In this document: positions 1 through 64,000 of the stretch, in pieces | How positions within the stretch are numbered: the first letter of the stretch is position 1 | Layout: each line of letters starts with the position of its first letter | Assembly (NCBI RefSeq): GCF_023238205.1 | Contig: NZ_CP096659.1 | Coordinates: forward strand, 2,931,626-2,995,625 | From: Halorussus limi | Lineage (GTDB): Archaea; Halobacteriota; Halobacteria; Halobacteriales; Haladaptataceae | DNA: 64,000 bases | Direction of reading: 5' to 3' | Notes under the pieces: generated by a model | What the model saw: the letters and a program-made list of their open reading frames with translations, nothing else | What the model was told of the DNA's origin: nothing | Database searches by the model: none | Program-made: the position numbers and the translations under genes

Positions 1-1
1 C

Positions 2-313
2 GCGACGGTCGAGAACCGTGGGTCGAAGTCCGGCCAGCGGGGTATCGCGCTGAGACTGTTCGGCGAGGCGGTGGCCGACGAGCGCGTGAACGTCTCCGCG
101 GGCGGGACCGAGCAGGTGACGTTCGTCCGGCGAATCGACGCGGCCGGCAACTACACCGCCGAGGTGGGCAACGAGACGGCCGCCGTGTCGGTCCGGAGCG
201 AAGGCGGGAACGACGACCCGGCGAGTCCGGCCGTTCCGATTCCCGGATTCGGCGTCGGGGTCGCGGTCGCGGCGTTGCTCGCGGCGCTGGCCGTCCTCCG
301 GAAGCGCGAGTGA
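2..313 (+). CDS. PGF-CTERM surface protein, C-terminal end (partial)
   Basis: This is the 3' end of a gene that begins before the window; the frame is open from base 2. The visible part is a beta-rich, CARDB-like segment ending in a short Asn/Asp/Pro-rich linker. A PGF motif, a hydrophobic membrane span and a basic tail (RKRE) follow. That tripartite tail is the PGF-CTERM signal, which archaeosortase A processes for lipid anchoring of haloarchaeal surface proteins. The protein is therefore expected to be exported and anchored at the cell surface. What its ectodomain binds cannot be said from this fragment. Confidence 0.8.
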   Translation, partial: ATVENRGSKSGQRGIALRLFGEAVADERVNVSAGGTEQVTFVRRIDAAGNYTAEVGNETAAVSVRSEGGNDDPASPAVPIPGFGVGVAVAALLAALAVLRKRE

Positions 314-381
314 GGACGAACCGCTCGGTCTCGCTTCTAGGCGCGTTTCCCGCTCCCCGTCGAATCCGTCTCGACCGGGCG

Positions 382-1083
382 TTACTCGGCGTACTCCGGG
401 CGCTCCTCGTACTCGATGGGGTCGCGGACGCCGATGTTCTGGAACGCCTCCAGTCGGAACGCGCAGGCGTCGCAGGTCCCGCAGGCCGGGGCCTCCGCGC
501 GGTAGCAACTCCACGTGTGTTCGTAGGAAACGCCGAGTTCGGTCCCGCGCTCGGCGATGTCGGTCTTGCTCCACTCCACGAACGGCGCGCGGAGGTCGAT
601 GTCGGTGTCGTCCTTCGTTCCGGCGTCGACGACTCGCTGGAAGGCGTCGAAGAACGCCGGGCGGCAGTCCGGGTAGCCCGAGAAGTCCTCGCTGTGGGCG
701 CCGATGAAGAGGGCCTCGCACTCGTTGGCCTCGGCGTACGAGGTCGCCATCGCCAGCAGGTTGGCGTTCCGGAACGGGACGTAGGAAGTCGGCACCTCTT
801 CGCTGTCGAGGTCGGCGTCCTCGACTTCCATCTCGTCGTCGGTCAGACTCGACCCGCCGATGGCAGCGAGGTGGCCGGTCTCCACGTGGAGGAAGTCCGC
901 GGCGTCGAGTTCGTCGGCCAGCGTCCGGGCGCACTCGTACTCCTTGTCCTCGGTCTCCTGCCCGTAGGAGGTGTGGAGCAGGTAGAGGTCGTAGCCTTCG
1001 TCGGCCGCGACGTGGGCCGCGGTGGCGCTGTCCATCCCGCCGGAGGCGAGGACGACCGCGCGCTTCGGTGTACTCTCGGTCAT
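382..1083 (-). CDS. queC: QueC, 7-cyano-7-deazaguanine (preQ0) synthase
   Basis: ATP-dependent conversion of 7-carboxy-7-deazaguanine to preQ0, the precursor of archaeosine at position 15 of archaeal tRNAs. The 233-aa protein has the PP-loop SGGMDS at residues 14-19 and a C-terminal zinc site with Cys193, Cys201, Cys204 and Cys207, both typical of QueC. The ATG at 1083 is chosen because it starts 13 residues before the PP-loop; the frame stays open further upstream, but that part does not look like the family and would overlap the divergent gene at 1175. queD and queE lie about 1 kb away on the same strand, with a membrane-protein gene between them. Confidence 0.95.
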   Translation of the reverse strand: MTESTPKRAVVLASGGMDSATAAHVAADEGYDLYLLHTSYGQETEDKEYECARTLADELDAADFLHVETGHLAAIGGSSLTDDEMEVEDADLDSEEVPTSYVPFRNANLLAMATSYAEANECEALFIGAHSEDFSGYPDCRPAFFDAFQRVVDAGTKDDTDIDLRAPFVEWSKTDIAERGTELGVSYEHTWSCYRAEAPACGTCDACAFRLEAFQNIGVRDPIEYEERPEYAE

Positions 1084-1174
1084 ACTCGGATGCTCGCGTG
1101 CGAATACCAAGAGCGACACGGTTTCCAGCCGCCCCATCGACAGTAATAAAACACTTTGATTTGATAGGTCGTTT

Positions 1175-1996
1175 ATGGGTGCAACCTCTGCTCTCTCGAC
1201 CACGGGGCGAACGCTCAAACGAAACACCGCGCTGTTCGCGGCGGCGTTCGTCCTCACGGTAATCAGTCTCGCTCCCTCCGGAGTCAACGCGTTGCTCCCG
1301 CCGGTGATGGCGGGACTGGTATCGCTGTTGCTGTCGGGGGTATCGCTGTTCGTCACGCCGTTCTTCATGGGCGGCCTGCTGTCGATGGCAGACGAGGGCC
1401 TCTCCGGGACCACGCGATTGGGAACCTTCGTCCGTGGCGGGAAGGCGAACTACGTTCGACTGCTCGGCGCGATGGTGCTGTTCGGCGTCCTGCTCACCGT
1501 CGTCGGATTCGTCGTCCTCGTCGTCGGTGCGGTGGTCGGCGCGGTCGTCTTCGGAATCAGCGCCGGCGCCGCCGGGCAGTCGCTCGCCGGGTCGGGCGTG
1601 AGCGTCGTCTTCTTGGTGCTTCTCGTACTCCTCGGCGCTCTCGCCTTCCTCCTGCCGGTGTTCGTCTTTCAGTTCTACGCCGCGGCCGTCGTCGTGTCGG
1701 ACCTCGGTATCGTGGACTCGTTCAAGCGGAGCGCCGCCGTCGTGCGCCGTAACCTCGTCTCGACGCTCGGCTACACGGTCGTCGTCACGGCGGCGGGTCT
1801 CGTCACCGGCGTCGCCTCCGCGAGCGTCTCGCTGTTCACGGGGTACGGAACGTCGGGGACGGCCGCTACCGAGGTCGGCGTCGCGGTTCTCGTTCCGATA
1901 CTTCTCGCGGTAGCGCTCGTCTCGACGGTCGTCTCGGCGTTCGGGTCGGTGTATCAGGTCGCGTTCTACGAGGACTGCCTCGACTCGCTGGCCTGA
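1175..1996 (+). CDS. Polytopic membrane protein, DUF7847-like
   Basis: A 273-aa integral membrane protein with about six hydrophobic segments rich in Val, Leu, Gly and Ala. A soluble loop with a DSFKRSAAVVRRN-type sequence precedes the last two spans. The layout resembles haloarchaeal glycerophosphoryl-diester-phosphodiesterase membrane-domain-like proteins (DUF7847), but no catalytic residues are visible. It is transcribed divergently from queC with a 91-bp gap, so the two probably share a promoter region. The function is unknown; the family name is from memory of the pattern, not a search. Confidence 0.75.
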   Translation: MGATSALSTTGRTLKRNTALFAAAFVLTVISLAPSGVNALLPPVMAGLVSLLLSGVSLFVTPFFMGGLLSMADEGLSGTTRLGTFVRGGKANYVRLLGAMVLFGVLLTVVGFVVLVVGAVVGAVVFGISAGAAGQSLAGSGVSVVFLVLLVLLGALAFLLPVFVFQFYAAAVVVSDLGIVDSFKRSAAVVRRNLVSTLGYTVVVTAAGLVTGVASASVSLFTGYGTSGTAATEVGVAVLVPILLAVALVSTVVSAFGSVYQVAFYEDCLDSLA

Positions 1997-2047
1997 ATCG
2001 GTCTCGCTCGGTTCGTCGTCTCGTCGTCCGCCGAGTCGCTCCGGTCG

Positions 2048-2863
2048 CTACGTCTCGGGCGCGTCGTTCCAGAGGTTGACGTGCAGACGCGGCGTGTACC
2101 GGAACCCGTGTTCCTGCGCCAGTTCGGCGGCGACGGGCCGGGTCTGGGCGACTCGGTCTTTCGTCGCGCCCTCGGGCATCAGGAGAACGTCGGTGTCCCG
2201 AATCTCGACCGCGGCGGCGTCCCGGATTCGGCCGAGGAGGTCGGTGATTTCGGCCGCGTCCGCGCGGTCGCTCACGACGAACTTGAGTTGGCAGTCGTAG
2301 TTCTCCGCGAGCGACGCGAGCGCGTCGAGGTCGATGCGGCGTTCCTCGTGGCGCTCCGTCCACTCGCTCGCGTCGGTCGGTCCCGCTTCGTCCGCCTCGT
2401 CGGCCCCGGGTCTGGGGTCGTTCTCGGGGGTCGGCGTGCTGGATGCCAACTTGGGGCTCACGCTGGCGAGGTCGATGGGCGCGTCCCGGTAGATGGTGCC
2501 GTTGGTCTCGACCGTGGTGTGGTAGCCTCGGGCGTCGAGTTCCTCCAAGAGCGCGACCGAGGCGTCGTGCAGGAGCGGTTCGCCGCCCGTGAGGACGACG
2601 TGGTCGGCGTCGTAGGACTCGACCTCGGCCAGAATCTCCGCGACGCTCATCGTCGCGTGGGTCGGTTCCCACGAGGTGTGATAGGAGTCGCAGAACCAAC
2701 ACCGGAGGTTACACCCCGAGGTGCGGACGAAGACGCTCGGCACGCCCGCGAGTCGGCCCTCGCCCTGTAGCGACTCGAAGAGTTCGTTGACGGGGAGCGC
2801 GTCGCCGTCGGTCTCAGATGCGGAATCCTCAGAATCCGCGTCCACGTCGCTGGTGACGGGCAT
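2048..2863 (-). CDS. queE: QueE, 7-carboxy-7-deazaguanine synthase
   Basis: Radical-SAM enzyme that converts 6-carboxy-tetrahydropterin to 7-carboxy-7-deazaguanine. The 271-aa protein carries the CxxxCxxC cluster motif at Cys51, Cys55 and Cys58, and the GGEP motif follows. A charged insert of about 40 residues (rich in Pro, Asp and Glu) sits in the middle and is probably a haloarchaeal surface loop. The ATG at 2863 begins 2 nt after the queD stop codon, so the two are co-transcribed and probably translationally coupled. A much longer open frame upstream overlaps queD and is rejected. Confidence 0.95.
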   Translation of the reverse strand: MPVTSDVDADSEDSASETDGDALPVNELFESLQGEGRLAGVPSVFVRTSGCNLRCWFCDSYHTSWEPTHATMSVAEILAEVESYDADHVVLTGGEPLLHDASVALLEELDARGYHTTVETNGTIYRDAPIDLASVSPKLASSTPTPENDPRPGADEADEAGPTDASEWTERHEERRIDLDALASLAENYDCQLKFVVSDRADAAEITDLLGRIRDAAAVEIRDTDVLLMPEGATKDRVAQTRPVAAELAQEHGFRYTPRLHVNLWNDAPET

Positions 2864-2865
2864 CG

Positions 2866-3318
2866 TCAGAACGTGGCCCCGCCGCAGAGTTCGGCGGTCT
2901 CGCTGACCTGCACCGCGACCTCCGAGACGTTGTCGGGCAACGCCTCGGCGAGGCGGCGCTCCAGCACCGCACTCATGACCTCGGCGGTCGGGGGCGCGTC
3001 CAACACGACCAGCGCGTCGCCGTCGCCCGACGCCTCGAACGCCTCCACCAGCGGGTCGCCCTCCTCCAGCAGGAATCGGTGGTCCCACTCGGAGATTATC
3101 GAGGTAATATCGCCCTTGTCCGCAACCCAGCCTTCCTCGCGCAACTCGCCGACGACTTTCACGGCGATTTCGTAGTTGTGGCCGTGAGGACGACTGCACT
3201 TCCCGTCGTGATGTTGGATGCGATGTCCGCTGGAGATGCGGATAGGTCGGTCGCGCCCGACGTAGAGCGTGCGCCGACTCGACTCCGCGGAGGAGGATTC
3301 GAGTGTTCGTTCAGCCAT
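2866..3318 (-). CDS. queD: QueD, 6-carboxy-5,6,7,8-tetrahydropterin synthase
   Basis: Zinc enzyme of the PTPS/QueD family that turns dihydroneopterin triphosphate into 6-carboxy-tetrahydropterin, the second step toward preQ0 and archaeosine. The 150-aa protein shows the zinc ligands His32, His45 and His47 and the catalytic Cys41. It is the first gene of the queD-queE pair. A TATA-like TTAAG about 27 bp upstream of the ATG suggests a leaderless transcript, as is common in haloarchaea. Confidence 0.94.
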   Translation of the reverse strand: MAERTLESSSAESSRRTLYVGRDRPIRISSGHRIQHHDGKCSRPHGHNYEIAVKVVGELREEGWVADKGDITSIISEWDHRFLLEEGDPLVEAFEASGDGDALVVLDAPPTAEVMSAVLERRLAEALPDNVSEVAVQVSETAELCGGATF

Positions 3319-3475
3319 ATCCGAAGATTATCCGGGGCGCACTTAAGTTCACGCAAACGGCGGAGACGCGGGGCGGACTCGTGCCGCTCGGACGTCCACT
3401 GTCCTTGTCCCGTCGCCCCTGTCCCATCGCCCCTGTTCTACCGCTCGGATTCGACCGTGAGTTCGGGGACGGGAC

Positions 3476-4495
3476 TCACTGCGAACTCTGAGTCGCGGTC
3501 TCCGACAGCGAGACGGTCGTCTCCCCGGACACGCACCCCTCGACGCTGGCGGTCACGGTTCCCTCGGAAGACGCGGCGTAACCGGTGTTGACGGTCTCGG
3601 ACCACTCGACGCGACCGTTGGGGTCGACCGACTCCCTGACGATGTGGCTCTCGTCGTCGTCGGCAACGGCGGCGGTCGGCCAGTAGACCGCGGCCAGAAA
3701 CTCGCCCGCGACTCCCGTCGCGTTCTCGGCGACAAGCGACAGTTCGACCCCCGCGCCGTCGCCGACCGTCGCGTCGAACGAGCGGAGTTCGAACCGGGGC
3801 GCTCGCCGACCGAGCGCCGCCGCGGTCTCCTCGGGGAGTCGCCAGACCGCCGACGCGCCGCCGTGCCGACACCGAATCGCGGGCGAGTCGGCGGTCAGCG
3901 GCGACGGGACCTCGAAGGCGACCCACCCGACGCGGCGCTCTCCGCCGCTGTTCGCGTACGGGTCGGCGTACTTGATTTCGCCGCGTCCGCCCAGCGACGT
4001 GGTGAACGCCCCGGTCGTCCGTTTCTCGATTTCGACGGCGGGGAAGCGCTCGCCGCCGGCGACGAGGTCGAAGGCGTCGTACGAGGGCGGTCCCGCGGCG
4101 TCGAGGCCCGACCCGGTGTCGGTCTGCACGGCGGCGACGACGAACTGCGCCCCGTCCGGGGCGAGGACGCCGCTCGAACCCATGATGGAGTCGTAGGCGA
4201 CCGCCGGCCGAGCGACCGGGTTCGCCACGCCGACTCGGGCGTCGGCGACCGACTTCACCGCCGACTCGGGGAGGGCGGAGGACTCCGGGTCGCCGTGCGC
4301 CGTTCGCGTCTCGGTCACCTCGCCAGTCGTCCGCCCGTCGGCCGTCGGTTCGACGGTCGTCCCGGCGTCGGTCGCGGTCTCTTCGCGGTCGGGACTGCCG
4401 TCTCGGTCGCCACCGCCGAGACATCCGGTCGCTCCGACAGTCGCGAGGGCGGCGGCGCTCGCCCGGAGCAGGCGTCGTCGTTCGTGGGAGGGCAT
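3476..4495 (-). CDS. Tat-exported lipoprotein, unknown function
   Basis: A 339-aa protein with a twin-arginine signal (RRR at residues 6-8, then a hydrophobic stretch) and a lipobox ending at Cys25. It should be exported folded and anchored by a lipid on the outer face of the membrane. A Thr/Asp/Glu-rich linker of about 55 residues follows, then a beta-rich domain without recognised catalytic motifs. The start at 4495 is chosen because it places the RRR motif next to the N terminus; 24 extra upstream residues would disrupt the signal peptide. No partner is evident from the neighbours. Confidence 0.8.
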   Translation of the reverse strand: MPSHERRRLLRASAAALATVGATGCLGGGDRDGSPDREETATDAGTTVEPTADGRTTGEVTETRTAHGDPESSALPESAVKSVADARVGVANPVARPAVAYDSIMGSSGVLAPDGAQFVVAAVQTDTGSGLDAAGPPSYDAFDLVAGGERFPAVEIEKRTTGAFTTSLGGRGEIKYADPYANSGGERRVGWVAFEVPSPLTADSPAIRCRHGGASAVWRLPEETAAALGRRAPRFELRSFDATVGDGAGVELSLVAENATGVAGEFLAAVYWPTAAVADDDESHIVRESVDPNGRVEWSETVNTGYAASSEGTVTASVEGCVSGETTVSLSETATQSSQ

Positions 4496-4647
4496 ACGCG
4501 CCGATACTCGAAGCCCCGACAAGTGCTTTCTGTCGGGTCTCCGTTCGCCGCCGCTCGCTCGAAACACATCCTGATACGCTCTTGAGAAATGAGAATGTTC
4601 CTAAAGGAAACTTATACCGTTCTCTCAGATAGCTATAGGTTGTCGCG

Positions 4648-5028
4648 CTACGACTCGTCGGACTCGTCGTCCGGTCGCTCGGCCAGTCGGTCGAACCGCG
4701 ACTGGGCGGACTCGGTCCGGCGCTCGGTCGATTCAGGGTCGAACTCTGTCGAGACTACGAACCCGTTCTTCACGACCAGTTCCAGCACGGCGTCCTGCCG
4801 GCGGGCGTCGGCGGGCAGTCGCCACGCCGGAACCGTGCGCTCGGCGACGACCGACTCGCCGGATTCGAGGAGCAGGACGGCGAGTCGGTCGCCGTCGCCC
4901 GCGGGGTCGGTCGTCTCGAATCGGTCCAGTACCGCGGTGTAGCGGCCGTCGGCCAGTCCGCTCGTGTCGCTCGCGTCGTCGCCACCGTCGCCGTCGCTCG
5001 CGTCGTTCGCGTCGTTGCCGTCAGCCAT
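4648..5028 (-). CDS. DUF3006-like protein
   Basis: A 126-aa acidic protein. After an Asp-rich leader it has a compact beta domain (GRYTAVLDRFE, then AVLLLE, then a V-E-P-like region) of the DUF3006 type. It overlaps the end of the upstream ComEC-like gene by 8 nt, so the two are translationally coupled. In many prokaryotes DUF3006 proteins sit beside ComEC-type metallo-beta-lactamases, but the joint role is not established. No signal peptide is seen, so it is presumably cytosolic while its partner is exported. Confidence 0.75.
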   Translation of the reverse strand: MADGNDANDASDGDGGDDASDTSGLADGRYTAVLDRFETTDPAGDGDRLAVLLLESGESVVAERTVPAWRLPADARRQDAVLELVVKNGFVVSTEFDPESTERRTESAQSRFDRLAERPDDESDES

Positions 5029-6571
5029 CGTACTCGACCTCCAGCACGAGCGACCCGTCGGCGTCGCGGACGAAAACCGTGTCGCCCGCGTTGTTCCAGA
5101 CCGGCGCGTCGGCGTTCCAGTGGTAGTCGCCGCCGCCGTCGGTTCCCCGGCCGGTGCGGAGCGTCAGCGTCTCGCCCGGCGCGAGCGTGGTTCCGTCGGG
5201 GAAGACGTAGCGGTGGTCGGCCTCGTCGGCGACGGTCCACCCCGAGAGGTCGACGGGCCGGTCGCCCGCGTTCCGGAGGACGACGTACTCGTCGTTCAGG
5301 TTCGCGTCCTCGTCGCCGCGCGCGTCGGCGTGGACCTCGGCGACGGTGAGCGAGTCGGCGGCCGAGTCCGCGTCGGCGGATTCGGTCGTCGCAGATTCGG
5401 CCGCTGCGGATTCGGTCGCGTCGGAGTCGCCCGCTTCTGCGGTCGTCCCGCCGTCGGTCGCGACGGTCTCCGGTCCTCCATCGGCCGGTGTGCTTCCGTC
5501 GGAGGACCGGCCAGCGTCGGGACCGACCTTGAAGGATATCCGGCGTTCGAGCGGCCCGTCGCCACCGGGTTCGACGCCCGGCGCGCTCCGGAGTTCGAGC
5601 GGGTCGGTCGGGGCCGCGTACCGGGTCCGGACGACCGCGCGTTCGCCGTCGGTCTCGAAGACGACGGTGCCGTGGACGCCGGTCCAGAAGGTCGGAACCC
5701 CGCGGTCGGCGAGGCGCGCGAGGACCTCGCGGTGGGGGTGGCCGTACGGCGAGTCGAACGCGCTCTGGACGACGACCGCTCGGGGAGCGACCGCCCGGAG
5801 CATCGCCGGGCCGGTGCTGGAGTTCGACCCGTGGTGGCCCGCCGCGAGCAGGGTCGCGTTCAGCGCCCCGGCGTAGCGCTCGGTCAGGAACCGCTCGGCC
5901 GCGGCCTCGGCGTCGCCCGGCAGGAGGACGCTGGCGTTTCCGTACCCCACCCGGAGGACGAGGCTGTTCTCGTTGCGGTCGCGGTCGGCGAGATAGCCCT
6001 CCGGCGGCGCGAGGACGCGCACCGACGCGCCCGCCATCGGAATCTCGTCGCCCGCCCGCGTCCGGTAGAGCGTGACGTTGTGGCGTTCCACCGCGTCGAG
6101 GTAGTCCTCGTAGGTCCGGGTCGCCGCCGCGATGCCGGGGTCGTAGACCGCGCCGACGCCCTCGGCCTCGGTCTCGAAGTACTCGATGACCTCGGCGTGC
6201 CCGCCGACGTGGTCGGCGTCGGCGTGAGAGGTCACGAGGTAGTCGATTCTGGTGACGTTGTGAGCGCGGAGGTAGCCGAGGACGTGTTCGCCGTCGTCGT
6301 CCCAGTTGCCGGTGTCGTAGAGCAGGGTCTCGCCCTCCGGACCGACCACGAGGACGCTGCTGCCCTGTCCGACGTGGATGAAGTGGACCGAGAGCGTCCC
6401 GGCTCCGGCCGCTCGGTCGCCGGCGGGTGCGAGTCCGGCGTCGGTCGTCGCGGTCCACTCTGGCGTCTCGCCGCCCGGAGCGACGCCGCCGAGACAGCCA
6501 GCGACGGCGGCGACGACGAGGAGCGCTGCGAGGGCGTGCGCGACTTGCGGGCTACCGAAACGAGAGCGCAT
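5021..6571 (-). CDS. ComEC/Rec2-like metallo-beta-lactamase lipoprotein with lamin-tail domain
   Basis: A 516-aa protein with an N-terminal hydrophobic signal and a lipobox (AVAGC), so it is probably membrane-anchored outside the cell. The middle is a metallo-beta-lactamase domain of the ComEC C-terminal type: HVGQGSS, then the HADADHVGG metal site, a GDAE motif and AAGHHGS. A Ser/Thr/Glu/Ala-rich linker leads to a C-terminal lamin-tail (LTD) domain with NDEYVVLRN and LSGWTV. By family it may be a secreted nuclease or phosphodiesterase; the LTD domain often goes with extracellular nucleases. The ATG at 6571 is preferred over a longer frame because it gives a standard signal peptide. Confidence 0.85.
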   Translation of the reverse strand: MRSRFGSPQVAHALAALLVVAAVAGCLGGVAPGGETPEWTATTDAGLAPAGDRAAGAGTLSVHFIHVGQGSSVLVVGPEGETLLYDTGNWDDDGEHVLGYLRAHNVTRIDYLVTSHADADHVGGHAEVIEYFETEAEGVGAVYDPGIAAATRTYEDYLDAVERHNVTLYRTRAGDEIPMAGASVRVLAPPEGYLADRDRNENSLVLRVGYGNASVLLPGDAEAAAERFLTERYAGALNATLLAAGHHGSNSSTGPAMLRAVAPRAVVVQSAFDSPYGHPHREVLARLADRGVPTFWTGVHGTVVFETDGERAVVRTRYAAPTDPLELRSAPGVEPGGDGPLERRISFKVGPDAGRSSDGSTPADGGPETVATDGGTTAEAGDSDATESAAAESATTESADADSAADSLTVAEVHADARGDEDANLNDEYVVLRNAGDRPVDLSGWTVADEADHRYVFPDGTTLAPGETLTLRTGRGTDGGGDYHWNADAPVWNNAGDTVFVRDADGSLVLEVEYDG

Positions 6572-6732
6572 TGCCCTTTCGAACGGTCCGACGTGGCAAC
6601 ATTCTTTCCCACGACGGAGCGTTCGTCCGGGGAGGCGCTCGCGGGCGACCGTCGGCACTCGACCGACGGCCGCACCGGTCGCAGAAGTCGGCCGATTTCC
6701 GTGTTCTCACTTCGCGGTGACGCGTCAGTACT

Positions 6733-6939
6733 CTACGCTGTGACGTGCGTCAACGCCCCGTCGCACTCGGGACACTTCGGCGGCAAGTCACCGTCCGCCT
6801 CGACGGTGTAGTTACAGTCGTTGCACTCGCAGGCGTCACGCCGTTGCTGCGACGACCCGGGGGCGTTGGAGTGCGGATTTACTGTCGGGTGGCGGAGGCC
6901 GATCGGCGGAGCATCGCTCGCAGCCATGTTCGAAGGCAC
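6733..6939 (-). CDS. Small rubrerythrin-like zinc-ribbon protein
   Basis: A 68-aa protein whose C-terminal 35 residues form a rubredoxin-like zinc ribbon, with CNDC and CPEC knuckles. The N-terminal half is low-complexity and may be shorter, because an internal ATG four residues in is an equally good start. Such single-ribbon proteins are abundant in haloarchaea and mostly uncharacterised; they may bind zinc or iron. Confidence 0.7.
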   Translation of the reverse strand: MPSNMAASDAPPIGLRHPTVNPHSNAPGSSQQRRDACECNDCNYTVEADGDLPPKCPECDGALTHVTA

Positions 6940-7296
6940 GACGCGGACGCGTAAACATCTTCCATAGGGTTTGGCACATACCTGCGCTTCGGCGTATGAT
7001 TTCCGGTAATACGACGGGGAGAAACGCGGGTCACTAACCGTCAGCGTTCGGTCGGTGTACGAAATCCGAACTTGTAGAACGGTCGGCCTCGACCCGCCGA
7101 GTACGGTGGACGTAACGTCACCGACCCGAGGGAAACTTTCGCTACCGTTCGGCGTCGGCCAGTAATCGTAATAGTGTCCCCTGGTCTCAATCTCGAATAG
7201 ACTTCCGATACCGTGCGATTAGAGAATCTGAGAGGTTACTGCTATACCCACAACATGGATTTGTCTGCTACTCGTTACACCAACAGGACCGCTTCT

Positions 7297-8214
7297 ATGA
7301 CTAACGCCAACACAGGTCGAATCGTCATCCTCAATCCCGTGAGCGGTACTGGTGAGCATACCGAGACAGTTCGAGCACTCGCCGACGAGTACGGATATCT
7401 CGTCAAGGAAACGCAAGCAGACGGGGACGCCGTCTCGTACACCCGAGAAGCAGTTCGAAACGGTGCATCCGTGATTGCCGCAGCAGGAGGGGACGGCACC
7501 TTGAATGAGGTTCTGCAAGGTGTGGACGCCGAAGACGCCTTCGACGCCGTCACGGTCGGGGTCGTTCCGGTCGGAACGGGAAACGACTTCGCCGAAAATA
7601 TCGGTATCACGGACGCCGAATCGGCGTTCGACGCACTGGAAAGCGGAGAACGGAGACGAATCGACCTCGGCATGGCCAACGATCGAGTCTTCATTAATTC
7701 GTGTATCGGTGGACTCACGGCAGAGGCCAGCGGTGAAACGACGCCCGAACTCAAGAACCGGTACGGCGTACTCGCCTACGTACTCACGACACTCAGAACG
7801 CTCTCCTCGTTCGAGGGACTCCGTCTCGACGTTCGCGTCGGTGCCGGGGACGACGGGCCACCGGACTGGGACGGTGATGCAGTTCTCGTCATGATCGGCA
7901 ACGGACGACGGTTTCCAACCCAAGGTCGTCCACAGGCGAACATGGAAGACGGCGAGTTCGACATCACGATTATCGAAGACGAACCGACGATCGACTTGCT
8001 GGGCGACAGGGTCGTGGAACGGCTGTTGGGACAGGAGTCACCACATATTTCGCGGATGAAAGCGTCTTCCCTCACGGTTTCTGTGGGGAACGCCGAATCC
8101 GCGACGTTCAGCCTCGACGGAGAGATGCTCGCGACGCAGTCGTTATCGCTAACCGTCCGTCCGGGAATTCTTCAGATGCCCGTGGGTGACGCATACGAAC
8201 CCACGCCCGAGTGA
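7297..8214 (+). CDS. Diacylglycerol-kinase family lipid kinase
   Basis: A 305-aa protein of the DagK/YegS/LcB5 family. The nucleotide-binding motifs NPVSGTG (from residue 13) and GGDGTLNEV (64-72) and the VGTGNDFA stretch are all present, and the length is usual for the family. It should phosphorylate a lipid hydroxyl with ATP at the membrane face; in archaea the substrate could be an isoprenoid glycerol lipid or a sphingoid-like molecule, which the sequence does not settle. The ATG at 7297 is chosen over an upstream GTG because it begins just before the first beta strand. It stands alone next to a decayed region and the cob cluster. Confidence 0.88.
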   Translation: MTNANTGRIVILNPVSGTGEHTETVRALADEYGYLVKETQADGDAVSYTREAVRNGASVIAAAGGDGTLNEVLQGVDAEDAFDAVTVGVVPVGTGNDFAENIGITDAESAFDALESGERRRIDLGMANDRVFINSCIGGLTAEASGETTPELKNRYGVLAYVLTTLRTLSSFEGLRLDVRVGAGDDGPPDWDGDAVLVMIGNGRRFPTQGRPQANMEDGEFDITIIEDEPTIDLLGDRVVERLLGQESPHISRMKASSLTVSVGNAESATFSLDGEMLATQSLSLTVRPGILQMPVGDAYEPTPE

Positions 8215-8599
8215 GAATCAGATTGAGGGGCCTTGGACCACCGGGCGTTGATGGTGTCGCTCTCGCAGTAGGTCTCTAGTTCGGAGTGAGTGAACTCCTC
8301 CATCAATTCTTGGTGTGTTCGCCATTCAGTTGACCATTCCTGGACAGGACGCGAAGGTATTCTGAATCCGTCGAGTCGACGTGCTGGACGACGAGCGAAA
8401 ATCGCCGCGTCCTTCTACGTGAGAAACAACCGGGAAAGTGGTCTTTCACCATGCTGATTGCGAAATAGCAGTATTTTCTGACGGACGTATCGATATCTCT
8501 CCATAGTCTCCGTAGAAACCAGCCGAAGAGGACCGAATCACCGCAGGTTTCGCACTCAGCACTCCAGCGGCCGTTCTTTAGGCATTACGCTCCTCCACA
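8215..8599. other. Intergenic region with broken coding fragments
   Basis: No intact gene is visible in these 385 bp. On the minus strand two open fragments overlap in different frames. One reads ECETCGDSVLFGWFLRRLW, like a zinc-ribbon piece; the other ends WRTHQELMEEFTHSELE and then CESDTINARW. Neither has a good start, and stops interrupt both, so this is probably a decayed gene or mobile-element scar at the edge of the cobalamin cluster. Confidence 0.35.
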
Positions 8600-10087
8600 T
8601 TACAAGTCGACTGGAAGAGAGTGGCCAGACATATTCTCCTCGAGTAAGTCGGCAGCACGGTCATGTGGCGACCGTGCCGTCTGTCTCTCGCTCTGGTCGC
8701 CTTGTCCGGCATATTCGAAGACAGTGTCGAGGAACGCCATCCTGACGTTTTCGTTTTCGAAGACGCCGTGAAGATAGGTTCCGAGGACCCGCTCCGTCGC
8801 GGCACTTTCGGACCCGAGCGGCTGGTCGACAGTCGTTGTTGGCGTCGAGTGACCCATGTGGATTTCGTAGCCACTAGCTGTCCCGTCTGCGCCGGCGAGC
8901 ATCCCCGCTCCGTCGATTGGCACCGTCAGCTGCTCGACGCGCTTTGTCGTTGCAAACTGCGTTTCGACCGGCAGAAGCCCGAAGCCGTCGACGACATCGC
9001 GCTCGCTCGTGCTTTCGACCCCCGCGTTGGTAATCCGTTCACCGAGCATCTGATACCCGCCACAGATTCCGACAATCGGTCCCGAGAAGTCGTTCAGTTG
9101 GTCCTCGAAGCCCGCACCGCGGAGCGCGAGCAGGTCATCGACCGTGTTCTTCGTTCCCGGAAGCACGACCGCGTCGACGTCACCGAGGTTCGAATCCAGA
9201 GGGAGGTAGGCGACACGGACGCCGGGTTCGTTCGCCAACGGTTCGAAGTCGGTGAAGTTCGAGATTCGGGGGAGGCGAGGGACACCCACCGTCACCGACT
9301 GGCCCGCCGGCACACCGTCGTCATCGCCCGTGACGACCCGGTTGCTCGTCGACGGGAGCGAGACGCTGTCCTCCTCCGGTAGTCCGGGGTCGTCGTGTGG
9401 GATCACGCCCAGTATCGGGACCCCCGTCCGGGCCTCTATCTCTTCGATGCCGGATTCCAGTAGTGCCGGGTCGCCGCGGAACTTCGTGACGACCGCGCCG
9501 CAGACGCGGTCCCGGACATCCGCGGGCATCAGTTCGAGAGTGCCGAAGAGGCTGGCGAACGCACCGCCGCGTTCGATGTTCACGACGAGCAGGACGGCGG
9601 CGTCCGCGAACCTGGCCGTTTCGATGTTCGCAAGGTCACGGTGCTGGAGATTGATCTCGGCGATACTTCCCGCCCCTTCCGCGACGATGACCTCGTGTTG
9701 TTCAGCCAACCGTTCGTAGGATTCGACGGCGGCTCGGCGCGCCCCGTCCCAGTAGGAGTCGTAGTACGACCCGGCAGGAACGTGTTCGACGGCCTCCCCT
9801 TGTATCACGAGCTGACTCTCCCCGTCACCACGGGGTTTCAACAGGACCGGGTTCATGTCGGTGGTCGGCGGCACCTCGGCGGACTGGGCCTGCACGTACT
9901 GCGAGATACCGATTTCGCCCCACTCGCCGTCGGGACCGATGACCGCCCGCGCGTTATTGCTCATGTTCTGGGCCTTGTACGGGGAGACAGAGACCCCTCG
10001 TCGGGCGAGCAGGCGGCACAGTCCCGCCGCGACGGTACTCTTCCCGGCGTGGCTCTCGGTTCCGGCGACCAGTATCGTCTCGGTCAT
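8600..10087 (-). CDS. cbiP: CbiP/CobQ, cobyric acid synthase
   Basis: Glutamine-dependent amidation of four side chains (b, d, e, g) of adenosyl-cobyrinate a,c-diamide to give cobyric acid. The 495-aa protein has the dethiobiotin-synthetase-like ATP site ([10 protein letters not shown], residues 9-18) and a C-terminal class I glutamine amidotransferase domain with nucleophile Cys342 (GICGGYQM) and His440 (YLHG). The length is normal. Its ATG overlaps the btuR stop by 1 nt (TGATG), so it is the last gene of the leftward cbiA-btuR-cbiP unit. Confidence 0.96.
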
Positions 10088-10788
10088 CAGTACTCGGTGC
10101 CCTTCCGGGCGCGCTGGCCGTCGTCGATGGGGTGTTTCTCTTTCCGGACGTTCGTGACTAGGTCGGCATGCCCGACGAGGTATTCGGGTCGTTCGTGCCC
10201 GCCAGTGAGGACGAGTTCGAGGTCCTCGGGCTTCGATTCGACGAGGTCGACCACAGATTCCGGGGTAATCAGCCCGCGGCTCACCGCGTAGAGGACCTCG
10301 TCGAGTATCAGCATATGAACGCCTTCGTCGGGCGGGGCTGCAGGCCCACGGGGGACGGTGAGGTCTGCGTCTGACGCCGCTTGAACCAAATCTTCGGTGC
10401 GGGCGAGTCCGCCCTTCGCCTTCGCGGCGTGCTCGTCGTTGTCCGACCCGTCGAGGAAGCCGTGCCAGCCGTAGTGGCCGGTGTTCTCGTAGGTGAAACC
10501 AGGGAAGCGTTCGATGGCGTTGTACTCGCCGCGAACGTCCTCGACGCTCGAGGTCCCGCCCTTCATGAACTGGAGCATGTGGACGCGGAAGCCGTGGCCG
10601 GCCGCCCGGAAGCCCATTCCCGTCGCGGCGGTCGTCTTGCCCTTCCCGTCGCCCCACCAGACTTGCACGAGGCCGAACTCCTCCGGCGCCGACGGTTCAA
10701 TTGGCTCCGCCGCGGGTGAGGTGCCCTTTCCTGGCGTTTGTGCGTGCAGTTTGTTCTGGTCGTCATTAGCTGAAGTGTCTCGTGCCAT
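10087..10788 (-). CDS. cobO: Cob(I)yrinate a,c-diamide adenosyltransferase (CobA/CobO/BtuR type)
   Basis: Transfers the 5'-deoxyadenosyl group of ATP to the reduced cobalt of the corrinoid. The 233-aa protein has the inverted P-loop [12 protein letters not shown] at about residues 45-55, then MLQFMKGG and LILDEVLYA, as in the CobA/CobO/BtuR family. About 38 polar residues precede the core, an extension often seen in haloarchaea. It lies between cbiA and cbiP, which matches adenosylation before CbiP amidation. There are 2 nt between the cbiA stop and this start. Confidence 0.95.
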
Positions 10789-10790
10789 GG

Positions 10791-12089
10791 TTAGAGCTGG
10801 TCGACGAATCGGTCGAATGCGCCGCTCTCGGCGTGGACGTGTGCGTAGGTGCCGAGCGTCCGGTACTCGGTGAGCCCGTCGCGGTCTCCGTCGATGCCCG
10901 ACCCCCGTTCGACGTCGAAGGCGAACCGGGCATCGGAGTCGACGTCGGCGCTCGAGTAGTGGAACTCGTGGCCGCGGACGGCGTCGTCTGTTCCCGCGGT
11001 CAGCGTCGGTTCGCGAGCGCGGAGTTCTACGTGGTCCAGCGCCTGATAGCGGTCGTGCATCCGGACCTCGGCGGGGAGGACGCCCGCCATCTCGTACGTC
11101 TCCTCCTCGGCCGTCGTCAGCGACTCGCTGAGCACCATCATCCCGCCGCACTCGCCCAGAACCGGTACGCCATCGACGGCATAACGACGGAGTGACGAGA
11201 GCGCCGGTCCGTCGGCGAGGTCGGCAGCGTGCAACTCCGGATAGCCGCCCGGGAGGTAAACCCCGTCGGCGTCCGGAACGTCGTCGCCATCGGCCGGAGC
11301 GAACGTCACCACCTCGGCGCGCGAACGCAGTCGTTCGAGGACGCCCGGATAGACGAATCGGAACGCGTCGTCGCGCGGCACGGCGACTCGCATGTTCCTG
11401 GCCGATCGCTGATTACTCGACTCCGGGCGGGGAGGTTCGCTGGCGGCCGCCACGAGTTGCTCAGTGTCGATGTGGTCAGCGGCGTCGTCGAGCGTTTCCC
11501 GGTCGAGCGGGTCCTCCTCGCCCATGTGGAGGCCGAGGTGTCGGTCGGGGATTTCGAGGTCGGCGCTCGGTGGAATCCGGCCGAAGTACGTCAACCCGTC
11601 GGGGAGGGCGTCCGCGATGCCCGTTTCGTGACGGCCGCCGTGCGCACGTTGTGCGATAACGCCCGCGACGTCGATATCGCGACCCGCATCGGCGGCGTAC
11701 TTGCGGAAGCCTACCGCGGTCGCGGCTACGCTCTCCATCCCGGCACTTGCGTCGACGACCAGCACCACCGGGAGATCGAGCGCCTCCGCGACCATCGCCG
11801 TACTGGACCCATCGCCGTCGTAGAGCCCCATGACGCCTTCGACGACGCAGACGTCGCCGTCGCCGCGGTAATAGTTCCGTCGGAGCCCCTCCTCGCCTTC
11901 GAGCCAGACGTCGAGGGTGCGCGACGGACGGCCTGCGACGACTGCGTGATGACTCGGGTCGATGAAGTCCGGGCCGGCCTTCGCTGGCTGGACCGAGTAG
12001 CCCGCCGCTTCGACGGCGCTGATGACTGCGAGGGTGGCGACCGTCTTCCCCACGCCCGACCGAGTGCCACCGACGACGACGCCCTTCAT
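10791..12089 (-). CDS. cbiA: CbiA, cobyrinate a,c-diamide synthase
   Basis: ATP- and glutamine-dependent amidation of the a and c carboxylates of cobyrinate. The 432-aa protein shows the P-loop GGTRSGVGKT (residues 7-16), a long nucleotide/substrate domain and a C-terminal glutaminase domain with Cys314 (GECGGMM) and His417 in TYAHVH. The start overlaps the preceding small gene by 4 nt. Together with btuR and cbiP it completes the side-chain chemistry to cobyric acid. Confidence 0.96.
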   Translation of the reverse strand: MKGVVVGGTRSGVGKTVATLAVISAVEAAGYSVQPAKAGPDFIDPSHHAVVAGRPSRTLDVWLEGEEGLRRNYYRGDGDVCVVEGVMGLYDGDGSSTAMVAEALDLPVVLVVDASAGMESVAATAVGFRKYAADAGRDIDVAGVIAQRAHGGRHETGIADALPDGLTYFGRIPPSADLEIPDRHLGLHMGEEDPLDRETLDDAADHIDTEQLVAAASEPPRPESSNQRSARNMRVAVPRDDAFRFVYPGVLERLRSRAEVVTFAPADGDDVPDADGVYLPGGYPELHAADLADGPALSSLRRYAVDGVPVLGECGGMMVLSESLTTAEEETYEMAGVLPAEVRMHDRYQALDHVELRAREPTLTAGTDDAVRGHEFHYSSADVDSDARFAFDVERGSGIDGDRDGLTEYRTLGTYAHVHAESGAFDRFVDQL

Positions 12090-12364
12090 GGTTTCACCGC
12101 GGGTTCTTCGTCGGTAATCGGTTCGTAGACGTCGATGACGCGGTCGCCCACCGCCGCCATCGACACGTCCGACCGATCGGCCAGCGCAAGCGCGCCGCCC
12201 ATTCCGACATCTTCCTTCGCCTCACCGGCGACGTAGGCGTCCATCGCCGGGTGGTCGCTGCGGTCGAACTCGGGGTCGGTCACGGTCAACTCTAGGTCGA
12301 GGTCAGTCGCCAATGCCGCTATCTCGGCGGTCCGTGTGCATCCGGCGATAAGAGCGAACCTCAT
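12086..12364 (-). CDS. Small unknown protein, first gene of the cbiA unit
   Basis: A 92-aa protein starting MRFALIAGCTRT, with a Rossmann-like beta-alpha opening and then an acidic body ending in a Pro/Glu tail. I do not recognise a family. Its 3' end overlaps cbiA by 4 nt and it is the promoter-proximal gene of cbiA-btuR-cbiP, so it probably acts in corrinoid synthesis or its control. Candidate roles (metallochaperone, small regulatory subunit) are guesses from position only. Confidence 0.65.
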   Translation of the reverse strand: MRFALIAGCTRTAEIAALATDLDLELTVTDPEFDRSDHPAMDAYVAGEAKEDVGMGGALALADRSDVSMAAVGDRVIDVYEPITDEEPAVKP

Positions 12365-12423
12365 CGTTCAAACTGGCTCCTTCTCGGGCGCTTCCTCGCA
12401 CCGTTGATCGAAGTCACGTTGTT

Positions 12424-12479
12424 GTGCAATCATGCTCTGCGCCTAATCCACCTAGTTTTGGTTTAGTGCAATCAGGCTT
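12424..12479. promoter_or_regulatory. Direct repeats and TTTTGGTT box between cbiA unit and sumT
   Basis: The divergent region holds two near-identical copies of GTGCAATCANGCT, at about 12424 and 12466, 42 bp apart. TTTTGGTTT at 12456-12464 lies between them. Pairs of spaced repeats in a divergent promoter are usual for operator half-sites, so this is a candidate control region for sumT and the cbiA unit. This is inferred from the sequence pattern only. Confidence 0.4.
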
Positions 12480-12546
12480 TAATTGTTTGGTGTGCTCATG
12501 AGGGTGGCCGCTGTTCAATTGGACTTGTGACGCCCCACGTATAACA

Positions 12547-12578
12547 CAAACAAGGTTGAAGTATTGCAACCCTGTTTG
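12547..12578. promoter_or_regulatory. 12-bp inverted repeat just upstream of sumT
   Basis: CAAACAAGGTTG (12547-12558) and CAACCCTGTTTG (12567-12578) form an inverted repeat with 11 of 12 pairs and an 8-nt spacer. It ends 7 nt before the ATG at 12586. It could be a protein operator or, if transcribed, a hairpin that hides the start region. A TATA-like GTATAACA lies just upstream at about 12539. Confidence 0.5.
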
Positions 12579-12585
12579 CCTTCGT

Positions 12586-13599
12586 ATGTGCGAAGATACA
12601 ACTGAGAATGCACTCCCCGACTCTGAGGGGTCAGACTCAACCGAGAAGTTGTCTGGACCGGTCCGAGCCCCTCTTTTGAAGAAAAAAGACGAAAAGAGCC
12701 AACGAAGGGATGGTCAAGAGGACGTAGCGCGGAACGCATCAACTGATAGCAAGACGCGTGCGGATTCGGAAGACCAACTCTCGTCCGGCGTTACGAAATC
12801 TGACAACCGAAATACGTCGGTGGAAGGGGTCGGTGAAAGGGGAGACACGGGCACGGTATACTTAGTCGGATCCGGTCCGGGGGATCCGGAACTACTTACG
12901 AGGCGGGCGTGGCGACTTCTCCGAGAGGCGGACGTCGTTCTGCACGACTCGTTGACGGGTGACGAAATCGTCGACGACCTTCCGGAATCGGTCGAGGTCG
13001 TCGATGTCGGAAAACGTCCGCCGCAGCGAACGACGCAGGACGAAATTAACGAGTTGATGCTCGGGAAATCCCGGAAGGAAGAAACCGTCGTTCGTCTCAA
13101 GGGAGGGGATCCGAACGTCTTCGGTCGGGGAGGAGAAGAGGCAGAGTACTTGGCATCCGAAGATGTTCCCTTCGAAATAATTCCCGGGGTCTCGAGTGTC
13201 CTCGCCGCACCGAGCGTGAGCGGGATTCCGCTAACACATAGGGACCGATCTTCCAGCTTGACTGTTATAACAGGACACCAGACGCCGGACAAGGACGAAA
13301 GCGCCATCGACTGGGATGCACTTGCTGATTCGATTAACGCAGGCGGGACACTCGTCATCCTCATGGGTGTGAATCGCTTGCCGAAGAACGTTCAGGCACT
13401 CCGAAAACACGGAGTACCCCGCCGGACGCCGACCGCGATGGTACAGAAAGCGACGTGGGGTGACGAGAAGACAGTCACGGGAACGTTATCTGACATCGTC
13501 GAGAAAAGCCAAGCCGCAGAAATTGAGTCCCCCGCAGTCACGATAGTTGGTGACGTCGTTAACGTGAGAGGCGAAGTGGAAGAGTGGCTACGAGGGTAG
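12586..13599 (+). CDS. cobA: SumT/CobA, uroporphyrinogen-III C-methyltransferase with long N-terminal extension
   Basis: S-adenosylmethionine-dependent methylation of uroporphyrinogen III at C2 and C7 to precorrin-2, the entry step to cobalamin and siroheme. The catalytic domain starts near residue 90 (VYLVGSGPGDPELLT) and contains VRLKGGDPNVFGRG, IPGVSSV and a C-terminal MGV-LP region, all usual for SUMT. The first ~88 residues are extra: hydrophilic, rich in Ser, Asp, Glu and Lys, and probably disordered. The ATG at 12586 is preferred over a TTG 30 nt upstream that lies inside the inverted repeat. Confidence 0.93.
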   Translation: MCEDTTENALPDSEGSDSTEKLSGPVRAPLLKKKDEKSQRRDGQEDVARNASTDSKTRADSEDQLSSGVTKSDNRNTSVEGVGERGDTGTVYLVGSGPGDPELLTRRAWRLLREADVVLHDSLTGDEIVDDLPESVEVVDVGKRPPQRTTQDEINELMLGKSRKEETVVRLKGGDPNVFGRGGEEAEYLASEDVPFEIIPGVSSVLAAPSVSGIPLTHRDRSSSLTVITGHQTPDKDESAIDWDALADSINAGGTLVILMGVNRLPKNVQALRKHGVPRRTPTAMVQKATWGDEKTVTGTLSDIVEKSQAAEIESPAVTIVGDVVNVRGEVEEWLRG

Positions 13600-13609
13600 G
13601 TCAACTACC

Positions 13610-13779
13610 GTGCTCCTTTTCCACAATTTCGAGCAGAAGAACGTGCTGACTATCGGCGGAGGGAGCGTCGCCCTTCGGGAAGTGATGCGGTCTGGAAGCT
13701 ACTTCCCCATTCGTTCGACGAGGCTAAAGCGACGGCCCGTGAGCTAATTGCGATTGAGGACGGATTCCTGCCTTCCTGA
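13610..13779 (+). pseudogene. Decayed precorrin-2 dehydrogenase (Met8/CysG N-domain-like)
   Basis: Right after sumT a frame starting at a GTG (13610) reads LLFHNFEQKNVLTIGGGSVALRE. This is the Rossmann opening of NAD-dependent precorrin-2 dehydrogenases (liver-type PLLHDF then VVGGGxVAxRK). The frame then loses similarity; a second frame reads LLPHSFDEAKATAREL and ends at 13779. The NAD-site glycines survive, but most of the ~200-residue protein is gone. It is best read as an internally deleted, frameshifted remnant. Loss of this enzyme would block the classical route to sirohydrochlorin unless another copy exists. Confidence 0.6.
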
Positions 13780-13914
13780 TTTTGCTTACTTCCTCACACG
13801 TTCCTATTAGTCCGTTTACTCTCGATAGAGCGTTTGAATCTTCTCCCCAGGCGGAAATTTTCCCGCGGCGTCCAAAACTTATTTGGCAGTCCCCCACGAC
13901 GTGCAAATCAAGCA

Positions 13915-13939
13915 AACTTGGTATAACTAAATCCAAGTT
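13915..13939. promoter_or_regulatory. Promoter with 7-bp inverted repeat before cbiX
   Basis: AACTTGG (13915-13921) and CCAAGTT (13933-13939) flank an 11-bp AT-rich spacer containing TATAACTAAAT. The spacer lies 29-39 bp before the ATG at 13961, where a TATA box for a short-leader transcript would be. A protein bound to the repeat would cover the TATA element, so this looks like an operator for cbiX. Confidence 0.5.
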
Positions 13940-13960
13940 GTATATCGGCGGGGTTCCAAA

Positions 13961-14746
13961 ATGACAAACGAATCAATACTACTCATCGGCCGGAAAGACC
14001 CGCACGCTCGTGAAGTGTACGAAACACACGCGAATCGGCTCAGGAACAGAGCCGGCGTCGACGGCGTGCGCGTCGCAACGTACGAAACCGAACCGGTTCG
14101 CGAACTCCGTGAGACGTTCGTCAAAATCGAAAGTGACCGTGTATACGCCGTCCCCCTGACTACGGCACACACGTTCGATACGACCGACGGAGTACCCGCC
14201 GCGCTCTCGTACGTCCCCGGCGAGGTACGCTATTGCGAACCGGTCGGTCGAAGCCCCGCCGTCACGGACGTTCTCGCCGAGCGGGCCACGGAAGTAGTTC
14301 CAGCAAGGAACGACGCATCGCTCGTGCTCGTCAGTTTCGGAAGTAGCTCGAAGCCGTACCAGCGCCAGACGGCCGAGTACCACGCGGCACGTCTGAACGA
14401 CCAGTCTGACTACGATGAGGTTCTCACCTGTTATCTCTTACAGAATCCCACCGTCGAATGCGTCCGCTACAACACTTCGAACAGCCGCACGGTCGCCGTA
14501 CCGCTGTTTTTGACTCAATCTCAGGCGACCGAAGAGGAGATTCCGGCGAAACTCGAACTCGACCGCGGCGGAATCAAATACGCCGACCCGCTCGGCGAGC
14601 ACCCGCGAGTGACTGACGCTATCCACGCGGAGGTCGAAAAACAACGCGTACTCGCGACTAGCGAGGACGGTCCAGCATCGTTCGAGGCACAGCTCGCCCA
14701 AAATTGTCGCCCGGTCGCAACCGACGGAGAAGGAGTACGGCAGTAG
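13961..14746 (+). CDS. cbiX: CbiX-like sirohydrochlorin chelatase paralogue, altered active site
   Basis: A 261-aa two-domain protein of the class II chelatase (CbiX/SirB/CbiK) fold. Domain 1 keeps the VPLTTAHT segment with its metal-binding His. The usual GHGSR at the N terminus is replaced by IGRKDPH. Domain 2 has LVSFGSS instead of GHGSR and SQAT instead of the second His motif. It may insert Co2+ into sirohydrochlorin using the remaining His, or may act in delivery or regulation. A second, canonical CbiX lies at 24860-26125. It has its own promoter with an inverted repeat over the TATA box. Confidence 0.75.
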   Translation: MTNESILLIGRKDPHAREVYETHANRLRNRAGVDGVRVATYETEPVRELRETFVKIESDRVYAVPLTTAHTFDTTDGVPAALSYVPGEVRYCEPVGRSPAVTDVLAERATEVVPARNDASLVLVSFGSSSKPYQRQTAEYHAARLNDQSDYDEVLTCYLLQNPTVECVRYNTSNSRTVAVPLFLTQSQATEEEIPAKLELDRGGIKYADPLGEHPRVTDAIHAEVEKQRVLATSEDGPASFEAQLAQNCRPVATDGEGVRQ

Positions 14747-14755
14747 CAGAGAGAG

Positions 14756-15511
14756 TTAGTCCGTACGAACAGCCAGCACGGACAAATCAGAGAACGGCGT
14801 GTCGTCAGGGTTGGTTCCGCCCGCAGAGGCTTCGAGATCGCCCAGAGTCGACCGGGTGACCGTTTCGTCTTCGTGCGTCAGCCGCTCGAAGACGAGCGCA
14901 TCGAGCGACGAAGACGCACCGGAATCGAGGAGATGGGCAGCGATATCCCCCGGCATCCAATCGTATGGACGCGGGAGGACGAGGAGGTGGCGCTCGCCGA
15001 CGGAATCGCAGAGGCGCTGGAGATCGGGAGCGACATCACCGCTTTTGTGGAGCGTCACGAACGTCGTCTCTTCCATTGGCGTCCGGGCACGACTCGCAGC
15101 CACTTGGAGAGACGAGATGCCCGGAATCACGCGAACCGACCGTTCGATCGCATCCTGAACCTTACCGACGAACTGATAGCCCGAGTGGTTGGGATCGCCC
15201 ATCAGTACGGCCGTCCCGTCCGCACCGTCGCTGATTCGTCGGGCAAACGTCTCGAGCGTCGCGGCCTCGTCGGCGTAACCACAGGTCAGTAGCTCGGCAT
15301 CGGTCTCTCCGCGGACGAAGTCGACGACCGTTTCGAACCCGACGACCACGTCCGCTTCACGAATCGCTCGCTTGCCCCGCGGTGTCAGATACTCCGCGTT
15401 TCCGGGTCCGATTCCGACCGCGTAAACCGGGTCCTCAGTAGGGGTTTCGGGAGCAGCGGCGGCGAGGGTCGCCGGGTCCGGACCGGATTCCAAATCGTAC
15501 GTGTCGCTCAT
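14756..15511 (-). CDS. cbiE: CbiE, cobalt-precorrin-7 (C5)-methyltransferase
   Basis: S-adenosylmethionine-dependent methylation at C5 of the corrin ring. The 251-aa protein has the tetrapyrrole-methylase opening VYAVGIGPGNAEYLT, then VLMGDPNHSGYQF and VIPGISSLQVAASR, which match CbiE rather than other methylases of this cluster. It has a Pro/Ala/Glu leader of about 28 residues. Its start overlaps the end of cbiC by 4 nt (ATGA), and it is the last gene of cobN-cbiC-cbiE. CbiT, its usual partner (C15 methylation and decarboxylation), is encoded at 31607. Confidence 0.93.
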   Translation of the reverse strand: MSDTYDLESGPDPATLAAAAPETPTEDPVYAVGIGPGNAEYLTPRGKRAIREADVVVGFETVVDFVRGETDAELLTCGYADEAATLETFARRISDGADGTAVLMGDPNHSGYQFVGKVQDAIERSVRVIPGISSLQVAASRARTPMEETTFVTLHKSGDVAPDLQRLCDSVGERHLLVLPRPYDWMPGDIAAHLLDSGASSSLDALVFERLTHEDETVTRSTLGDLEASAGGTNPDDTPFSDLSVLAVRTD

Positions 15512-16212
15512 GCAAGATCGACGTCTCCGTTCCGCGCATCGCTCGCGACGTGGACGAGCTCGTTCGTCAGTCCGGCCGCGAGTCCGCTTCCACCGCGGCG
15601 ACCGACGTTCGTGATGGCGGGCACTTCGTATTCGCGGACGACGTCGCGAATGCGCTCACGGCTCTCGGCGGCCTTCACGAAGCCCACGGGCGTCGCGACG
15701 ACGACGGCGGGACGAGTTCCGTCCTCGATGCAATCGGCGAGCGCCAGGGCCGCAGTGGGCGCGTTCCCGATTACGGCGACCGCACCGTCGTAGACGCCTT
15801 CGCGGTCGAGTTCGAGGACGGACGCGGCGGTTCGGGTCATCCCTGTTCGTTCGGCGAGTTCGGTCCCGTTCCCGATGGCCTTGCGAACCGGACAACTGTG
15901 GCCACGTCCGGTGATACCCTCTTTCACCATCGTGATGTCAGTGACGATGGGTCGCTCGTCGAGCACCGCCTCCGCACCCGCTCGAACGGGATTACCTTCG
16001 AACCGCATCAAATGCTGGAACTCCGGATCACCGGTCGCGTGGACCGACTTCTGACGGATTCTGTCGGTGAGCGTCTCGTCGGGGACGAGTTCCCGCACGC
16101 GGTCCATGCTCGTTTCGGCTATCTCCATGGCGTTCTCGGTGGTCGCGCCGAGGTCGGCGTACTCTTCAGCGTCGTCAGCCGTCGAGGCATCTACGTCCGC
16201 GTCAGTCGTCAT
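15508..16212 (-). CDS. cbiC: CbiC/CobH, (cobalt-)precorrin-8 methylmutase
   Basis: Moves a methyl group from C11 to C12, giving cobyrinate (or hydrogenobyrinate). The 234-aa protein contains the catalytic His58 in SVHATGDPEF and then DITMVKEGIT, IGNAPTAL and TPVGFVKAAESRE, all family hallmarks. An acidic N-terminal leader of about 35 residues is typical of haloarchaeal versions. It overlaps the end of cobN by 11 nt and the start of cbiE by 4 nt, so the three form one unit. Confidence 0.95.
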   Translation of the reverse strand: MTTDADVDASTADDAEEYADLGATTENAMEIAETSMDRVRELVPDETLTDRIRQKSVHATGDPEFQHLMRFEGNPVRAGAEAVLDERPIVTDITMVKEGITGRGHSCPVRKAIGNGTELAERTGMTRTAASVLELDREGVYDGAVAVIGNAPTAALALADCIEDGTRPAVVVATPVGFVKAAESRERIRDVVREYEVPAITNVGRRGGSGLAAGLTNELVHVASDARNGDVDLA

Positions 16213-19200
16213 CGCTCGTCACCTCCACAGGGTCGACGCCATCGGCGCGCGCTTCGATGTCACCGTCGACCCTGAGGTTGATGTCGCGTATACGGTCCGC
16301 CGTTTCGTCGCTGGCGTCCCACAGTCCTCGGTCGATAGCTTCCAGAAGCGTGTCCGTGATGCTTTCCAAGGCCCACGGATTCACGTCGCGCATCCACTCT
16401 TGTCGGTCCTCGTCGAATGCGTACTTCTCGGCGACGTCTTCCCAGAGCGCGTCGCTGACGACGCCGGTGGTGGCGTCCCATCCGAGGACGACGTCGACCG
16501 TCGTGGAGAGGTCGCCCGCACCCTTGTACTCGTGGTCCTCCATGCTGTCGAGCCAGTCCGGATTGAGGACCCGAGCGCGCATCGCCTTCCGCACCTTCTC
16601 CTCGTTGGTGTAGACGTCGACGTTGTCCGGGTCGGCCGAGTCGCCGACGTACGAGGCGGGCTCCTCGCCCGCGATTTCCGAGACCGCTGTGATGAAGCCG
16701 CCGTGGAACGCGTACCAGTCGGAGCTGTCGAGCTCGTCCTGCTCGGCGGTGTCCTCTATCTTCACCGTGGCCTCGACGCTGCCGAGTCTGCGCTCGAAGG
16801 CGTCGTGCGCCTCGGAGACGCGACCGCGCTTCCCTAGCGCGTAGCCGCCCCACTGGACGTACACGTCTGCGAGGTCCGCGCGGTCGTCCCAGTTACCCTC
16901 GTCGACCGCTTTGTTCGTCCCTGCGCCGTAGCCGCCGGGCCGGGTGGTGAACACGCGGTGGGTCGCCGCGCTCCGCGCCTCGGACTCGTCCATTCCATCC
17001 GATTGGAGCCGCTCGCTCTCCTCCTCGACGTGCTTCTTGACGTAGTTCATCTCGTGTGGCTCGTCGAGGTCGACTACGGCGTCTACGGCGTCGTGGATCA
17101 CGGCGGCGGCTTGCGGGAACGCGTCCCGGAACAGGCCGGAGACGCGCGTCGTCACGTCGATTCGCGGCCGACCCAGTTCGTCCAGCGGAATCGGATTCAC
17201 GTCGTCGATCCGTCCGGCGTCGGTCCACTCGGGTTCGACTCCCATCAGCGCGAGCACCTGCGCGACGGTCTCGCCGCGGGTCCGGACCGTCGGCGTGCCC
17301 CACGCGACGACCCCGATCTCTTCGGGGTATTCGCCCTGCTCGTCGTAGTGGCGTTCGGCGAGACCGTCGCCGACTTCGCGTCCGACCAGCCAGGCGCTCT
17401 TCGCCGGGACCTTCCGCGGGTCGAGCGTGTAGAAGTTGCGGGCGGTAGGGAGGAGGTCGACCCCGCCGCGCGTCGGTGCGCCGCTTCCGCCCGGCGGGAC
17501 GTATTCGCCGGAAAGCGCGTCCGCCGTCCGTGGAATCTCGTCCTCGGCTCCCTCGACACGCGGCGCCGCTTCCTCGCAGATATACGCCAGCGCCTCCCGT
17601 AAGGCGTTGTGGGCACCCGATTTCGCTCGGGCGTCGCCCAGCGGGTCGATGTCGACGACGAGTAGGTTCATGTTCATCTCGTCGTTCGGACCGGCCTCCG
17701 CCTCAGAAGCCGGGACATCGAATTCGTACTCGGCCAACGTCTCCACCAGTTCGAGACTCGTCTCGTACACCTCGTCGGCGGCCTCCGCGTAGGTCATCCC
17801 GAGGGTGTCGTCGTACGCCCCGGGGTCGTGGAGCATCCGCTGGTAGTCGACGCCGAGCACGCCGGCGACACTTTCTCGGAGGCTCGGCGCACCGGGGTTC
17901 TCCAGGCGGGTGAGCGCGACGAGGTACTCGACGAGGCGCTCGTCGGTGGGCGGCTCGCTCATCGTGTGTAGTCCCATCCGAATCTGGGTGGTCTTCACGT
18001 CGGTGAGGTACTCGTGGATGCGCTCGACGAGTTCGTCGACGGCGATGTCGTCGCCGGCGACCTCGCCCTCGGCGAGCGTCGTCCCCGCCTCCTCTGGGCC
18101 GCGTACGTCCGCCTTCTCGTCGACGCTTCCTTCGATACCGAGTTCGACGGCGAGGTCCAGTTCGTCGACCTTCTGGCGGACGAGCTGTTCGAGATGTTCG
18201 CCGTCGTCGGTCCGGGCGTCCTCCATTCCCGCCTCGCGATATCTGTCTGCGAGTTCCTCGAGTTCGGCCAGTTCGTCGTACGTTCCCGCGTTGCGCATCA
18301 CCGGCGTGAGGTAGTCGACGATGGCCGCGTACGAGCGACGCTTGGCCTGCGTCCCCTCGCCGGGATTGTTGATGATGTACGGGTAGACGTTCGGGAGGTC
18401 GTCGATCAACTGGTCCGGCGCGCTCTCGCCGTTCAATCCCACCGTCTTTCCGGGGAGCCACTCTAGGCTCCCGTGGGTGCCGAGGTGAACGACGGCATCG
18501 GCCTCGAAGGCGTTTCGGAGCCACGAATAGAAAGCCACGTAGTCGTGAGGCGGCTGGAGATCCGAGTCGTGGTAGACCTTCGAAGGGTCCATGCCGAACC
18601 CGCGCGGCGGTTGCACCGTCACCAAGACGTTCTCGAACTCGACACCGGGGATTGCAAACGGACGGTCTGGGTGTTCACCCCACTCTTCCACGACGTTCTC
18701 CTGGAAGCGGTCGTCGGTCGCCTCGAACCACTGCTCGTACTGCTCCGGCGAGACGACGTCGACGCTCAAATCGCGCACGTCTTCGGGGGCGACCCACCGG
18801 TCGTCGAGCGTGAGTTGTGCGGTCAGTCGATCGACGAGAGTCTGGCCGCTACTCGGTAACTCACCGCCGAGGTCGTACCCTCGTGCGTCCAGTTCCTGGA
18901 GAAGGTTTACCGTGCTCTCGGGGGTGTCGAGTCCGAAAGCAGTCCCGATTCCGTCGTCGCTCGGCGGATAGTTGTGGAGGACGACCGCTACGCGTTTGTC
19001 CTCGTTGGGAAGGTGGCGGAGTCGCGCCCAGTTGACGGCGAGGCGGACCGCGTGGTCGACCCTGTCGTCGATGGGGAAGTGCTGCTTCGGCGCGCTTCCG
19101 ATGTCGCCGGCGTCCTCCGTGCGCTCCTTTCCGCTGATGGGGTGAGTGATGACGTTCCCGTCGAACTCCGGGAGGGCGACCGACAGCGCGAGTTCGAAGC

Positions 19201-20131
19201 CCATCACGCCCGTGTCACTCCCTTGGTACCGAGAGCGCGAACGCATCGTCGTGATGGTCTGAAGTACCGGGACGCCGAGTCGGTCCAAGAACACGTCCTC
19301 GGCGCTGTCGCCTTCGTCGCTGGCACTACGACCTCGCTCGTCCATCGACAGCGAGAACATGAACGAGGAGAGGACGGCGTCGACGACGGGGTCGCCGTCG
19401 TCGTCGAGTAACCACTCGTCGACGACCCACTCGGCGTCCTCCTGCTCGTCGGTGTCCGTCGCCGGGTTACAGAAGATGGGGAGCGCGTTCGCGCCGTTCG
19501 CTTCGATGGCTCGCACCAACGCGTCCACGTACCGCGTGTTCTCGTGGGTCCAGTGGGACTCGTAGAACCAGACCGCGACGGTCGGCGTCTCGCCGAGCGA
19601 GTCGAGTCGGGACTCGCCGGAGCTTCGCTCCGGGTCGATTCGAGCCCGTAGGTCCTCGTATTCCGCGCCCGGTACGTCGGGGTGGTACACCCCCTCGGTC
19701 GGGAGCGCTACCGGACTGTCGTATTCGCAGTCCTCGTCGGCGTAACTGTCGATCAGGAAGCGGATGCAGTTAGCGATGTTGGACGTTCCCCCGCGGTCCA
19801 AGTACTCGCAGACGGTCTCGCGGTCCTCGATGCCGACCGTCGTGTCTTCGCGAGCGTACGCATCGCCGGTCGACTTCACGACGAGGGGAACGCCCTCCTC
19901 GGTGAGCCGCTGGACGGCGTGTTCGTAACCGGGCATGCTCTCCTCGGCGCCGTGGAGCCAGAACACGGCCGCGTCCGCGTCGACTATCTCCTCGAGGTAC
20001 GCCTCGACGTCCGTCTGTTCGTCGAAGTCTCCCTCCGAGCGGACGACGAGGTCGGCGTCGACGCGCTCGGCCGCGGCTTGGACGGCTCCGAGTTCGTTCT
20101 CCGTGGCTGTGTATAGGGCAACCTTAGGCAT
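16202..20131 (-). CDS. cobN: CobN, ATP-dependent cobaltochelatase large subunit
   Basis: Large chelatase subunit that binds the ring and the metal; with a ChlI/D-type AAA+/VWA partner it inserts cobalt. The 1309-aa protein has the CobN/BchH/ChlH layout and the conserved VVHLGTHGSLEWLPGK and LPTARNFYTLDPRKVP regions. In the aerobic pathway CobN acts late, on hydrogenobyrinate a,c-diamide; here it sits with anaerobic-type cbi genes. The only 34 bp between it and the divergent partner gene at 20166 must hold both promoters. Confidence 0.95.
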   Translation of the reverse strand: MPKVALYTATENELGAVQAAAERVDADLVVRSEGDFDEQTDVEAYLEEIVDADAAVFWLHGAEESMPGYEHAVQRLTEEGVPLVVKSTGDAYAREDTTVGIEDRETVCEYLDRGGTSNIANCIRFLIDSYADEDCEYDSPVALPTEGVYHPDVPGAEYEDLRARIDPERSSGESRLDSLGETPTVAVWFYESHWTHENTRYVDALVRAIEANGANALPIFCNPATDTDEQEDAEWVVDEWLLDDDGDPVVDAVLSSFMFSLSMDERGRSASDEGDSAEDVFLDRLGVPVLQTITTMRSRSRYQGSDTGVMGFELALSVALPEFDGNVITHPISGKERTEDAGDIGSAPKQHFPIDDRVDHAVRLAVNWARLRHLPNEDKRVAVVLHNYPPSDDGIGTAFGLDTPESTVNLLQELDARGYDLGGELPSSGQTLVDRLTAQLTLDDRWVAPEDVRDLSVDVVSPEQYEQWFEATDDRFQENVVEEWGEHPDRPFAIPGVEFENVLVTVQPPRGFGMDPSKVYHDSDLQPPHDYVAFYSWLRNAFEADAVVHLGTHGSLEWLPGKTVGLNGESAPDQLIDDLPNVYPYIINNPGEGTQAKRRSYAAIVDYLTPVMRNAGTYDELAELEELADRYREAGMEDARTDDGEHLEQLVRQKVDELDLAVELGIEGSVDEKADVRGPEEAGTTLAEGEVAGDDIAVDELVERIHEYLTDVKTTQIRMGLHTMSEPPTDERLVEYLVALTRLENPGAPSLRESVAGVLGVDYQRMLHDPGAYDDTLGMTYAEAADEVYETSLELVETLAEYEFDVPASEAEAGPNDEMNMNLLVVDIDPLGDARAKSGAHNALREALAYICEEAAPRVEGAEDEIPRTADALSGEYVPPGGSGAPTRGGVDLLPTARNFYTLDPRKVPAKSAWLVGREVGDGLAERHYDEQGEYPEEIGVVAWGTPTVRTRGETVAQVLALMGVEPEWTDAGRIDDVNPIPLDELGRPRIDVTTRVSGLFRDAFPQAAAVIHDAVDAVVDLDEPHEMNYVKKHVEEESERLQSDGMDESEARSAATHRVFTTRPGGYGAGTNKAVDEGNWDDRADLADVYVQWGGYALGKRGRVSEAHDAFERRLGSVEATVKIEDTAEQDELDSSDWYAFHGGFITAVSEIAGEEPASYVGDSADPDNVDVYTNEEKVRKAMRARVLNPDWLDSMEDHEYKGAGDLSTTVDVVLGWDATTGVVSDALWEDVAEKYAFDEDRQEWMRDVNPWALESITDTLLEAIDRGLWDASDETADRIRDINLRVDGDIEARADGVDPVEVTSDDD

Positions 20132-20165
20132 AACTCTATTAAACCTCTATTTCACTATTGCAAGT
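20132..20165. promoter_or_regulatory. Compact divergent promoter of cobN and the chelatase ATPase gene
   Basis: Only 34 AT-rich bp separate the two start codons. For the rightward gene, CTATTAAAC at about 20135-20143 sits 25-30 bp before the ATG, as expected for the TATA box of a leaderless transcript. The opposite strand has a weaker AT-rich element in the same interval. The two polymerase complexes would overlap, so the genes may be transcribed in competition or under one regulator. Confidence 0.5.
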
Positions 20166-22331
20166 ATGGTTGATTTGGGAGAGACCAAAAAAGTGTCGCA
20201 GCCCTCCCGTTCGACGGTGCCGTTCCCCGCCGTGGTCGGCCAAGAGGCGTTGAAAGAAGCCCTCCTCGTCGTCGGGGCGAACGACGAACTCGACGGCCTG
20301 TTAGTCCGCGGCGAGAAGGGAACGGCGAAATCGACGGCAACGCGCGCATTCACGGAACTTCTACCCGACCAACGCGCTATCGCCGACTGCCCCTACGGCT
20401 GTCCTCCGGATGACGGAACTAAACAGTGCAAAACGTGTCGAACGCGGGACGACCCGCCCGTCGAAACTCGACCGGTCCCCTTCGTGACGCTGCCACTCGG
20501 CGCATCACGTGAGCGCGTTATGGGTTCCCTCTCCGTTGCGGACGCCCTCGACGGGGCGGCGGAATTCAACCCTGGTTTACTTGCGCGGGCGAACCGCGGC
20601 TTCCTCTACGTCGACGAGGTGAATCTCCTCGACGACCACCTCGTCGACGTCCTTCTCGACGCCGCAGCCAGCGGCACCAATCGGGTCGAACGCGACGGTG
20701 TCAGCGTCACCCATCCCGCGGACTTCACGCTCGTCGGGACGATGAACCCCGAGGAGGGCGAACTCCGCCCACAGTTCCGCGACCGATTCGCGCTCCAAGT
20801 CGAGGTGACCGGTGCTGAGGACATCGATCGGCGAGTCGCAGTCGTCGAACGTTCCCTCTCGGGATTCGACGGCGATTACGACGCGGAGACCGCGACCGTT
20901 CGTGAGCGCCTCAGCGAAGCTCGCGAACGGCTTCCCGACGTTACTATTCCGGAATCGCTCACTCGGGAGTTGGTGGAACTCTGTCTGGATTCGGGGGTCG
21001 ATGGACATCGGGCCGATATCGCCACGGCACGGGGTGCGCGCACGCTGGCCGCCCTCGACGGCCGAACCAGAGTCATCGAGCCAGACGTTCGCCGTGCTGT
21101 CGAACTCGCTCTTCCCCACCGTCTTCGGAGCCGACCCTTCGAAGACGGTCCTGACTTCGAGGACGTCATCGACGACCATTTCGCGGACGGAGAGGGGGAC
21201 GCTCAAGACGGCGAGGAAAGCTCCGGAGATGACGAAGACCAGTCTGGTTCCGAGTCTACAGGGTCGGCCGACGACCGCGTATCTGAAGGTGCAGATTCCG
21301 AGACTGAAGGAAGCGACGACGGTGACGGTTCGGAGGGAGGAGACGACTCTGGAGAGGAGAACCACGGCGATCCAGAGAGTGGAGGTGATTCCTCGGGGTC
21401 CCGAACGGAACCTCGTGACAGTCCCCGTCCGAGCGATGCGGATGGTGCGTCGGGCGACGACTCACCGACTGAACATGGCGGAGACGATACTCCGAACGAC
21501 GGGGACGAGGAAGCCAAACCCCTGGTTCCCGGTCAACCACCCAACGACGTGGCCGAGCCCGGCGACGGAGTGGCTCCCGACATAAACGCACCGACGGCCG
21601 AACGTGCCGACGGGAGCGGTCGGGCCAGCGCACGTCCGAGCGACCGCGGCCGCGGAACGCGCGTTCGGACGGAACGAGCCGGTCTCGACGACGCGGTCGA
21701 CCCGGCGGCGTCCGTCCGCGCCGCTGCCGTCCGCGGAGGCGATCGCGTCGAGTCCCGTGACCTCCGTCAGTCCGTCCGCGAGGGAGAGAGTTCGACGCTC
21801 GTCGTGTTCGCGATAGACGCGAGCGCCTCGATGCGCGGCCCGATGCGGGCCGCGAAGGGGGTTGCCCTCGACCTCCTCCGGGACGCCTACGAGTGTCGCG
21901 ACGAGGTGGCGGTCGTCACCTTCGCCGGCGAGAGCGCGGACGTAATCCTCCCACCGACTGACAGCGTCGATCTGGCGGCGCGACACCTCAAGTCGTTACC
22001 GACGGGCGAACGCACGCCGCTCCCCGACGGTCTCCACACCGCTGGCGAATTGCTCGCGCGGGCAAACCCCGACGATACCGTAGTGGTCGTCGTCACTGAC
22101 GGACGGGCGAACGCCGGGAGCGACTCCCCGACAACGGACACGAGAACGGCCGCGTCCGGTCTCGCTGACCGCGGAGCGAACGTGCTGGTCGTCGACGCGA
22201 GCGACGACGGGCGGACGAATCTGGTGGAGGACATCGTCTCCGCCGCCGACGGCGAACGCGTTCCCCTCGAAGCTCTCACCCCGAATCGCGTCGCGGACGC
22301 CTTCCAGCCGACGGAGGGAGGAGACCGATGA
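20166..22331 (+). CDS. ChlI/ChlD-type fused chelatase ATPase-VWA subunit (CobN partner)
   Basis: A 721-aa AAA+ motor fused to a von Willebrand A domain, the probable ATPase partner of CobN (as ChlI/ChlD for magnesium chelatase, CobS/CobT in the aerobic pathway). Visible are Walker A GEKGTAKST (49-57), Walker B GFLYVDEVNLL and a four-cysteine insert (Cys75, 79, 88, 91) that may bind zinc or a cluster. A very acidic Ser/Asp/Glu linker spans roughly 335-480. The MIDAS motif DASASM is at 551-556. It overlaps the downstream transporter gene by 4 nt. Confidence 0.92.
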   Translation: MVDLGETKKVSQPSRSTVPFPAVVGQEALKEALLVVGANDELDGLLVRGEKGTAKSTATRAFTELLPDQRAIADCPYGCPPDDGTKQCKTCRTRDDPPVETRPVPFVTLPLGASRERVMGSLSVADALDGAAEFNPGLLARANRGFLYVDEVNLLDDHLVDVLLDAAASGTNRVERDGVSVTHPADFTLVGTMNPEEGELRPQFRDRFALQVEVTGAEDIDRRVAVVERSLSGFDGDYDAETATVRERLSEARERLPDVTIPESLTRELVELCLDSGVDGHRADIATARGARTLAALDGRTRVIEPDVRRAVELALPHRLRSRPFEDGPDFEDVIDDHFADGEGDAQDGEESSGDDEDQSGSESTGSADDRVSEGADSETEGSDDGDGSEGGDDSGEENHGDPESGGDSSGSRTEPRDSPRPSDADGASGDDSPTEHGGDDTPNDGDEEAKPLVPGQPPNDVAEPGDGVAPDINAPTAERADGSGRASARPSDRGRGTRVRTERAGLDDAVDPAASVRAAAVRGGDRVESRDLRQSVREGESSTLVVFAIDASASMRGPMRAAKGVALDLLRDAYECRDEVAVVTFAGESADVILPPTDSVDLAARHLKSLPTGERTPLPDGLHTAGELLARANPDDTVVVVVTDGRANAGSDSPTTDTRTAASGLADRGANVLVVDASDDGRTNLVEDIVSAADGERVPLEALTPNRVADAFQPTEGGDR

Positions 22332-23032
22332 TAGACGTCTCCGGCGTCGGCGTTCTCGCCGCCGCAGCGATACTCGGGATAACGCACGGGTTCGAGCCCG
22401 ACCACGCCGCGGGTATCTCCGCGCTGACGACCGACGCCGACGGTTGGGTCCACGCGGCGTTCGTCGGCGGTAGCTTCGCGGTGGGTCACGTCGTGGTCGT
22501 CCTCGCCTGGGTCGCAATTCTCACCGCTATCGGTCGGGTCGCGACGGCACCGCCCGCAGTGTTCGACACGGTGGGGACGACGCTGGCGGGTCTCGTCCTC
22601 TTCGGAGTCGCGTGCGTGTTGGCCGCGAAGGGTTCGCGGCGAGTCCGTGGCCTTCCGGTTCATACTGTTCCGACTCCCATCCCCGGTTCGGTCGGACGGA
22701 CGGTGTCTCACGCCCGTTCCCATCTCCATCACCCGCACGACAGCTACGGGGACTATCTCCGGACGGGCGTCGTCGGGTCGCTGTTCGCGCTCTCACCGCC
22801 GGTGAGTATGCTCGCGCTCGTCTCGACGGTCGTTCCGACCGGCGGTCTACACGGTGCGCTCACGGCCGTTGCTGTCTACGCGCTCGCCATCACCTCGACC
22901 ATGTCGGTCATCGGCGGTGGAATCGGCGAGTTATTCTCGGTCGTCCAAGGGCGTGGCGAAAGAGTTCACGCAGCGTTCGAACTCGTGACGAGTGTAATCG
23001 TTCTCGGATTCGCGCTCCGTCTGCTGGTCTGA
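22328..23032 (+). CDS. NiCoT/NicO-like membrane transporter, probable cobalt uptake
   Basis: A 234-aa membrane protein with six or so hydrophobic spans and the HX4DH signature (HGFEPDH, residues 20-26) that binds Ni2+/Co2+ in NiCoT permeases. A His-rich loop (HARSHLHHPHDS) lies in the middle. It is shorter than classical NiCoT and resembles NicO/HupE-like or sulphite-exporter-like relatives. Co-transcription with the chelatase ATPase gene (4-nt overlap) argues for cobalt as the substrate. The direction of transport is inferred. Confidence 0.75.
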   Translation: MIDVSGVGVLAAAAILGITHGFEPDHAAGISALTTDADGWVHAAFVGGSFAVGHVVVVLAWVAILTAIGRVATAPPAVFDTVGTTLAGLVLFGVACVLAAKGSRRVRGLPVHTVPTPIPGSVGRTVSHARSHLHHPHDSYGDYLRTGVVGSLFALSPPVSMLALVSTVVPTGGLHGALTAVAVYALAITSTMSVIGGGIGELFSVVQGRGERVHAAFELVTSVIVLGFALRLLV

Positions 23033-23212
23033 CGGTCGAGTCCGACTCTCTACGGTCGCCGTTCTTCTCCCAGCGAGCGTTCTCCCCCGAGCGTCCCGAC
23101 TTGTCCGTCTGAGAAATATTTATACACCTTTGGGAAACCAAAATATGTCTTAGATTGGGAAAAGGTGTCTCTCCTGTCCGAAGCAATCCGTTCGACAAAA
23201 GCAGTGGTGCGC
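23033..23212. other. Convergent intergenic region with TATA-like element
   Basis: This 180-bp gap separates the converging transporter and propeller genes. It contains an AT-rich AATATTTATACACC at about 23115-23125, readable as a TATA box on either strand, and AACCAAAA at 23136-23143, the complement of the TTTTGGTT box seen at other cob promoters. A short antisense or intergenic transcript is possible but no gene is evident. Confidence 0.3.
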
Positions 23213-24493
23213 TCAGCAGTGGAGGCGGTACGACCCTCGGACCGCGTCCTCGTCGTGGTAAGCGACGGGTTCCTCCACCGCCGCGACCCGACCGTCCTCA
23301 ATTGCGGCCGCGGTGACGACGCCCGATATCGGTCGACCCGCAGTTCGACCGTCAGTCACGTCGAATTTGGACAGCGCGTGCGCGTTGGGATCTCGCTCCC
23401 GGAAGTGCTGGGCCGCGGGGACCGCGATACGGTCCCCGTCGGTCGCTACTCCGTGGACGAACCCTCCGACCGACGACTCCCAGCGAATCTCGCCTTCTGG
23501 ACTGACACCGACGGCCGCGTGTTCGGTGGGATGGCGGGCGTCCGTCTCTCGTCCGTCTTCGGGATACGTGTTGCCGGTGACGAAGACGACACCGTCTCCG
23601 GTAGCATGCACGTGATTCGGATACGCGTAGACCGTCTCCTCCCCACAGTCGACGGGGCGGCCCAGGTCGACCGCCCATCGGACGCCGTCGTCGTCGAGGA
23701 AGTATCCGCGGTAGTCGGCGTGGCTAGCCACTGCAATCCCGTCCTCGGTGAGCGAGAGGTCCCCGACGCGTCGCTCTCCGTCACCCGGCGGGTCCCAACG
23801 ACGACGTACCGTTCCAGTGTCCGCGTCGAGGGCGACGAATCCGTCGGAATCGGTTCCGGGACACCGATTGGATCCCACGGCGACGGTCCCGTTACGGACA
23901 CTGAGCGCAATCGGCGAAGCGTCCGTCTCGTAACGCCACGCCACCGTGCCGTCGGATTCGAACGCGTACACGACGCTATCGAAGTTCCGTGTACCGTCTG
24001 ACTCTCGGTAGTAGCGGCGAGCGGCGACGTACGCCCGCCGGCCGTCCGTGGTCGCGTCCAAGACGAACGGTAGGAAGAACCGAGTCCGTTTCGCCGGGTC
24101 ACCGACGTCGTCCGCGGAGCGATAGCTCCACCGTTGTTTCCCAGTGTCGGCGTCGAGCAGACGGATGTCGCCGTCGGGGCCGCGTTCCCCGGCGAGGAAG
24201 CCGTCCGCGAACGCAGTCAGTGAAACGACACTCCCTGAGACGCCGTCGGATGTCCCATCCGGCGAGCCCCGGTTCGGTTCCCTCGGCGGAACGCTCTCAT
24301 TCCGCCAACGTTCGTCCAGCGTATCGACTTCGAACGCGACGACCGATCCGTCGGCGAGACCGACGACGACTGTGTCGTCGCGGAGGCAAACACTGGACCT
24401 GCGGCCGAGCTGGCGAGACCCTGCGGGGTCGACGCTTCCGAGGTCCACAGCTCGTTCGACGATCACTCGCGGTCGCTTCGCGGATTCAGTCAT
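23213..24493 (-). CDS. PQQ-like beta-propeller protein of the cob operon
   Basis: A 426-aa protein made of repeated beta-propeller blades (for example LDADTGKQRWSY, ALDADTGTVRRRW, VFEVDTLDERW-like units), as in PQQ/WD40-like propellers. No signal peptide is visible, so it is presumably cytosolic. It overlaps the DUF3209 gene by 8 nt and ends the 11-gene operon. Haloarchaeal cob clusters are known to carry such a gene, but its role is not established. It could be a scaffold for intermediates; this is inference. Confidence 0.75.
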   Translation of the reverse strand: MTESAKRPRVIVERAVDLGSVDPAGSRQLGRRSSVCLRDDTVVVGLADGSVVAFEVDTLDERWRNESVPPREPNRGSPDGTSDGVSGSVVSLTAFADGFLAGERGPDGDIRLLDADTGKQRWSYRSADDVGDPAKRTRFFLPFVLDATTDGRRAYVAARRYYRESDGTRNFDSVVYAFESDGTVAWRYETDASPIALSVRNGTVAVGSNRCPGTDSDGFVALDADTGTVRRRWDPPGDGERRVGDLSLTEDGIAVASHADYRGYFLDDDGVRWAVDLGRPVDCGEETVYAYPNHVHATGDGVVFVTGNTYPEDGRETDARHPTEHAAVGVSPEGEIRWESSVGGFVHGVATDGDRIAVPAAQHFRERDPNAHALSKFDVTDGRTAGRPISGVVTAAAIEDGRVAAVEEPVAYHDEDAVRGSYRLHC

Positions 24494-24857
24494 CGACGGG
24501 GAACGCTTCGTGGAGGACGTCGTGTGACGTCCCGAGGTCGTCCAACAGCGACTCCCCGTGGTCGGTCAACCGAGCGAGCGACTGCTCGGCGTCGCGGACC
24601 GCGACGAGCCGTCCCCGGAGGTAGTCGTACTCCGGGTCGCTCTCGTCGGCGGTCGCGATCTGCTCTTCCAGGTCGACGAGGGCCGCATCGAGGTGGCGTC
24701 GGAGTTCGGAGAGGCTCTCAGCGTTCGCCAGTCCCTCTACAGGACCCTCGAGGTGTCCTTCCAGTTCTTTCTCGGCGTGCTCCCGGACGCTCCGGTCGCT
24801 CGTGCCGAGGACGTTCATCAATCCGAGTCGCAGCGCTTCGATTTCGTGACAGCTCAT
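24486..24857 (-). CDS. DUF3209 protein of the cob operon
   Basis: A 123-aa helical protein starting MSCHEIEALRLGLMNVLG, with a C-x-H-x2-E motif at the N terminus. It matches the DUF3209 family, found almost always in cobalamin contexts. The Cys, His and Glu near the start could bind a metal or corrinoid. It lies between cbiX-ferredoxin (2-nt gap) and the propeller gene (8-nt overlap). Helix-rich make-up and size would suit a small binding subunit, but its function is unknown. Confidence 0.8.
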   Translation of the reverse strand: MSCHEIEALRLGLMNVLGTSDRSVREHAEKELEGHLEGPVEGLANAESLSELRRHLDAALVDLEEQIATADESDPEYDYLRGRLVAVRDAEQSLARLTDHGESLLDDLGTSHDVLHEAFPVDD

Positions 24858-24859
24858 GG

Positions 24860-26125
24860 TTACAGGGTTTGGTCGACGATATCCGAAACGATTCGATCCC
24901 GGTCGAGGTGGGACGAGACGACACGCTCCGCGTCGTTCTGGTCGACGCCGCCGTACCAGACGCCGTCGGGATAGACGGCGACCATCGGTCCGTCGCCGCA
25001 CCGCCCGAGACAAGACGTGCGCGTGACGCGTGCATCGCACTCCTCCGAGTCTCGGACGGACTGGCGCAGGCGTTCGAGGACTGCCGGCGCACCGTCTGCT
25101 GCGCACGTCTGGTTAGTGCAGACGGCGACGTGCTTCTCCGGCGCGTCGTGGGTATGCGGTTCCTCGTCCACGGACTCGCGGTCGGCGTGTGACTCCTGAT
25201 GAGTCAGCGCCCGCAGCATGGCCCGCGCACCGCCGACATCCTCCTCGTAGCCGTCGAGTTCGACTTTGTGCTTACAGGTGTCACACGACATGCGGACGCT
25301 GTCCGTGCGCGCCTCCTGCCAACGGTCGCCGAGCACGTCCAGGAGTCTCGAGTCCGTCCCGAGCGGATCTCCGGCCGCGGCGTCCACGTACGGGTACTCG
25401 TCGTCGAACTCCGCCGTCCGGTCGCGAATGCGTTGCGTAAGCACGCCGTCGCCCAGCATGTACGGAAGGACGACGACGCTATCCGGCCGGTGCTTCGCCA
25501 CGTCGTGAAGTGCGTCCTGCAAACGAGGCTCGGTGACCCCGACGAAACAGGACTCGACGCGGTCGAACTTGCGGCCTTCGTACAGGAGCCGGGCCAGCTT
25601 GTGAACGTCGCCGTTGGCGTCCGGGTCGCTCGATCCGCGTGCGCAGAGAACGACCGCGACGTCGTCCGCCTCACGGTCGACGCTCAGGTCTGCCTCCACC
25701 GCGGCGGCCCGGTCGTCGAGCAAGTCGACGATTGCCGGATGAACGCCGAGGTGAGACCCGTTGTGGAGCGTCAGGTCGGAGTACTCCGACCGGGCTTGCT
25801 GGATAGCCAACGGTACGTCGTTCTTGACGTGACTCGCAGCGAACAGCGAGAGCTGGACGACGGTTATCTCGGACACCGCTGGCGCGAGGCTACCGATCGC
25901 CTCCGGTATCGTCGGTTCCGCGAGCTCTAGAAACCCGACGTCTACAGGGACGCCGAGTCGCTCTTCCAGACCGACGGCGAGTTCGCGAACCTGCTCGTTC
26001 GACTTCTCCCGACGCGAACCGTGCCCGACCAGCAACACCGCCTCGTCGTCGAACTCACCGCTGGCGTCTCCCGGGCTAACTGCTCCGTCGCGGCTGGACC
26101 CTTCTTCGTCGCTACTCCGACTCAT
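24860..26125 (-). CDS. cbiX: CbiX, cobaltochelatase with C-terminal [2Fe-2S] ferredoxin-like domain
   Basis: A 421-aa class II chelatase inserting Co2+ into sirohydrochlorin. Canonical His35 in VGHGSRR and His99 in SLFAASHVKND are present. A second chelatase-like half has CARGSSD at about residues 206-212. A CDTC pair follows near 275, and then a thioredoxin-like ferredoxin domain with Cys336, Cys341, Cys372 and Cys376. A C-terminal Fe-S centre is known for some CbiX proteins. The start at 26125 is an ATG next to the previous gene's stop (4-nt overlap). Confidence 0.92.
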   Translation of the reverse strand: MSRSSDEEGSSRDGAVSPGDASGEFDDEAVLLVGHGSRREKSNEQVRELAVGLEERLGVPVDVGFLELAEPTIPEAIGSLAPAVSEITVVQLSLFAASHVKNDVPLAIQQARSEYSDLTLHNGSHLGVHPAIVDLLDDRAAAVEADLSVDREADDVAVVLCARGSSDPDANGDVHKLARLLYEGRKFDRVESCFVGVTEPRLQDALHDVAKHRPDSVVVLPYMLGDGVLTQRIRDRTAEFDDEYPYVDAAAGDPLGTDSRLLDVLGDRWQEARTDSVRMSCDTCKHKVELDGYEEDVGGARAMLRALTHQESHADRESVDEEPHTHDAPEKHVAVCTNQTCAADGAPAVLERLRQSVRDSEECDARVTRTSCLGRCGDGPMVAVYPDGVWYGGVDQNDAERVVSSHLDRDRIVSDIVDQTL

Positions 26126-26841
26126 CTGTCTCCAGCGCGTTCGAGACTCTTCAGTAGTTTCTGCCGTCGCGTCGGGGCGAATAGTCCGCTCTCCTCGCAG
26201 TTTTCGTACAGCCAGGGGCCGGCCTCCGGGACGGCCTCGTCGCTCACACCGAACCAGTAACTGCCCGATGACGACTCGGCGATATCGCTCGCGGGTGCGT
26301 CCGGTGGAATTCTGTCGAGGAGACCTCGGACGGATTCGAGGAGCTGTCGGTCGTCGTGGACGAACGATATGCCGACGGAGCCCTGCTCCGTCGAGCCTCC
26401 GCTCTCTTCGCTCGCGGAGACGCCGACCGTCTCGGCATCGCTCTTGAAACAGACCGTGCCACATCCCTCGAGTAGTCCCCGGAGGAGCTGGCGCTCGTAC
26501 CCCTCGAAGGCGTCCAAGCGGTACCCGCCGGGGTCGCCGCTCATGGGGAGCCCGAACGCCGCGGCTGCGCGTTCTGCCACGCCACCGAAGACTTGTATCG
26601 TGTACTCGTCCTCCGTGCGCGTGATGGCCGTGTCGTGGGCGTACTCGCGTTCGACGATACGGTGGTCGACCTGTTCGTCGCCAGCAATAGCCGCGAGTCG
26701 GCGAGCGGCCGTCTCGTCGTTCGCGCGGACGGTGAGACAGCCCTCTTCGAGGTCGCCATCGCCGATGGCTCGCCCCCAGAAGTACGCGGTTTCCGGGTGT
26801 CTCGCGAGCAGGTCCGCCGGAGTACCGGTCTCCATCGACAT
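26122..26841 (-). CDS. LAGLIDADG-like protein of the cob operon, unknown role
   Basis: A 239-aa protein with two matched segments, YFWGRAIGDGDL near residue 20 and LLRGLLEGCGTV near 115. Their spacing and pattern recall the paired LAGLIDADG helices of homing-endonuclease-like folds (also found in WhiA). The catalytic acid positions are only partly kept (GDGD, EGCG). It is translationally coupled on both sides: a 1-nt overlap with the ferredoxin stop and 4 nt with cbiX. The position implies a role in corrin synthesis or control rather than mobility. Confidence 0.65.
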   Translation of the reverse strand: MSMETGTPADLLARHPETAYFWGRAIGDGDLEEGCLTVRANDETAARRLAAIAGDEQVDHRIVEREYAHDTAITRTEDEYTIQVFGGVAERAAAAFGLPMSGDPGGYRLDAFEGYERQLLRGLLEGCGTVCFKSDAETVGVSASEESGGSTEQGSVGISFVHDDRQLLESVRGLLDRIPPDAPASDIAESSSGSYWFGVSDEAVPEAGPWLYENCEESGLFAPTRRQKLLKSLERAGDR

Positions 26842-27110
26842 CAGCACTCCTCCACGGTGATTGCGCCCGGCGGACAGGCAGTGGCCGCCTGTCGCGCCTC
26901 GTCGGCGCGATCGTCGTCGAACTCCGCGACTATCCGTCCGTCTTCCTCGCGGATGATACCCTCGTCGGTCCCGCTCGGCGGGACAGGGTCCGACGCCGGA
27001 TCAATCGTCGCCAATCCGTCCTCGCCCTCAACGAAACGCGGGTCCCGCGTGAGGCAGGCGAAGATTCCCTCGCACGCGTCCTTGTCGACGATAATTCGGT
27101 AGCCGGTCAT
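26841..27110 (-). CDS. Ferredoxin of the cob operon
   Basis: An 89-aa ferredoxin-like protein with DKDACEGIFAC near the N terminus (Cys13, Cys19) and ACPPGAI near the C terminus, about 70 residues later. Three cysteines in this spacing suit a single [3Fe-4S] or incomplete [4Fe-4S] cluster, as in cytochrome-P450-type ferredoxins. It probably supplies electrons to a step of ring synthesis, for example ring contraction by CbiH or a missing reductase. It lies 3 nt after cbiH1. Confidence 0.85.
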   Translation of the reverse strand: MTGYRIIVDKDACEGIFACLTRDPRFVEGEDGLATIDPASDPVPPSGTDEGIIREEDGRIVAEFDDDRADEARQAATACPPGAITVEEC

Positions 27111-27113
27111 GGT

Positions 27114-28097
27114 TCAGTAATCGTACTTGCTCTCGTACCCGCGCGGGGTCACCATGCGGTCGTCCCAGACGTACGTGTCCTCGTTGCCGACGAGAATCGT
27201 CGTCGTCATGTCTACGAGGTCGGTCTCGCCGAGCTCTTCGAGGTCGCCGAGCTCGACGATTTCGGCCCGCTCATCGTCTCGGCCTGCTCCGTGAACTATG
27301 CCGACCGGTGTCTCGGGGTCGCGATGTTCCAGCAGTATCTCGCAGCACTTCTCGAAGTTCTCCCGGCGCTTGCGACTCCACGGGTTATAGATGGTGATGG
27401 TGAATCCCTCCTTCGCGGCGGCGTGGAGGCGCGACTCGATGGTCGGCATCGGCGTCAGGTGGTCCGACAGCGAGATACTGACGGTGTCGTTGACGAGCGG
27501 TGCGCCGACCCGCGCCGCACACGACTGGGCCGCCGGAACGCCGGGGACGACCTCGAAGTCGAGCGTGCTGGCCGTCGCGCCTTTGGATTCCACGATTTCG
27601 AGCGCGAGACCGCCGAGCGCGTACACGTTCGGGTCTCCGCTGCCGACGATGGCGACGTGGTTCCCCGCGAGCGCGCGGTCGACCGCCTCCTCGGTGCGCG
27701 AGACTTCGCCGCACATCGGCGTGTCGTACAGCTCGTCCGCGGCCTCGGTGATCTCGTCGGGCAGGAGTTCGATGTACGTCGTGTAGCCGACGATGTGTTC
27801 GGCCTCGTGCAGTGCCACCCGGGCGCGCTGGGTCATCCCCTCCGCGTGACCCGGGCCGAGCCCGACCGCGACGAGCCTGCCGGGGTCGGCGTCGAAGTCG
27901 TCGACGGTCGCACCGACTTCTTCTTCGGTCGATTCGTTCGTCGAACCACCGCAACTCGAACTCGAGGACGAGTCGGACTCCGACCCGCCGCACTTCGACG
28001 ATGTCTCTTCAGCGGCCGTCGACCCGCCGCACTTCGATTCGGTGGTGTCCGTCTTCGATGCTCCGCACTTCGACTCGGTAGTGTCGTCCGTACTCAT
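27114..28097 (-). CDS. cbiH: CbiH-type precorrin-3B C17-methyltransferase with CGGS-repeat N terminus
   Basis: Ring-contracting C17 methyltransferase. The SAM-dependent core starts near residue 74 (LVAVGLGPGHAEGMTQRA), with VGSGDPNVYALGG, VPGVPAAQS and a C-terminal TPRGYESKYDY. The first ~55 residues are very unusual: a Ser/Thr/Glu-rich stretch carrying four CG motifs (KCGAS, KCGGS, KCGGS, SCGGS) in imperfect tandem repeat. These could bind metal (cobalt, iron) or be redox switches. A second cbiH follows upstream, so ring contraction is encoded twice. Confidence 0.9.
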   Translation of the reverse strand: MSTDDTTESKCGASKTDTTESKCGGSTAAEETSSKCGGSESDSSSSSSCGGSTNESTEEEVGATVDDFDADPGRLVAVGLGPGHAEGMTQRARVALHEAEHIVGYTTYIELLPDEITEAADELYDTPMCGEVSRTEEAVDRALAGNHVAIVGSGDPNVYALGGLALEIVESKGATASTLDFEVVPGVPAAQSCAARVGAPLVNDTVSISLSDHLTPMPTIESRLHAAAKEGFTITIYNPWSRKRRENFEKCCEILLEHRDPETPVGIVHGAGRDDERAEIVELGDLEELGETDLVDMTTTILVGNEDTYVWDDRMVTPRGYESKYDY

Positions 28098-28099
28098 TG

Positions 28100-29002
28100 T
28101 TAGAAGTCGTCGACGTCACGCCCGCCGCGCGGGGTGACGAGATGCTTTCCGTGGTCGTTCTCCCAGACGTTCGTTTCGTGATTGCCGACGAGAATGGAGG
28201 TGCCCATCCCGCCGACCTTGTCGTCGTGGTCGTTCGCCTCTCGCAGCGTCGTGATGGTGTGGTTCTCACCGTCCTGATTTCGACCCGTATCGCCGCGACT
28301 AGCGTCGTTGAAGATGGCGACCGGAACGTCGTCGGCGCGCTCCTCGCGGATGACGTCGATCGCCCGCTGGTAATCCCGCCAACAGTTGTACAAGACGATG
28401 ACGAACCCGCTGATCGCGGCTGCGCGCAACTTCTCCTCGATTTCGTTCCAGCCGCGCCACTTGTCCGACAGCGAAATCGTACAGAAGTCGTTCGACAGCG
28501 GTGCACCGAGGTTCGCCGCACCGCCGAGCGCCGCGGTCACGCCGGGCACGACTTCGATGGGGACGTCGTACGCCTCGTCTTCTTCCGCCATGAGATACAG
28601 AAGGTCGCTTTTTCCGTACACGTTCGGATCGCCGCCCGAGACGTGGGCGACGTCCTCTCCGTCACGGACGCGCTCGAAGGCCTCGCGGGCGAGTTCGATC
28701 TGTCGCCCCATCGTCGACCGAACGATCTCCTGCTGGGTCCCGTCCGGTCGGGCGGCGACACTTCCGTCAGATCCGGTCTGACGACGTGCCGAGCGAGACT
28801 CGGCACCGCCATCGGTGACGGCATCCTCCGGCGGAAGCGTGCCGTCGCGCCGGAGGAAATCCTGATAGAGGTTCGACGCGATGACGCAGTCCGCGTTGGC
28901 GATGACGTCCTTCGCACGCTGAGTCATAGCGTGTGGAAGCCCGGGACCGATACCGACGACGTAGAGCGTTCCCATCTCGCCCGTATTTTGGTGGTCACTC
29001 AT
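28100..29002 (-). CDS. cbiH: CbiH paralogue, precorrin-3B C17-methyltransferase
   Basis: A 300-aa tetrapyrrole methylase with VVGIGPGLPHAMTQRA, VSGGDPNVYGKSD, VPGVTAALGGAANLGAPL and a TPRGGRDVDDF end, closest to CbiH/CobJ. An insert of about 40 residues (rich in Gly, Arg, Asp) interrupts the region after LRRDG. It lies 2 nt upstream of the other cbiH. The two copies differ clearly in sequence, so they may act at different steps or one may serve another methylation, for example the C1 step for which no CbiD is seen. Confidence 0.9.
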   Translation of the reverse strand: MSDHQNTGEMGTLYVVGIGPGLPHAMTQRAKDVIANADCVIASNLYQDFLRRDGTLPPEDAVTDGGAESRSARRQTGSDGSVAARPDGTQQEIVRSTMGRQIELAREAFERVRDGEDVAHVSGGDPNVYGKSDLLYLMAEEDEAYDVPIEVVPGVTAALGGAANLGAPLSNDFCTISLSDKWRGWNEIEEKLRAAAISGFVIVLYNCWRDYQRAIDVIREERADDVPVAIFNDASRGDTGRNQDGENHTITTLREANDHDDKVGGMGTSILVGNHETNVWENDHGKHLVTPRGGRDVDDF

Positions 29003-29003
29003 A

Positions 29004-29984
29004 TTACCGCCCCACCGCGACCGTCACCGCGTCTTCGAACCGCTCTTTCTCCCGAGCGAGCTCGTGTTCCCGGCCGCCTGCGATGGCCGACGCCTCGGCG
29101 ATTCCCGGCCACCCGATGAGTTCCTTGGAGCGCGACGGCGAGGGGCCCTCGAACCCTTCCAAGGTCTCCCTTTCGAATAGGACGACGCCGAGACCCGTTT
29201 CCTGTGCTGCCTCGTAGAGTCCTTCTTCGTCCTCCTTTCTGGTCCCGGTGGCGACGAAGTCCACGTCGTCGAAATCCAGATTCAGGTCGTCGAGTGCGGT
29301 TTCCCACGCGTCGAGCACCTGTTCGGACTCCACGCCCGAGACGGTGCCCGTTCCGAGAACCACACCGTCGTTTCCGTTGCGCTTTAGAACGGTCACGTCG
29401 TCGTCGACGAGCACCGCACGCGGTCCATCGAGACGGGTGACGGGGCCGAGTTCGTCGTTCAGGACAGCGAGGTTGGTCGCGACCGTGGAGTCGCCGTTGA
29501 CAACGTGGGCGTCTAGTGCCTTCGCCTTGCTTTCGACGCCCTGCTTGCCTGCGGCTTCGCTCGCCGTGGTCATTGCCGGGACCGCACCCATCTCCGAGAG
29601 GTCGTGAGCGACCTGATTAGCGCCGTGGTGGCCGCCCGTGATGGGAATAGCCCACGTGAGTTCTTCGTCGATGACGACGATGGCGGGGTCCTCCCACTTG
29701 TCGTCGAGCAGGGGTGCCGTCTTCCGCATCGCAATGCCGGAAGCCATGAGGCCGACGAAGCAGTCGTACTCGCCCCAAAGTTCGGCGAACACGTCGCCGT
29801 GATACTCGACGATGTCTACGCGGTCGTACTCGTCGCCGATCCCGTCCTTGATCTCGCGAGCGGTCTCGAGCTTACGTTCGAAGCTGATGATAGCTATCTC
29901 GTCTGCCACCTCGCCGTCGGAGTCCGGCGTGGAACAGTGGCCGCCCGATTCGCCCGATTCCGTCTCCTCTGTTTCGGTACTCAT
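29004..29984 (-). CDS. cbiG: CbiG, cobalt-precorrin-5A hydrolase
   Basis: Opens the delta-lactone of cobalt-precorrin-5A with loss of acetaldehyde, the step that defines the anaerobic route. The 326-aa protein shows the CbiG core (CFVGLMASGIAMRKTAPLL, ITGGHHGAN) in the N-terminal and central parts and the C-terminal VLGTGTVSGVE and FVATGTRKEDEEGL region. An acidic leader with a short Cys/His patch precedes it. It lies between cbiF and cbiH2 with gaps of 1-2 nt. Confidence 0.94.
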   Translation of the reverse strand: MSTETEETESGESGGHCSTPDSDGEVADEIAIISFERKLETAREIKDGIGDEYDRVDIVEYHGDVFAELWGEYDCFVGLMASGIAMRKTAPLLDDKWEDPAIVVIDEELTWAIPITGGHHGANQVAHDLSEMGAVPAMTTASEAAGKQGVESKAKALDAHVVNGDSTVATNLAVLNDELGPVTRLDGPRAVLVDDDVTVLKRNGNDGVVLGTGTVSGVESEQVLDAWETALDDLNLDFDDVDFVATGTRKEDEEGLYEAAQETGLGVVLFERETLEGFEGPSPSRSKELIGWPGIAEASAIAGGREHELAREKERFEDAVTVAVGR

Positions 29985-29986
29985 GA

Positions 29987-30853
29987 TTAGTCGTCTGCTT
30001 CGCTTTCGTTCGAACCGCCATTCGCCCAGTCACCGTACAGGTAGGAGCGCTCGTACCCCGTTCCCTGTGCTGCTTCGCCGATAACGACGAGCGCGGAGGC
30101 ACGATACCCCGCCGCGTCCACCTTCTCGCCAATGGTTGCGATTGTTCCCTCTATGACGTCTTCGTCCGGCCAAGATGCGTGGTAGATGACGGTGACCGGC
30201 GTGTCCGGGTCGTGTCCCTCGGCCAACAGCCGGTCCATCGTCTCGTCGACCGCGTGCGTCCCGAGATAGATGCAGGTCGTCACGTCGCCCATCTCGACGA
30301 ACTCGCCGATGTGGTCCTCGTCGGGGTCGAGGGTCTTGCCTTGCGGCCGAGTGAACGCGACGTGGTTCGCCACGCCGTTCAGCGTGAGCTGCGTTCGGAG
30401 CGTGGCGCTCGCCGCGAACGCCGAGGTCACGCCCGGAACGATGTACGTCGGAACGCCTTCGTGTTCCAGCGCGTCCATCTGCTCCAGTGCCGCGCCGTAA
30501 ACCGCGGGATCACCGCTGTGAAGGCGGACCACGTTACGTCCGTTCCGGTAGGCGTCCCTCATCAGCGGAATCAGTTCTTCGAGGTCCTTGCCGACGCTCG
30601 AGACCTGCTCGGCGTCCGCACAGTACTCCTCGAGGAGTTCACTGTTCACGAGCGACCCTGCATGAACGACGAGGTCCGCTGCTTCGACCAGTTCGCGACC
30701 CGTGACCGTCAGCAGCCCCGGATCGCCCGGTCCGGCGCCGATGAACGGAACCCCTTCCTGCACCTCACCCGCTGTGCGCTCGGAAATGCGGGAATCGCGC
30801 TGTCGAGTCCGAGTGGCCGACTCCGCATCGATGGCGTCTTGCGGGTCAGTCAT
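29987..30853 (-). CDS. cbiF: CbiF, cobalt-precorrin-4 C11-methyltransferase
   Basis: S-adenosylmethionine-dependent methylation at C11. The 288-aa protein has VPFIGAGPGDPGLLTVTGRELVEAADLVVHAGSLV, VRLHSGDPAVYGA and YIVPGVTSAFAASA, diagnostic for CbiF/CobM. A polar leader of about 33 residues and a C-terminal YLYGDWANGG complete it. The start overlaps cbiL by 8 nt, and it precedes cbiG, which uses its product. Confidence 0.95.
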   Translation of the reverse strand: MTDPQDAIDAESATRTRQRDSRISERTAGEVQEGVPFIGAGPGDPGLLTVTGRELVEAADLVVHAGSLVNSELLEEYCADAEQVSSVGKDLEELIPLMRDAYRNGRNVVRLHSGDPAVYGAALEQMDALEHEGVPTYIVPGVTSAFAASATLRTQLTLNGVANHVAFTRPQGKTLDPDEDHIGEFVEMGDVTTCIYLGTHAVDETMDRLLAEGHDPDTPVTVIYHASWPDEDVIEGTIATIGEKVDAAGYRASALVVIGEAAQGTGYERSYLYGDWANGGSNESEADD

Positions 30854-31610
30854 CCGACGTCACCTCCGGAGGTACGTCGCCGTGCGCCTCGCCCTCCGCG
30901 CGTTCTCGCATCGCCGCGTCGACGCTCGTTTCGAACTGCGCGGTCGCCGGTTCGTACTCGACCTCGTGCTTCTCGGCGTAGGCTAGCGTGTAGTAGTCTC
31001 GTTCAACGACTACCTCCGGGTCCTCAGTCACGAGCGTCTCCCCCTGTTCCATGAACAGGCGACGACCGTACACTACGTCGTACCCCGCGTCGACGAGTTT
31101 CTCGTGAGTCGCCGGAGCATCAGTGACCTTGAACAGAATCATCCGATCCGGGCCCGTCGGGGCCGCACCCCGCGCGGCCTCGTGGAGTGCGAGGCTCATT
31201 CCCGACGAGATTTCGACGCCGAGGGCAGTCGCGAACGCGGTGACTGCACTCACTCCCGGGACGATTTCGGTGTCGACCTCCGGGTGGAACGCCGACATCG
31301 TGCGTCGGAGGTGACCGAACGTCGAGTAGACGTTCGGATCACCCAAGGTGACGAACACCGCGGTTTCGTCACGCGCCCGCGATGCGATTTCGTCGGCGGC
31401 TTCTTTCCAGGCCCGCCGAAGTTCGTCCTCGTCGCGAGTCATGGGGAAGTCCACATCGCCGATGCGGTCTTCCGGCACGTGCTCGGTCGCCACCGACCGA
31501 GAGAGTCGCCCCGGGGAGTAAACGACGTCCGCCTCTTCGAGGACGCGTTGCCCCTTGACGGTGACGAGGTCGGCGTCTCCGGGTCCGAGACCGACTCCGT
31601 ATAGGCTCAT
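30846..31610 (-). CDS. cbiL: CbiL, cobalt-factor-II/precorrin-2 C20-methyltransferase
   Basis: S-adenosylmethionine-dependent methylation at C20. The 254-aa protein starts directly with SLYGVGLGPGDADLVTVKGQRVLEEADVVYSPG, and has VFVTLGDPNVYSTFGHL and IVPGVSAVTAFATALG, as in CbiL/CobI. It overlaps cbiT by 4 nt and cbiF by 8 nt, so it is tightly coupled in the operon. Confidence 0.95.
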   Translation of the reverse strand: MSLYGVGLGPGDADLVTVKGQRVLEEADVVYSPGRLSRSVATEHVPEDRIGDVDFPMTRDEDELRRAWKEAADEIASRARDETAVFVTLGDPNVYSTFGHLRRTMSAFHPEVDTEIVPGVSAVTAFATALGVEISSGMSLALHEAARGAAPTGPDRMILFKVTDAPATHEKLVDAGYDVVYGRRLFMEQGETLVTEDPEVVVERDYYTLAYAEKHEVEYEPATAQFETSVDAAMRERAEGEAHGDVPPEVTSDD

Positions 31611-32221
31611 CGCTTTCCCCCGTCTCGTTTCGAGAGACTTCGTTTTGCGCCGGTCGGTTCACCGCCGTCTGTCGCGACTTCGTTCGAACTACCGACCAAC
31701 ATGTAGACGGGGTTGTCAGAGTCGAAGCTGGTCGCACCGGCCAACTGGTACCCGTGACTCACCTGTAACTGGACGACTTCGTCGAGGAGGTTGCGCTCGC
31801 GGAACGCCTCGGTCGCTGCACCGGCGACTTCGAGTCTGGAGACGTTCATCACGACGCGGTCGATACCGGCTTCGACAGCGTGGTCGAGGACCGACTCGTA
31901 GTTCCTGCTTCCGCCGATGAATAGCGCGTCTGCGTCCTCCGGCAGTCCGTCCGGGGCCTCCACTTCACGGAGCGTGACGTCCGCAGAGACTTCGTTCGCT
32001 GCCAGGTTCTTGCGACTGACCTCCAGCCGTTCCGGTTTCCGTTCGATCGCAGTGACCCGCTCGGCGCGACGGGCGGCCTCGATGGTGACCGCACCGGTGC
32101 AAGAACCGACCTCGGCGAAGTGGTCGGTCGGCGCCAAGTCGAGTTTGCTGTGAAGGACCGCCCGAACCTCGGGTTTGGTCGGGCCCGCCTTCGCATCGTG
32201 TGGAAGTACTGTTCTCGCCAT
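31607..32221 (-). CDS. cbiT: CbiT, cobalt-precorrin-6B C15-methyltransferase (decarboxylating)
   Basis: Class I SAM methyltransferase that methylates C15 and removes the C12 acetate carboxyl. The 204-aa protein has the motif I region FAEVGSCTGAVTIEAAR and ALFIGGSRN, both typical of CbiT. It is the first gene of the 11-gene leftward operon. The ATG at 32221 is preferred to a TTG 12 nt upstream. An inverted repeat spans the region right upstream of the start, shared with the divergent regulator gene. Confidence 0.93.
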   Translation of the reverse strand: MARTVLPHDAKAGPTKPEVRAVLHSKLDLAPTDHFAEVGSCTGAVTIEAARRAERVTAIERKPERLEVSRKNLAANEVSADVTLREVEAPDGLPEDADALFIGGSRNYESVLDHAVEAGIDRVVMNVSRLEVAGAATEAFRERNLLDEVVQLQVSHGYQLAGATSFDSDNPVYMLVGSSNEVATDGGEPTGAKRSLSKRDGGKR

Positions 32222-32226
32222 CACCG

Positions 32227-32267
32227 AATACAACTGTCGATGCCCCTAAAACAATTTTGGTTGTATT
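32227..32267. promoter_or_regulatory. Inverted repeat between cbiT and the divergent regulator
   Basis: AATACAAC (32227-32234) and GTTGTATT (32260-32267) form a perfect 8-bp inverted repeat with a 25-bp spacer, and TTTTGGTT (32255-32262) overlaps the right arm. The left arm lies 6 bp upstream of the cbiT ATG, so a bound dimer would block the main cob operon. The product of the gene at 32370 is the obvious candidate to bind here. Binding is inferred. Confidence 0.5.
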
Positions 32268-32369
32268 ACCTCAATCTCGGTTTCTTTATTGAGCCGACTT
32301 CCGTCGACAAGAGCAACCTCATCGAGGTTAAGGCAAAGATACTTGAGTTATCGGGACTCACAGTCGATA

Positions 32370-33182
32370 ATGACAAAAGAAATGGATGCGTCCGACGGCT
32401 CTGGCGTTCTACAGAGCAAGCGGAACGCCACTCGATATCAAATCTTGGTTCAGATCGCTGAACGTCAGCCAGCGGTGAGCCAGCAAGAAATCGCCGACGA
32501 CATCGGCATCACCTCGCAGGCCGTGAGCGATTATCTCCGGGATCTGATCGAACAGGGGTACGTCAAAAAGCACGGCCGCGGACGATACGAGGTCACCAAG
32601 CAGGGCGTCGACTGGCTCATCTCGCAAACCGACGACCTCCGGGATTTCGTCCGTCACGTTTCGGAGGACGTAATCGGGCAGGTCGAAATCGAAACTGCGC
32701 TCGCGACGACGGCAATCGACGAAGGGCAGACGGTGTCGCTTTCGATGCGGGGCGGCGTTCTCCGAGCCACGCCGGGCGAAACCGCAGATGCAACCGCAGT
32801 TGCAGTTACGGACGCGGAGAAAGGACAGGACGTCGGCGTCACCGACTTCGAGGGCGTCCTTGACTACGACGTGGGGAGAGTGACTGTAATCTCGGTTCCG
32901 CAGGTTCAGGACGGAGGAAGCGCGGAGGTAGACTCCGCTACGGTTTCCGGCCACGTCGAAACCCACGACCTTCTGGTGACGTCTGGTACCGAAGCACTGG
33001 CCGTCGTCGAATCGACGAACCACGAGCCGGACGTTCGTTTCGGGACTCCGCTTGCGGTACAGGAAGCCGCCACGAAAGGACTGGACGTGCTGTTACTCGC
33101 CGTTACGAGCGAGCTTTCCACGCACACCGACAAACTCCGAGAGCAGAACATCAGTTACGAGGTAGTCGACGCGGCAGAGTAG
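32370..33182 (+). CDS. Winged-helix transcriptional regulator divergent from the cob operon
   Basis: A 270-aa protein. Residues about 15-85 form a winged helix (ATRYQILVQIAERQPAVSQQEIADDIGITSQAVSDYLRDLIEQGYVKKHGRGRYEVT), of MarR/ArsR-like type. The C-terminal 180 residues form an alpha/beta domain of the DUF7839 type, which may sense a ligand. It starts 149 bp from cbiT on the opposite strand. It is a good candidate for the corrinoid- or cobalt-responsive regulator of the cluster; this follows from position and is not shown. Confidence 0.8.
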   Translation: MTKEMDASDGSGVLQSKRNATRYQILVQIAERQPAVSQQEIADDIGITSQAVSDYLRDLIEQGYVKKHGRGRYEVTKQGVDWLISQTDDLRDFVRHVSEDVIGQVEIETALATTAIDEGQTVSLSMRGGVLRATPGETADATAVAVTDAEKGQDVGVTDFEGVLDYDVGRVTVISVPQVQDGGSAEVDSATVSGHVETHDLLVTSGTEALAVVESTNHEPDVRFGTPLAVQEAATKGLDVLLLAVTSELSTHTDKLREQNISYEVVDAAE

Positions 33183-33204
33183 CCCAGTCGGAGAACCCAA
33201 TGAA

Positions 33205-33600
33205 CGGATTCCCTATGATGAAAGAATCACCACTTTGGAGGGGAGCTTAGCCGACATACACGGTACTGTAGCGGAGATACGGAGTACCATCGTTAGTGGA
33301 GATTTCGCGTCGACGTTCGAGTTGGCAGAACGGGATTCGCTCAGTCTTCTAGCGGCGATGATGACCGGCCCCGACAACTGTGTTTACTGGCGACCCGAAA
33401 CCCTTCAGTTGCTACGAACCGCCCGTCGTTTACGAGAGGACGGGATTCCTGTCTACTTCTCGGCGGACACCGATGCGACGGCGTATCTCAATACGACAGC
33501 TGAATTCGCAGAAGACGTCGCGAAGGGAGTCGAATCGTTGGGCATCGAATCCCGCATTTAGCGAGTCAGGGGCGGTGCCGAAGTTCTCCGGTCGCACTCG
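33205..33600 (+). pseudogene. Remnant of phosphomevalonate/diphosphomevalonate decarboxylase (mvaD)
   Basis: The frame from about 33238 to 33561 reads SLADIHGTVAEIRSTI, FELAERDSLSLLAAMMTG, CVYWRPETLQLLRTAR and VYFSADTDATAYLNTTAE, the C-terminal third of haloarchaeal mevalonate-pathway decarboxylases. Just upstream another frame gives KESPLW, so there is a frameshift near 33235. The first two thirds, with the ATP-binding GHMP motifs, are missing. A TAG at 33559 stands where related proteins have Trp, and the frame continues with a GG-VL stretch past it. It is therefore non-functional; an intact copy should exist elsewhere for isoprenoid lipid synthesis. Confidence 0.7.
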
Positions 33601-33789
33601 TTCTGTTTTCGCACGAATTTCACAGAATATCTTGGATGGATAAATCGTGCCACTATCTCCTGTTAGGAATACCTCACCCGGGAGACGGAAATCGACCGAC
33701 GGGCCTTCCTGTCACCGGTCGGCCACGGAACCCCGGCGAAGGGAGGTGTCTCGCGGGGTTGGCGACATTCCCTCCAACGGCACCCATCT

Positions 33790-34052
33790 GTACCGTCGTG
33801 GGTGACGTTCGCCGTGTATCCACCGTCCTGCTCCCAGACCTATCGGTAGAACATGTCCATCCGATACGCGCGTGCTCGCACGGTCTCGACGGCGTAGTCA
33901 TCAACCAGGTCCGAATTCTTGCCGAACGTGAGAAGCCACGTGAGACACCCTTCTCGTTGAGTGCGATAATCCTTCAACTGGCGCGGATTGAGGTTCTCCT
34001 TCGCAGTCTCGGTGACGACTAGAAGATCGTCAAGGAGGTCTTGATTGTTCAC
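33790..34052 (-). pseudogene. Truncated tyrosine-recombinase (integrase) remnant
   Basis: From a GTG at 34052 the frame reads NPRQLKDYRTQREGCLTWLL, KNSDLVDDYAVETVRARAYRMDMFYR, then a TAG, then VWEQDGGYTANVTHD. That is the SAM-like N-terminal domain of haloarchaeal XerC/D-type integrases, with the stop replacing the Trp of FYRWVW. Similarity ends near 33790 and no catalytic domain follows. The start lies 114 bp from a tRNA-Glu 3' fragment, as expected for an integrase beside its att site. Confidence 0.65.
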
Positions 34053-34165
34053 ACTCGGCTCTCCTCCGGCAAACAGACCGCTGTCGGCCGAATTTTGGGT
34101 TGGCGTTCCTGCGAATCGAATTGGTCCGGCAAAACGCGAAATCGCCGGAAAGAAAGGGGTTTGGA

Positions 34166-34209
34166 TGCTCCGTCAGGGATTTGAACCCTGGTCCTTGCCG
34201 TGAGAGGGC
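34166..34209 (-). repeat. att-like 3' fragment of tRNA-Glu(CTC)
   Basis: On the minus strand 44 bp match the 3' part of a tRNA. They run from the anticodon loop CTCTCAC (anticodon CTC, Glu) through the 3' anticodon stem GGCAA, a T arm CAGGG-TTCAAAT-CCCTG and the acceptor strand ACGGAGC with discriminator A. No 5' half (GCTCCGT with a D arm) lies upstream, so it is not a working tRNA gene. Such 3' fragments are left when an element integrates into a tRNA gene. The polarity places the element on the right side (higher coordinates). Confidence 0.75.
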
Positions 34210-34305
34210 GCCTCAAGCCTCTTATAAATACTTGATGGCTAGCCCTCGATCCCTTATCCCGCGTCGCCTGTTTTCGTCCGTGTAGGCGTCTCTAACGGGC
34301 CCGAG

Positions 34306-34406
34306 CTTTATATAACACGGTGGAATTGCCGGAAAGGCAATGGAAGTTCAGTGGAATTCACCCAGGTCCATGCCCAACGTGGGTCAAAGAGAGGCAAGGA
34401 CCTGGG
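34306..34406 (+). ncRNA. Candidate structured RNA with own TATA box
   Basis: A strong TATA box (CTTTATATAA, 34306-34315) has no downstream reading frame. Two hairpins follow: ATTGCC-GGAAA-GGCAAT at 34325-34341, and a 9-bp perfect helix CCCAGGTCC (34361-34369) with GGACCTGGG (34398-34406) enclosing CCCA-ACG-TGGG (34373-34383). GTGGAATT occurs twice, at 34320 and 34351. The expected transcription start (about 34337) falls at the end of the first hairpin, so only the second may be transcribed. No known RNA family is recognised. Confidence 0.3.
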
Positions 34407-34674
34407 GTCGCGGATTTCTCGATACTTTATATGTGAGCCGGGGGGTTAGCCCTTATTTCGATACATCCTATTCCGGATAACCGCGATTCTTTATAAGGAC
34501 TCTCCGAAAGTGGCCGTCCTAAAGACGAACATCGGGATTTACCTGAAGTAAACCTAGACCGCTAACGACTCCTTGCGGGTTCAACCATGGTCAGGTAATC
34601 TGTCGATTTATCTCTGTGTCGATGATCGATTTCTGCCAATCAACTTCGAGAACTCACATCGCTCTACATTTGGA

Positions 34675-34715
34675 AGAAATCGTGATTTCTGAAATCGCAG
34701 TTTCCGAAATCGGAA
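34675..34715. promoter_or_regulatory. Tandem palindromes upstream of the ATPase gene
   Basis: GATTTC-T-GAAATC at 34684-34696 and TTCCG-AAAT-CGGAA at 34702-34715 are adjacent palindromes. GAAATCG occurs three times at about 15-bp spacing (34675, 34691, 34706). They lie 32-72 bp before the ATG at 34747, where TATA and BRE elements are expected. This suggests a repressor operator with several half-sites, possibly autoregulatory. Confidence 0.45.
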
Positions 34716-34746
34716 GTTCCAATTAGGAGGAGACGCAACTGGCTGT

Positions 34747-36129
34747 ATGGCTCAATTCGTTGATCGAGACGTCGAACTCGATCAACTCACAGACTGCTAC
34801 GAGTCCGAGACCGCAGATCTGGTCGTGATTTACGGACGGCGTCGTCTCGGGAAGAGTGAGCTCGTTCGTCAGTCTATCGCTGACCGGGACGACGCCGTCT
34901 ACTACCAAGCGGTCGAGTCAACGGCGCAGAACCAGCTCGAACAGTTCGTCGATACCACCACCGCACAGTTCTCCTCATTGCGGAACGTCCGCCGTGATTG
35001 GGAGGCCCTTCTCGAAGCACTCGGTGAGGAAGACGCTATCGTCGTCATCGACGAGTTCCCCTTCCTCATCGAGGAGGACGAGTCGCTTCCCTCGCGGATT
35101 CAACGCGTCTGGGATATGGAGCTCCAAGAAACCGGGATGACGCTCGTTCTCGTCGGCTCCTCGATCAGCGTCATGGAGGACAAGGTACTCTCCGGAAGCG
35201 CACCGCTGTACGGTCGCGGGACGGCGACGATTGACCTCAAGCCCCTCTCCGCAGCTGATGCGCGCCAGTTCTTCCCGGAGTATGACCCCGAGACTGCCAT
35301 CACCGCGTGGTCGATCTACGGCGGCACACCGTACTACCTGCAGACTATCGATCCAGAGCAGTCGCTGGGGACAAACGTTCAGCAATCGATCCTCTCGGAG
35401 CGCGGCCTCTTGTACTCAGAGCCGGAGTTCTTACTCCGGACCGAACTTCGGCAGCCGAACACGTACTTCAGCATTCTCTGCGCGCTCGCTCACGGGCGTC
35501 GGACCCCCAACGAGATCGCGGGCATGGCCGGCGTGGAGTCGGGATCGCTCAGCACGTACCTCCAGAAGCTTCGCCGGCTCCGCCTCGTCGAACGCCACAT
35601 TCCCGTGACAGAATCGCCGATGGCCTCTCAGCGCGGCCGATATCGCATCGCCGCGCCGCTGTTCCGGTTTTGGTTCCGGTTCGTGTACGGGAATCAGGAC
35701 CAACTTCGGATGCTCGGCGACGACGCCTACGACGAACTCGTTGCGCCCGAACTCGCGGATTACGTGAGTCCGTTGTTCGAACGCCTCTGCCAGCGAGCGC
35801 TCCCGAAACTCATCGACCGCCGATTCCGTGACGTCGGGCAATGGTGGTTCAAAGAACACGAACTAGATGTCCTCGGTCTCACCGCTGACGGAGTCGTCGC
35901 GGGCGAGTGTAAGTTCACCTCCCGGCCCGTTAGTGAAGGCGTTCTCACCGATCTCGAACGCACGACGACGGAGGTGCGCTGGTCAGGGGAGCCAGCAGAC
36001 GGGGAGACGCTATACGTCCTGTTCAGCCGCTCCGGCTACACCGACGATCTCGAACACGTCGCTGACAAACGCGATGACGTCCTCCTCTTCGACCTCTCGG
36101 ACGTCCTCTCATCACTATCAAATACGTAG
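34747..36129 (+). CDS. Archaeal ATPase with C-terminal DUF234 (nuclease-like) domain
   Basis: A 460-aa protein with a P-loop (YGRRRLGKSELV, residues ~29-40) and Walker B (AIVVIDEFPFL) near 100, as in the archaeal-specific ATPase_2 family. A winged-helix segment lies at about 245-300 (THISYL-like GSLSTYLQKLRRL). The C-terminal DUF234 domain contains ELDVLGLT and GECKFTS, a PD-(D/E)XK-type pattern with E-K residues. Such proteins are common on archaeal mobile and variable regions; roles in defence or DNA repair are proposed but unproven. It stands alone behind a palindromic control region. Confidence 0.85.
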   Translation: MAQFVDRDVELDQLTDCYESETADLVVIYGRRRLGKSELVRQSIADRDDAVYYQAVESTAQNQLEQFVDTTTAQFSSLRNVRRDWEALLEALGEEDAIVVIDEFPFLIEEDESLPSRIQRVWDMELQETGMTLVLVGSSISVMEDKVLSGSAPLYGRGTATIDLKPLSAADARQFFPEYDPETAITAWSIYGGTPYYLQTIDPEQSLGTNVQQSILSERGLLYSEPEFLLRTELRQPNTYFSILCALAHGRRTPNEIAGMAGVESGSLSTYLQKLRRLRLVERHIPVTESPMASQRGRYRIAAPLFRFWFRFVYGNQDQLRMLGDDAYDELVAPELADYVSPLFERLCQRALPKLIDRRFRDVGQWWFKEHELDVLGLTADGVVAGECKFTSRPVSEGVLTDLERTTTEVRWSGEPADGETLYVLFSRSGYTDDLEHVADKRDDVLLFDLSDVLSSLSNT

Positions 36130-36153
36130 CAGAGAACTGCGAGCCGCAGCTTA

Positions 36154-37338
36154 CTACTTTCCTTCTATACTCACGTGCACCGCTGAACAATTCGGAATAT
36201 GGTCGGAATAGTTCGCTATTGCGGCTCCGCACCAGTCACACGTTTGCTGTTCCCGTAGGGCTGACTCTTTGTCGATTGGTTGTCGGCAGTGGAGACACCG
36301 ATCCTTCTCGCGTGGAGTTCGTTGATGACAACGCGGGCATTCGACCGGAGCCGTCGACTCAGGCTCTTCCGCGTCACTGATCTCCAACCCATGGGCACGA
36401 GCGACTTCTCGACCGGTGTCGTCAGCGAAGACGGAAACGTACCGGGAAGCAACGTCACTTCCGCGAGTCCACCCATGATGGTCCTCGATGTGTGCCTGAT
36501 TAAGTCCTCGTGAGGCGAGGTGGGAGGCACTCGACTTTCGGAGGTTCGTGAACGTCACCGGTTTACTCACTCCTGCCCGGTCTGCCGCGTCCTTCACGGC
36601 GGTTCGAAGGGCGTTATAGCTGGGTGCTTCTGGCGCGGTCAATTTCGCCCACAGGGGTGCGTCCGGATCAGCACCCGGGTGATCGGCGAACCACCGCTGG
36701 AGGAAGGGAACGCTCGGAATCAGGGGGACCGTCCGCTGTCCCATCTTTCCTCGGACAGTGATTTGATAGCCGTGTGCGTACTCCGTCACGTCACCGAGAG
36801 TGAGACTGCGAAGCTCCCCAGACCGCGGTCCAGCATCCCATGCCACAGCAATCAGCGCTGCATCACGAGCATTACGCGTCGCCTCGATCAGAGGAAGTAC
36901 GTCCTCCTTCCACTGAAGCATATCACTAGGTTCAGGAGCCGGATCATACGTACTCGGAGTGTTTGATGGAATCCAAGCCATCGATTCAGGCGGATCGTCG
37001 CCGTTTCGGTCGGTAACGCGCCGCCCGAATTGCTTCAGCGCTACTCGGTAGTCCCGGTTAGTCTCGGGGTTATCGTACGTGCGGTGAATCCATCGAACGA
37101 TCTCTTTCGCAGCATCCTCGCTTTCGAGCGCATCGACCGGACTTCCAGCGTGCTCGGCCATTCTCACGTTATGGCGGAGTAGCTTGAGATGCCGTTGATC
37201 CCCGACTTGACTCGGAATGAGGAAGAGTCCGTTACTGAACTTTAGCAGAGCCTCCTGATTAGCGTCATCGAGCTCTCGTTCCCCGTTTCGAATCTTCTCT
37301 CGAAGCGTCTCGATCTGGCTGTCGGCGTTTTTCGTCAT
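36154..37338 (-). CDS. Tyrosine recombinase with zinc-ribbon tail
   Basis: A 394-aa site-specific recombinase of the phage-integrase family. Catalytic residues visible are Arg172 (GPRSGEL), Lys198 (GKMGQ), Arg267, His288 or Trp290 (HHGW) and Tyr300 (ASRYVSV). The usual His of HxxR is Thr264. Residues 330-390 add two zinc-binding units (Cys334/337/348/351 and Cys367/370/384), an extension common in haloarchaeal integrases. It converges with the ATPase gene. It could serve the island marked by the tRNA-Glu fragment. Confidence 0.9.
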   Translation of the reverse strand: MTKNADSQIETLREKIRNGERELDDANQEALLKFSNGLFLIPSQVGDQRHLKLLRHNVRMAEHAGSPVDALESEDAAKEIVRWIHRTYDNPETNRDYRVALKQFGRRVTDRNGDDPPESMAWIPSNTPSTYDPAPEPSDMLQWKEDVLPLIEATRNARDAALIAVAWDAGPRSGELRSLTLGDVTEYAHGYQITVRGKMGQRTVPLIPSVPFLQRWFADHPGADPDAPLWAKLTAPEAPSYNALRTAVKDAADRAGVSKPVTFTNLRKSSASHLASRGLNQAHIEDHHGWTRGSDVASRYVSVFADDTGREVARAHGLEISDAEEPESTAPVECPRCHQRTPREKDRCLHCRQPIDKESALREQQTCDWCGAAIANYSDHIPNCSAVHVSIEGK

Positions 37339-37412
37339 GAACCAAACCGTGGGAGGGTTACACGAGACAGGTGGGCGAATGTTATGACATCCCCACCAGA
37401 CGGGGTATCGTA

Positions 37413-37913
37413 TCAGAAGTTCGTTGGAGGGAGGAGGTCACAGAGGACAGGTGCTTGTTCAAGGAGTGTGTCAAAGAGCCGTTCAGTACGCCGGTACAAT
37501 ATGTGGTGTTCATCGACAGTGTAGGCAGCCTCCTTATCGTCCGTTCGAGAAATGAAGTCATTGTCGAGAAGCGGAGCGAGAGTAGCATCCAGCGCACGTC
37601 CCGAACGTCCGGACTCAACTTCGAGTGTACGACGAGGAAACCGGGAACGGAAACCACGCATACAGCAGCTCAAAACGTGGACGCGGCGGTCAATGAACAA
37701 CTCATTTAGCTCAGAGCGGTGGGTCCGTGTCCAGTAGTCATCAAGTTTGACGTAGATCTTGACGATGGCAGGCAGTTCGTTAAGACTGCCGTTAGCGGGA
37801 ACGACCCCGAGGTCGTTGAGCGCGTGAAGGTCGTGCGTGTCGAGAGACTCACCCAGCGGGTGGAGATCTGTCCGAAGCGCCCCATAATACCGTGTTATGG
37901 GGGCCTCTATCAC
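37413..37913 (-). CDS. Hypothetical protein, possible winged helix
   Basis: A 166-aa basic/acidic protein starting at a GTG. The C-terminal 70 residues (SGRALDATLAPLLDNDFISR, then AAYTVDEHHILYRRTERLFDTL) have a helix-turn-helix-like alternation; no named family is recognised. It lies 75 bp upstream of the integrase on the same strand, as an accessory gene would. It might be a regulator of the integrase; there is no direct evidence. Confidence 0.55.
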   Translation of the reverse strand: MIEAPITRYYGALRTDLHPLGESLDTHDLHALNDLGVVPANGSLNELPAIVKIYVKLDDYWTRTHRSELNELFIDRRVHVLSCCMRGFRSRFPRRTLEVESGRSGRALDATLAPLLDNDFISRTDDKEAAYTVDEHHILYRRTERLFDTLLEQAPVLCDLLPPTNF

Positions 37914-38002
37914 CGGTTCAAATCTACTCGTTTAGTGGAATATCCCATCATAGGTTCGGAGTTACGGAGGTTTCATGGCGGGAATTCAGTCCTTCGCAGT
38001 GT

Positions 38003-38285
38003 GAGATGCGATTGATGCGCTTGAAGACGAAGGCGTCCTATAGGAAATCAGGGAAAGACTGCAATAAGGCCTATCATGCGAAGGAAATCTTCGATATACT
38101 TGACTATCCAAAGGAGCGTATTCAAACTCTTTCACCCAATTGGACATCGCCGACTCCATTAATGAGGTGGATTCCTGGTTTGAGGACTGCCGGAAGATAG
38201 CGAATCGCCTTAACATCATATACCCAGTAGACAAGAAACCAATCGTATGGTATCTAATACTAACCTTTAAATTTGACTGGACGTA
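38003..38285 (+). pseudogene. Decayed reading frames, origin unknown
   Basis: Three short coding-like stretches follow one another in different frames: DAIDALEDEGVL with a stop, KAYHAKEIFDILDYPKERIQT, and DIADSINEVDSWFEDCRKIANRLN. Their composition is like real haloarchaeal protein, and the order suggests one gene broken by stops and frameshifts. No family was recognised. The rest of the 384-bp gap shows nothing else. Confidence 0.4.
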
Positions 38286-38297
38286 TCGAGGTTTGCT

Positions 38298-38963
38298 ATG
38301 ACCGAGCACACCGAGTTGGAGATGGTGGAATCGACTGCATTTGACGAGAATCTTGAAGAGATCATTTACCACTTAGACCTGGAGCCGAATGCAAAGGAGA
38401 TACTCGAACTCCTCGATGTGGATGGTCTCGAAGACGTGTGTGCGATGTGTGGCGAACGCGCCGTGTGGTACACGTCCGAGATTCAAGCGGAAGCTGGGTT
38501 CGACTCCGATGAGGGCCGAATCACGCGTTGTTGGTGTGATGAGTGTATCTCGGGACCGTTCATCGAGCTCTGGAAGACGTGGCCATGGACGCCGGACGAG
38601 AAACTCGAAAACTACACTGATCCCATACCCTCAGACAGTCACTGCGTCGACGGCGGACTGGCCACGCAGCAAAACAACCCTGAAGTCGTCTCTCACCTCG
38701 ATTTGCAAAACAACTCGTCAGACGTCACTGGAATACTGAAGCAGTACGGCATCGCCTGGGATGAAGCCGTGTGTCACGACTGCGGACAGCAAGCTGTCTG
38801 GTACTATGCAGAGATCTACGATGTCAGTCGCGCATACGATTTCGAGGCCGCTCGTGAGAACGAACTCCTGTGCGATGACTGCATCGACCCAGGACTGGTA
38901 GACCTCTGGGCTCGCTGGCCGTGGACGCCGGACGGAGACTATGAGAAGGAAACGTGTGAATGA
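38298..38963 (+). CDS. Protein with tandemly duplicated four-cysteine WPWTPD module
   Basis: A 221-aa protein made of two related halves. Each has a CxxCGxxAVWYxxEI motif (VCAMCGERAVWYTSEI; VCHDCGQQAVWYYAEI), then a WCDEC or LCDDC pair with a following I, then W..WPWTPD. Each half should bind one zinc. The N-terminal region is acidic. I do not recognise the family; the duplication and strict WPWTPD motif suggest a conserved binding surface. TTTAAATT about 30 bp upstream of the ATG looks like a TATA box for a leaderless transcript. Confidence 0.75.
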   Translation: MTEHTELEMVESTAFDENLEEIIYHLDLEPNAKEILELLDVDGLEDVCAMCGERAVWYTSEIQAEAGFDSDEGRITRCWCDECISGPFIELWKTWPWTPDEKLENYTDPIPSDSHCVDGGLATQQNNPEVVSHLDLQNNSSDVTGILKQYGIAWDEAVCHDCGQQAVWYYAEIYDVSRAYDFEAARENELLCDDCIDPGLVDLWARWPWTPDGDYEKETCE

Positions 38964-39225
38964 TATGTAAATAAGAATACCTACACTCACAACTAAGCAG
39001 TCCAGCCATCGGGAATGATCCGCTCAGCGTCCAAGGTCCCGGCGTTCTATGCAGTAACACATATCCGTACTATCCCGTATGAATCGCTGTCGATCAGAAG
39101 TAAAGATTCCACCATAGCCAATCGTCGAAGGTGAGTCCAACTTCAAAGTACAAGTGTCAATTACTACTGTTATAATTCCAGCTCGAAATTTAATGTTACA
39201 CAATACATAGTGGTAGGAAAGGGGC

Positions 39226-39780
39226 TTAACCGCGGCGTTCACAACCTTTTGGAATTAGTTTTTCGAGCGCAACGATTCCTCCGTACACGAGGTCAACAAT
39301 AGTTCCAAGATTCCGCATCATATAATATATCTCTCCCGCCTTACCTCCCCTTGCCTCCGGAACAAAGAATTGTAGCTGCTTCTTTTCGTCATAGACCACG
39401 GTACACTGAGGAGGGTCCTGCGGTTCATCCATCTCCGGATTCCGCACTTTGGGCCGATTCCGTAATTGTTCGCTTTTATCAGCGAATTTGCCATTATCCC
39501 ACGACCAGTATGTTTTAGGCTCGAAGTAGAGAATCGGAACCTGATTATGTTGTTGATCAGTAGATTCTTCTAACGCCTCAAGGTCCTCTTCCGGATTCTT
39601 GTTGAACGCCCGTGTCTTTGTCACAGTTCCCGAGGCGACGTATGTAATAGCGTGGTGATTGTCCATTGCTCGAAGCGCAATTACGTCACCCTCGCGGACA
39701 TCTCGCAGTTCATTGCACGTTACTGCTTGGTCTCGGATATCATTTGGGCCACCGTTATCGTCCCATCTTCTGTCTTTCAT
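39226..39780 (-). CDS. Hypothetical protein
   Basis: A 184-aa protein with a beta-rich first half (VREGDVIALRAM, HHAITYVASGTVTK) that may be a small OB- or PUA-like or EVE-like domain, then a charged middle, and a C-terminal segment with modest hydrophobicity (GTIVDLVYGGIVALEKL). No family is recognised. The ATG at 39780 is preferred to a GTG 12 nt upstream. It has no close neighbours on its strand. Confidence 0.6.
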   Translation of the reverse strand: MKDRRWDDNGGPNDIRDQAVTCNELRDVREGDVIALRAMDNHHAITYVASGTVTKTRAFNKNPEEDLEALEESTDQQHNQVPILYFEPKTYWSWDNGKFADKSEQLRNRPKVRNPEMDEPQDPPQCTVVYDEKKQLQFFVPEARGGKAGEIYYMMRNLGTIVDLVYGGIVALEKLIPKGCERRG

Positions 39781-40224
39781 CTGTTGAAGCACACCTTTTA
39801 TCTCCCACCCGTATTTATAACCTTGGCTTGCTCATGGACTTCATACACTTCCTCAAACGCCGTGACAATGTAGCCTTGAGAACCAGGAGTGATTTACTCC
39901 GAAGTAACTTCTATAGATACTCTGATAACTACTGACTCTATAGTTACCGGAATAGCTAATATATGTATCTTTGATTGGCACCCGATTTCGAGATGTGCTT
40001 GATCTCAATGGCCAAGCAAGGTAACTCTGTCACTCCCCTTCATACCTAATACAATTATTTATATTAATCAAGTATAAAATAATAATACTGGATTTGCTTA
40101 CGGTAAATTCTCTGCATCATGAGGAATCCATCTCTAGATACACCTCGTAATGATAAACGAGTCGAATGTATCTGATTTAGCGCCGAGTTGGTGAATAATT
40201 TGGCGAAAGAGCAGAAGGAAGTCC

Positions 40225-40325
40225 GTCCCAGGTACAAGGTACCTGGACACGAACTCCTCGTCGGTCGTACCCACGTATGGTTTGCGTGGGAATCACGAGG
40301 GGTCAGTGGCAGGGACACTGACCCC
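40225..40325. other. Cluster of hairpins, possible IS200/IS605-type end or structured RNA
   Basis: Within about 100 bp lie three hairpins. GTCCCAGGTAC-AAG-GTACCTGGAC spans 40225-40248 (one bulge). CCCACG (40270-40275) pairs with CGTGGG (40285-40290). GGGGTCAGTG (40299-40308) pairs with CACTGACCCC (40316-40325). CCTCGT (40256-40261) can also pair with ACGAGG (40295-40300) around the second. The order hairpin - GGGAATC - hairpin - GATGAC resembles the right ends of haloarchaeal TnpB-only elements, which encode guide RNA. No tnpB frame is present in the 960-bp gap, which otherwise shows no gene. Confidence 0.4.
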
Positions 40326-40500
40326 TGTAGATGACCGTTGCATGCCCTCAGCCGGATGGCCTCATCGGGCCCTTTCCATCGTATACTCCGCTTTCGCATA
40401 GTCGTTCGACTAGCGGACGTTGGACAGATATACATTCAACTTCCGTTCGCTTAATCGTTGGGATAGCATCCTCTTTTCATGACGAACGCTCGGGGAGCGC

Positions 40501-40755
40501 CGTCGGAAAAGGTTTATACAGCGACTCAACTAGTCTCATGTGAACGATTTCGTTCGTTTGCACACTGATGAGTACGCTGTATCGGTCACTGTCGGTCAAT
40601 GGGTTCTGTCTCCCCCTGAGGTGGCTGATACAGCTTGACAGAGACGTACCGGTTCAGAGTGATGTCCGCACTCGAATTGACAGATGATTCCCAGGACCGA
40701 TGGCTAGTTTCACCCTCCTCGTCAGCACCCAGAAACGACCCGAGGCACGATACAC
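40501..40755 (+). promoter_or_regulatory. Probable promoter and leader of the aCPSF1 gene
   Basis: GGTTTATAC at about 40509-40517 is a typical haloarchaeal TATA box, preceded by purines (GGAAAAGG) like a BRE. The next start codon is at 40756, so the transcript would have a leader of more than 200 nt, unless a weaker promoter lies nearer. A GAACGATTTCGTTC palindrome at about 40541 falls near the predicted transcription start. Confidence 0.35.
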
Positions 40756-42672
40756 ATGAGTACAGACACTAGTACAAGTACACTTGAAGCGATAACCGCT
40801 GAACTTAAAGCCGAGATTCCTGATGAACTCACCATCTCGAAGGTCACGTACGAAGGCCCTGAACTGATTCTCTACACCGACACCCCACGAGAATTTGCTG
40901 AGCGGGATGGATTGATTCGCCAACTCGCGAGTACCGTCCGGAAACGAATCACCGTTCGGCCAGCCCCAGGCACCCAGACAAGTCCGGTGGATGCCGAGCC
41001 CCGTATACGCGATCTCATTCCGGACGCGGCGGGCATTACGAATCTCGAATTTTATCCCGAGACCGGTGAGGTCCTTATCGAAGCCGACAAGCCAGGGCTC
41101 GTTATTGGGAGTCGTGCCAGTACGCTCCGCGAAATCACGCAAGCTGTCGGCTGGACGCCAGAGGTCCTGCGCACACCACCGATGGAGTCATCGACGGTCG
41201 ATAACGTGCGGAACTTCCTCAAACAAGAACGTGGCGACCGACGGCAGTTCCTTGAGCGCGTCGGCGAGCAGATTCATCGTGAGTCCAATCAGGACCCCGA
41301 GTGGGTTCGCGTGACGACGCTGGGCTGTTGCCGCGAAGTTGGGCGGGCGAGTTTCATCTTGAGTACGCCAGAAACACGAGTTCTCATCGATTGTGGTGAT
41401 AAGCCCGGCGCCGAGGGCGAAGTGCCCTATCTGCAACTCCCGGAGGCGAACCCAATCGCCGACCTCGATGCAGTCGTCCTGACCCATGCACACCTCGATC
41501 ATAGCGCCCTCCTCCCGCTTCTCTTCAAATACGGCTACGACGGCCCCGTTTATACGACGGAGGCGACACGGGACTTGATGGGCTTATTGCAACTGGACTA
41601 TCTCGATGTGGCTGCAAAGGAGGGGCGCACACCGCCGTACGAGAGCGAGATGGTCCGCGAGGAACTCAAGCATACGATTCCGCTCGACTACGGCAATGTC
41701 ACCGATATCGCCCCAAACATCAAACTCACGCTCCACAATGCGGGGCACATCCTCGGTAGTGCCGTTGCCCACTTCCACGTCGGTAGCGGGTTTCATAATC
41801 TCGTCTTTTCGGGTGACATCCACTATTCGGACACCCGCCTGTTCAACGGGGCTTCGAACGAGTTCCCGCGTGCCGAGACGCTCGTACTCGAATCGACCTA
41901 CGGGCGGCGAAACGATTACCAGACGGATCAAGCAGATAGCGAACGGAAACTGATTACCCTTATCAACGACACGTACGAGGACGACGGAACGGTCGTCATC
42001 CCGGCCTTCGCTGTTGGGCGCTCGCAGGAACTCATGCTCGTCCTCGAAGAGGCGATGCGCAAGGGCAAGATTCCGACCATGCCGGTCTACCTCGATGGGA
42101 TGATTCGCGAGGCAACGGCCATTCACACGGCGTATCCCGAGTTCCTGCGCGATGGGTTACGACAGCGGATTCTCCACGACGGCGATAATCCGTTCCTTGG
42201 GGACCAGTTCCAGCAAGTCGACGGCGGTGAGGAGATGCGCCACGCGATTGCTGCCGGTGACCCGTGCATCATCCTCTCGACGTCAGGGATGGTGTCTGGC
42301 GGGCCGATCATGTCGTGGCTCGAACTACTGGGCGGTGACCCGGAGAATCTGTTGCTGTTCGTGGGGTATCAGGCACAGGGGACACTCGGTCGGCGGATTC
42401 AACGTGGCGAACGCAGGATTCCGTTCAGTGACCGTCGACGCGAGAAAGAACTCACACTCCAGTTCCGCGTCGAATCAGTCAGCGGGTTCTCCGGGCATGC
42501 TGACCGAAACGGCCTCGAGGACTTCGTCAGGACAATGGATCCGCGTCCACACAAGATTCTCTGCGTCCACGGCGACGAATCAGCGACCGATCAGCTCTCA
42601 TCAGCCCTCTACCAGAAATTTAATCTCAGGACGTTTGCCCCAAAGAACACGGAAACGTTCCGTCTTGAGTAA
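40756..42672 (+). CDS. aCPSF1/FttA-type KH + metallo-beta-lactamase + beta-CASP ribonuclease
   Basis: A 638-aa protein of the archaeal CPSF1 family (FttA), which ends transcripts and cuts RNA. KH-like domains span about 1-145, including GEVLIEADKPGLVIGSR. The metallo-beta-lactamase begins near 185 with HAHLDH at 244-249, then GHILGSA, SGDIHYSD and ESTYGRR. The beta-CASP part has PAFAVGRSQE, STSGMVSGG and a C-terminal GFSGHAD and VHGDE. All catalytic residues appear intact and the length matches the family. The core gene of this family is usually single; its setting among accessory genes suggests an extra copy. Confidence 0.92.
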   Translation: MSTDTSTSTLEAITAELKAEIPDELTISKVTYEGPELILYTDTPREFAERDGLIRQLASTVRKRITVRPAPGTQTSPVDAEPRIRDLIPDAAGITNLEFYPETGEVLIEADKPGLVIGSRASTLREITQAVGWTPEVLRTPPMESSTVDNVRNFLKQERGDRRQFLERVGEQIHRESNQDPEWVRVTTLGCCREVGRASFILSTPETRVLIDCGDKPGAEGEVPYLQLPEANPIADLDAVVLTHAHLDHSALLPLLFKYGYDGPVYTTEATRDLMGLLQLDYLDVAAKEGRTPPYESEMVREELKHTIPLDYGNVTDIAPNIKLTLHNAGHILGSAVAHFHVGSGFHNLVFSGDIHYSDTRLFNGASNEFPRAETLVLESTYGRRNDYQTDQADSERKLITLINDTYEDDGTVVIPAFAVGRSQELMLVLEEAMRKGKIPTMPVYLDGMIREATAIHTAYPEFLRDGLRQRILHDGDNPFLGDQFQQVDGGEEMRHAIAAGDPCIILSTSGMVSGGPIMSWLELLGGDPENLLLFVGYQAQGTLGRRIQRGERRIPFSDRRREKELTLQFRVESVSGFSGHADRNGLEDFVRTMDPRPHKILCVHGDESATDQLSSALYQKFNLRTFAPKNTETFRLE

Positions 42673-42727
42673 CTTCCTGCGTCAGTTCGTAGCTGTAATC
42701 GGCGTGATGCTGTTCATCGGGACGAAA

Positions 42728-42932
42728 TCTATTTATCGGTCACGACAAAAGGTGGAACCGTATTCAGGGCTCCGTCCCGTCCTTTCTCCACTCGCCCATC
42801 GGTTCGCCACCATGCAGGGGCGTCCTCCGATGGCACTGCTCTGAGATGCGCCGTGCCCACGGCGGTCCGTCCCCGGCGGTCGCTGGGTGTCCCTGACGGG
42901 GCTGGGCAGTACCTACCAGAGACACCACACCC
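42728..42932 (+). promoter_or_regulatory. Conserved long leader, copy A
   Basis: A TATA-like CTATTTATC (42728-42736) lies 201 bp before the ATG at 42933. The expected leader of about 175 nt shares three blocks with the leader at 62023-62226: 42771-42787, the identical 30-mer 42828-42857, and 42893-42909. Within the 30-mer GGCAC and GTGCC can pair. The coding parts of the two cassettes are far less similar at the DNA level, so the leader itself seems constrained. A regulatory RNA element or a regulator-binding region is likely. Confidence 0.5.
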
Positions 42933-43145
42933 ATGACCCACGAAACAGACCTTCCGTGCGCCGACTGTGGGACAGCCCTCACCGAGCGAACCCGCCACGT
43001 TCAGGACCTTCCCATATCGACGCCGTGGCGTGGTACCGTCGACGTTGCTGAATGTCCGCTTTGTGGTGCGAGGTACTATCCGGAGCAAACCCTGACGCGA
43101 CTGGCTGGATCACCACGTCGGCCACAGTCTCGGAGTGAGGGCTAA
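42933..43145 (+). CDS. Small YgiT-type zinc-finger protein, cassette A
   Basis: A 70-aa protein with CADCG near the N terminus and CPLCGARYYPEQ near residue 42, the pattern of YgiT/MqsA-type or haloarchaeal double-CxxC zinc fingers. It is paralogous to the 70-aa protein at 62227. It sits 5 bp before a DUF7504-like gene, in the same order as in the second cassette. It may be an antitoxin-like or regulatory partner; the name is from the zinc pattern only. Confidence 0.75.
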   Translation: MTHETDLPCADCGTALTERTRHVQDLPISTPWRGTVDVAECPLCGARYYPEQTLTRLAGSPRRPQSRSEG

Positions 43146-43150
43146 CGACC

Positions 43151-43813
43151 ATGGAGGACGTATCACAGCAACACGAAGACGGCGGTGACCCCATTATTGA
43201 GTCCTTCCCCGATGCAGTCGCAGCGGGCACAACGGTGTTGGTTGCTGGGACGATTGACCCGACAGAATATGCACTCTGTCTCCGTGCCCTCAGTCACTAC
43301 AGCAGCGGCACTGATACGGCACTCGTCGTCACGACGACCGAAGGTGCATCACAGACCAGAGGCCAGTACGAACGCGTCTGTCCGAATGCTGACCCTCCAC
43401 AACTCCGTCTGGTCGATATGGCGTCCGATCAGTATATCACGGCCCTCTACGAGGACCTTCCGACGATCTCTATCCCCGCACCAGATGACCTCGAACGCCT
43501 TGTCCTCGCCCTCTCTGAACTAGTCGAGACGAGCGGGCCAACACCAGGGCAGCGCCATCTCGTTATTCGCTCCCTCTCGCCAATTTTAGCTTCCAACCCC
43601 GTCGAACGGGTTTCCACGGTTCTCGATCGCATTTCCGGGCTTCGCACTCCAGGTGGACTTGGCCTCTTCGGCCTCGATTACACGGCTCATGACGAAGACA
43701 CGATGGCGGAACTTGCCACCTGTGTCGATGGCATCCTCTGGGTGACCGAACAGCCTGATACTGGAATCGAGTTCGAGCTCCGATCGACGCGAGCACATCT
43801 CAACCGCCGTTAA
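43151..43813 (+). CDS. DUF7504-like (RecA/KaiC-fold without P-loop) protein, cassette A
   Basis: A 220-aa protein with alternating strands and helices: TTVLVAGTIDPTEYALCLRAL, TALVVTTTEG, HLVIRSLSPIL and GLGLFGLDYTAHD. This recalls the degenerate RecA/KaiC-like family of haloarchaeal signalling proteins (DUF7504), lacking a Walker A lysine. It may bind a partner or a nucleotide without turnover. A paralogue with the same core motifs is at 62439. It follows the zinc-finger gene with a 5-nt gap. Confidence 0.7.
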   Translation: MEDVSQQHEDGGDPIIESFPDAVAAGTTVLVAGTIDPTEYALCLRALSHYSSGTDTALVVTTTEGASQTRGQYERVCPNADPPQLRLVDMASDQYITALYEDLPTISIPAPDDLERLVLALSELVETSGPTPGQRHLVIRSLSPILASNPVERVSTVLDRISGLRTPGGLGLFGLDYTAHDEDTMAELATCVDGILWVTEQPDTGIEFELRSTRAHLNRR

Positions 43814-43826
43814 TTGGTGAGATCGA

Positions 43827-44234
43827 ATGACTGATTCGCATACGGAACTGCCCGAAGGATGGGTTGAAGTACCACCCGCTGAGCAGCAGGAGTCCATCCT
43901 TTTCGAATATCAGTATCAGACCGACACTGAAACGACAGTTCTCGTCTCCGTGCTCACGCATGTGTCCGACGCACCACTTTACAAACTCCGGCTGTCGACG
44001 ATTACACCGAGGGCAACGGTGACGCGACACGATTATCCCGTTGCGCAGTATGAAACGAAGGAGAAGGCGCGGACGAACGCGATTGCGTTCCTCCACCACG
44101 TGTCGGCTGCGCTCGAAAACGGAACGCTCTCACAGCAAGCACCGGACCCCGAGACGATTCAGTCACTCATTGCGGACTTCAGCAGTGATGGTCTCTTTCC
44201 CCGATTCCGCTCGCTCTCGCGCAAACTCCTATGA
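43827..44234 (+). CDS. Hypothetical protein after the cassette
   Basis: A 135-aa mainly beta protein (ESILFEYQYQTDTETTVLVSVLTH, YKLRLSTITPRATVTRHDYP) with a helical C terminus. I do not recognise a named family, although similar short haloarchaeal proteins exist. It starts 13 bp after the DUF7504-like gene and so is probably co-transcribed. The second cassette lacks this third gene. Confidence 0.65.
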   Translation: MTDSHTELPEGWVEVPPAEQQESILFEYQYQTDTETTVLVSVLTHVSDAPLYKLRLSTITPRATVTRHDYPVAQYETKEKARTNAIAFLHHVSAALENGTLSQQAPDPETIQSLIADFSSDGLFPRFRSLSRKLL

Positions 44235-44258
44235 GGACAGGAGAAATACATTCACGTC

Positions 44259-45182
44259 TTAGTCCGAGTCGGGATACGGAACTGTGAGCGACTCCCCATC
44301 AGCAGGGATACAGACGTCTGTATTAACGAGTTCACTCGCTTCGGTTTCTAACTGTTCAGTCTCGTTTGAATAGCGGGATGAAATATGGGTCAGTGCGAGT
44401 CGGTCGACACCAGCTTGACGTGCGATCTCGGCAGCCTCTCGACTCGTCGAGTGCCCCGTCTGTTTGGCCCGGTTGCCCCGGTCGGACGCGAACATCGCTT
44501 CGTGGATGAGAAGATCCGCGTCCGTCGCAGCGGAAACCGTGGTGTCCGTCGGTCGGGTATCACCCGTATACACAACTCGACGTCCGGGCCGAGGGTCGCC
44601 AACCACCTGCTCCGGGTAGACGACCGTTCCATCATCAAGTTCGACAGGGGTGCCCTCATGGAGTTGTTGGAATTTTGGTCCAACGGGAACGCCAAGTTCT
44701 TCGGCCCGTTTACGATTGAATCGTCCTTTGCGCTGGGCCTCGATGAGCGCATATCCCACCGATATCGTTCGATGATTCGTTTCGAAGGCCCGAATCGTGT
44801 ACTCGTCGCGGTCAACCGCAGCATCACCGGGACTGACTTCGTGAATGGGGACTGGATATATCGGATTCGTCTTCGTCGCCTTGAGCAAGTGTGCGACGGT
44901 ATCGGCGGTTCCTGCTGGCGTGTAGATTGGAAGTGACGCTGTTCGTTCGTTAAAGTCCAACGTTTGGAGCAATCCCGGAAGTCCGAGTACGTGGTCGCCG
45001 TGCAGATGGGTCAGTAAGATCGCGTCGATATCGAAGCCGGTCGAAAAGCGCATCATCTGGCGTTGCGTCCCTTCCCCGACATCGAAGAGGAACCGCTCAC
45101 CCTCGCGCCGAAGCAGGATCGCACTCGGATTCCGTTCGGTGGTGGGGATGGCTCCACTGGTTCCGAGAAAGGTGACGTCCAT
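44259..45182 (-). CDS. rnz: Ribonuclease Z (tRNase Z)
   Basis: Endonuclease that removes 3' trailers from tRNA precursors. The 307-aa protein has the standard MDVTFLGTSGAIPTTERNPSA opening, the metal site HLHGDH (59-64), the GYALIE and RKGRF substrate-arm region, YTGDTRPT and LTHISSRY. The ATG at 45182 gives the usual length; a longer frame upstream adds unrelated residues. All metal ligands are present. As with aCPSF1, a core RNA-processing enzyme in an accessory region suggests a second copy. Confidence 0.94.
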   Translation of the reverse strand: MDVTFLGTSGAIPTTERNPSAILLRREGERFLFDVGEGTQRQMMRFSTGFDIDAILLTHLHGDHVLGLPGLLQTLDFNERTASLPIYTPAGTADTVAHLLKATKTNPIYPVPIHEVSPGDAAVDRDEYTIRAFETNHRTISVGYALIEAQRKGRFNRKRAEELGVPVGPKFQQLHEGTPVELDDGTVVYPEQVVGDPRPGRRVVYTGDTRPTDTTVSAATDADLLIHEAMFASDRGNRAKQTGHSTSREAAEIARQAGVDRLALTHISSRYSNETEQLETEASELVNTDVCIPADGESLTVPYPDSD

Positions 45183-45461
45183 ACCTGGGAGTACCAACTC
45201 GCGCGCCATACGAACTTCGGCATGACCGAGCACTCCCAGAACGTGCCTTCCCTTCTGGACCTCTTGTCGGTTAACGCCCAAACTCGAACGAGAACAGACC
45301 TTTGTTTACTGTGGAACCTGTACTCACCCTTGGCGGCGATGACGAATAGTTACCCCACTGAGCCCCTTGTGATGACGATGGCAACTGAGCCGCCACTTCC
45401 ATTCAACGAGCATGCGTTGTATGGTCCACTGCCAATTAAATACGAGTTGCTCTGTAGCGGG

Positions 45462-45581
45462 TTAGCCTCGGCTGAGGACGTGCTGACAGACCGGACACAT
45501 CTGGTTGCCGTCATTGGTTTCAAACTCGGATTCGCTCCCGGTCCAGCCGCACTCGGGGCATTGTGCGATCTCGGGCGTCAT
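45462..45581 (-). CDS. Small CPxCG zinc-finger protein (39 aa)
   Basis: A 39-residue protein starting at an ATG with CPECG and CPVCQ knuckles 22 residues apart, the pattern of haloarchaeal CPxCG micro-proteins. A longer frame upstream has no further conservation, so the short start is used. Such proteins often act as regulators in haloarchaea, but the target here is unknown. Confidence 0.6.
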   Translation of the reverse strand: MTPEIAQCPECGWTGSESEFETNDGNQMCPVCQHVLSRG

Positions 45582-45708
45582 TCTACGTGGTTGTAGATTC
45601 TCTAATAGGATGTACCTTGGTATAACGTCGGAATCGTGTATCTGACGTGGCACTTCGTTGAATCACTGCCGAGCCACCAATGATGGCTCGGCCCAGTGGA
45701 AGAGTCTA

Positions 45709-45936
45709 CTATTGGTGATCGAACTGCCAGGTGGTGCGTTCGACTTGATAGCTTCTGCAGTCAGGACAGACGTGATACTGGAGGTCGAACTCGGATTCAC
45801 ATCGTCGGCATTCATACGCCGACACGGCCTCTGTATCAGAATCCAATAGTGAACAGACGTCGTGGACAATTCCCACGGTTTCACCCTGTAGCGGCGCTTC
45901 AACGCCAATTGGCTTAACTATTACACATAATTCCAT
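45709..45936 (-). CDS. Small zinc-ribbon protein (75 aa)
   Basis: A 75-aa protein with a C-terminal ribbon (YECRRCESEFDLQYHVCPDCRSY), two CxxC pairs about 14 residues apart, after an N-terminal segment EVAPLQGETVGIVHDV-like in layout. The ATG at 45936 is chosen because the frame upstream lacks the expected composition. It resembles haloarchaeal DUF-type single-ribbon proteins. Genomic neighbours are other small zinc proteins and a winged helix. Confidence 0.65.
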   Translation of the reverse strand: MELCVIVKPIGVEAPLQGETVGIVHDVCSLLDSDTEAVSAYECRRCESEFDLQYHVCPDCRSYQVERTTWQFDHQ

Positions 45937-46060
45937 CAAATACTGGGGAACAGACTGGAATGACACAGATGGCGTACTGTCGACGAACACGGAGTTATAA
46001 CAGGGGCGGACGTTCATATACGTCGAACTCATTTGTCCCAAACGCACGGAGTTCCTACAG

Positions 46061-46279
46061 ATGCAACAACCCCTCCCGTCCTATGCAAAGGAGGTCTTGG
46101 AAACGCTCAAACCCCAAATCACGGCAGCAGATGGTCGACTCCCTATTGACGAGGCAAAGAAACGCCTTTCTGACGAGTTTGAACAGGCAACTGTTGAGGC
46201 CGCGTTGGAACAACTCCTCCAACGCGGCTACCTGTACGAAGTAAACGGTCAGTTACGAATCACCGAAGATCACATCTAA
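46061..46279 (+). CDS. Small winged-helix-like protein
   Basis: A 72-aa protein with helices and a C-terminal hairpin (VEAALEQLLQRGYLYEVNGQLRITEDHI), the outline of a winged helix-turn-helix. DNA binding is likely but the target is unknown. It is separated from the next gene by a 387-bp region containing a strong hairpin. Confidence 0.65.
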   Translation: MQQPLPSYAKEVLETLKPQITAADGRLPIDEAKKRLSDEFEQATVEAALEQLLQRGYLYEVNGQLRITEDHI

Positions 46280-46379
46280 AGTCCAATTGCAGCGTATTCC
46301 CTGCGGAAATACTGATTCGTGGCTCTGTTGTACCAATATTTGTTCGACATCTTTCTACTGAAATAACCGTTAGGTAGGT

Positions 46380-46422
46380 GTGCGAACGGAGCAGGGACAA
46401 CCATCACCGATGGCGTTCGCAC
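46380..46422. promoter_or_regulatory. Nested inverted repeat upstream of the channel operon
   Basis: GTGCGAACG (46380-46388) and CGTTCGCAC (46414-46422) form a perfect 9-bp repeat. Directly stacked on it is CCATC-ACC-GATGG (46401-46413). It lies about 30 bp before a TATA-like TCTTTAAAA (46450-46459), so it may be an operator for the channel-DUF421-NhaP operon rather than a terminator, as no T-run follows. The rest of this 387-bp gap shows no gene. Confidence 0.4.
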
Positions 46423-46666
46423 GTTCTATCTCAAATTCCCCAGCGACACGACAGTCTTTAAAACGATCTACCTCCGTTGGAGTTGGAGGCGCACAACGTC
46501 AAAGTGCCTACGAACCGTCAATCCAGACAACCATGCACGTCAGTAGGTCTGCCTATCCATCGCCACTGGAGAGGACTGTGTCCGTCAACTGTACAAGCGG
46601 GGACCATTCATCTCGCCACGACGTTACCGGCGAGTGGTGCTCTCCCGCAGACACTCACTCAGAACG

Positions 46667-47677
46667 ATGACCACTGAAAATCTCTTCTTTCTCGCTCTCG
46701 GGAGTCTCCTATTAATCTCGTCGATTATCGACCTCCTCTGGACGACGCTCTGGGCAAACGGTGGTGCAGGCCCCCTTTCCACCCGGTTGACAACCGGAGC
46801 CTGGCGTGGACTCCGGACGCTTGGCGGCGGCCAGACACGACTTCTCAATCTCGCTGGCCCAATCATTCTCACGTTGATGCTTACGATGTGGGTCGCGCTC
46901 ATTTGGGGCGGGTGGACGTTCATCTTCGCTGGCGGTGAGAACGCGCTCACGGACACACGTGACACCGGCCCCATCAGCTGGGCGGAGCGTACGTACTTCG
47001 TCGCGTATTCGCTGTTCACGATGGGGAACGGCGATTTCACGCCAACAGACGGCATCTGGCAGATTGCAACGTCGCTCACAACGGCCAGCGGGATGCTGTT
47101 CGTGACAATGGGCGTCTCATACGTCCTGTCGGTGCTCGGCGCGGTCGTCGATAAACGCTCGTTCGCTTCGACAGTCACTGGAATCGGAACACGAAGTGAA
47201 GCGTTCGTCCGAGATGGCTGGAATGGCGAGGACCTCAGCGAACTTGATCTCCCACTCGATACGCTGGCGTCCGACGTAGGTCGTCTCGCCAAGCAACACA
47301 AGGCCTACCCGATACTACACTATTACCACAGCAACGAGGAAGACGACGCCTCGGCGTTGGCCGTCGCTATTTTCGACGAGGCACTCACTATGCTCCGGTT
47401 CGGCGTTCCCGAGGACCATCGACCGAACACTCCCCTCCTCAATACTGCACGGTCGAGCACACAGGCCTACCTTCAGACGCTCCATTCCATGGGCATCCAA
47501 CCTGCTGACGAAACCCCCCCGCCTCCTGATTTAGACTGCCTTCGTGAGGCAGGTGTCCCCACGGTTTCGGATGAAGAGTTCGCCCAGGCCCTCGACGAGC
47601 TGAGCGAGCGTCGGCGAAAACTGCTCGGGGCCGTCACCGCCGATGCATGGTACTGGCCATCTGAAAACAATGAGTAG
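46667..47677 (+). CDS. Two-TM potassium-channel-like protein
   Basis: A 336-aa membrane protein with a transmembrane segment at about 5-25, a second at 62-85, a pore loop with TMGNGDFTP (118-126, in place of TVGYGD) and a further span at about 135-160. A long soluble C-terminal domain follows. The filter differs at two positions from canonical K+ channels, so selectivity may be altered. It is the first gene of a three-gene operon with a DUF421 protein and a Na+/H+ antiporter; its stop overlaps the next start. Confidence 0.85.
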   Translation: MTTENLFFLALGSLLLISSIIDLLWTTLWANGGAGPLSTRLTTGAWRGLRTLGGGQTRLLNLAGPIILTLMLTMWVALIWGGWTFIFAGGENALTDTRDTGPISWAERTYFVAYSLFTMGNGDFTPTDGIWQIATSLTTASGMLFVTMGVSYVLSVLGAVVDKRSFASTVTGIGTRSEAFVRDGWNGEDLSELDLPLDTLASDVGRLAKQHKAYPILHYYHSNEEDDASALAVAIFDEALTMLRFGVPEDHRPNTPLLNTARSSTQAYLQTLHSMGIQPADETPPPPDLDCLREAGVPTVSDEEFAQALDELSERRRKLLGAVTADAWYWPSENNE

Positions 47678-48218
47678 TGTCAACTTCTTCTTTGCCGGCT
47701 GGGAGACAGTCCTCCGAGTCATCGTCGTTGGCATTGCGATGTATGTGTCTCTCGTCGTGTTCCTCCGCCTCTCGGGAAGTCGAACGATTGCGAGCATGAA
47801 CGTCTTCGACTTCATCGTGACCGTCGCGCTTGGGGCGGTGTTCGGTCGGGCCCTCACGGCCAATTCTGTTGCACTCGCGGAGGCTCTCACTGCCTTCGCA
47901 CTCCTCATCGTCCTACAATACACCGTTGCGTGGCTCCAGACGCGATGGCCTCGGTTCGAACAAGCGGTTACGAACGACTCAACGCTGCTCTACTTCCATG
48001 GGGAGTTCCTTCAGGATGCGATGCGTGATCAGCGCGTGACTGAGAACGAGCTACGGGGGGCCGTTCAGAAAGAGAACGTCGGTTCGATGGATGAAGTCGA
48101 AGCGCTCGTCCTTGAGTCAGACGGCAAGGTTTTGGTTATCACTTCGGTCGGGGACGGCTCGACTCTCGGGCGGATCATCTCCGACGAACGAACGACGCAG
48201 TCTCTCAGTGAGCCATGA
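47670..48218 (+). CDS. DUF421 (YetF-like) membrane protein
   Basis: A 182-aa protein with three N-terminal transmembrane segments (VLRVIVVGIAMYVSLVVFLRL; NVFDFIVTVALGAVFG; LTAFALLIVLQYTVAWL) and a cytosolic alpha/beta domain containing LRGAVQKENVGSMDEVEALVLESDG, the YetF/DUF421 signature. The function of the family is unknown; it occurs with stress and sporulation genes in bacteria. Its start overlaps the channel gene by 8 nt and its end the NhaP gene by 4 nt. Confidence 0.9.
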   Translation: MSSVNFFFAGWETVLRVIVVGIAMYVSLVVFLRLSGSRTIASMNVFDFIVTVALGAVFGRALTANSVALAEALTAFALLIVLQYTVAWLQTRWPRFEQAVTNDSTLLYFHGEFLQDAMRDQRVTENELRGAVQKENVGSMDEVEALVLESDGKVLVITSVGDGSTLGRIISDERTTQSLSEP

Positions 48219-49468
48219 ACGGGCTATACAGCTGGCTCCTCCTCTTCGGCCTGGTCGTCTTGCTCTTGGGGGTGTTCACGAAGTGGTTCCAGAAACGGTG
48301 GTACCTTACCGAACCACTCACTGGCGTCGCCCTCGGTGTAATCCTCGGCCCGGCGGGGCTGGGTCTGTTGAGTCTCTCCGCCACCGGTGACCAAACCCAA
48401 CTTCTTCAGGAGGTCTCGCGGGTGACTCTCGCCGTCGCGGACATGGGCGTCGCGTTGCGTCTTCCAAGCGGGTATCCGTTGAAGAACTGGCGGTCGCTTG
48501 CGGTCGTCCTGGGTCTCGGCATGGTTCTGATGATGGCGGTGAGCGGCCTCCTCGTGTGGGGGCTTCTCAGCGTCTCGTTCTGGGTGGCGATGCTCATCGG
48601 GGCCACAGTCGCATCGACCGACCCGATCGTCGCCACGACCATCGTGACCGGCGACATCGCGGAGAAGTACGTGCCTGAACGAGTCCGTCACTTCATCTCC
48701 GCTGAGTCGGGTGCCAATGACGGAGCCGTGTATCCCCTGGTTTTGCTCCCGATACTTGTCCTAACACAACCACAGGGAGAGGTCATTTCGCAGTGGCTCG
48801 TCAACGTGATTGGATGGCAAATCGGTGGCGCTGTGCTCCTCGGCGCGATTCTCGGGTACGGTTCGTCGAGACTCCTGACGTGGACTGAATCTGTGGGTAT
48901 CGTCGAGAAGGGGACCTTCCTCGCGTATACCTTCGCGCTTACCTTCGTCGTCTTAGGTGCGGCTCGTCTGCTCGGGGTTGACGGGGTCTTAGCTGCGTTC
49001 GTCGCTGGCATTGCCTACCGGATGGGACCCGGTACTGATGAGCCGACAGAAGAAGCACAGATACAGCAGGCAATGACGAAGTTTTTCGTCCTCCCGGCAT
49101 TTGTCTTCGTGGGCCTGGCGATACCGTGGGACGCGTGGCTGGAACTTGGTTGGCGTGGACTCTTACTTGCAGTGCTGATTCTACTCCTTCGGCGACCGCC
49201 CGTCATCCTGGGATTATCTCGGTGGTTCCGGCCCCTCCACACGCGAAAGGAGAAGGTGTTTACTGCTTGGTTCGGTCCAATCGGGATTTCGACGCTCTTC
49301 TATGCGATGCTCGCTGAACGACAGACCGGGTTGGACAGTATCTGGCCGGTCGCATCGCTCTTGTTGTGCGCTTCCCTCGTCGCACACGGCCTCTCGGCCA
49401 CGCCGTTCTCCCACCGGATGGAAGGTGGTGAAGGCGGCGACACGTCTTCTGAATCAGGACGTCCCTGA
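48215..49468 (+). CDS. NhaP-type CPA1 Na+(K+)/H+ antiporter
   Basis: A 417-aa membrane protein with about 12 spans. STDPIVA (134-140) and ESGANDG (164-170) hold the acidic ion-binding residues Asp136 and Asp169 of CPA1 antiporters. It would exchange Na+ or K+ for H+ and thus control internal pH and ions. Operon partnership with a K+-channel-like protein suggests a function in osmotic or pH stress. The length is normal, with a short acidic tail. Confidence 0.9.
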   Translation: MNGLYSWLLLFGLVVLLLGVFTKWFQKRWYLTEPLTGVALGVILGPAGLGLLSLSATGDQTQLLQEVSRVTLAVADMGVALRLPSGYPLKNWRSLAVVLGLGMVLMMAVSGLLVWGLLSVSFWVAMLIGATVASTDPIVATTIVTGDIAEKYVPERVRHFISAESGANDGAVYPLVLLPILVLTQPQGEVISQWLVNVIGWQIGGAVLLGAILGYGSSRLLTWTESVGIVEKGTFLAYTFALTFVVLGAARLLGVDGVLAAFVAGIAYRMGPGTDEPTEEAQIQQAMTKFFVLPAFVFVGLAIPWDAWLELGWRGLLLAVLILLLRRPPVILGLSRWFRPLHTRKEKVFTAWFGPIGISTLFYAMLAERQTGLDSIWPVASLLLCASLVAHGLSATPFSHRMEGGEGGDTSSESGRP

Positions 49469-49484
49469 TACCCTACTGATACAA

Positions 49485-49676
49485 ATGCTACGTGAAGAGT
49501 GGAGAACGACAAGAGCTATCCCGCCACCAATCGTAATAAGGGACGTGAGAGGGCTGAGTGCCACGACCAAAGCGACGGATCACCTAGAAGAGGCACTTGA
49601 TGCAGAAAACGTGGAAGAAAAAGACTTCCATATCAGACAGTCGTTACAGCTGATCGACATAGGGTCATCCTCGTAG
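49485..49676 (+). CDS. Small helical protein
   Basis: A 63-aa protein starting at an ATG 17 bp after the antiporter stop, with a helix ATDHLEEALDAENVEEKDFHIRQSLQL. The helix resembles short haloarchaeal proteins of the DUF7553 kind, but the call rests on a short stretch. It may be the last gene of the antiporter operon or a fragment. Confidence 0.4.
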   Translation: MLREEWRTTRAIPPPIVIRDVRGLSATTKATDHLEEALDAENVEEKDFHIRQSLQLIDIGSSS

Positions 49677-49720
49677 CTCTCTTTTGGCCACTAGCCGTTC
49701 AATGGTGGGTGTTGGTCTCC

Positions 49721-49954
49721 TTATTCAGTCCGGGTAAGTTCCGGTTCTGCGTCATCACGTTCACCGTCGTAGACTAATTCGTACGTTGTCACCCCGTCAG
49801 ACGTTTGTATCTCAACTTCCGTGCGTTTCATTCCTTCTACAAATGAATAGTGAATTGAGAGTTCTACCGGATGGTCAAACGTCTGGACGATCGTATCGAT
49901 TGCTTCCTGTAATTGTGCGGCTTTCGGTGACTGCGGTGTACGCTTTTCCGTCAT
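49721..49954 (-). CDS. Small hypothetical protein
   Basis: A 77-aa protein with a helix followed by beta strands (ELSIHYSFVEGMKRTEVEIQTS then TTYELVYDGERDD). Composition and acidic character are like haloarchaeal proteins; no family is recognised. It converges with the previous gene and stands alone. Confidence 0.5.
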   Translation of the reverse strand: MTEKRTPQSPKAAQLQEAIDTIVQTFDHPVELSIHYSFVEGMKRTEVEIQTSDGVTTYELVYDGERDDAEPELTRTE

Positions 49955-50074
49955 TTGTGCCCCTTTTACTATACTCTTCCCTCACTGTTCCGATTCTACG
50001 TCTGAGTCGCACACCTAGTTAGATTGTCCATGAAGGAAGAGAACTGCTCGTCTGCGTGGCGAACCTGCGTTCTG

Positions 50075-50371
50075 CTATTCGAGGTTCGGGACCTCATCTT
50101 CGACCCGCCCGGAGAGTTCGACTTCAACTTCCAGCTCCGGTTCGCCGTCGCCTTCGAACTCGATATCCAACTCGATCGGCTCACCAAACGCGAACGGCAG
50201 CTCCCAGTCGTCACCCGTGATGGTAATCTCGTCGGAATCATGGAACTGCTCGCCCAGCTCGATCAGGAACTCGCCAGCGTCCTCTGCACTGATATAGTAC
50301 TCCTCCTCGAAGTAGCCATCCGTGATCGTGCTCATCTTCGCTTCCTCGTCTTCGGCGGGCACTTCAGGCAT
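50075..50371 (-). CDS. Amphi-Trp domain protein
   Basis: A 98-aa protein with the amphi-Trp pattern: EEYYISAEDAGEFLIELGEQF, then ITITGDDWELPFAFGEPIELDIEFEGD. The amphi-Trp domain is found in small haloarchaeal and other proteins of unknown function, sometimes thought to be structural. The first 12 residues may be optional, since a second ATG begins MSTITDG. A related gene, frameshifted, lies at 58513-58796. Confidence 0.75.
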   Translation of the reverse strand: MPEVPAEDEEAKMSTITDGYFEEEYYISAEDAGEFLIELGEQFHDSDEITITGDDWELPFAFGEPIELDIEFEGDGEPELEVEVELSGRVEDEVPNLE

Positions 50372-50431
50372 GGTTCAGCCGGGAGTTAGCCTTCGACACG
50401 GATAAGTATTCTTTGGAAGATTATCTCCACT

Positions 50432-50710
50432 ATGGATTCACTCGAGATACTCGGGTCGAAAGCTCGACTCGACATCCTCCGAGTCCTTTCACGGCGGGAT
50501 ATGTACGTGTCCGAGCTGATGGAGGAAGTCGGGATGGATGGCAAAACAGCCACCCATCACCTCGATGTGTTGGTGGATGGTGGCCTCCTTGAATCGTATA
50601 CGGAGGGGCGTCGTCGATACTTTTCGCTAGTCCGTGAGGTTCGGTTTGAGGTTTCGCCCTCACCGAATCGCCGGTTTGTCGTCCAGTTTCCAGAACAGGA
50701 AGAGATATGA
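50432..50710 (+). CDS. ArsR-type winged-helix regulator
   Basis: A 92-aa protein with the ArsR helix-turn-helix: SKARLDILRVLSRRDMYVSELMEEVGMDGKTATHHLDVLVDGGLLESYTEGRRRYFSLV. No metal-binding cysteines are visible, so the effector is unknown. It is divergent from the amphi-Trp gene with a 60-bp gap that may hold both promoters. Confidence 0.85.
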   Translation: MDSLEILGSKARLDILRVLSRRDMYVSELMEEVGMDGKTATHHLDVLVDGGLLESYTEGRRRYFSLVREVRFEVSPSPNRRFVVQFPEQEEI

Positions 50711-51052
50711 TGTTCCTCGAACGCCGGAAAGAAACGGTCGGTCCAGACACGTACTGAGGAACTGGCTCACATGATCGTTCCGTGAAGAGGCGTTTAGCTG
50801 GTATAGGCGTCGATAATCTCGTCGAGTGTTTTTCCGCGTCTTGATCGTCCTTAGACTCCGGCGGTCGGCTGTCGCCCGTTTCCGTCTCTTGCGCTGCCAC
50901 GGTTGCGCCGCTCAGCTGAGAAGGCATATAACGGGTTATGCGATCGAACAGTATTATGGTTCAGGATACTTCACCCGTAGGTTACCCCATATCCATGTAT
51001 CACGATGCTCACTTCGAGAGGTTTTTATCCGAACTTGTGTGTATTTTCGCGT
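50711..51052. other. Intergenic region with the promoter of the next gene
   Basis: No gene is seen. GGTTTTTATCC at about 51020-51030 lies 25-32 bp before the ATG at 51053 and fits a TATA box for a leaderless transcript. A GCATA...TATGC palindrome occurs at about 50925-50942. The rest shows no signal. Confidence 0.4.
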
Positions 51053-51913
51053 ATGCCGCGGGAGTTCATTTCTGAATACGGCCTCGACCCGGGAGACTAC
51101 GTCCAACAACTCGTCGATCAATTTCGTGACCGCTGTCCGAAATTCAGTGAGCAACCAATTGAGGAAGCGATTTTCGTCGACGACGGCCCCATTGACTATC
51201 TCGTCTGGTTCGCGCTCGACGATTACGAGCATCACACCTTCTTCTACCACGATGACAACCCCAACCAAGACGTCGTCCGCCGATTTATCTTCCTCTCGCC
51301 TTCTGAGCAGGAGATGCTGGAGTTCAAAGCTCTCCTGCAGAAGTACTACGGCGTGTACACCGAACTCAAGATTGCGAGGCTCCTCGAACTCCGGGATACG
51401 TATCGTCCACAGGTCGGTGAGCGCCCACGGCTAAATCTCGGTATCTGTCACAACCCGGAGGACGACCGAGTTGTCTCTGGCGTGAGCGGCATACCACGTC
51501 CCCATGAACAGGACATCTTCGACGACGCTGCCAAAATCGTCCCCGACAAGAACTTGGAGAAGTTCATCACGCGAACGGTCCAAACAGTTCATACACAAGT
51601 CGAAGAGAAAGCAGATCGTCACACAATCTCTGCGGACATTAGAACGGTGTTGGAGGATGATCCGGATTTCAGTTTGGAAACGACGAAACCGCTTCCGAAA
51701 GGGATTCACCCGAAGTACACGGAGCACGAGGCCGAGCTCTGGCAAAAGCCTGCGTCACGCGTCGAGTACATGGAGGGGTCTCAAGGGTTCCTCCAGATTT
51801 GGATTCCGACGGACGAAGACGAGATCGCGCTCGTGAATGCGACGGCGGGCAAGTACGACCGCGAGACAATCGTCGATGCAATACGGGACAGATTCGAAGC
51901 AACAGTCGCCTGA
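51053..51913 (+). CDS. Hypothetical protein, leaderless
   Basis: A 286-aa acidic protein. The first part (FISEYGLDPGDYVQQLVDQF) is helical; a middle part contains YRPQVGERPRLNLGICHNPE and then helices, and the C terminus reads GFLQIWIPTDEDEIALVNAT. No family is recognised. It converges on a macro-domain gene with a 14-bp gap. The good TATA spacing argues for real expression. Confidence 0.65.
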   Translation: MPREFISEYGLDPGDYVQQLVDQFRDRCPKFSEQPIEEAIFVDDGPIDYLVWFALDDYEHHTFFYHDDNPNQDVVRRFIFLSPSEQEMLEFKALLQKYYGVYTELKIARLLELRDTYRPQVGERPRLNLGICHNPEDDRVVSGVSGIPRPHEQDIFDDAAKIVPDKNLEKFITRTVQTVHTQVEEKADRHTISADIRTVLEDDPDFSLETTKPLPKGIHPKYTEHEAELWQKPASRVEYMEGSQGFLQIWIPTDEDEIALVNATAGKYDRETIVDAIRDRFEATVA

Positions 51914-51927
51914 ACTGGGTTATCTAC

Positions 51928-52440
51928 TTACGCACTCTTTCGGACATCCTCCGCGATTCGTTCAAGTACCTCGTATTCTCGTTGGGAGTACGCAATGACT
52001 CGGACGTCGGACAGTGCCGTCGGCTGGTAGTCCCGGATTGCCTCACAGACGAGTCGAGCTCCATCTTCGAACTCGTAACCAGCGGCTCCCGTCCCGAGGA
52101 TTGGGATCACGAGCGACTCACAACCGAGATCATCGGCCTTCGCCAGCGAATTCCGTGTCGCTTCACGGATACTCTCTGCCGTCGCCTGGCCGTCGCCGTA
52201 GTGGGGCATCGCTGCCGCGTGAATGACGTACTCGGCGTCCAACTCGTATGCGTCAGTGACGGCGACCGCGCCGAGTTCGACAGGGCCCTTGGAGACGGCC
52301 TCGTCGTTGATTGGTCCGTTCGCGCCCCGGCGAAGCGCACCGGCGACCCCGCTTCCCATCTGGAGACTGGTCCCTGCGGCGTTCACAAGTCCATCGGCCT
52401 CTTGTGATGCGATATCACCTTGAACGACTGTGAACTCCAT
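51928..52440 (-). CDS. Macro-domain protein (ADP-ribose binding/hydrolysis)
   Basis: A 170-aa macro domain: MEFTVVQGDIASQEADGLVNAAGTSLQMGSGVAGAL, HAAAMPHYGDG, LVIPILGTGAAGYEFEDGARLV. These are the phosphate-binding loops of ADP-ribose-binding macro domains, with the NAAG and GxGVA-like segments. It probably removes or reads ADP-ribose or acetyl-ADP-ribose. The ATG at 52440 gives the standard N terminus. A divergent relative lies at 56140. Confidence 0.85.
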   Translation of the reverse strand: MEFTVVQGDIASQEADGLVNAAGTSLQMGSGVAGALRRGANGPINDEAVSKGPVELGAVAVTDAYELDAEYVIHAAAMPHYGDGQATAESIREATRNSLAKADDLGCESLVIPILGTGAAGYEFEDGARLVCEAIRDYQPTALSDVRVIAYSQREYEVLERIAEDVRKSA

Positions 52441-52648
52441 ACGAACACTCTCTATGCCGGTCCTCAAAAACGGGAGGGGGTCTGATATTACATTGAACAG
52501 TACCATATGAGAGATACGTGGCAGAGAGAATCCAACCGAACTTGATCTCTTTTGGTGCGAACAGAGTATTGAACAACCGGATTTCCTCGTGGATTGGTTC
52601 CAAGGTCCAATCGAACGATTTTAGTCTTCGACGCTCCTATGAACGCAT

Positions 52649-52834
52649 ATGGGTTTTGGGAGTTACGATGAATCCGAGCAACAGAATCAGGAGGTCAACA
52701 CTGACGACGACGGCGAAGGCGTGAGCGTTCACGAAAACGACCACGAAGGCGAACTCAAATTTGAAACGGGTGCCTCGACCGACGACCTCGTCGACAAACT
52801 CCAGGACATCAAAGACGACACCGAAGACGAGTAA
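52649..52834 (+). CDS. DUF5786 family small acidic protein
   Basis: A 61-aa very acidic protein starting MGFGSYDESEQQNQEV, which matches the haloarchaeal DUF5786 family in its first 16 residues. A conserved LKFETGASTDDLVDKL stretch follows. The function is unknown; the protein is probably abundant and disordered at its N terminus. Confidence 0.85.
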   Translation: MGFGSYDESEQQNQEVNTDDDGEGVSVHENDHEGELKFETGASTDDLVDKLQDIKDDTEDE

Positions 52835-53484
52835 CTGAAACACTCGGGAAATCCGTGGCCCCCATGGCAGAGTAGAATTTCACTCGCCTACGTCCTACAC
52901 TCGGTTTTCAGCTAGTCCTTTCAGTATTTCCTATAAAAAACGCACCTCGTGTACCCCTACCCGAGGTATCTCGAAGGATGTATGGAGTGTAGTAAATACT
53001 TTCTGTTCCCAAATGGGTTCATTGAATGGCCCAACCAAACTGGATACCGTAACCGTTGTTGGCAACAGTAGCTCGATCGTCGCTGTTCTCAATCCGTAAC
53101 TGTTAACCGGCTGTGGTAGCTACGTTGAACCGTCACGGCGACTCGCTCTTTGGACGGTTCTGACGGTAGCGATAGCGGTGTCCGATGAGGCCATTCGGCT
53201 GAGGACAGGACGCAGAACGGTTCCCCACGACCAATCAGGCGCGCTCGTTGTGGGGCCTTCTGCTCTTTTGCCACTCGCAACGCAACTCGACTGCCTGAGC
53301 CTCTGACATACCCTTCTTTCTAGGGCACAACGGCGGGAGTAGGACAGTTTTGCGGTTCTCGGGTGGCAGTACATTTTGGAAGTTGTTCATCCCTGTTCAG
53401 CGGTGACGATTCTATGAATTGGGGTGCCCTTGTTGTCAGTAAGGACTCAAGAGGTTTTTTCCGTGCCCGGAGTATCTACGACGT
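52835..53484. other. 650-bp region without a convincing gene
   Basis: Open frames here are short, basic and unlike the neighbours, so none is called. A short inverted repeat, ACCTCG with CGAGGT (about 52945-52968), lies next to an AT-rich TTCCTATAAAAAAC (about 52927). It may be a terminator or a small RNA promoter. A TATA-like run GGTTTTTTCC at 53451 sits about 30 bp upstream of the next ATG. Confidence 0.3.
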
Positions 53485-53769
53485 ATGAGCGAAAACGCAG
53501 ACCGTCGAAATCTTCGCATGCCGACTGACGACGAGTTATTCGGCGTCGTGACCGAACACAACGGCGGAAACCACGTCTGCGTCCGGTGTGAAGACGGGAA
53601 GAATCGAATGGGCCGCATCCCCGGGCGGATGAAGTACCGCGTCTGGATCGAACAAGACAATGTCGTCCTCGTCGAACCCTGGGACTGGCAGGACGAGAAG
53701 GCCAACGTCGAATGGCGCTACAACCAACAGGATGCCGACCAGCTCCGCGCTGAAGGTCACATCGAATAG
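53485..53769 (+). CDS. eif1A: Translation initiation factor aIF-1A
   Basis: A 94-aa OB-fold protein of the eIF-1A/IF1 family: [63 protein letters not shown]. Length and key residues are standard. It binds the small ribosomal subunit A site during initiation. In an accessory region it is likely to be one of several aIF-1A copies, as haloarchaea often have more than one. Confidence 0.94.
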
Positions 53770-53873
53770 GCCGTCCCGCTTTTACAGGACGAACTTTGCG
53801 TTCAAACCTGGTCGGTTAGCGCTGTAGGCGAGACGCAAGTCGTAGTCACAGAGATCCTAACTAGCACCGAGGG

Positions 53874-56105
53874 TTAACGGAACCCTCGTGGTCCACTGAC
53901 ACTGCCGTCATCGAGTTGGCCATTCTCGAAGTCGTCCGTGATACGTTCGTACCGTGTTTCGACTGTCTCTGTCATGGTCGGACGAACATCCGCAATTGCC
54001 TTGCTGAAATGATGCAGTGCAACCTCTGATGGCTCCGCCTGTTCACGCAACGCTTTGATTGCTGCTTCTTGGGCGACCGCTTCGATGTCACTTCCGACGT
54101 ACCCTTCAGTCATCTCTGCGAGGTCTCGGAAACTCACGTCCGATGCGAGTGGTGTGTCATCTGTCTGTACCTTGAAGATCTGTGTACGTCCCTCAACGTC
54201 CGGTGCGCCAACGTTGACGAGTCGATCGAATCGACTGGTCCGCAGGATTGCTTCGTCGAGCATATCCGGGCGGTTCGTTGCCCCGACCACCATGACGTCC
54301 TCTAGCGGTTGGATTCCATCGAGTTCGGTCAGGAGTTGATTGACGAGTCGATCCGAGCTCTCCCCACCCAATCCCTGTGAACGGCCAGCTGCAAGGCTAT
54401 CGAGTTCGTCGAAGAAAACGACCGCCGGTGCAGACTCTCGTGCTTTCCGGAACGTGTCGCGGATCGCCGCTTCGGACTCCCCCGTCCATTTTGAGAGTAT
54501 TTCGGGACCCCGAACCGGGATGAAGTTCGCGTCAGCTTCGTTCGCAACGACTTTCGCGAGCAGGGTCTTCCCCGTCCCCGGTGGTCCGTAGAGAAGCACT
54601 CCCGTGACCGAATCGATTCCCAACCGATCGAATTTCTCTGGCGACTGGAGCGACCATACGATGCTCTCTCGGAGGGCCTGCTTCGCGTCCCGGAGCCCGC
54701 CGACGTCGTCCCACGTTACGTCTGGGAGTTCGACGCGCACGTCACGTAACGCGGAGGGCTTGATCTCGCTGAGAACGCTGTCGAAATCGGTCGTGGTCAC
54801 GCTCATGCGATCGAGGAGTGCCGGTGGAATCTCCGCGTCCTCCTCGTCGTCGAGGTCAATATCTGGCAGATACCGTCGGAGTGCGTGCATCGCTGCCTCT
54901 TTCGCCAGTGATGCAATGTCTGCGCCGACGAATCCGTGGGTGTCGGCAGCGAGCTGGTCGAGGTCAACGTCGTCGGCAAGTGGCATGCCACGCGTGTGGA
55001 TTTGAAGAATTTCCTCCCGGTCGTGTGCGCTGGGTACGCCGATTTCGATTTCGCGGTCGAATCGTCCGGGACGCCGAAGTGCGGGATCAATCGCGTCAGG
55101 TCGATTCGTCGCGCCGATTACGACGACGTCACCGCGATTTTCGAGGCCGTCCATCAACGGGAGGAGTTGGGCAACGACGCGTCGTTCGACCTCGCCAGTC
55201 ACGTCGTTACGCGTGGGCGCAATCGAATCGAGTTCATCGAGGAAGATGATGGCTGGCGGGTTATCGCTAGCAGACGCGAATATTTCGCGGAGTTCCTCCT
55301 CGGATTCGCCGTAGTACTTGGAGATGATTTCCGGACCGGCAATCGAGTGGAATGAAGCGTCGGTTTCGTTGGCGACCGCCTTTGCGAGTAACGTTTTTCC
55401 GGTACCCGGTGGCCCGTGCAACAGGACACCCTTTGGTGCCTCGATGCCCAGCTTTCGGAACACCGTGGGATGGGCAATTGGAAGTTCGATCATCTCACGG
55501 ACGCGTTCGACTTCGTTTTCGAGCCCGCCGATCTCCTCGTATGTGATGATGTTGTGGTCGTCTGTCGTGGATTGGTCGGTCACTGGTGTTTCACGAATGG
55601 TGATGCTCGTTTTCTCGGTGATTTTACCGGTCTGGTTGGGCTTGATTTCGAGTGCGATGAGCGAAAGCGTCTCGCCCGGTGTTTGGACGAACGGCTGGTC
55701 GGAGGAATCGACCGGAACGAGGTCATCTTCACTGACGGGCCGATTACGGAGTTGGTGTTCGATGAGACCTGCGACATTCGGGCCGATGGGAACGTGGACC
55801 TCCTCTGTCGGTGCCAAGATGATGTGCCTGATAGCCCCGAGAGTGGCCTTCTGCACCGTAACGTGATCGCCGAGCGTGACGTCGGCGTTTTGTCTCGTAA
55901 ACCCGTCAATACGGATCGTTTCGTCGTTCCAGTCCTCGAAGTCGGTCTGCTGGACCTTCGCAACGGTCGTAGTACTGCCCTCGATGGTCACGAACCCACC
56001 GGGCGTGAGCTGTAGTTCCTCAAGCACGGTAGGGGCCAGTCGGGCAACTCCCTGTCCGGTATCGTTTGCATATGCTTGCTTGACTTGGAGTTGGATGTCG
56101 CTCAT
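53874..56105 (-). CDS. Cdc48/VAT-type AAA+ ATPase
   Basis: A 743-aa protein with an N-terminal Cdc48 double-psi-barrel domain (1-185) and two AAA+ domains. Walker A of D1 is GPPGTGKT at 231-238; D2 has a second at about 505. Walker B motifs [12 protein letters not shown] and [12 protein letters not shown] and arginine fingers are present. D2 has LRTSRFDRL where most have LRPGRFD. It unfolds or extracts proteins, probably for the proteasome. The ATG at 56105 gives the standard N terminus. Haloarchaea have several Cdc48 paralogues; this one belongs to the island. Confidence 0.93.
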
Positions 56106-56139
56106 GCTCTCACGCGATTCAAATGCAGGTACGAGAGAT

Positions 56140-56682
56140 TCAGAGGCCGGTACTGAAAAAGGGTACGGACACCCCGAAAATCTCTGCTTGGGACGTTGTT
56201 CTGACCTCGTACGCGACAGCACGAAGCTGTTCGAGTTGTTGCTCTGTATGGCCAATAATCCGTACGTCAGCCAGCGAGGTGGGTTCGAACGCCCAAATCC
56301 TCTCACAGATGAATCGGGCGCCCGCCTCGAGTTCATAGCTGCCACCACCCCAGCCGAGGACTGGAAGGACGAGCGTTCGACAATCCAATGCATCAGCCCG
56401 TGCAAGTACGGTCTGAGTCACATCGCGAATGCTCTGCTCCGTTGCGTCGCCCTCATCGGGACTCGATATCGCATGGAGCAGATAAATTGCGTTCAGCCCA
56501 TGGGGGTCAGTGACAATTACATCACTACAGGACACCGGTCGATGCTGATTAATCTCGTCCATTATCGGACCACGTGCCTGTTCGCAGATCGCGGCGCTGA
56601 CACCACAGTCCATCGAAGAATCCGGACTATTTGAATTCACGAGTGCATGGGCCGTCGCCTCAGTAATAGTCCCCTGATCCAA
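56140..56682 (-). CDS. Divergent macro-domain protein
   Basis: A 180-aa protein with macro-domain layout: TEATAHALVNSNSPDSSMDCGVSAAI, LLHAISSPDEGD, LVLPVLGWGGGSYELEAGARFI. The NAAGT loop is replaced by NSNSP and the G-loop by GWGGGSYE, so binding or catalysis may be altered. No ATG gives the start; a TTG at 56682 is used, and the upstream frame (FTIQFALDQG) suggests that the first strand begins earlier, so the start may be decayed. It lies 34 bp upstream of Cdc48 on the same strand. Confidence 0.6.
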   Translation of the reverse strand: MDQGTITEATAHALVNSNSPDSSMDCGVSAAICEQARGPIMDEINQHRPVSCSDVIVTDPHGLNAIYLLHAISSPDEGDATEQSIRDVTQTVLARADALDCRTLVLPVLGWGGGSYELEAGARFICERIWAFEPTSLADVRIIGHTEQQLEQLRAVAYEVRTTSQAEIFGVSVPFFSTGL

Positions 56683-56824
56683 GGCAAACTGTATAGTGAA
56701 TATAGGGGAGAGGGAAGTAAAGGCTGTGGCTATTGGTATTTATTGACGCACACCCGATAATGGCACTGTAGGTAGTAATCTTCTCGAAAACGGATATCTG
56801 TAGTGGCGAGACTCCGAGTCTCCG

Positions 56825-56956
56825 TCAGAATGTGACTTGCCAGTCGTGACCGCAGTCGGGACATTTGAAGCGCAGGACCCTGTTGCCGTCACTGTCGTGG
56901 GAAGTCCCCATCTTATTCATCACAAGTGTGTCACAGGCAGGACAACTTGCTGTCAC
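56825..56956 (-). CDS. 43-aa zinc-ribbon micro-protein
   Basis: A short reading frame from a GTG at 56956, with an in-frame TGA two codons upstream. It encodes 43 residues with CPAC near the N terminus, CPDCGHDWQV near the C terminus and a charged link between. The two knuckles and the final HDWQVTF are typical of TFIIS-like haloarchaeal zinc ribbons. The rest of the 56683-57135 gap shows no gene. Confidence 0.6.
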   Translation of the reverse strand: MTASCPACDTLVMNKMGTSHDSDGNRVLRFKCPDCGHDWQVTF

Positions 56957-57135
56957 GGTTCAATCTCACCACGCCGTTGCAAAGACCTTGTCGGCCCCGA
57001 TGGAGTCCGTAAGGTAAAACTGCGAAACCGAGAGAACCGCTCGGGGTCACTCCCCGAGGCACTCGACACTCTGTCTATAGGAATTTCTGGAATCAGAAGT
57101 CCTTTTCCCGCGTACGGAATACGACTGATGAGACC

Positions 57136-58377
57136 ATGGGCTCGACGCGAGCAGAATTCTATTCCCTGTACTTGACGCGGTTTGCTGGCAGCCTCGGCTT
57201 CATCACCATCCTCACGCTCCTGCCAACGTACATCGACGTCCTCGATCCCTCAGGCGTTGCAGTCGGACTGTTCATCACCGCATTAGGCGTCGGGCGAACT
57301 GTTGCTATCGTCCCTCTAAGTTGGGCCGGCGATCGGTACGACAAACGGACCATCCTCCTCATCGCGCTCGTAACGAGTATCAGTGCATACCTGCTTTTTG
57401 CGGCGATTTCGAGCAGTCTCGGGTTCATCGCCGCGCGAACCTTACAGGGCCTTGGCATCGTCGGGACCGGACTCATCAGCCTCGCGTTGATCAGTGAACT
57501 CGCACCCGCTGGTGACCGCGCGAACGTCATCGGCAAGTACAACTCGTGGCGGATGGCCGCAGGCATCATCGGCACGCTCGGTGCCGGACTGCTCTACCAG
57601 CAGTTCGGCTTCACGCCAATCTTTGCGATCCTCGCACTGCTCCTCACGGCGGCACTGCTCGGTGTGTGGCTGTTCATCGATCCGGACGACACGTCAGTCT
57701 CTGGCTTCGCGTTGTTTGACCTCGCGTTCAACCAACGCATTCTCACGCTCACGAGTTTCCGCGCCCAGTACGCAGTAGCCGTCACCCTCGTCCGAAAGTG
57801 GGTACCGATCTACGTGGGCGTCTCCGCCGCACGCGGTGGCCTCGCATTAAGTCCGTTCATCGTCGGGACGGTCATCGCCGCGGAGAAGTTCATGAACATG
57901 GTCTCCCAGCCGTACATGGGTCGCCTTTCTGACCGGTATGGGCGAGCGCTGTTCGTGTTCGCTGGTGGCGGTATCTACGGGCTCGTGGCGCTCGCAATCC
58001 CGTTCGCTGGTCCCCTTGGCTCGACGCTCGGACTGCCAGGGACACTCCCCGTTCTCGGAAACGTCTCTCCAGCGTATCCCGTGGTGTTACTCCTGAATGG
58101 CCTGCTTGGTCTCGCCGATAGTCTACGAGAGCCCGCAAGTATGGCGTTGTTTGCCGACGAGGGCGATGGCGAGGGGATTGCGAGTAGTTTCGGAATTCGG
58201 TCGTTGGTCTGGCGTCCAGGAGCAATTCTCGCACCGATAGTTGGAGGCTACTTGATGAGCGAAGTGGGAATGGAATGGGTGTTCTTCCTCGGCGGTGCTG
58301 CGGCTTTAAGTGGCGTACTGACGTTCGTTCTCGTCCTCTCGTCAGTTCATGGTCAACGTGCACTCGCAGAGTGGTGA
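57136..58377 (+). CDS. MFS transporter
   Basis: A 413-aa membrane protein with 11-12 spans of the major facilitator superfamily. The loop after span 2 has GDRYDKR, a version of the DRxGR motif, and the later half has SDRYGRALF. The substrate cannot be given; drug or sugar efflux are common. It stands alone, 3' to the zinc-ribbon gene on the other strand. A second, unrelated MFS protein lies at 60502. Confidence 0.85.
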   Translation: MGSTRAEFYSLYLTRFAGSLGFITILTLLPTYIDVLDPSGVAVGLFITALGVGRTVAIVPLSWAGDRYDKRTILLIALVTSISAYLLFAAISSSLGFIAARTLQGLGIVGTGLISLALISELAPAGDRANVIGKYNSWRMAAGIIGTLGAGLLYQQFGFTPIFAILALLLTAALLGVWLFIDPDDTSVSGFALFDLAFNQRILTLTSFRAQYAVAVTLVRKWVPIYVGVSAARGGLALSPFIVGTVIAAEKFMNMVSQPYMGRLSDRYGRALFVFAGGGIYGLVALAIPFAGPLGSTLGLPGTLPVLGNVSPAYPVVLLLNGLLGLADSLREPASMALFADEGDGEGIASSFGIRSLVWRPGAILAPIVGGYLMSEVGMEWVFFLGGAAALSGVLTFVLVLSSVHGQRALAEW

Positions 58378-58512
58378 TCGAACAGCAACTCCGCAATGCA
58401 TCGATAGGGCTTCTTTGTTCCTAAGGAAGCACGCCAAACTGCTCCGGCGAGACAGTATTTCCTTGGCTGTGTACGGGTTTCATGCCGTTTTATCCTTCTC
58501 CTTGACGTGCCG

Positions 58513-58796
58513 ATGAGTATGGGGGAACTCGAAACTGAAGCACAGAAATCACGGGCAGAGGTTGAAACTATCTCCGTGAGTTGGCCGACAAACTTGATGG
58601 AAGTGGTGATGTGACGCTTGAACTCGGTGGAACGCAGGTGAACCTAAATCCGTCTGACCCGATCGCCTTCAAACTGGAGGGCGAATCGGACTGGTCCGAA
58701 GTTGACGCCGAAGCGAAACAAAGTATCGAATTCGAATTGGTCTGGTGGCGTGAGGCCCAAACCGCGGAGGAAGGGACGTTGGACGTCCGGGAGTAA
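58513..58796 (+). pseudogene. Frameshifted amphi-Trp domain gene
   Basis: From the ATG at 58513 the frame reads MSMGELETEAQKSRAEVE and then loses sense. One base out of phase, from about 58570, it reads YLRELADKLDGSGDVTLELGGTQVN and continues to a stop at 58796. Joined, they give a normal amphi-Trp protein of about 94 residues. A one-base deletion near 58568-58572 explains this. It is either a recent pseudogene or a sequencing error; a frameshift by design has no supporting slip motif. Confidence 0.65.
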
Positions 58797-59123
58797 CAAT
58801 CCCAATCACGGTTTTACAGCTCGTTGGAATTGCTTTGTTGAAAACAGTAGCTGATAACTGGTTCAGGCTGCCTGCGATAAGTATAGCAGTAGTTGGTAAC
58901 ACGGTTTCTTTATTCAGAACCATCCGTGTAACCGTCGCGCAATATAGAGCGTCCATTGACCGAAACGGCTTTGTGGAGAATCATGATGTGGGACGATTGA
59001 CCCAGATAATCAAAACGTAGCTGAGAATGAAAATCTCGTGGTTTGATACCGATAGCAATCAAATTCCCCACGTTGGCAAATGTGAGTCACAGCCTGAGTA
59101 GTCCGGCCCACGAAAGACACACC
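58797..59123. other. 327-bp region without a gene
   Basis: No credible frame or strong repeat is seen. TTTGTTGAAAACAG at about 58832 resembles fragments common at insertion-sequence ends, but no partner end or transposase is present. The last 90 bp probably hold the promoter of the following gene. Confidence 0.25.
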
Positions 59124-59465
59124 ATGACAGACCCCACTAATTCGGCGTCACTCGACGCCATGTTCGACGAGCTGTGGAACATCTACCGCTATCGCCTCTT
59201 GTTGGCTGTTTCCGACCATACCCCACGCACCGAAGACGAGTTTACCCCCGAGAGCCTCGCGTCAGACGAGCCAGATGATGACGACCTCGACGGAGTAAAA
59301 ACGGAGTTACAAAACACTCATCTGCCAAAACTGGCCGAGCACGGCTATATCGAGTGGGACGCCGAGACACAGACGATATGGCGTGGGCCAAACTTTGAGG
59401 AGATTGCGCCACTCCTCAGACCGGTGGATGACCACCGCGATGAGTTGCCAAAAGGGTGGCTATAA
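59124..59465 (+). CDS. DUF7344-like winged-helix protein
   Basis: A 113-aa protein with LDAMFDELWNIYRYRLLLAVSDHT and LKTELQNTHLPKLAEHGYIEWDAETQTIWRGPNFEEIAPLL, a pattern of haloarchaeal DUF7344 winged-helix domains. An acidic spacer separates the two. It is likely to be a DNA-binding regulator or a sensor output. The ATG at 59124 is taken; the frame is open upstream but has no good codon use there. Confidence 0.75.
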   Translation: MTDPTNSASLDAMFDELWNIYRYRLLLAVSDHTPRTEDEFTPESLASDEPDDDDLDGVKTELQNTHLPKLAEHGYIEWDAETQTIWRGPNFEEIAPLLRPVDDHRDELPKGWL

Positions 59466-59672
59466 TGGCAGCCAAGCAGATGGAGTCAAAGAACGCACAT
59501 CACGGAAAACGGGTGTTACTATCGACTATGAATTCTGTCACCCAGTTTCTCAACACGACAACCGGGAGTTAATATGTTAACAATTCACAAGACTGCAAAT
59601 CGTAGTGAGCGGATGAGCAGCCGATCACCAAACTACCGCTGCTCACAGAACAATGAGAGGTCTTTAGATCCC

Positions 59673-60044
59673 ATGGATATACTCACCACTCTTACCAAAC
59701 TGGTTCGGGACACAGACACCGGAGTGAAGAGAGAATCGGGAAGTGGACGCGACCGTCTCGCTGCTGCCGTTGACGCAGAGTCGGAGATGGATTGCGCCCT
59801 CCTCATGTGGGGCACCAGAAAGAAAACCCTCCTCAAACTGGTCGAATTGTATGGTGGGCGGGTACACCAAGCGGAGTTAGTTGATCGCACAGGGTGGTCA
59901 AAATCCTCAGTTAGCAGACATCTATGTGAATTGGAAACCGACGGTGCGATCGCCCGTGTTCGAATCGGGCGTGGCAAAATTGTTCTGTTTCCCGATGACC
60001 CGCGTCTGGATGACCTCTCGAACTCAGACATCACTGACCGATAA
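59673..60044 (+). CDS. Winged-helix DNA-binding protein
   Basis: A 123-aa protein whose second half is a winged helix: KKTLLKLVELYGGRVHQAELVDRTGWSKSSVSRHLCELETDGAIARVRIGRGKIVLFPDD. This type is seen in IclR/MarR-like haloarchaeal regulators, often the C-terminal half of membrane-linked regulators. The first 45 residues are polar. An upstream ATG at 59613 would add 20 residues; the one at 59673 is chosen since it begins a helix. The target is unknown. Confidence 0.7.
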   Translation: MDILTTLTKLVRDTDTGVKRESGSGRDRLAAAVDAESEMDCALLMWGTRKKTLLKLVELYGGRVHQAELVDRTGWSKSSVSRHLCELETDGAIARVRIGRGKIVLFPDDPRLDDLSNSDITDR

Positions 60045-60076
60045 CTCGGAACAGTGTGAACGCTTCCACCAGTTCC

Positions 60077-60300
60077 ATGACACCCGCAACTGTCTCGCAG
60101 GTACTTCCCCTCGGTGAAACAGTCATGCTGGGGCGGTGTTCGGCGTGATAGGTGCGCTAATCGGTGAACTCCCCCAGCGTGTCTTCTATGCGCACGCTGA
60201 GACCATCTCGACCTGCCCGCCGCAAGTATCGTAGTCACGTCGTTGCTGATTGCTATACTAATAATGAGCGGTTCTTATCTAACTCCGCATAGATACCGTT
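60077..60300 (+). pseudogene. Decayed DUF7973-like membrane protein, C-terminal end
   Basis: Three frames in succession give MTPATVSQVLPLGETVML, then GAVFGVIGALIGELPQRVFY, then HLDLPAASIVVTSLLIAIL. Read as one with two shifts they form the C-terminal end of a haloarchaeal membrane protein with two spans and a FYAH-THLDPPAA signature like DUF7973. No upstream part remains. The rest of the 60045-60501 gap has only an AT-rich imperfect palindrome, GTAATA...TATTAC, at about 60364-60393. Confidence 0.45.
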
Positions 60301-60501
60301 CCGTGAATGAGCGAACACGATAAGTTCGCACAACACATTGAGCAAAATCACCGAATAAGTTATGTAATATTTACTAAATAAAGAAATAGTATTACCAACT
60401 ATTGATAGGGCTTGTATTCACCAAATCGGACTGGCTCGTATCGTGAGTGAGTTCCTGTTTCGACAGATAGTAGTTTGAGGGTTTACGCGAATCACCCGTT
60501 T

Positions 60502-61833
60502 ATGGCGCACGAACAGGCCGAGGCTGAGGGGCCTATTGACGCATTCCGGCAGTTCTTTGCCCTCCAACGAGACGTGCTGGTGCTTTCCCTGGCAATGTTC
60601 GCCTTTAGTCTGGGCTTCCAGATGACCTCCCGATACCTGCCCGAGTACATCGTCGCACTCGGCGCGTCTGGGTTCGTCGTCGGACTGTTCGGGACGGTCG
60701 GCAACATCATCTCGGCGGTCTACCCATACCCCGGCGGCGCAGTGTCCGACCGCATCGGCTCACGGTACACGCTCACGATCTTCGGGCTCCTCTCAACTCT
60801 GGGCTTTGGGTTCTGGTTCCTCGCACCTGCCATTGGGACGATAGAACTCGCAGGCGTTTCTCTCCCGCCCTGGATCTGGATTTTCGTGGGACTGTTCCTG
60901 GCTCAGGCGTGGAAGTCGTTCGGCCTCGGCGCGACGTTTGCGGTCGTCAAGCAGGCGACCGACCCGTCGCGGCTGGCAGCAGGCTTCGCCAGTACGGAGA
61001 CGTTCCGTCGGACCGCATTTCTGATTGGGCCGGTGCTGGCAGCCGTCCTCATCGGGTTTCACCCTGACTTCACTGTGAACTTCCAATACGTTCTCGGGGT
61101 TGCAGTCGTCTTCGGGGCCATCGGCACCGTTGTCCAACATTTCCTCTATGATGCCAGTTCCGACACCATCGGGGACTCCTTCGAAGGCCTCGACCAGATT
61201 CGGCAGGACCTCCGGGACATGCCCGAGGAACTCCGCCCGCTACTCGTCGGCGATACACTCGTCCGCTTCGCAAACGGTATGGTCTACGTGTTCTTTGTCC
61301 TCGTTGTCACTCGGTTCCTCAGCGTGGACGTGGAGATGACCGTCTTTGTCGGTGGTTTCACGTACCCGATTGATCTTCCGCCGGAGGCGTTCTTCGGGTA
61401 TCTGCTGGGCGTTGAGATGGTGGTTGCGTTGCTCGTAATGGCTCCTGCCGCCAAGGCGGCTGAGTACGTGGGACTCAAGCCCGTCGTCGCAATTGGATTT
61501 GCGGTCTACGCTCTGTTCCCGATTGTACTTATCAACACCCCCGAAAGCACACTTGCCTTGATACTCGTGTTTGCGTTCTCGGGACTTCGTTTCGCGGGCC
61601 TCCCCTCGCATAAGGCACTTATCGTCGGGCCTGCCGAGCAGGATACCGGTGGCCGCGTCACGGGCATGTACTACTTGCTCCGGAACACGATGGTCATTCC
61701 GAGCGCGGCGCTCGGCGGTTACCTCTGGGACTTTGTCAGCCCCGAGATCACCTTCACGGTCGCGTCTGTCATCGGGCTCGTCGGCACCGGCTACTTCCTG
61801 CTCTTTGGCAAAGAATTCGACGCGTACCGTTAA
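60502..61833 (+). CDS. MFS transporter
   Basis: A 443-aa major facilitator protein with about 12 spans. After span 2 it has GGAVSDRIGSRYTLT, the classic DRxGxR loop motif. The ATG at 60502 is chosen because it starts a polar N terminus before the first span. The substrate is unknown. It is not a close relative of the MFS protein at 57136. Confidence 0.87.
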   Translation: MAHEQAEAEGPIDAFRQFFALQRDVLVLSLAMFAFSLGFQMTSRYLPEYIVALGASGFVVGLFGTVGNIISAVYPYPGGAVSDRIGSRYTLTIFGLLSTLGFGFWFLAPAIGTIELAGVSLPPWIWIFVGLFLAQAWKSFGLGATFAVVKQATDPSRLAAGFASTETFRRTAFLIGPVLAAVLIGFHPDFTVNFQYVLGVAVVFGAIGTVVQHFLYDASSDTIGDSFEGLDQIRQDLRDMPEELRPLLVGDTLVRFANGMVYVFFVLVVTRFLSVDVEMTVFVGGFTYPIDLPPEAFFGYLLGVEMVVALLVMAPAAKAAEYVGLKPVVAIGFAVYALFPIVLINTPESTLALILVFAFSGLRFAGLPSHKALIVGPAEQDTGGRVTGMYYLLRNTMVIPSAALGGYLWDFVSPEITFTVASVIGLVGTGYFLLFGKEFDAYR

Positions 61834-62226
61834 CCGGCTCCATCCATTGTCTTGCTACGCAAGATCAGTATATTCAGCACAGCTTTGTAGACCGGACTGG
61901 TGATTGAGAAAAGTAGTACCATAAGGTGCGCACTACGTACTTACCAGCCCCCGTCCCAGTCCCATCCGTTATTACTGATTTCAAGAGCGAACTCAGAACC
62001 TATCATCGACTGACTGAGCGTAACTTATATCCGGGGCCTCCATCATATATCAAGGTACCCGAGACTCCGTCCCGTCCTTTCTTCGTTCGCCCATCGGGGT
62101 GCCGCCAGTATGGAGGCATCATTCGATGGCACTGCTCTGAGATGCGCCGTGCCGGATGATTCCGCCGACCATTGGTGGCCAGCCGTGGGGCTACCAACTG
62201 ACGGGGCTGGGCAGCCATCTACAATC
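61834..62226 (+). promoter_or_regulatory. Promoter and conserved long leader, copy B
   Basis: AACTTATATCC (62022-62032) is a good TATA box 200 bp before the ATG at 62227, the same spacing as copy A at 42728. The leader shares with copy A the blocks 62066-62082, the identical 30-mer 62124-62153, and 62198-62214. The first 190 bp (61834-62022) show no gene. An ATG at 62110 is in frame with the zinc-finger gene, but its codons show no protein conservation with copy A, where stops break that frame. Confidence 0.5.
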
Positions 62227-62439
62227 ATGACCACTGAAACTGACCTTCCCTGTACGGACTGTGGCACGGACCTCCATGAACGAACCCTGCCAGCTCACAC
62301 GCTCTTAGCCTCGATTGAAGGCCATCAATACATCAACGTAGCTGACTGTCCCACCTGTGGTGCTCGGTATTATCCCGAGCAGACAGTAACAGTACTTGCA
62401 GAGGTATTGGGAGCACAGCGAACGGAGGAGGAGAGTTAA
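62227..62439 (+). CDS. Small YgiT-type zinc-finger protein, cassette B
   Basis: A 70-aa protein with CTDCG near residue 10 and CPTCGARYYPEQTV near 42, paralogous to the protein at 42933; ETDLPC, the C-T-L-H-ER core and CGARYYPEQT are shared. Its stop overlaps the start of the next gene (TAATG), so the two are translationally coupled, more tightly than in cassette A. Confidence 0.75.
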   Translation: MTTETDLPCTDCGTDLHERTLPAHTLLASIEGHQYINVADCPTCGARYYPEQTVTVLAEVLGAQRTEEES

Positions 62440-63092
62440 TGCCTGTGGACACCTATTGCGGTGTCGACAACGAGGACCAACTCAGCGACGTTGCGGACGC
62501 TGTTTCAGCACCAACCACGATGCTCATTGCGGGCACAGTCGACCCGACGGAATACGCACTCGGTCTCCGCCTATTAGCGCACGCGGGAAGTGCTGATGAT
62601 ACTGCGATCATCGTCACGACCACAGAAGGCCGTGAGCAGGTGATTGCTCACACCCGGGATGGCGTCGTCGAAGACGAGGTGCCTTCGGTGGCCGTGGTCG
62701 ATACCGTGTCTGAAGATCAGTACCTTACCGCACCGTACGCAGATATCCCCACGGTCTATATGCCCTCAGCGGGGGATCTAGAACGGGTTGTAATCGGCCT
62801 ATCAGATTTGACCGGGACTGTCGTACCGTCTACGGGAACTCGACACTTTGTCATCCGGTCGCTCACACCACTGATTGAGGGAGCAACTACGGAACGGGTC
62901 TGTCGGCTTCTTGAACGAGTGAAGGGACTTCGAGTGGGTGACGGACTCGGAATCTTTGGCATCGATTTTACGGCCCACGACGAAGAGACAATGAACGAGT
63001 TGACAGCGGTGGTAGACCGCCTGCTGTGGGTGTCCGAGGATTCTGACGGGGGATTACAGTTCGAACTCCGAACAACGAGACGTCGCCTCTAG
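62439..63092 (+). CDS. DUF7504-like protein, cassette B
   Basis: A 217-aa paralogue of the protein at 43151. Shared motifs include AGTVDPTEYALGLRLL, TAIIVTTTEG, RHFVIRSLTPLIE, GLGIFGIDFTAHDEETM and a C-terminal FELRTTRRRL. Variation is spread over the N-terminal third. Like its partner it lacks a P-loop lysine. Duplication of the whole cassette, with its leader, suggests the pair works as a unit. Confidence 0.7.
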   Translation: MPVDTYCGVDNEDQLSDVADAVSAPTTMLIAGTVDPTEYALGLRLLAHAGSADDTAIIVTTTEGREQVIAHTRDGVVEDEVPSVAVVDTVSEDQYLTAPYADIPTVYMPSAGDLERVVIGLSDLTGTVVPSTGTRHFVIRSLTPLIEGATTERVCRLLERVKGLRVGDGLGIFGIDFTAHDEETMNELTAVVDRLLWVSEDSDGGLQFELRTTRRRL

Positions 63093-63376
63093 CACTAACG
63101 CATACTGTTAAGAAGGCCGTCAGTAGAGGTGTAGCATCGAACTTCACATCTCTCGTGGCCACACAGGAACTAGTCTCATCACAGCAGAACTTGATAGGTC
63201 GGGTGAGATGGACATCTGCGGAGAAAGGCGATAGGATGAAATCGACCACGTTTGAGCTTGTAATTAAGGACAAACAGGTTTAGTTCGTACTCACCGGAGA
63301 TGGAAGTGGCGACGCCGATGCACCGGTCATCGAACGGCGGAACCAACTCGGTCGATTATATCCCCCGGCAGATGGC

Positions 63377-63535
63377 CTACGATTCGACGTATTCGATGTA
63401 TTCGCGATAGACGAGGTTTCGGGAGAGCCCATGTTCAAGCGCGGCTTCCGAGATTGCGTCTGCCGTATCCATTCCCTCGTCCACATAGCGTTCCGCCGTT
63501 CGAACAGCGGGACCCAAACTTGGATACTGGTTCAT
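63377..63535 (-). CDS. Small helical protein (52 aa)
   Basis: A 52-residue protein starting at an ATG: MNQYPSLGPAVRTAERY, then DTADAISEAALEHGLSRNLVYREYIEYVES. Helix-rich and acidic; the last part has a DNA-binding-like helix pair. An upstream extension of the frame has low-quality codons and is left out. No family is recognised. The preceding 63093-63376 stretch shows no gene. Confidence 0.5.
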   Translation of the reverse strand: MNQYPSLGPAVRTAERYVDEGMDTADAISEAALEHGLSRNLVYREYIEYVES

Positions 63536-63706
63536 GACTGCCTCGGTCGGACGAAAATACCGCTCGCCCAGTACACGTCTTTCATGTAGTCCTTCCCGTA
63601 AAAAAGTGTGTGTAAGGACACCACACACTACGTCCGATAACGCGGTGGCCAAAGGACAAGAGAACAATTGAAGTAGATCGATTGGATAGACCGAAGACGC
63701 ACATTA

Positions 63707-63958
63707 ATGACCGAGATACTCCAATTTTCGACGCCCTCTTGCGGCCAGTGTCCGCAGCAAGCAGAAATCCTCCAATCGCTGGCAGCAGACCGACCAGATG
63801 TACAGTTCGAGAAAATTGATGCGACGGAGGCGACGGCCAAAGCCAACGAGTACGGTGTGCGGTCCGTCCCGTCAACAATCGTTCTTGACGATGATGGAAC
63901 GGTCATCTCGAAGTTCGATGGTCTGACGCAAGCCAACGCAATTGAGAACGTTCTGTAG
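63707..63958 (+). CDS. Thioredoxin/glutaredoxin-like protein
   Basis: An 83-aa thioredoxin-fold protein: ILQFSTPSCGQCPQQAE with the CxxC active site (SCGQCP), VQFEKIDATEATAKANEYGVRSVPSTIVLDDDGTV with the cis-Pro loop (SVPST). It is shorter than thioredoxin (about 105 aa) and close to the small archaeal glutaredoxin-like proteins. It should reduce disulfides in the cytosol, or sit on a redox sensor. A standalone gene near the end of the window. Confidence 0.87.
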   Translation: MTEILQFSTPSCGQCPQQAEILQSLAADRPDVQFEKIDATEATAKANEYGVRSVPSTIVLDDDGTVISKFDGLTQANAIENVL

Positions 63959-64000
63959 CAACGATTTCTCCATATAGCATTCGTCCCTTCAAGTCACGAT

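Follow-up and report, generated by a model that had tools for sequence, protein, structure and literature searches.

Cobalt-early B12 operons of haloarchaea carry a conserved, domesticated family of two-repeat LAGLIDADG proteins. The member studied here is encoded within the window (the whole stretch of 64,000 nucleotides of Halorussus limi that was analysed) and, judging from the residues at its catalytic positions, the family has lost its nuclease site. Rather than being a missing enzyme, the protein probably assists in making B12 in air. More specifically, we tentatively regard it as an accessory part of an oxygen-associated module of the operon, a reading to which we give slightly less than an even chance. 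No earlier description of the family's fold or distribution was found. The features discussed below are collected in Table 1.

Table 1. Features of the LAGLIDADG gene and its operon, in positions of the window
Feature	Position	Strand	Remark
Gene under study, LAGLIDADG-fold protein, predicted nuclease-dead, 239 aa	26122..26841	-	orthologue of HVO_B0055 by gene order
First LAGLIDADG helix, residues 16-28, PETAYFWGRAIGD	26758..26796	-	from model; catalytic-position Asp28 variable
Second LAGLIDADG helix, residues 116-127, ERQLLRGLLEGC	26461..26496	-	all 81 homologues have E125 and C127
Invariant cysteine pair C127/C131 (CGTVC), start of first strand of repeat 2	26449..26463	-	from alignment
Conserved beta-hairpin R65..H69..R75 (REYAHDTAITR)	26617..26649	-	from alignment and model
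Insertion of about 17 aa, residues 137-153	26383..26433	-	almost only in window copy; low-confidence loop in model
Small ferredoxin, Fer4_15, cysteines C-x5-C...C	26841..27110	-	HVO_B0056 by order; absent from oxidase-less clusters
CbiX cobaltochelatase, MxCxxC motif, C-terminal NuoE-like [2Fe-2S] domain	24860..26125	-	His-rich tail instead in oxidase-less genomes
DUF3209, helical, invariant C3, H27, H55, H112, H116	24486..24857	-	also follows CbiX in Thermus, Leptospira
CbiH2 Ser/Asp-rich N-terminal tail with repeated CGG/CGA motifs	27918..28097	-	absent in oxidase-less genomes
PQQ-type beta-propeller protein	23213..24493	-	HVO_B0052 by gene order
Conserved putative promoter element CAANCAAAATTGTTTTA upstream of cbiT	32247..32263	-	also where operon lacks LAGLIDADG gene

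Fold and conserved residues

The AlphaFold2 model of the protein, built on an alignment of 60 homologues, has a pLDDT of 88.9 and a pTM of 0.86, and its secondary structure runs alpha-beta-beta-alpha-beta-beta-alpha twice, which is the element order of two LAGLIDADG repeats. The segments GDGDL (residues 27-31) and EGCGTV (residues 125-130), on which together with their flanking helices the original prediction of a LAGLIDADG-like fold was based, are each found at a helix end in the model (H16-28 and H116-127). Searching the PDB with Foldseek returned 49 matches at E<=0.001, all of them LAGLIDADG proteins (homing endonucleases, inteins, a maturase and WhiA), and the best 50 were LAGLIDADG proteins exclusively, led by I-Tsp061I (2dch) at E 2.2e-7. 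PI-SceI, I-DmoI, the bI3 maturase and WhiA (3hyj, 3hyi, 8dy9) are also among the matches. A structure comparison with a viral library was concordant, its named matches including many endonucleases and intein-bearing proteins. On the sequence side, the Pfam family LAGLIDADG_3 (PF14528) was matched by 35 of the 60 homologues, with a best E-value of 4.5e-5 and the individually listed scores narrowly below the curated cut-off; the match covers repeat 2 in most listed homologues and repeat 1 in one, and PF05204 (Hom_end) falls on repeat 1. The Pfam matches in homologues are sequence evidence independent of the model, and therefore the predicted fold was right. The window copy itself has no Pfam LAGLIDADG match, and sequence searches of the PDB with the single protein and with a profile found no relative. 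The proposed comparison with WhiA placed it among the matches to a LAGLIDADG fold; no helix-turn-helix (HTH) was found, since only one helix follows repeat 2 in the model and the 60 homologues matched no HTH family.

In homing endonucleases, the acidic residue ending each LAGLIDADG helix holds the catalytic metal. Among 81 sequences of the family, the first of these positions (residue 28) varies, with 44 Asp, 26 Ser, 6 Gly and 3 Ala. The second (residue 127) is invariably Cys, and every sequence has another Cys at 131. L12, Y20, W22, H69 and R108 share this invariance. Conservation is concentrated in repeat 2 (GTVCFK, SVGISFVH and SSGSYWF) and in the R65-H69-R75 hairpin of repeat 1, with strand 128-133 (GTvCFK) of the second repeat being the most conserved. 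The hairpin lies on strands that face DNA in homing endonucleases, and C131 and K133 would presumably face the groove, by comparison with I-CreI. Among divergent copies, L113, L114 and L116 retain both cysteines, and L115 carries a Thr at 127. The L114 copy, a homologue of 198 aa in the metagenome-assembled genome (MAG) G021, lies outside the cob operon between two cation-efflux (CDF) genes (L114:7826-8422, minus strand).

A draw of 295 genomes from the phylum yielded no member of the family outside Halobacteria, and no convincing second copy was found in its own genome. A second own-genome match at C1:275424 (E 2.5e-4) was taken as chance, and the profile did not recover it.

Operon organization

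The open reading frame starts with an ATG at 26841 and ends with a TGA at 26124-26122, the plus strand being interrupted by stops; its location on the minus strand is a detail missing from the original prediction. The gene had been described as overlapping both neighbours by 1-4 nt and hence as a fixed operon member, and on both points the description was accurate. It shares 1 nt with the stop of the upstream ferredoxin (TGATG) and 4 nt with the start of the downstream cbiX (ATGA), and at homologous loci the modal overlap is 4 nt on either side (59 of 80 with the ferredoxin, 48 of 76 with cbiX). The operon order is cbiT-cbiL-cbiF-cbiG-cbiH1-cbiH2-ferredoxin-LAGLIDADG gene-cbiX-DUF3209-PQQ propeller, followed by chlID, cobN, cbiC and cbiE. 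Within it, the stretch from cbiH2 to cbiX is near-invariant in order across about 80 haloarchaeal loci, with the MAG mentioned above as the exception; at locus L116 of G014 no ferredoxin was detected beside the LAGLIDADG gene. Some plasmid-borne homologues are annotated by NCBI just as "cobalamin biosynthesis protein".

Upstream of cbiT, the element CAANCAAAATTGTTTTA occurs in 74 of 76 haloarchaeal loci, compared with about 0.0008 occurrences per shuffled region, and it probably serves the cob operon as an operator or core promoter. The 74 include every one of the 5 loci with no LAGLIDADG gene in the operon; something else must therefore read at least this element, perhaps the machinery of the core promoter or the winged-helix protein encoded next to cbiT. 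No credible cobalamin riboswitch or other Rfam element was found in window positions 7000-35000. The winged-helix protein carries DUF7839, is encoded at 32289-33182 (plus strand), divergently from cbiT, and is conserved there in 22 loci; it is a candidate cob regulator.

Distribution in haloarchaea

Of 194 haloarchaeal genomes, 106 have cbiG and 102 the LAGLIDADG gene, all 102 within the 106. Among the CbiG-positive genomes the gene is present in 102 of the 103 with a haem-copper oxidase and in none of the 3 without (Fisher p 2e-5, uncorrected for ancestry). The latter (G001, G007 and G129) are three of just four genomes in the 194 without any haem-copper oxidase, and Halodesulfurarchaeum formicicum HSR6, to which G007 was matched, has been described as an obligate anaerobe with negative oxidase tests (PMC5437934). 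Their clusters retain cbiT, L, F, G, H1, H2, X, C, E, cobN, chlID and cbiA, with cobalt-transport genes adjoining cbiT in G001, and are without the LAGLIDADG gene, the ferredoxin, DUF3209 and the propeller. In these clusters a His-rich tail takes the place of the [2Fe-2S] domain of CbiX, and CbiH2 is without the tail of CGG/CGA repeats. The three clusters form one clade (support 0.998), and therefore the oxygen link is a single contrast, in one cluster lineage found in hosts of two families; the contrast thus follows lifestyle rather than host taxonomy. The one oxidase-bearing genome without the gene, G052, has everything else, and its LAGLIDADG slot is filled by a second, His-tailed CbiX without the [2Fe-2S] domain (L131:12702-13643), while its sister genomes have the usual arrangement with the LAGLIDADG gene.

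The neighbouring genes follow a similar distribution. DUF3209 occurs in 103 of the 194 genomes, namely the set with the LAGLIDADG gene plus G052; its model matches TTHB059 (2ehw), a Thermus protein without assignment, and its invariant Cys and His residues suggest that it may bind metal. In nearly all oxidase-bearing genomes CbiH2 has the tail, usually with 2-5 CGG/CGA motifs, of which the oxidase-less genomes have none; the tail also gives a sub-threshold match to an HvfA-type metallophore model (NF050137). RiPP-type modification of this cysteine tail, which that match suggested, was considered and rejected, as no MNIO enzyme (PF05114) was found in 13 genomes.

The CbiD/CbiJ gap

Profiles of CbiD (PF01888) and CbiJ (PF02571) found no match in the 99.99%-complete genome or in the 194 haloarchaeal genomes, with positive controls working in both searches; the best match of the CbiJ profile in the genome (E 0.16) is below cut-off and lies outside the LAGLIDADG gene. 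The window protein itself has no Pfam match to either profile, and neither is among the families matched by the 60 homologues. The absence noted in the cluster thus extends genome-wide. Pfeiffer et al. (PMC8305020) already reported this gap in 2021, with HVO_B0055 among four candidate cluster genes without assignment, and therefore that part of the interpretation is not new.

The proposal that the LAGLIDADG gene supplies one of the missing steps was not supported, because the oxidase-less clusters share the gap, CbiD and CbiJ being missing there as well, without having the gene, and because G052 lost this gene alone. DUF3209 (24486), also proposed, is disfavoured: in Thermus and Leptospira it follows CbiX in operons containing CbiD, which makes it an unlikely CbiD substitute. 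Of two other members put forward for the missing steps, 23213 is the PQQ-type beta-propeller, and 12086 resembles a C-terminal piece of CobT. A better candidate C1-methylase than the LAGLIDADG gene is CbiH1, a diverged paralogue of CbiH that scores below the family cut-off and is present in the oxidase-less clusters too. The gene at 12086-12364 (minus strand, 92 aa) is a stand-alone piece: its match to archaeal CobT-family models (NF003371, E 4e-27) covers just their C-terminal quarter.

Proposed role and alternatives

The B12 pathway is oxygen-sensitive. A domesticated, catalytically dead two-repeat LAGLIDADG protein may have become fixed and translationally coupled in the haloarchaeal cobalt-early operon as one element of an oxygen-associated add-on block, which would comprise the cysteine-tailed CbiH2, the ferredoxin, the LAGLIDADG protein, CbiX with its [2Fe-2S] domain and DUF3209, and would lie outside the core pathway. 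The protein itself would supply neither C1 methylation nor precorrin-6A reduction. The second half of its former DNA-binding groove would carry two invariant thiols where the nuclease held its metal ion and would bind a ligand of the pathway, either cobalt or an oxygen-labile cobalt-corrinoid; an Fe-S cluster at the thiol pair or groove is an alternative ligand within the same reading. The neighbouring ferredoxin possibly gives electrons, and the arrangement would allow early cobalt insertion and ring contraction in the presence of air. The fold, the loss of the nuclease site, the conserved thiols, the operon coupling and the co-occurrence are directly supported by the results above; the ligand, the redox role and oxygen as the cause we infer.

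The circumstantial case for this accessory role includes the placement of the gene, its coupling and co-occurrence, its replacement by a His-tailed CbiX in G052, and the G021 copy beside cation-efflux genes. Against it stand the single oxidase-less clade, the nucleic-acid binding of known domesticated LAGLIDADG proteins, the Thr in place of C127 in L115, and mirror-tree residuals that do not tie the LAGLIDADG protein to the ferredoxin (0.10) or to CbiX (0.14). Neither value is significant in this test for partnership; the residuals for the PQQ propeller (0.48), CbiH1 (0.34) and CbiH2 (0.25) would fit a role in ring contraction better than one in chelation. The fuller proposition is that the LAGLIDADG fold has here left nucleic-acid work, its former DNA groove binding cobalt or an intermediate of the cobalt-corrin type with a thiolate pair in the position of the catalytic metal site, and that the block is an oxygen-adaptation module; in our opinion this is possible but less likely than not.

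A different function, which we consider quite possible although less probable than the accessory one, is that of a WhiA-like regulator, with a groove for DNA or RNA of the cob regulon and a cysteine pair as sensor of metal or redox state. The fold matches include WhiA, the domesticated LAGLIDADG proteins known to us act on nucleic acids, and the conserved basic residues R65, R75 and K133 on the groove strands, with a C-terminal RRRKL patch, would suit such binding. However, WhiA's HTH domain has no counterpart here, the promoter element is independent of the gene, and a winged-helix gene adjoins cbiT in 22 loci. The mid-operon site, coupled to a ferredoxin and a chelatase, also argues against a regulator, as does the acidity of the protein (pI 4.46, like enzymes), although the HTH protein is equally acidic and surface charge is thus uninformative on DNA binding. 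Gap filling, in which the protein would perform C1 methylation in place of CbiD or precorrin-6A reduction in place of CbiJ, draws on the absence of both enzymes from the 194 genomes, on invariant cysteines that could be catalytic, and on the gene being one of the four cluster members without assignment in PMC8305020. Such a replacement was rejected on distribution, given the oxidase-less haloarchaea that keep the gap and the remaining cbi genes without it; the sole loss in G052 and the better claim of CbiH1 count in the same direction. Since non-orthologous replacement in the oxidase-less genomes is possible, gap filling keeps a small probability, and we hold it to be improbable. We also know of no SAM or NAD(P) site on a LAGLIDADG fold, which we counted against it. 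As for a homing endonuclease, remnant or active, or an intron or intein fragment without any B12 function, the fold itself would agree; yet catalytic residues are lost while seven residues are invariant in 81 sequences, the same operon position is held in about 80 loci, and neither a convincing second genome copy nor, in the draw of 295 genomes from the phylum, a homologue outside Halobacteria was found, so that such a selfish remnant appears very improbable.

Comparison with known systems

WhiA (DUF199), a transcription factor of Gram-positive bacteria, likewise has a two-repeat LAGLIDADG fold, no nuclease activity and a vertically fixed gene. In contrast to the haloarchaeal protein, it has a C-terminal HTH and sits outside B12 operons. 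The haloarchaeal protein is marked by a CxxxC pair at catalytic position 2, and among the searched genomes only those of Halobacteria encode it. The archaeal monomeric homing endonucleases I-Tsp061I and I-DmoI, which are the best structural matches, share the overall fold as two-repeat monomers; their acidic catalytic residues are not kept in the haloarchaeal protein, which is a fixed operon gene and not intron- or intein-encoded. Thermus and Leptospira, which live aerobically, have cob operons with cobalt-early genes and the same adjacent pair of CbiX and DUF3209, their CbiX bearing the same kind of four-cysteine C-terminal domain, although without a LAGLIDADG gene or a small ferredoxin annotated alongside. 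HVO_B0055 of the Haloferax volcanii cobalamin cluster, the orthologue by gene order, is already a gap candidate in PMC8305020; the fold, the nuclease-site loss, the link with aerobic respiration and the case against gap filling were not found in the main text of that paper.

One gene without assignment in the haloarchaeal B12 cluster thereby gains a fold and a testable class of role, and the search for the missing CbiD and CbiJ activities shifts to other genes, CbiH1 foremost. The set of accessory parts may explain how aerobes use an oxygen-sensitive, cobalt-early pathway. If the groove does bind a corrinoid or cobalt, this would be, to our knowledge, the first LAGLIDADG protein acting on a target other than nucleic acid.

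Some observations bear on the history of the cluster. Its GC content (window positions 8000-33000) is mostly about 64-66%, compared with about 55% in the right part of the window (33000-64000), and the cluster is absent from five genomes of the same genus; together these suggest that it was acquired or repeatedly lost. The region 26122-32233 is a mosaic. Locus L058 has the closest counterparts (71-87%) of most genes between cbiT and cbiH1 inclusive, and the ferredoxin and the LAGLIDADG gene are closest to L031 and L003 (about 69%) with just 48-53% to L058, split affinities which suggest that recombination may have taken place inside the operon.
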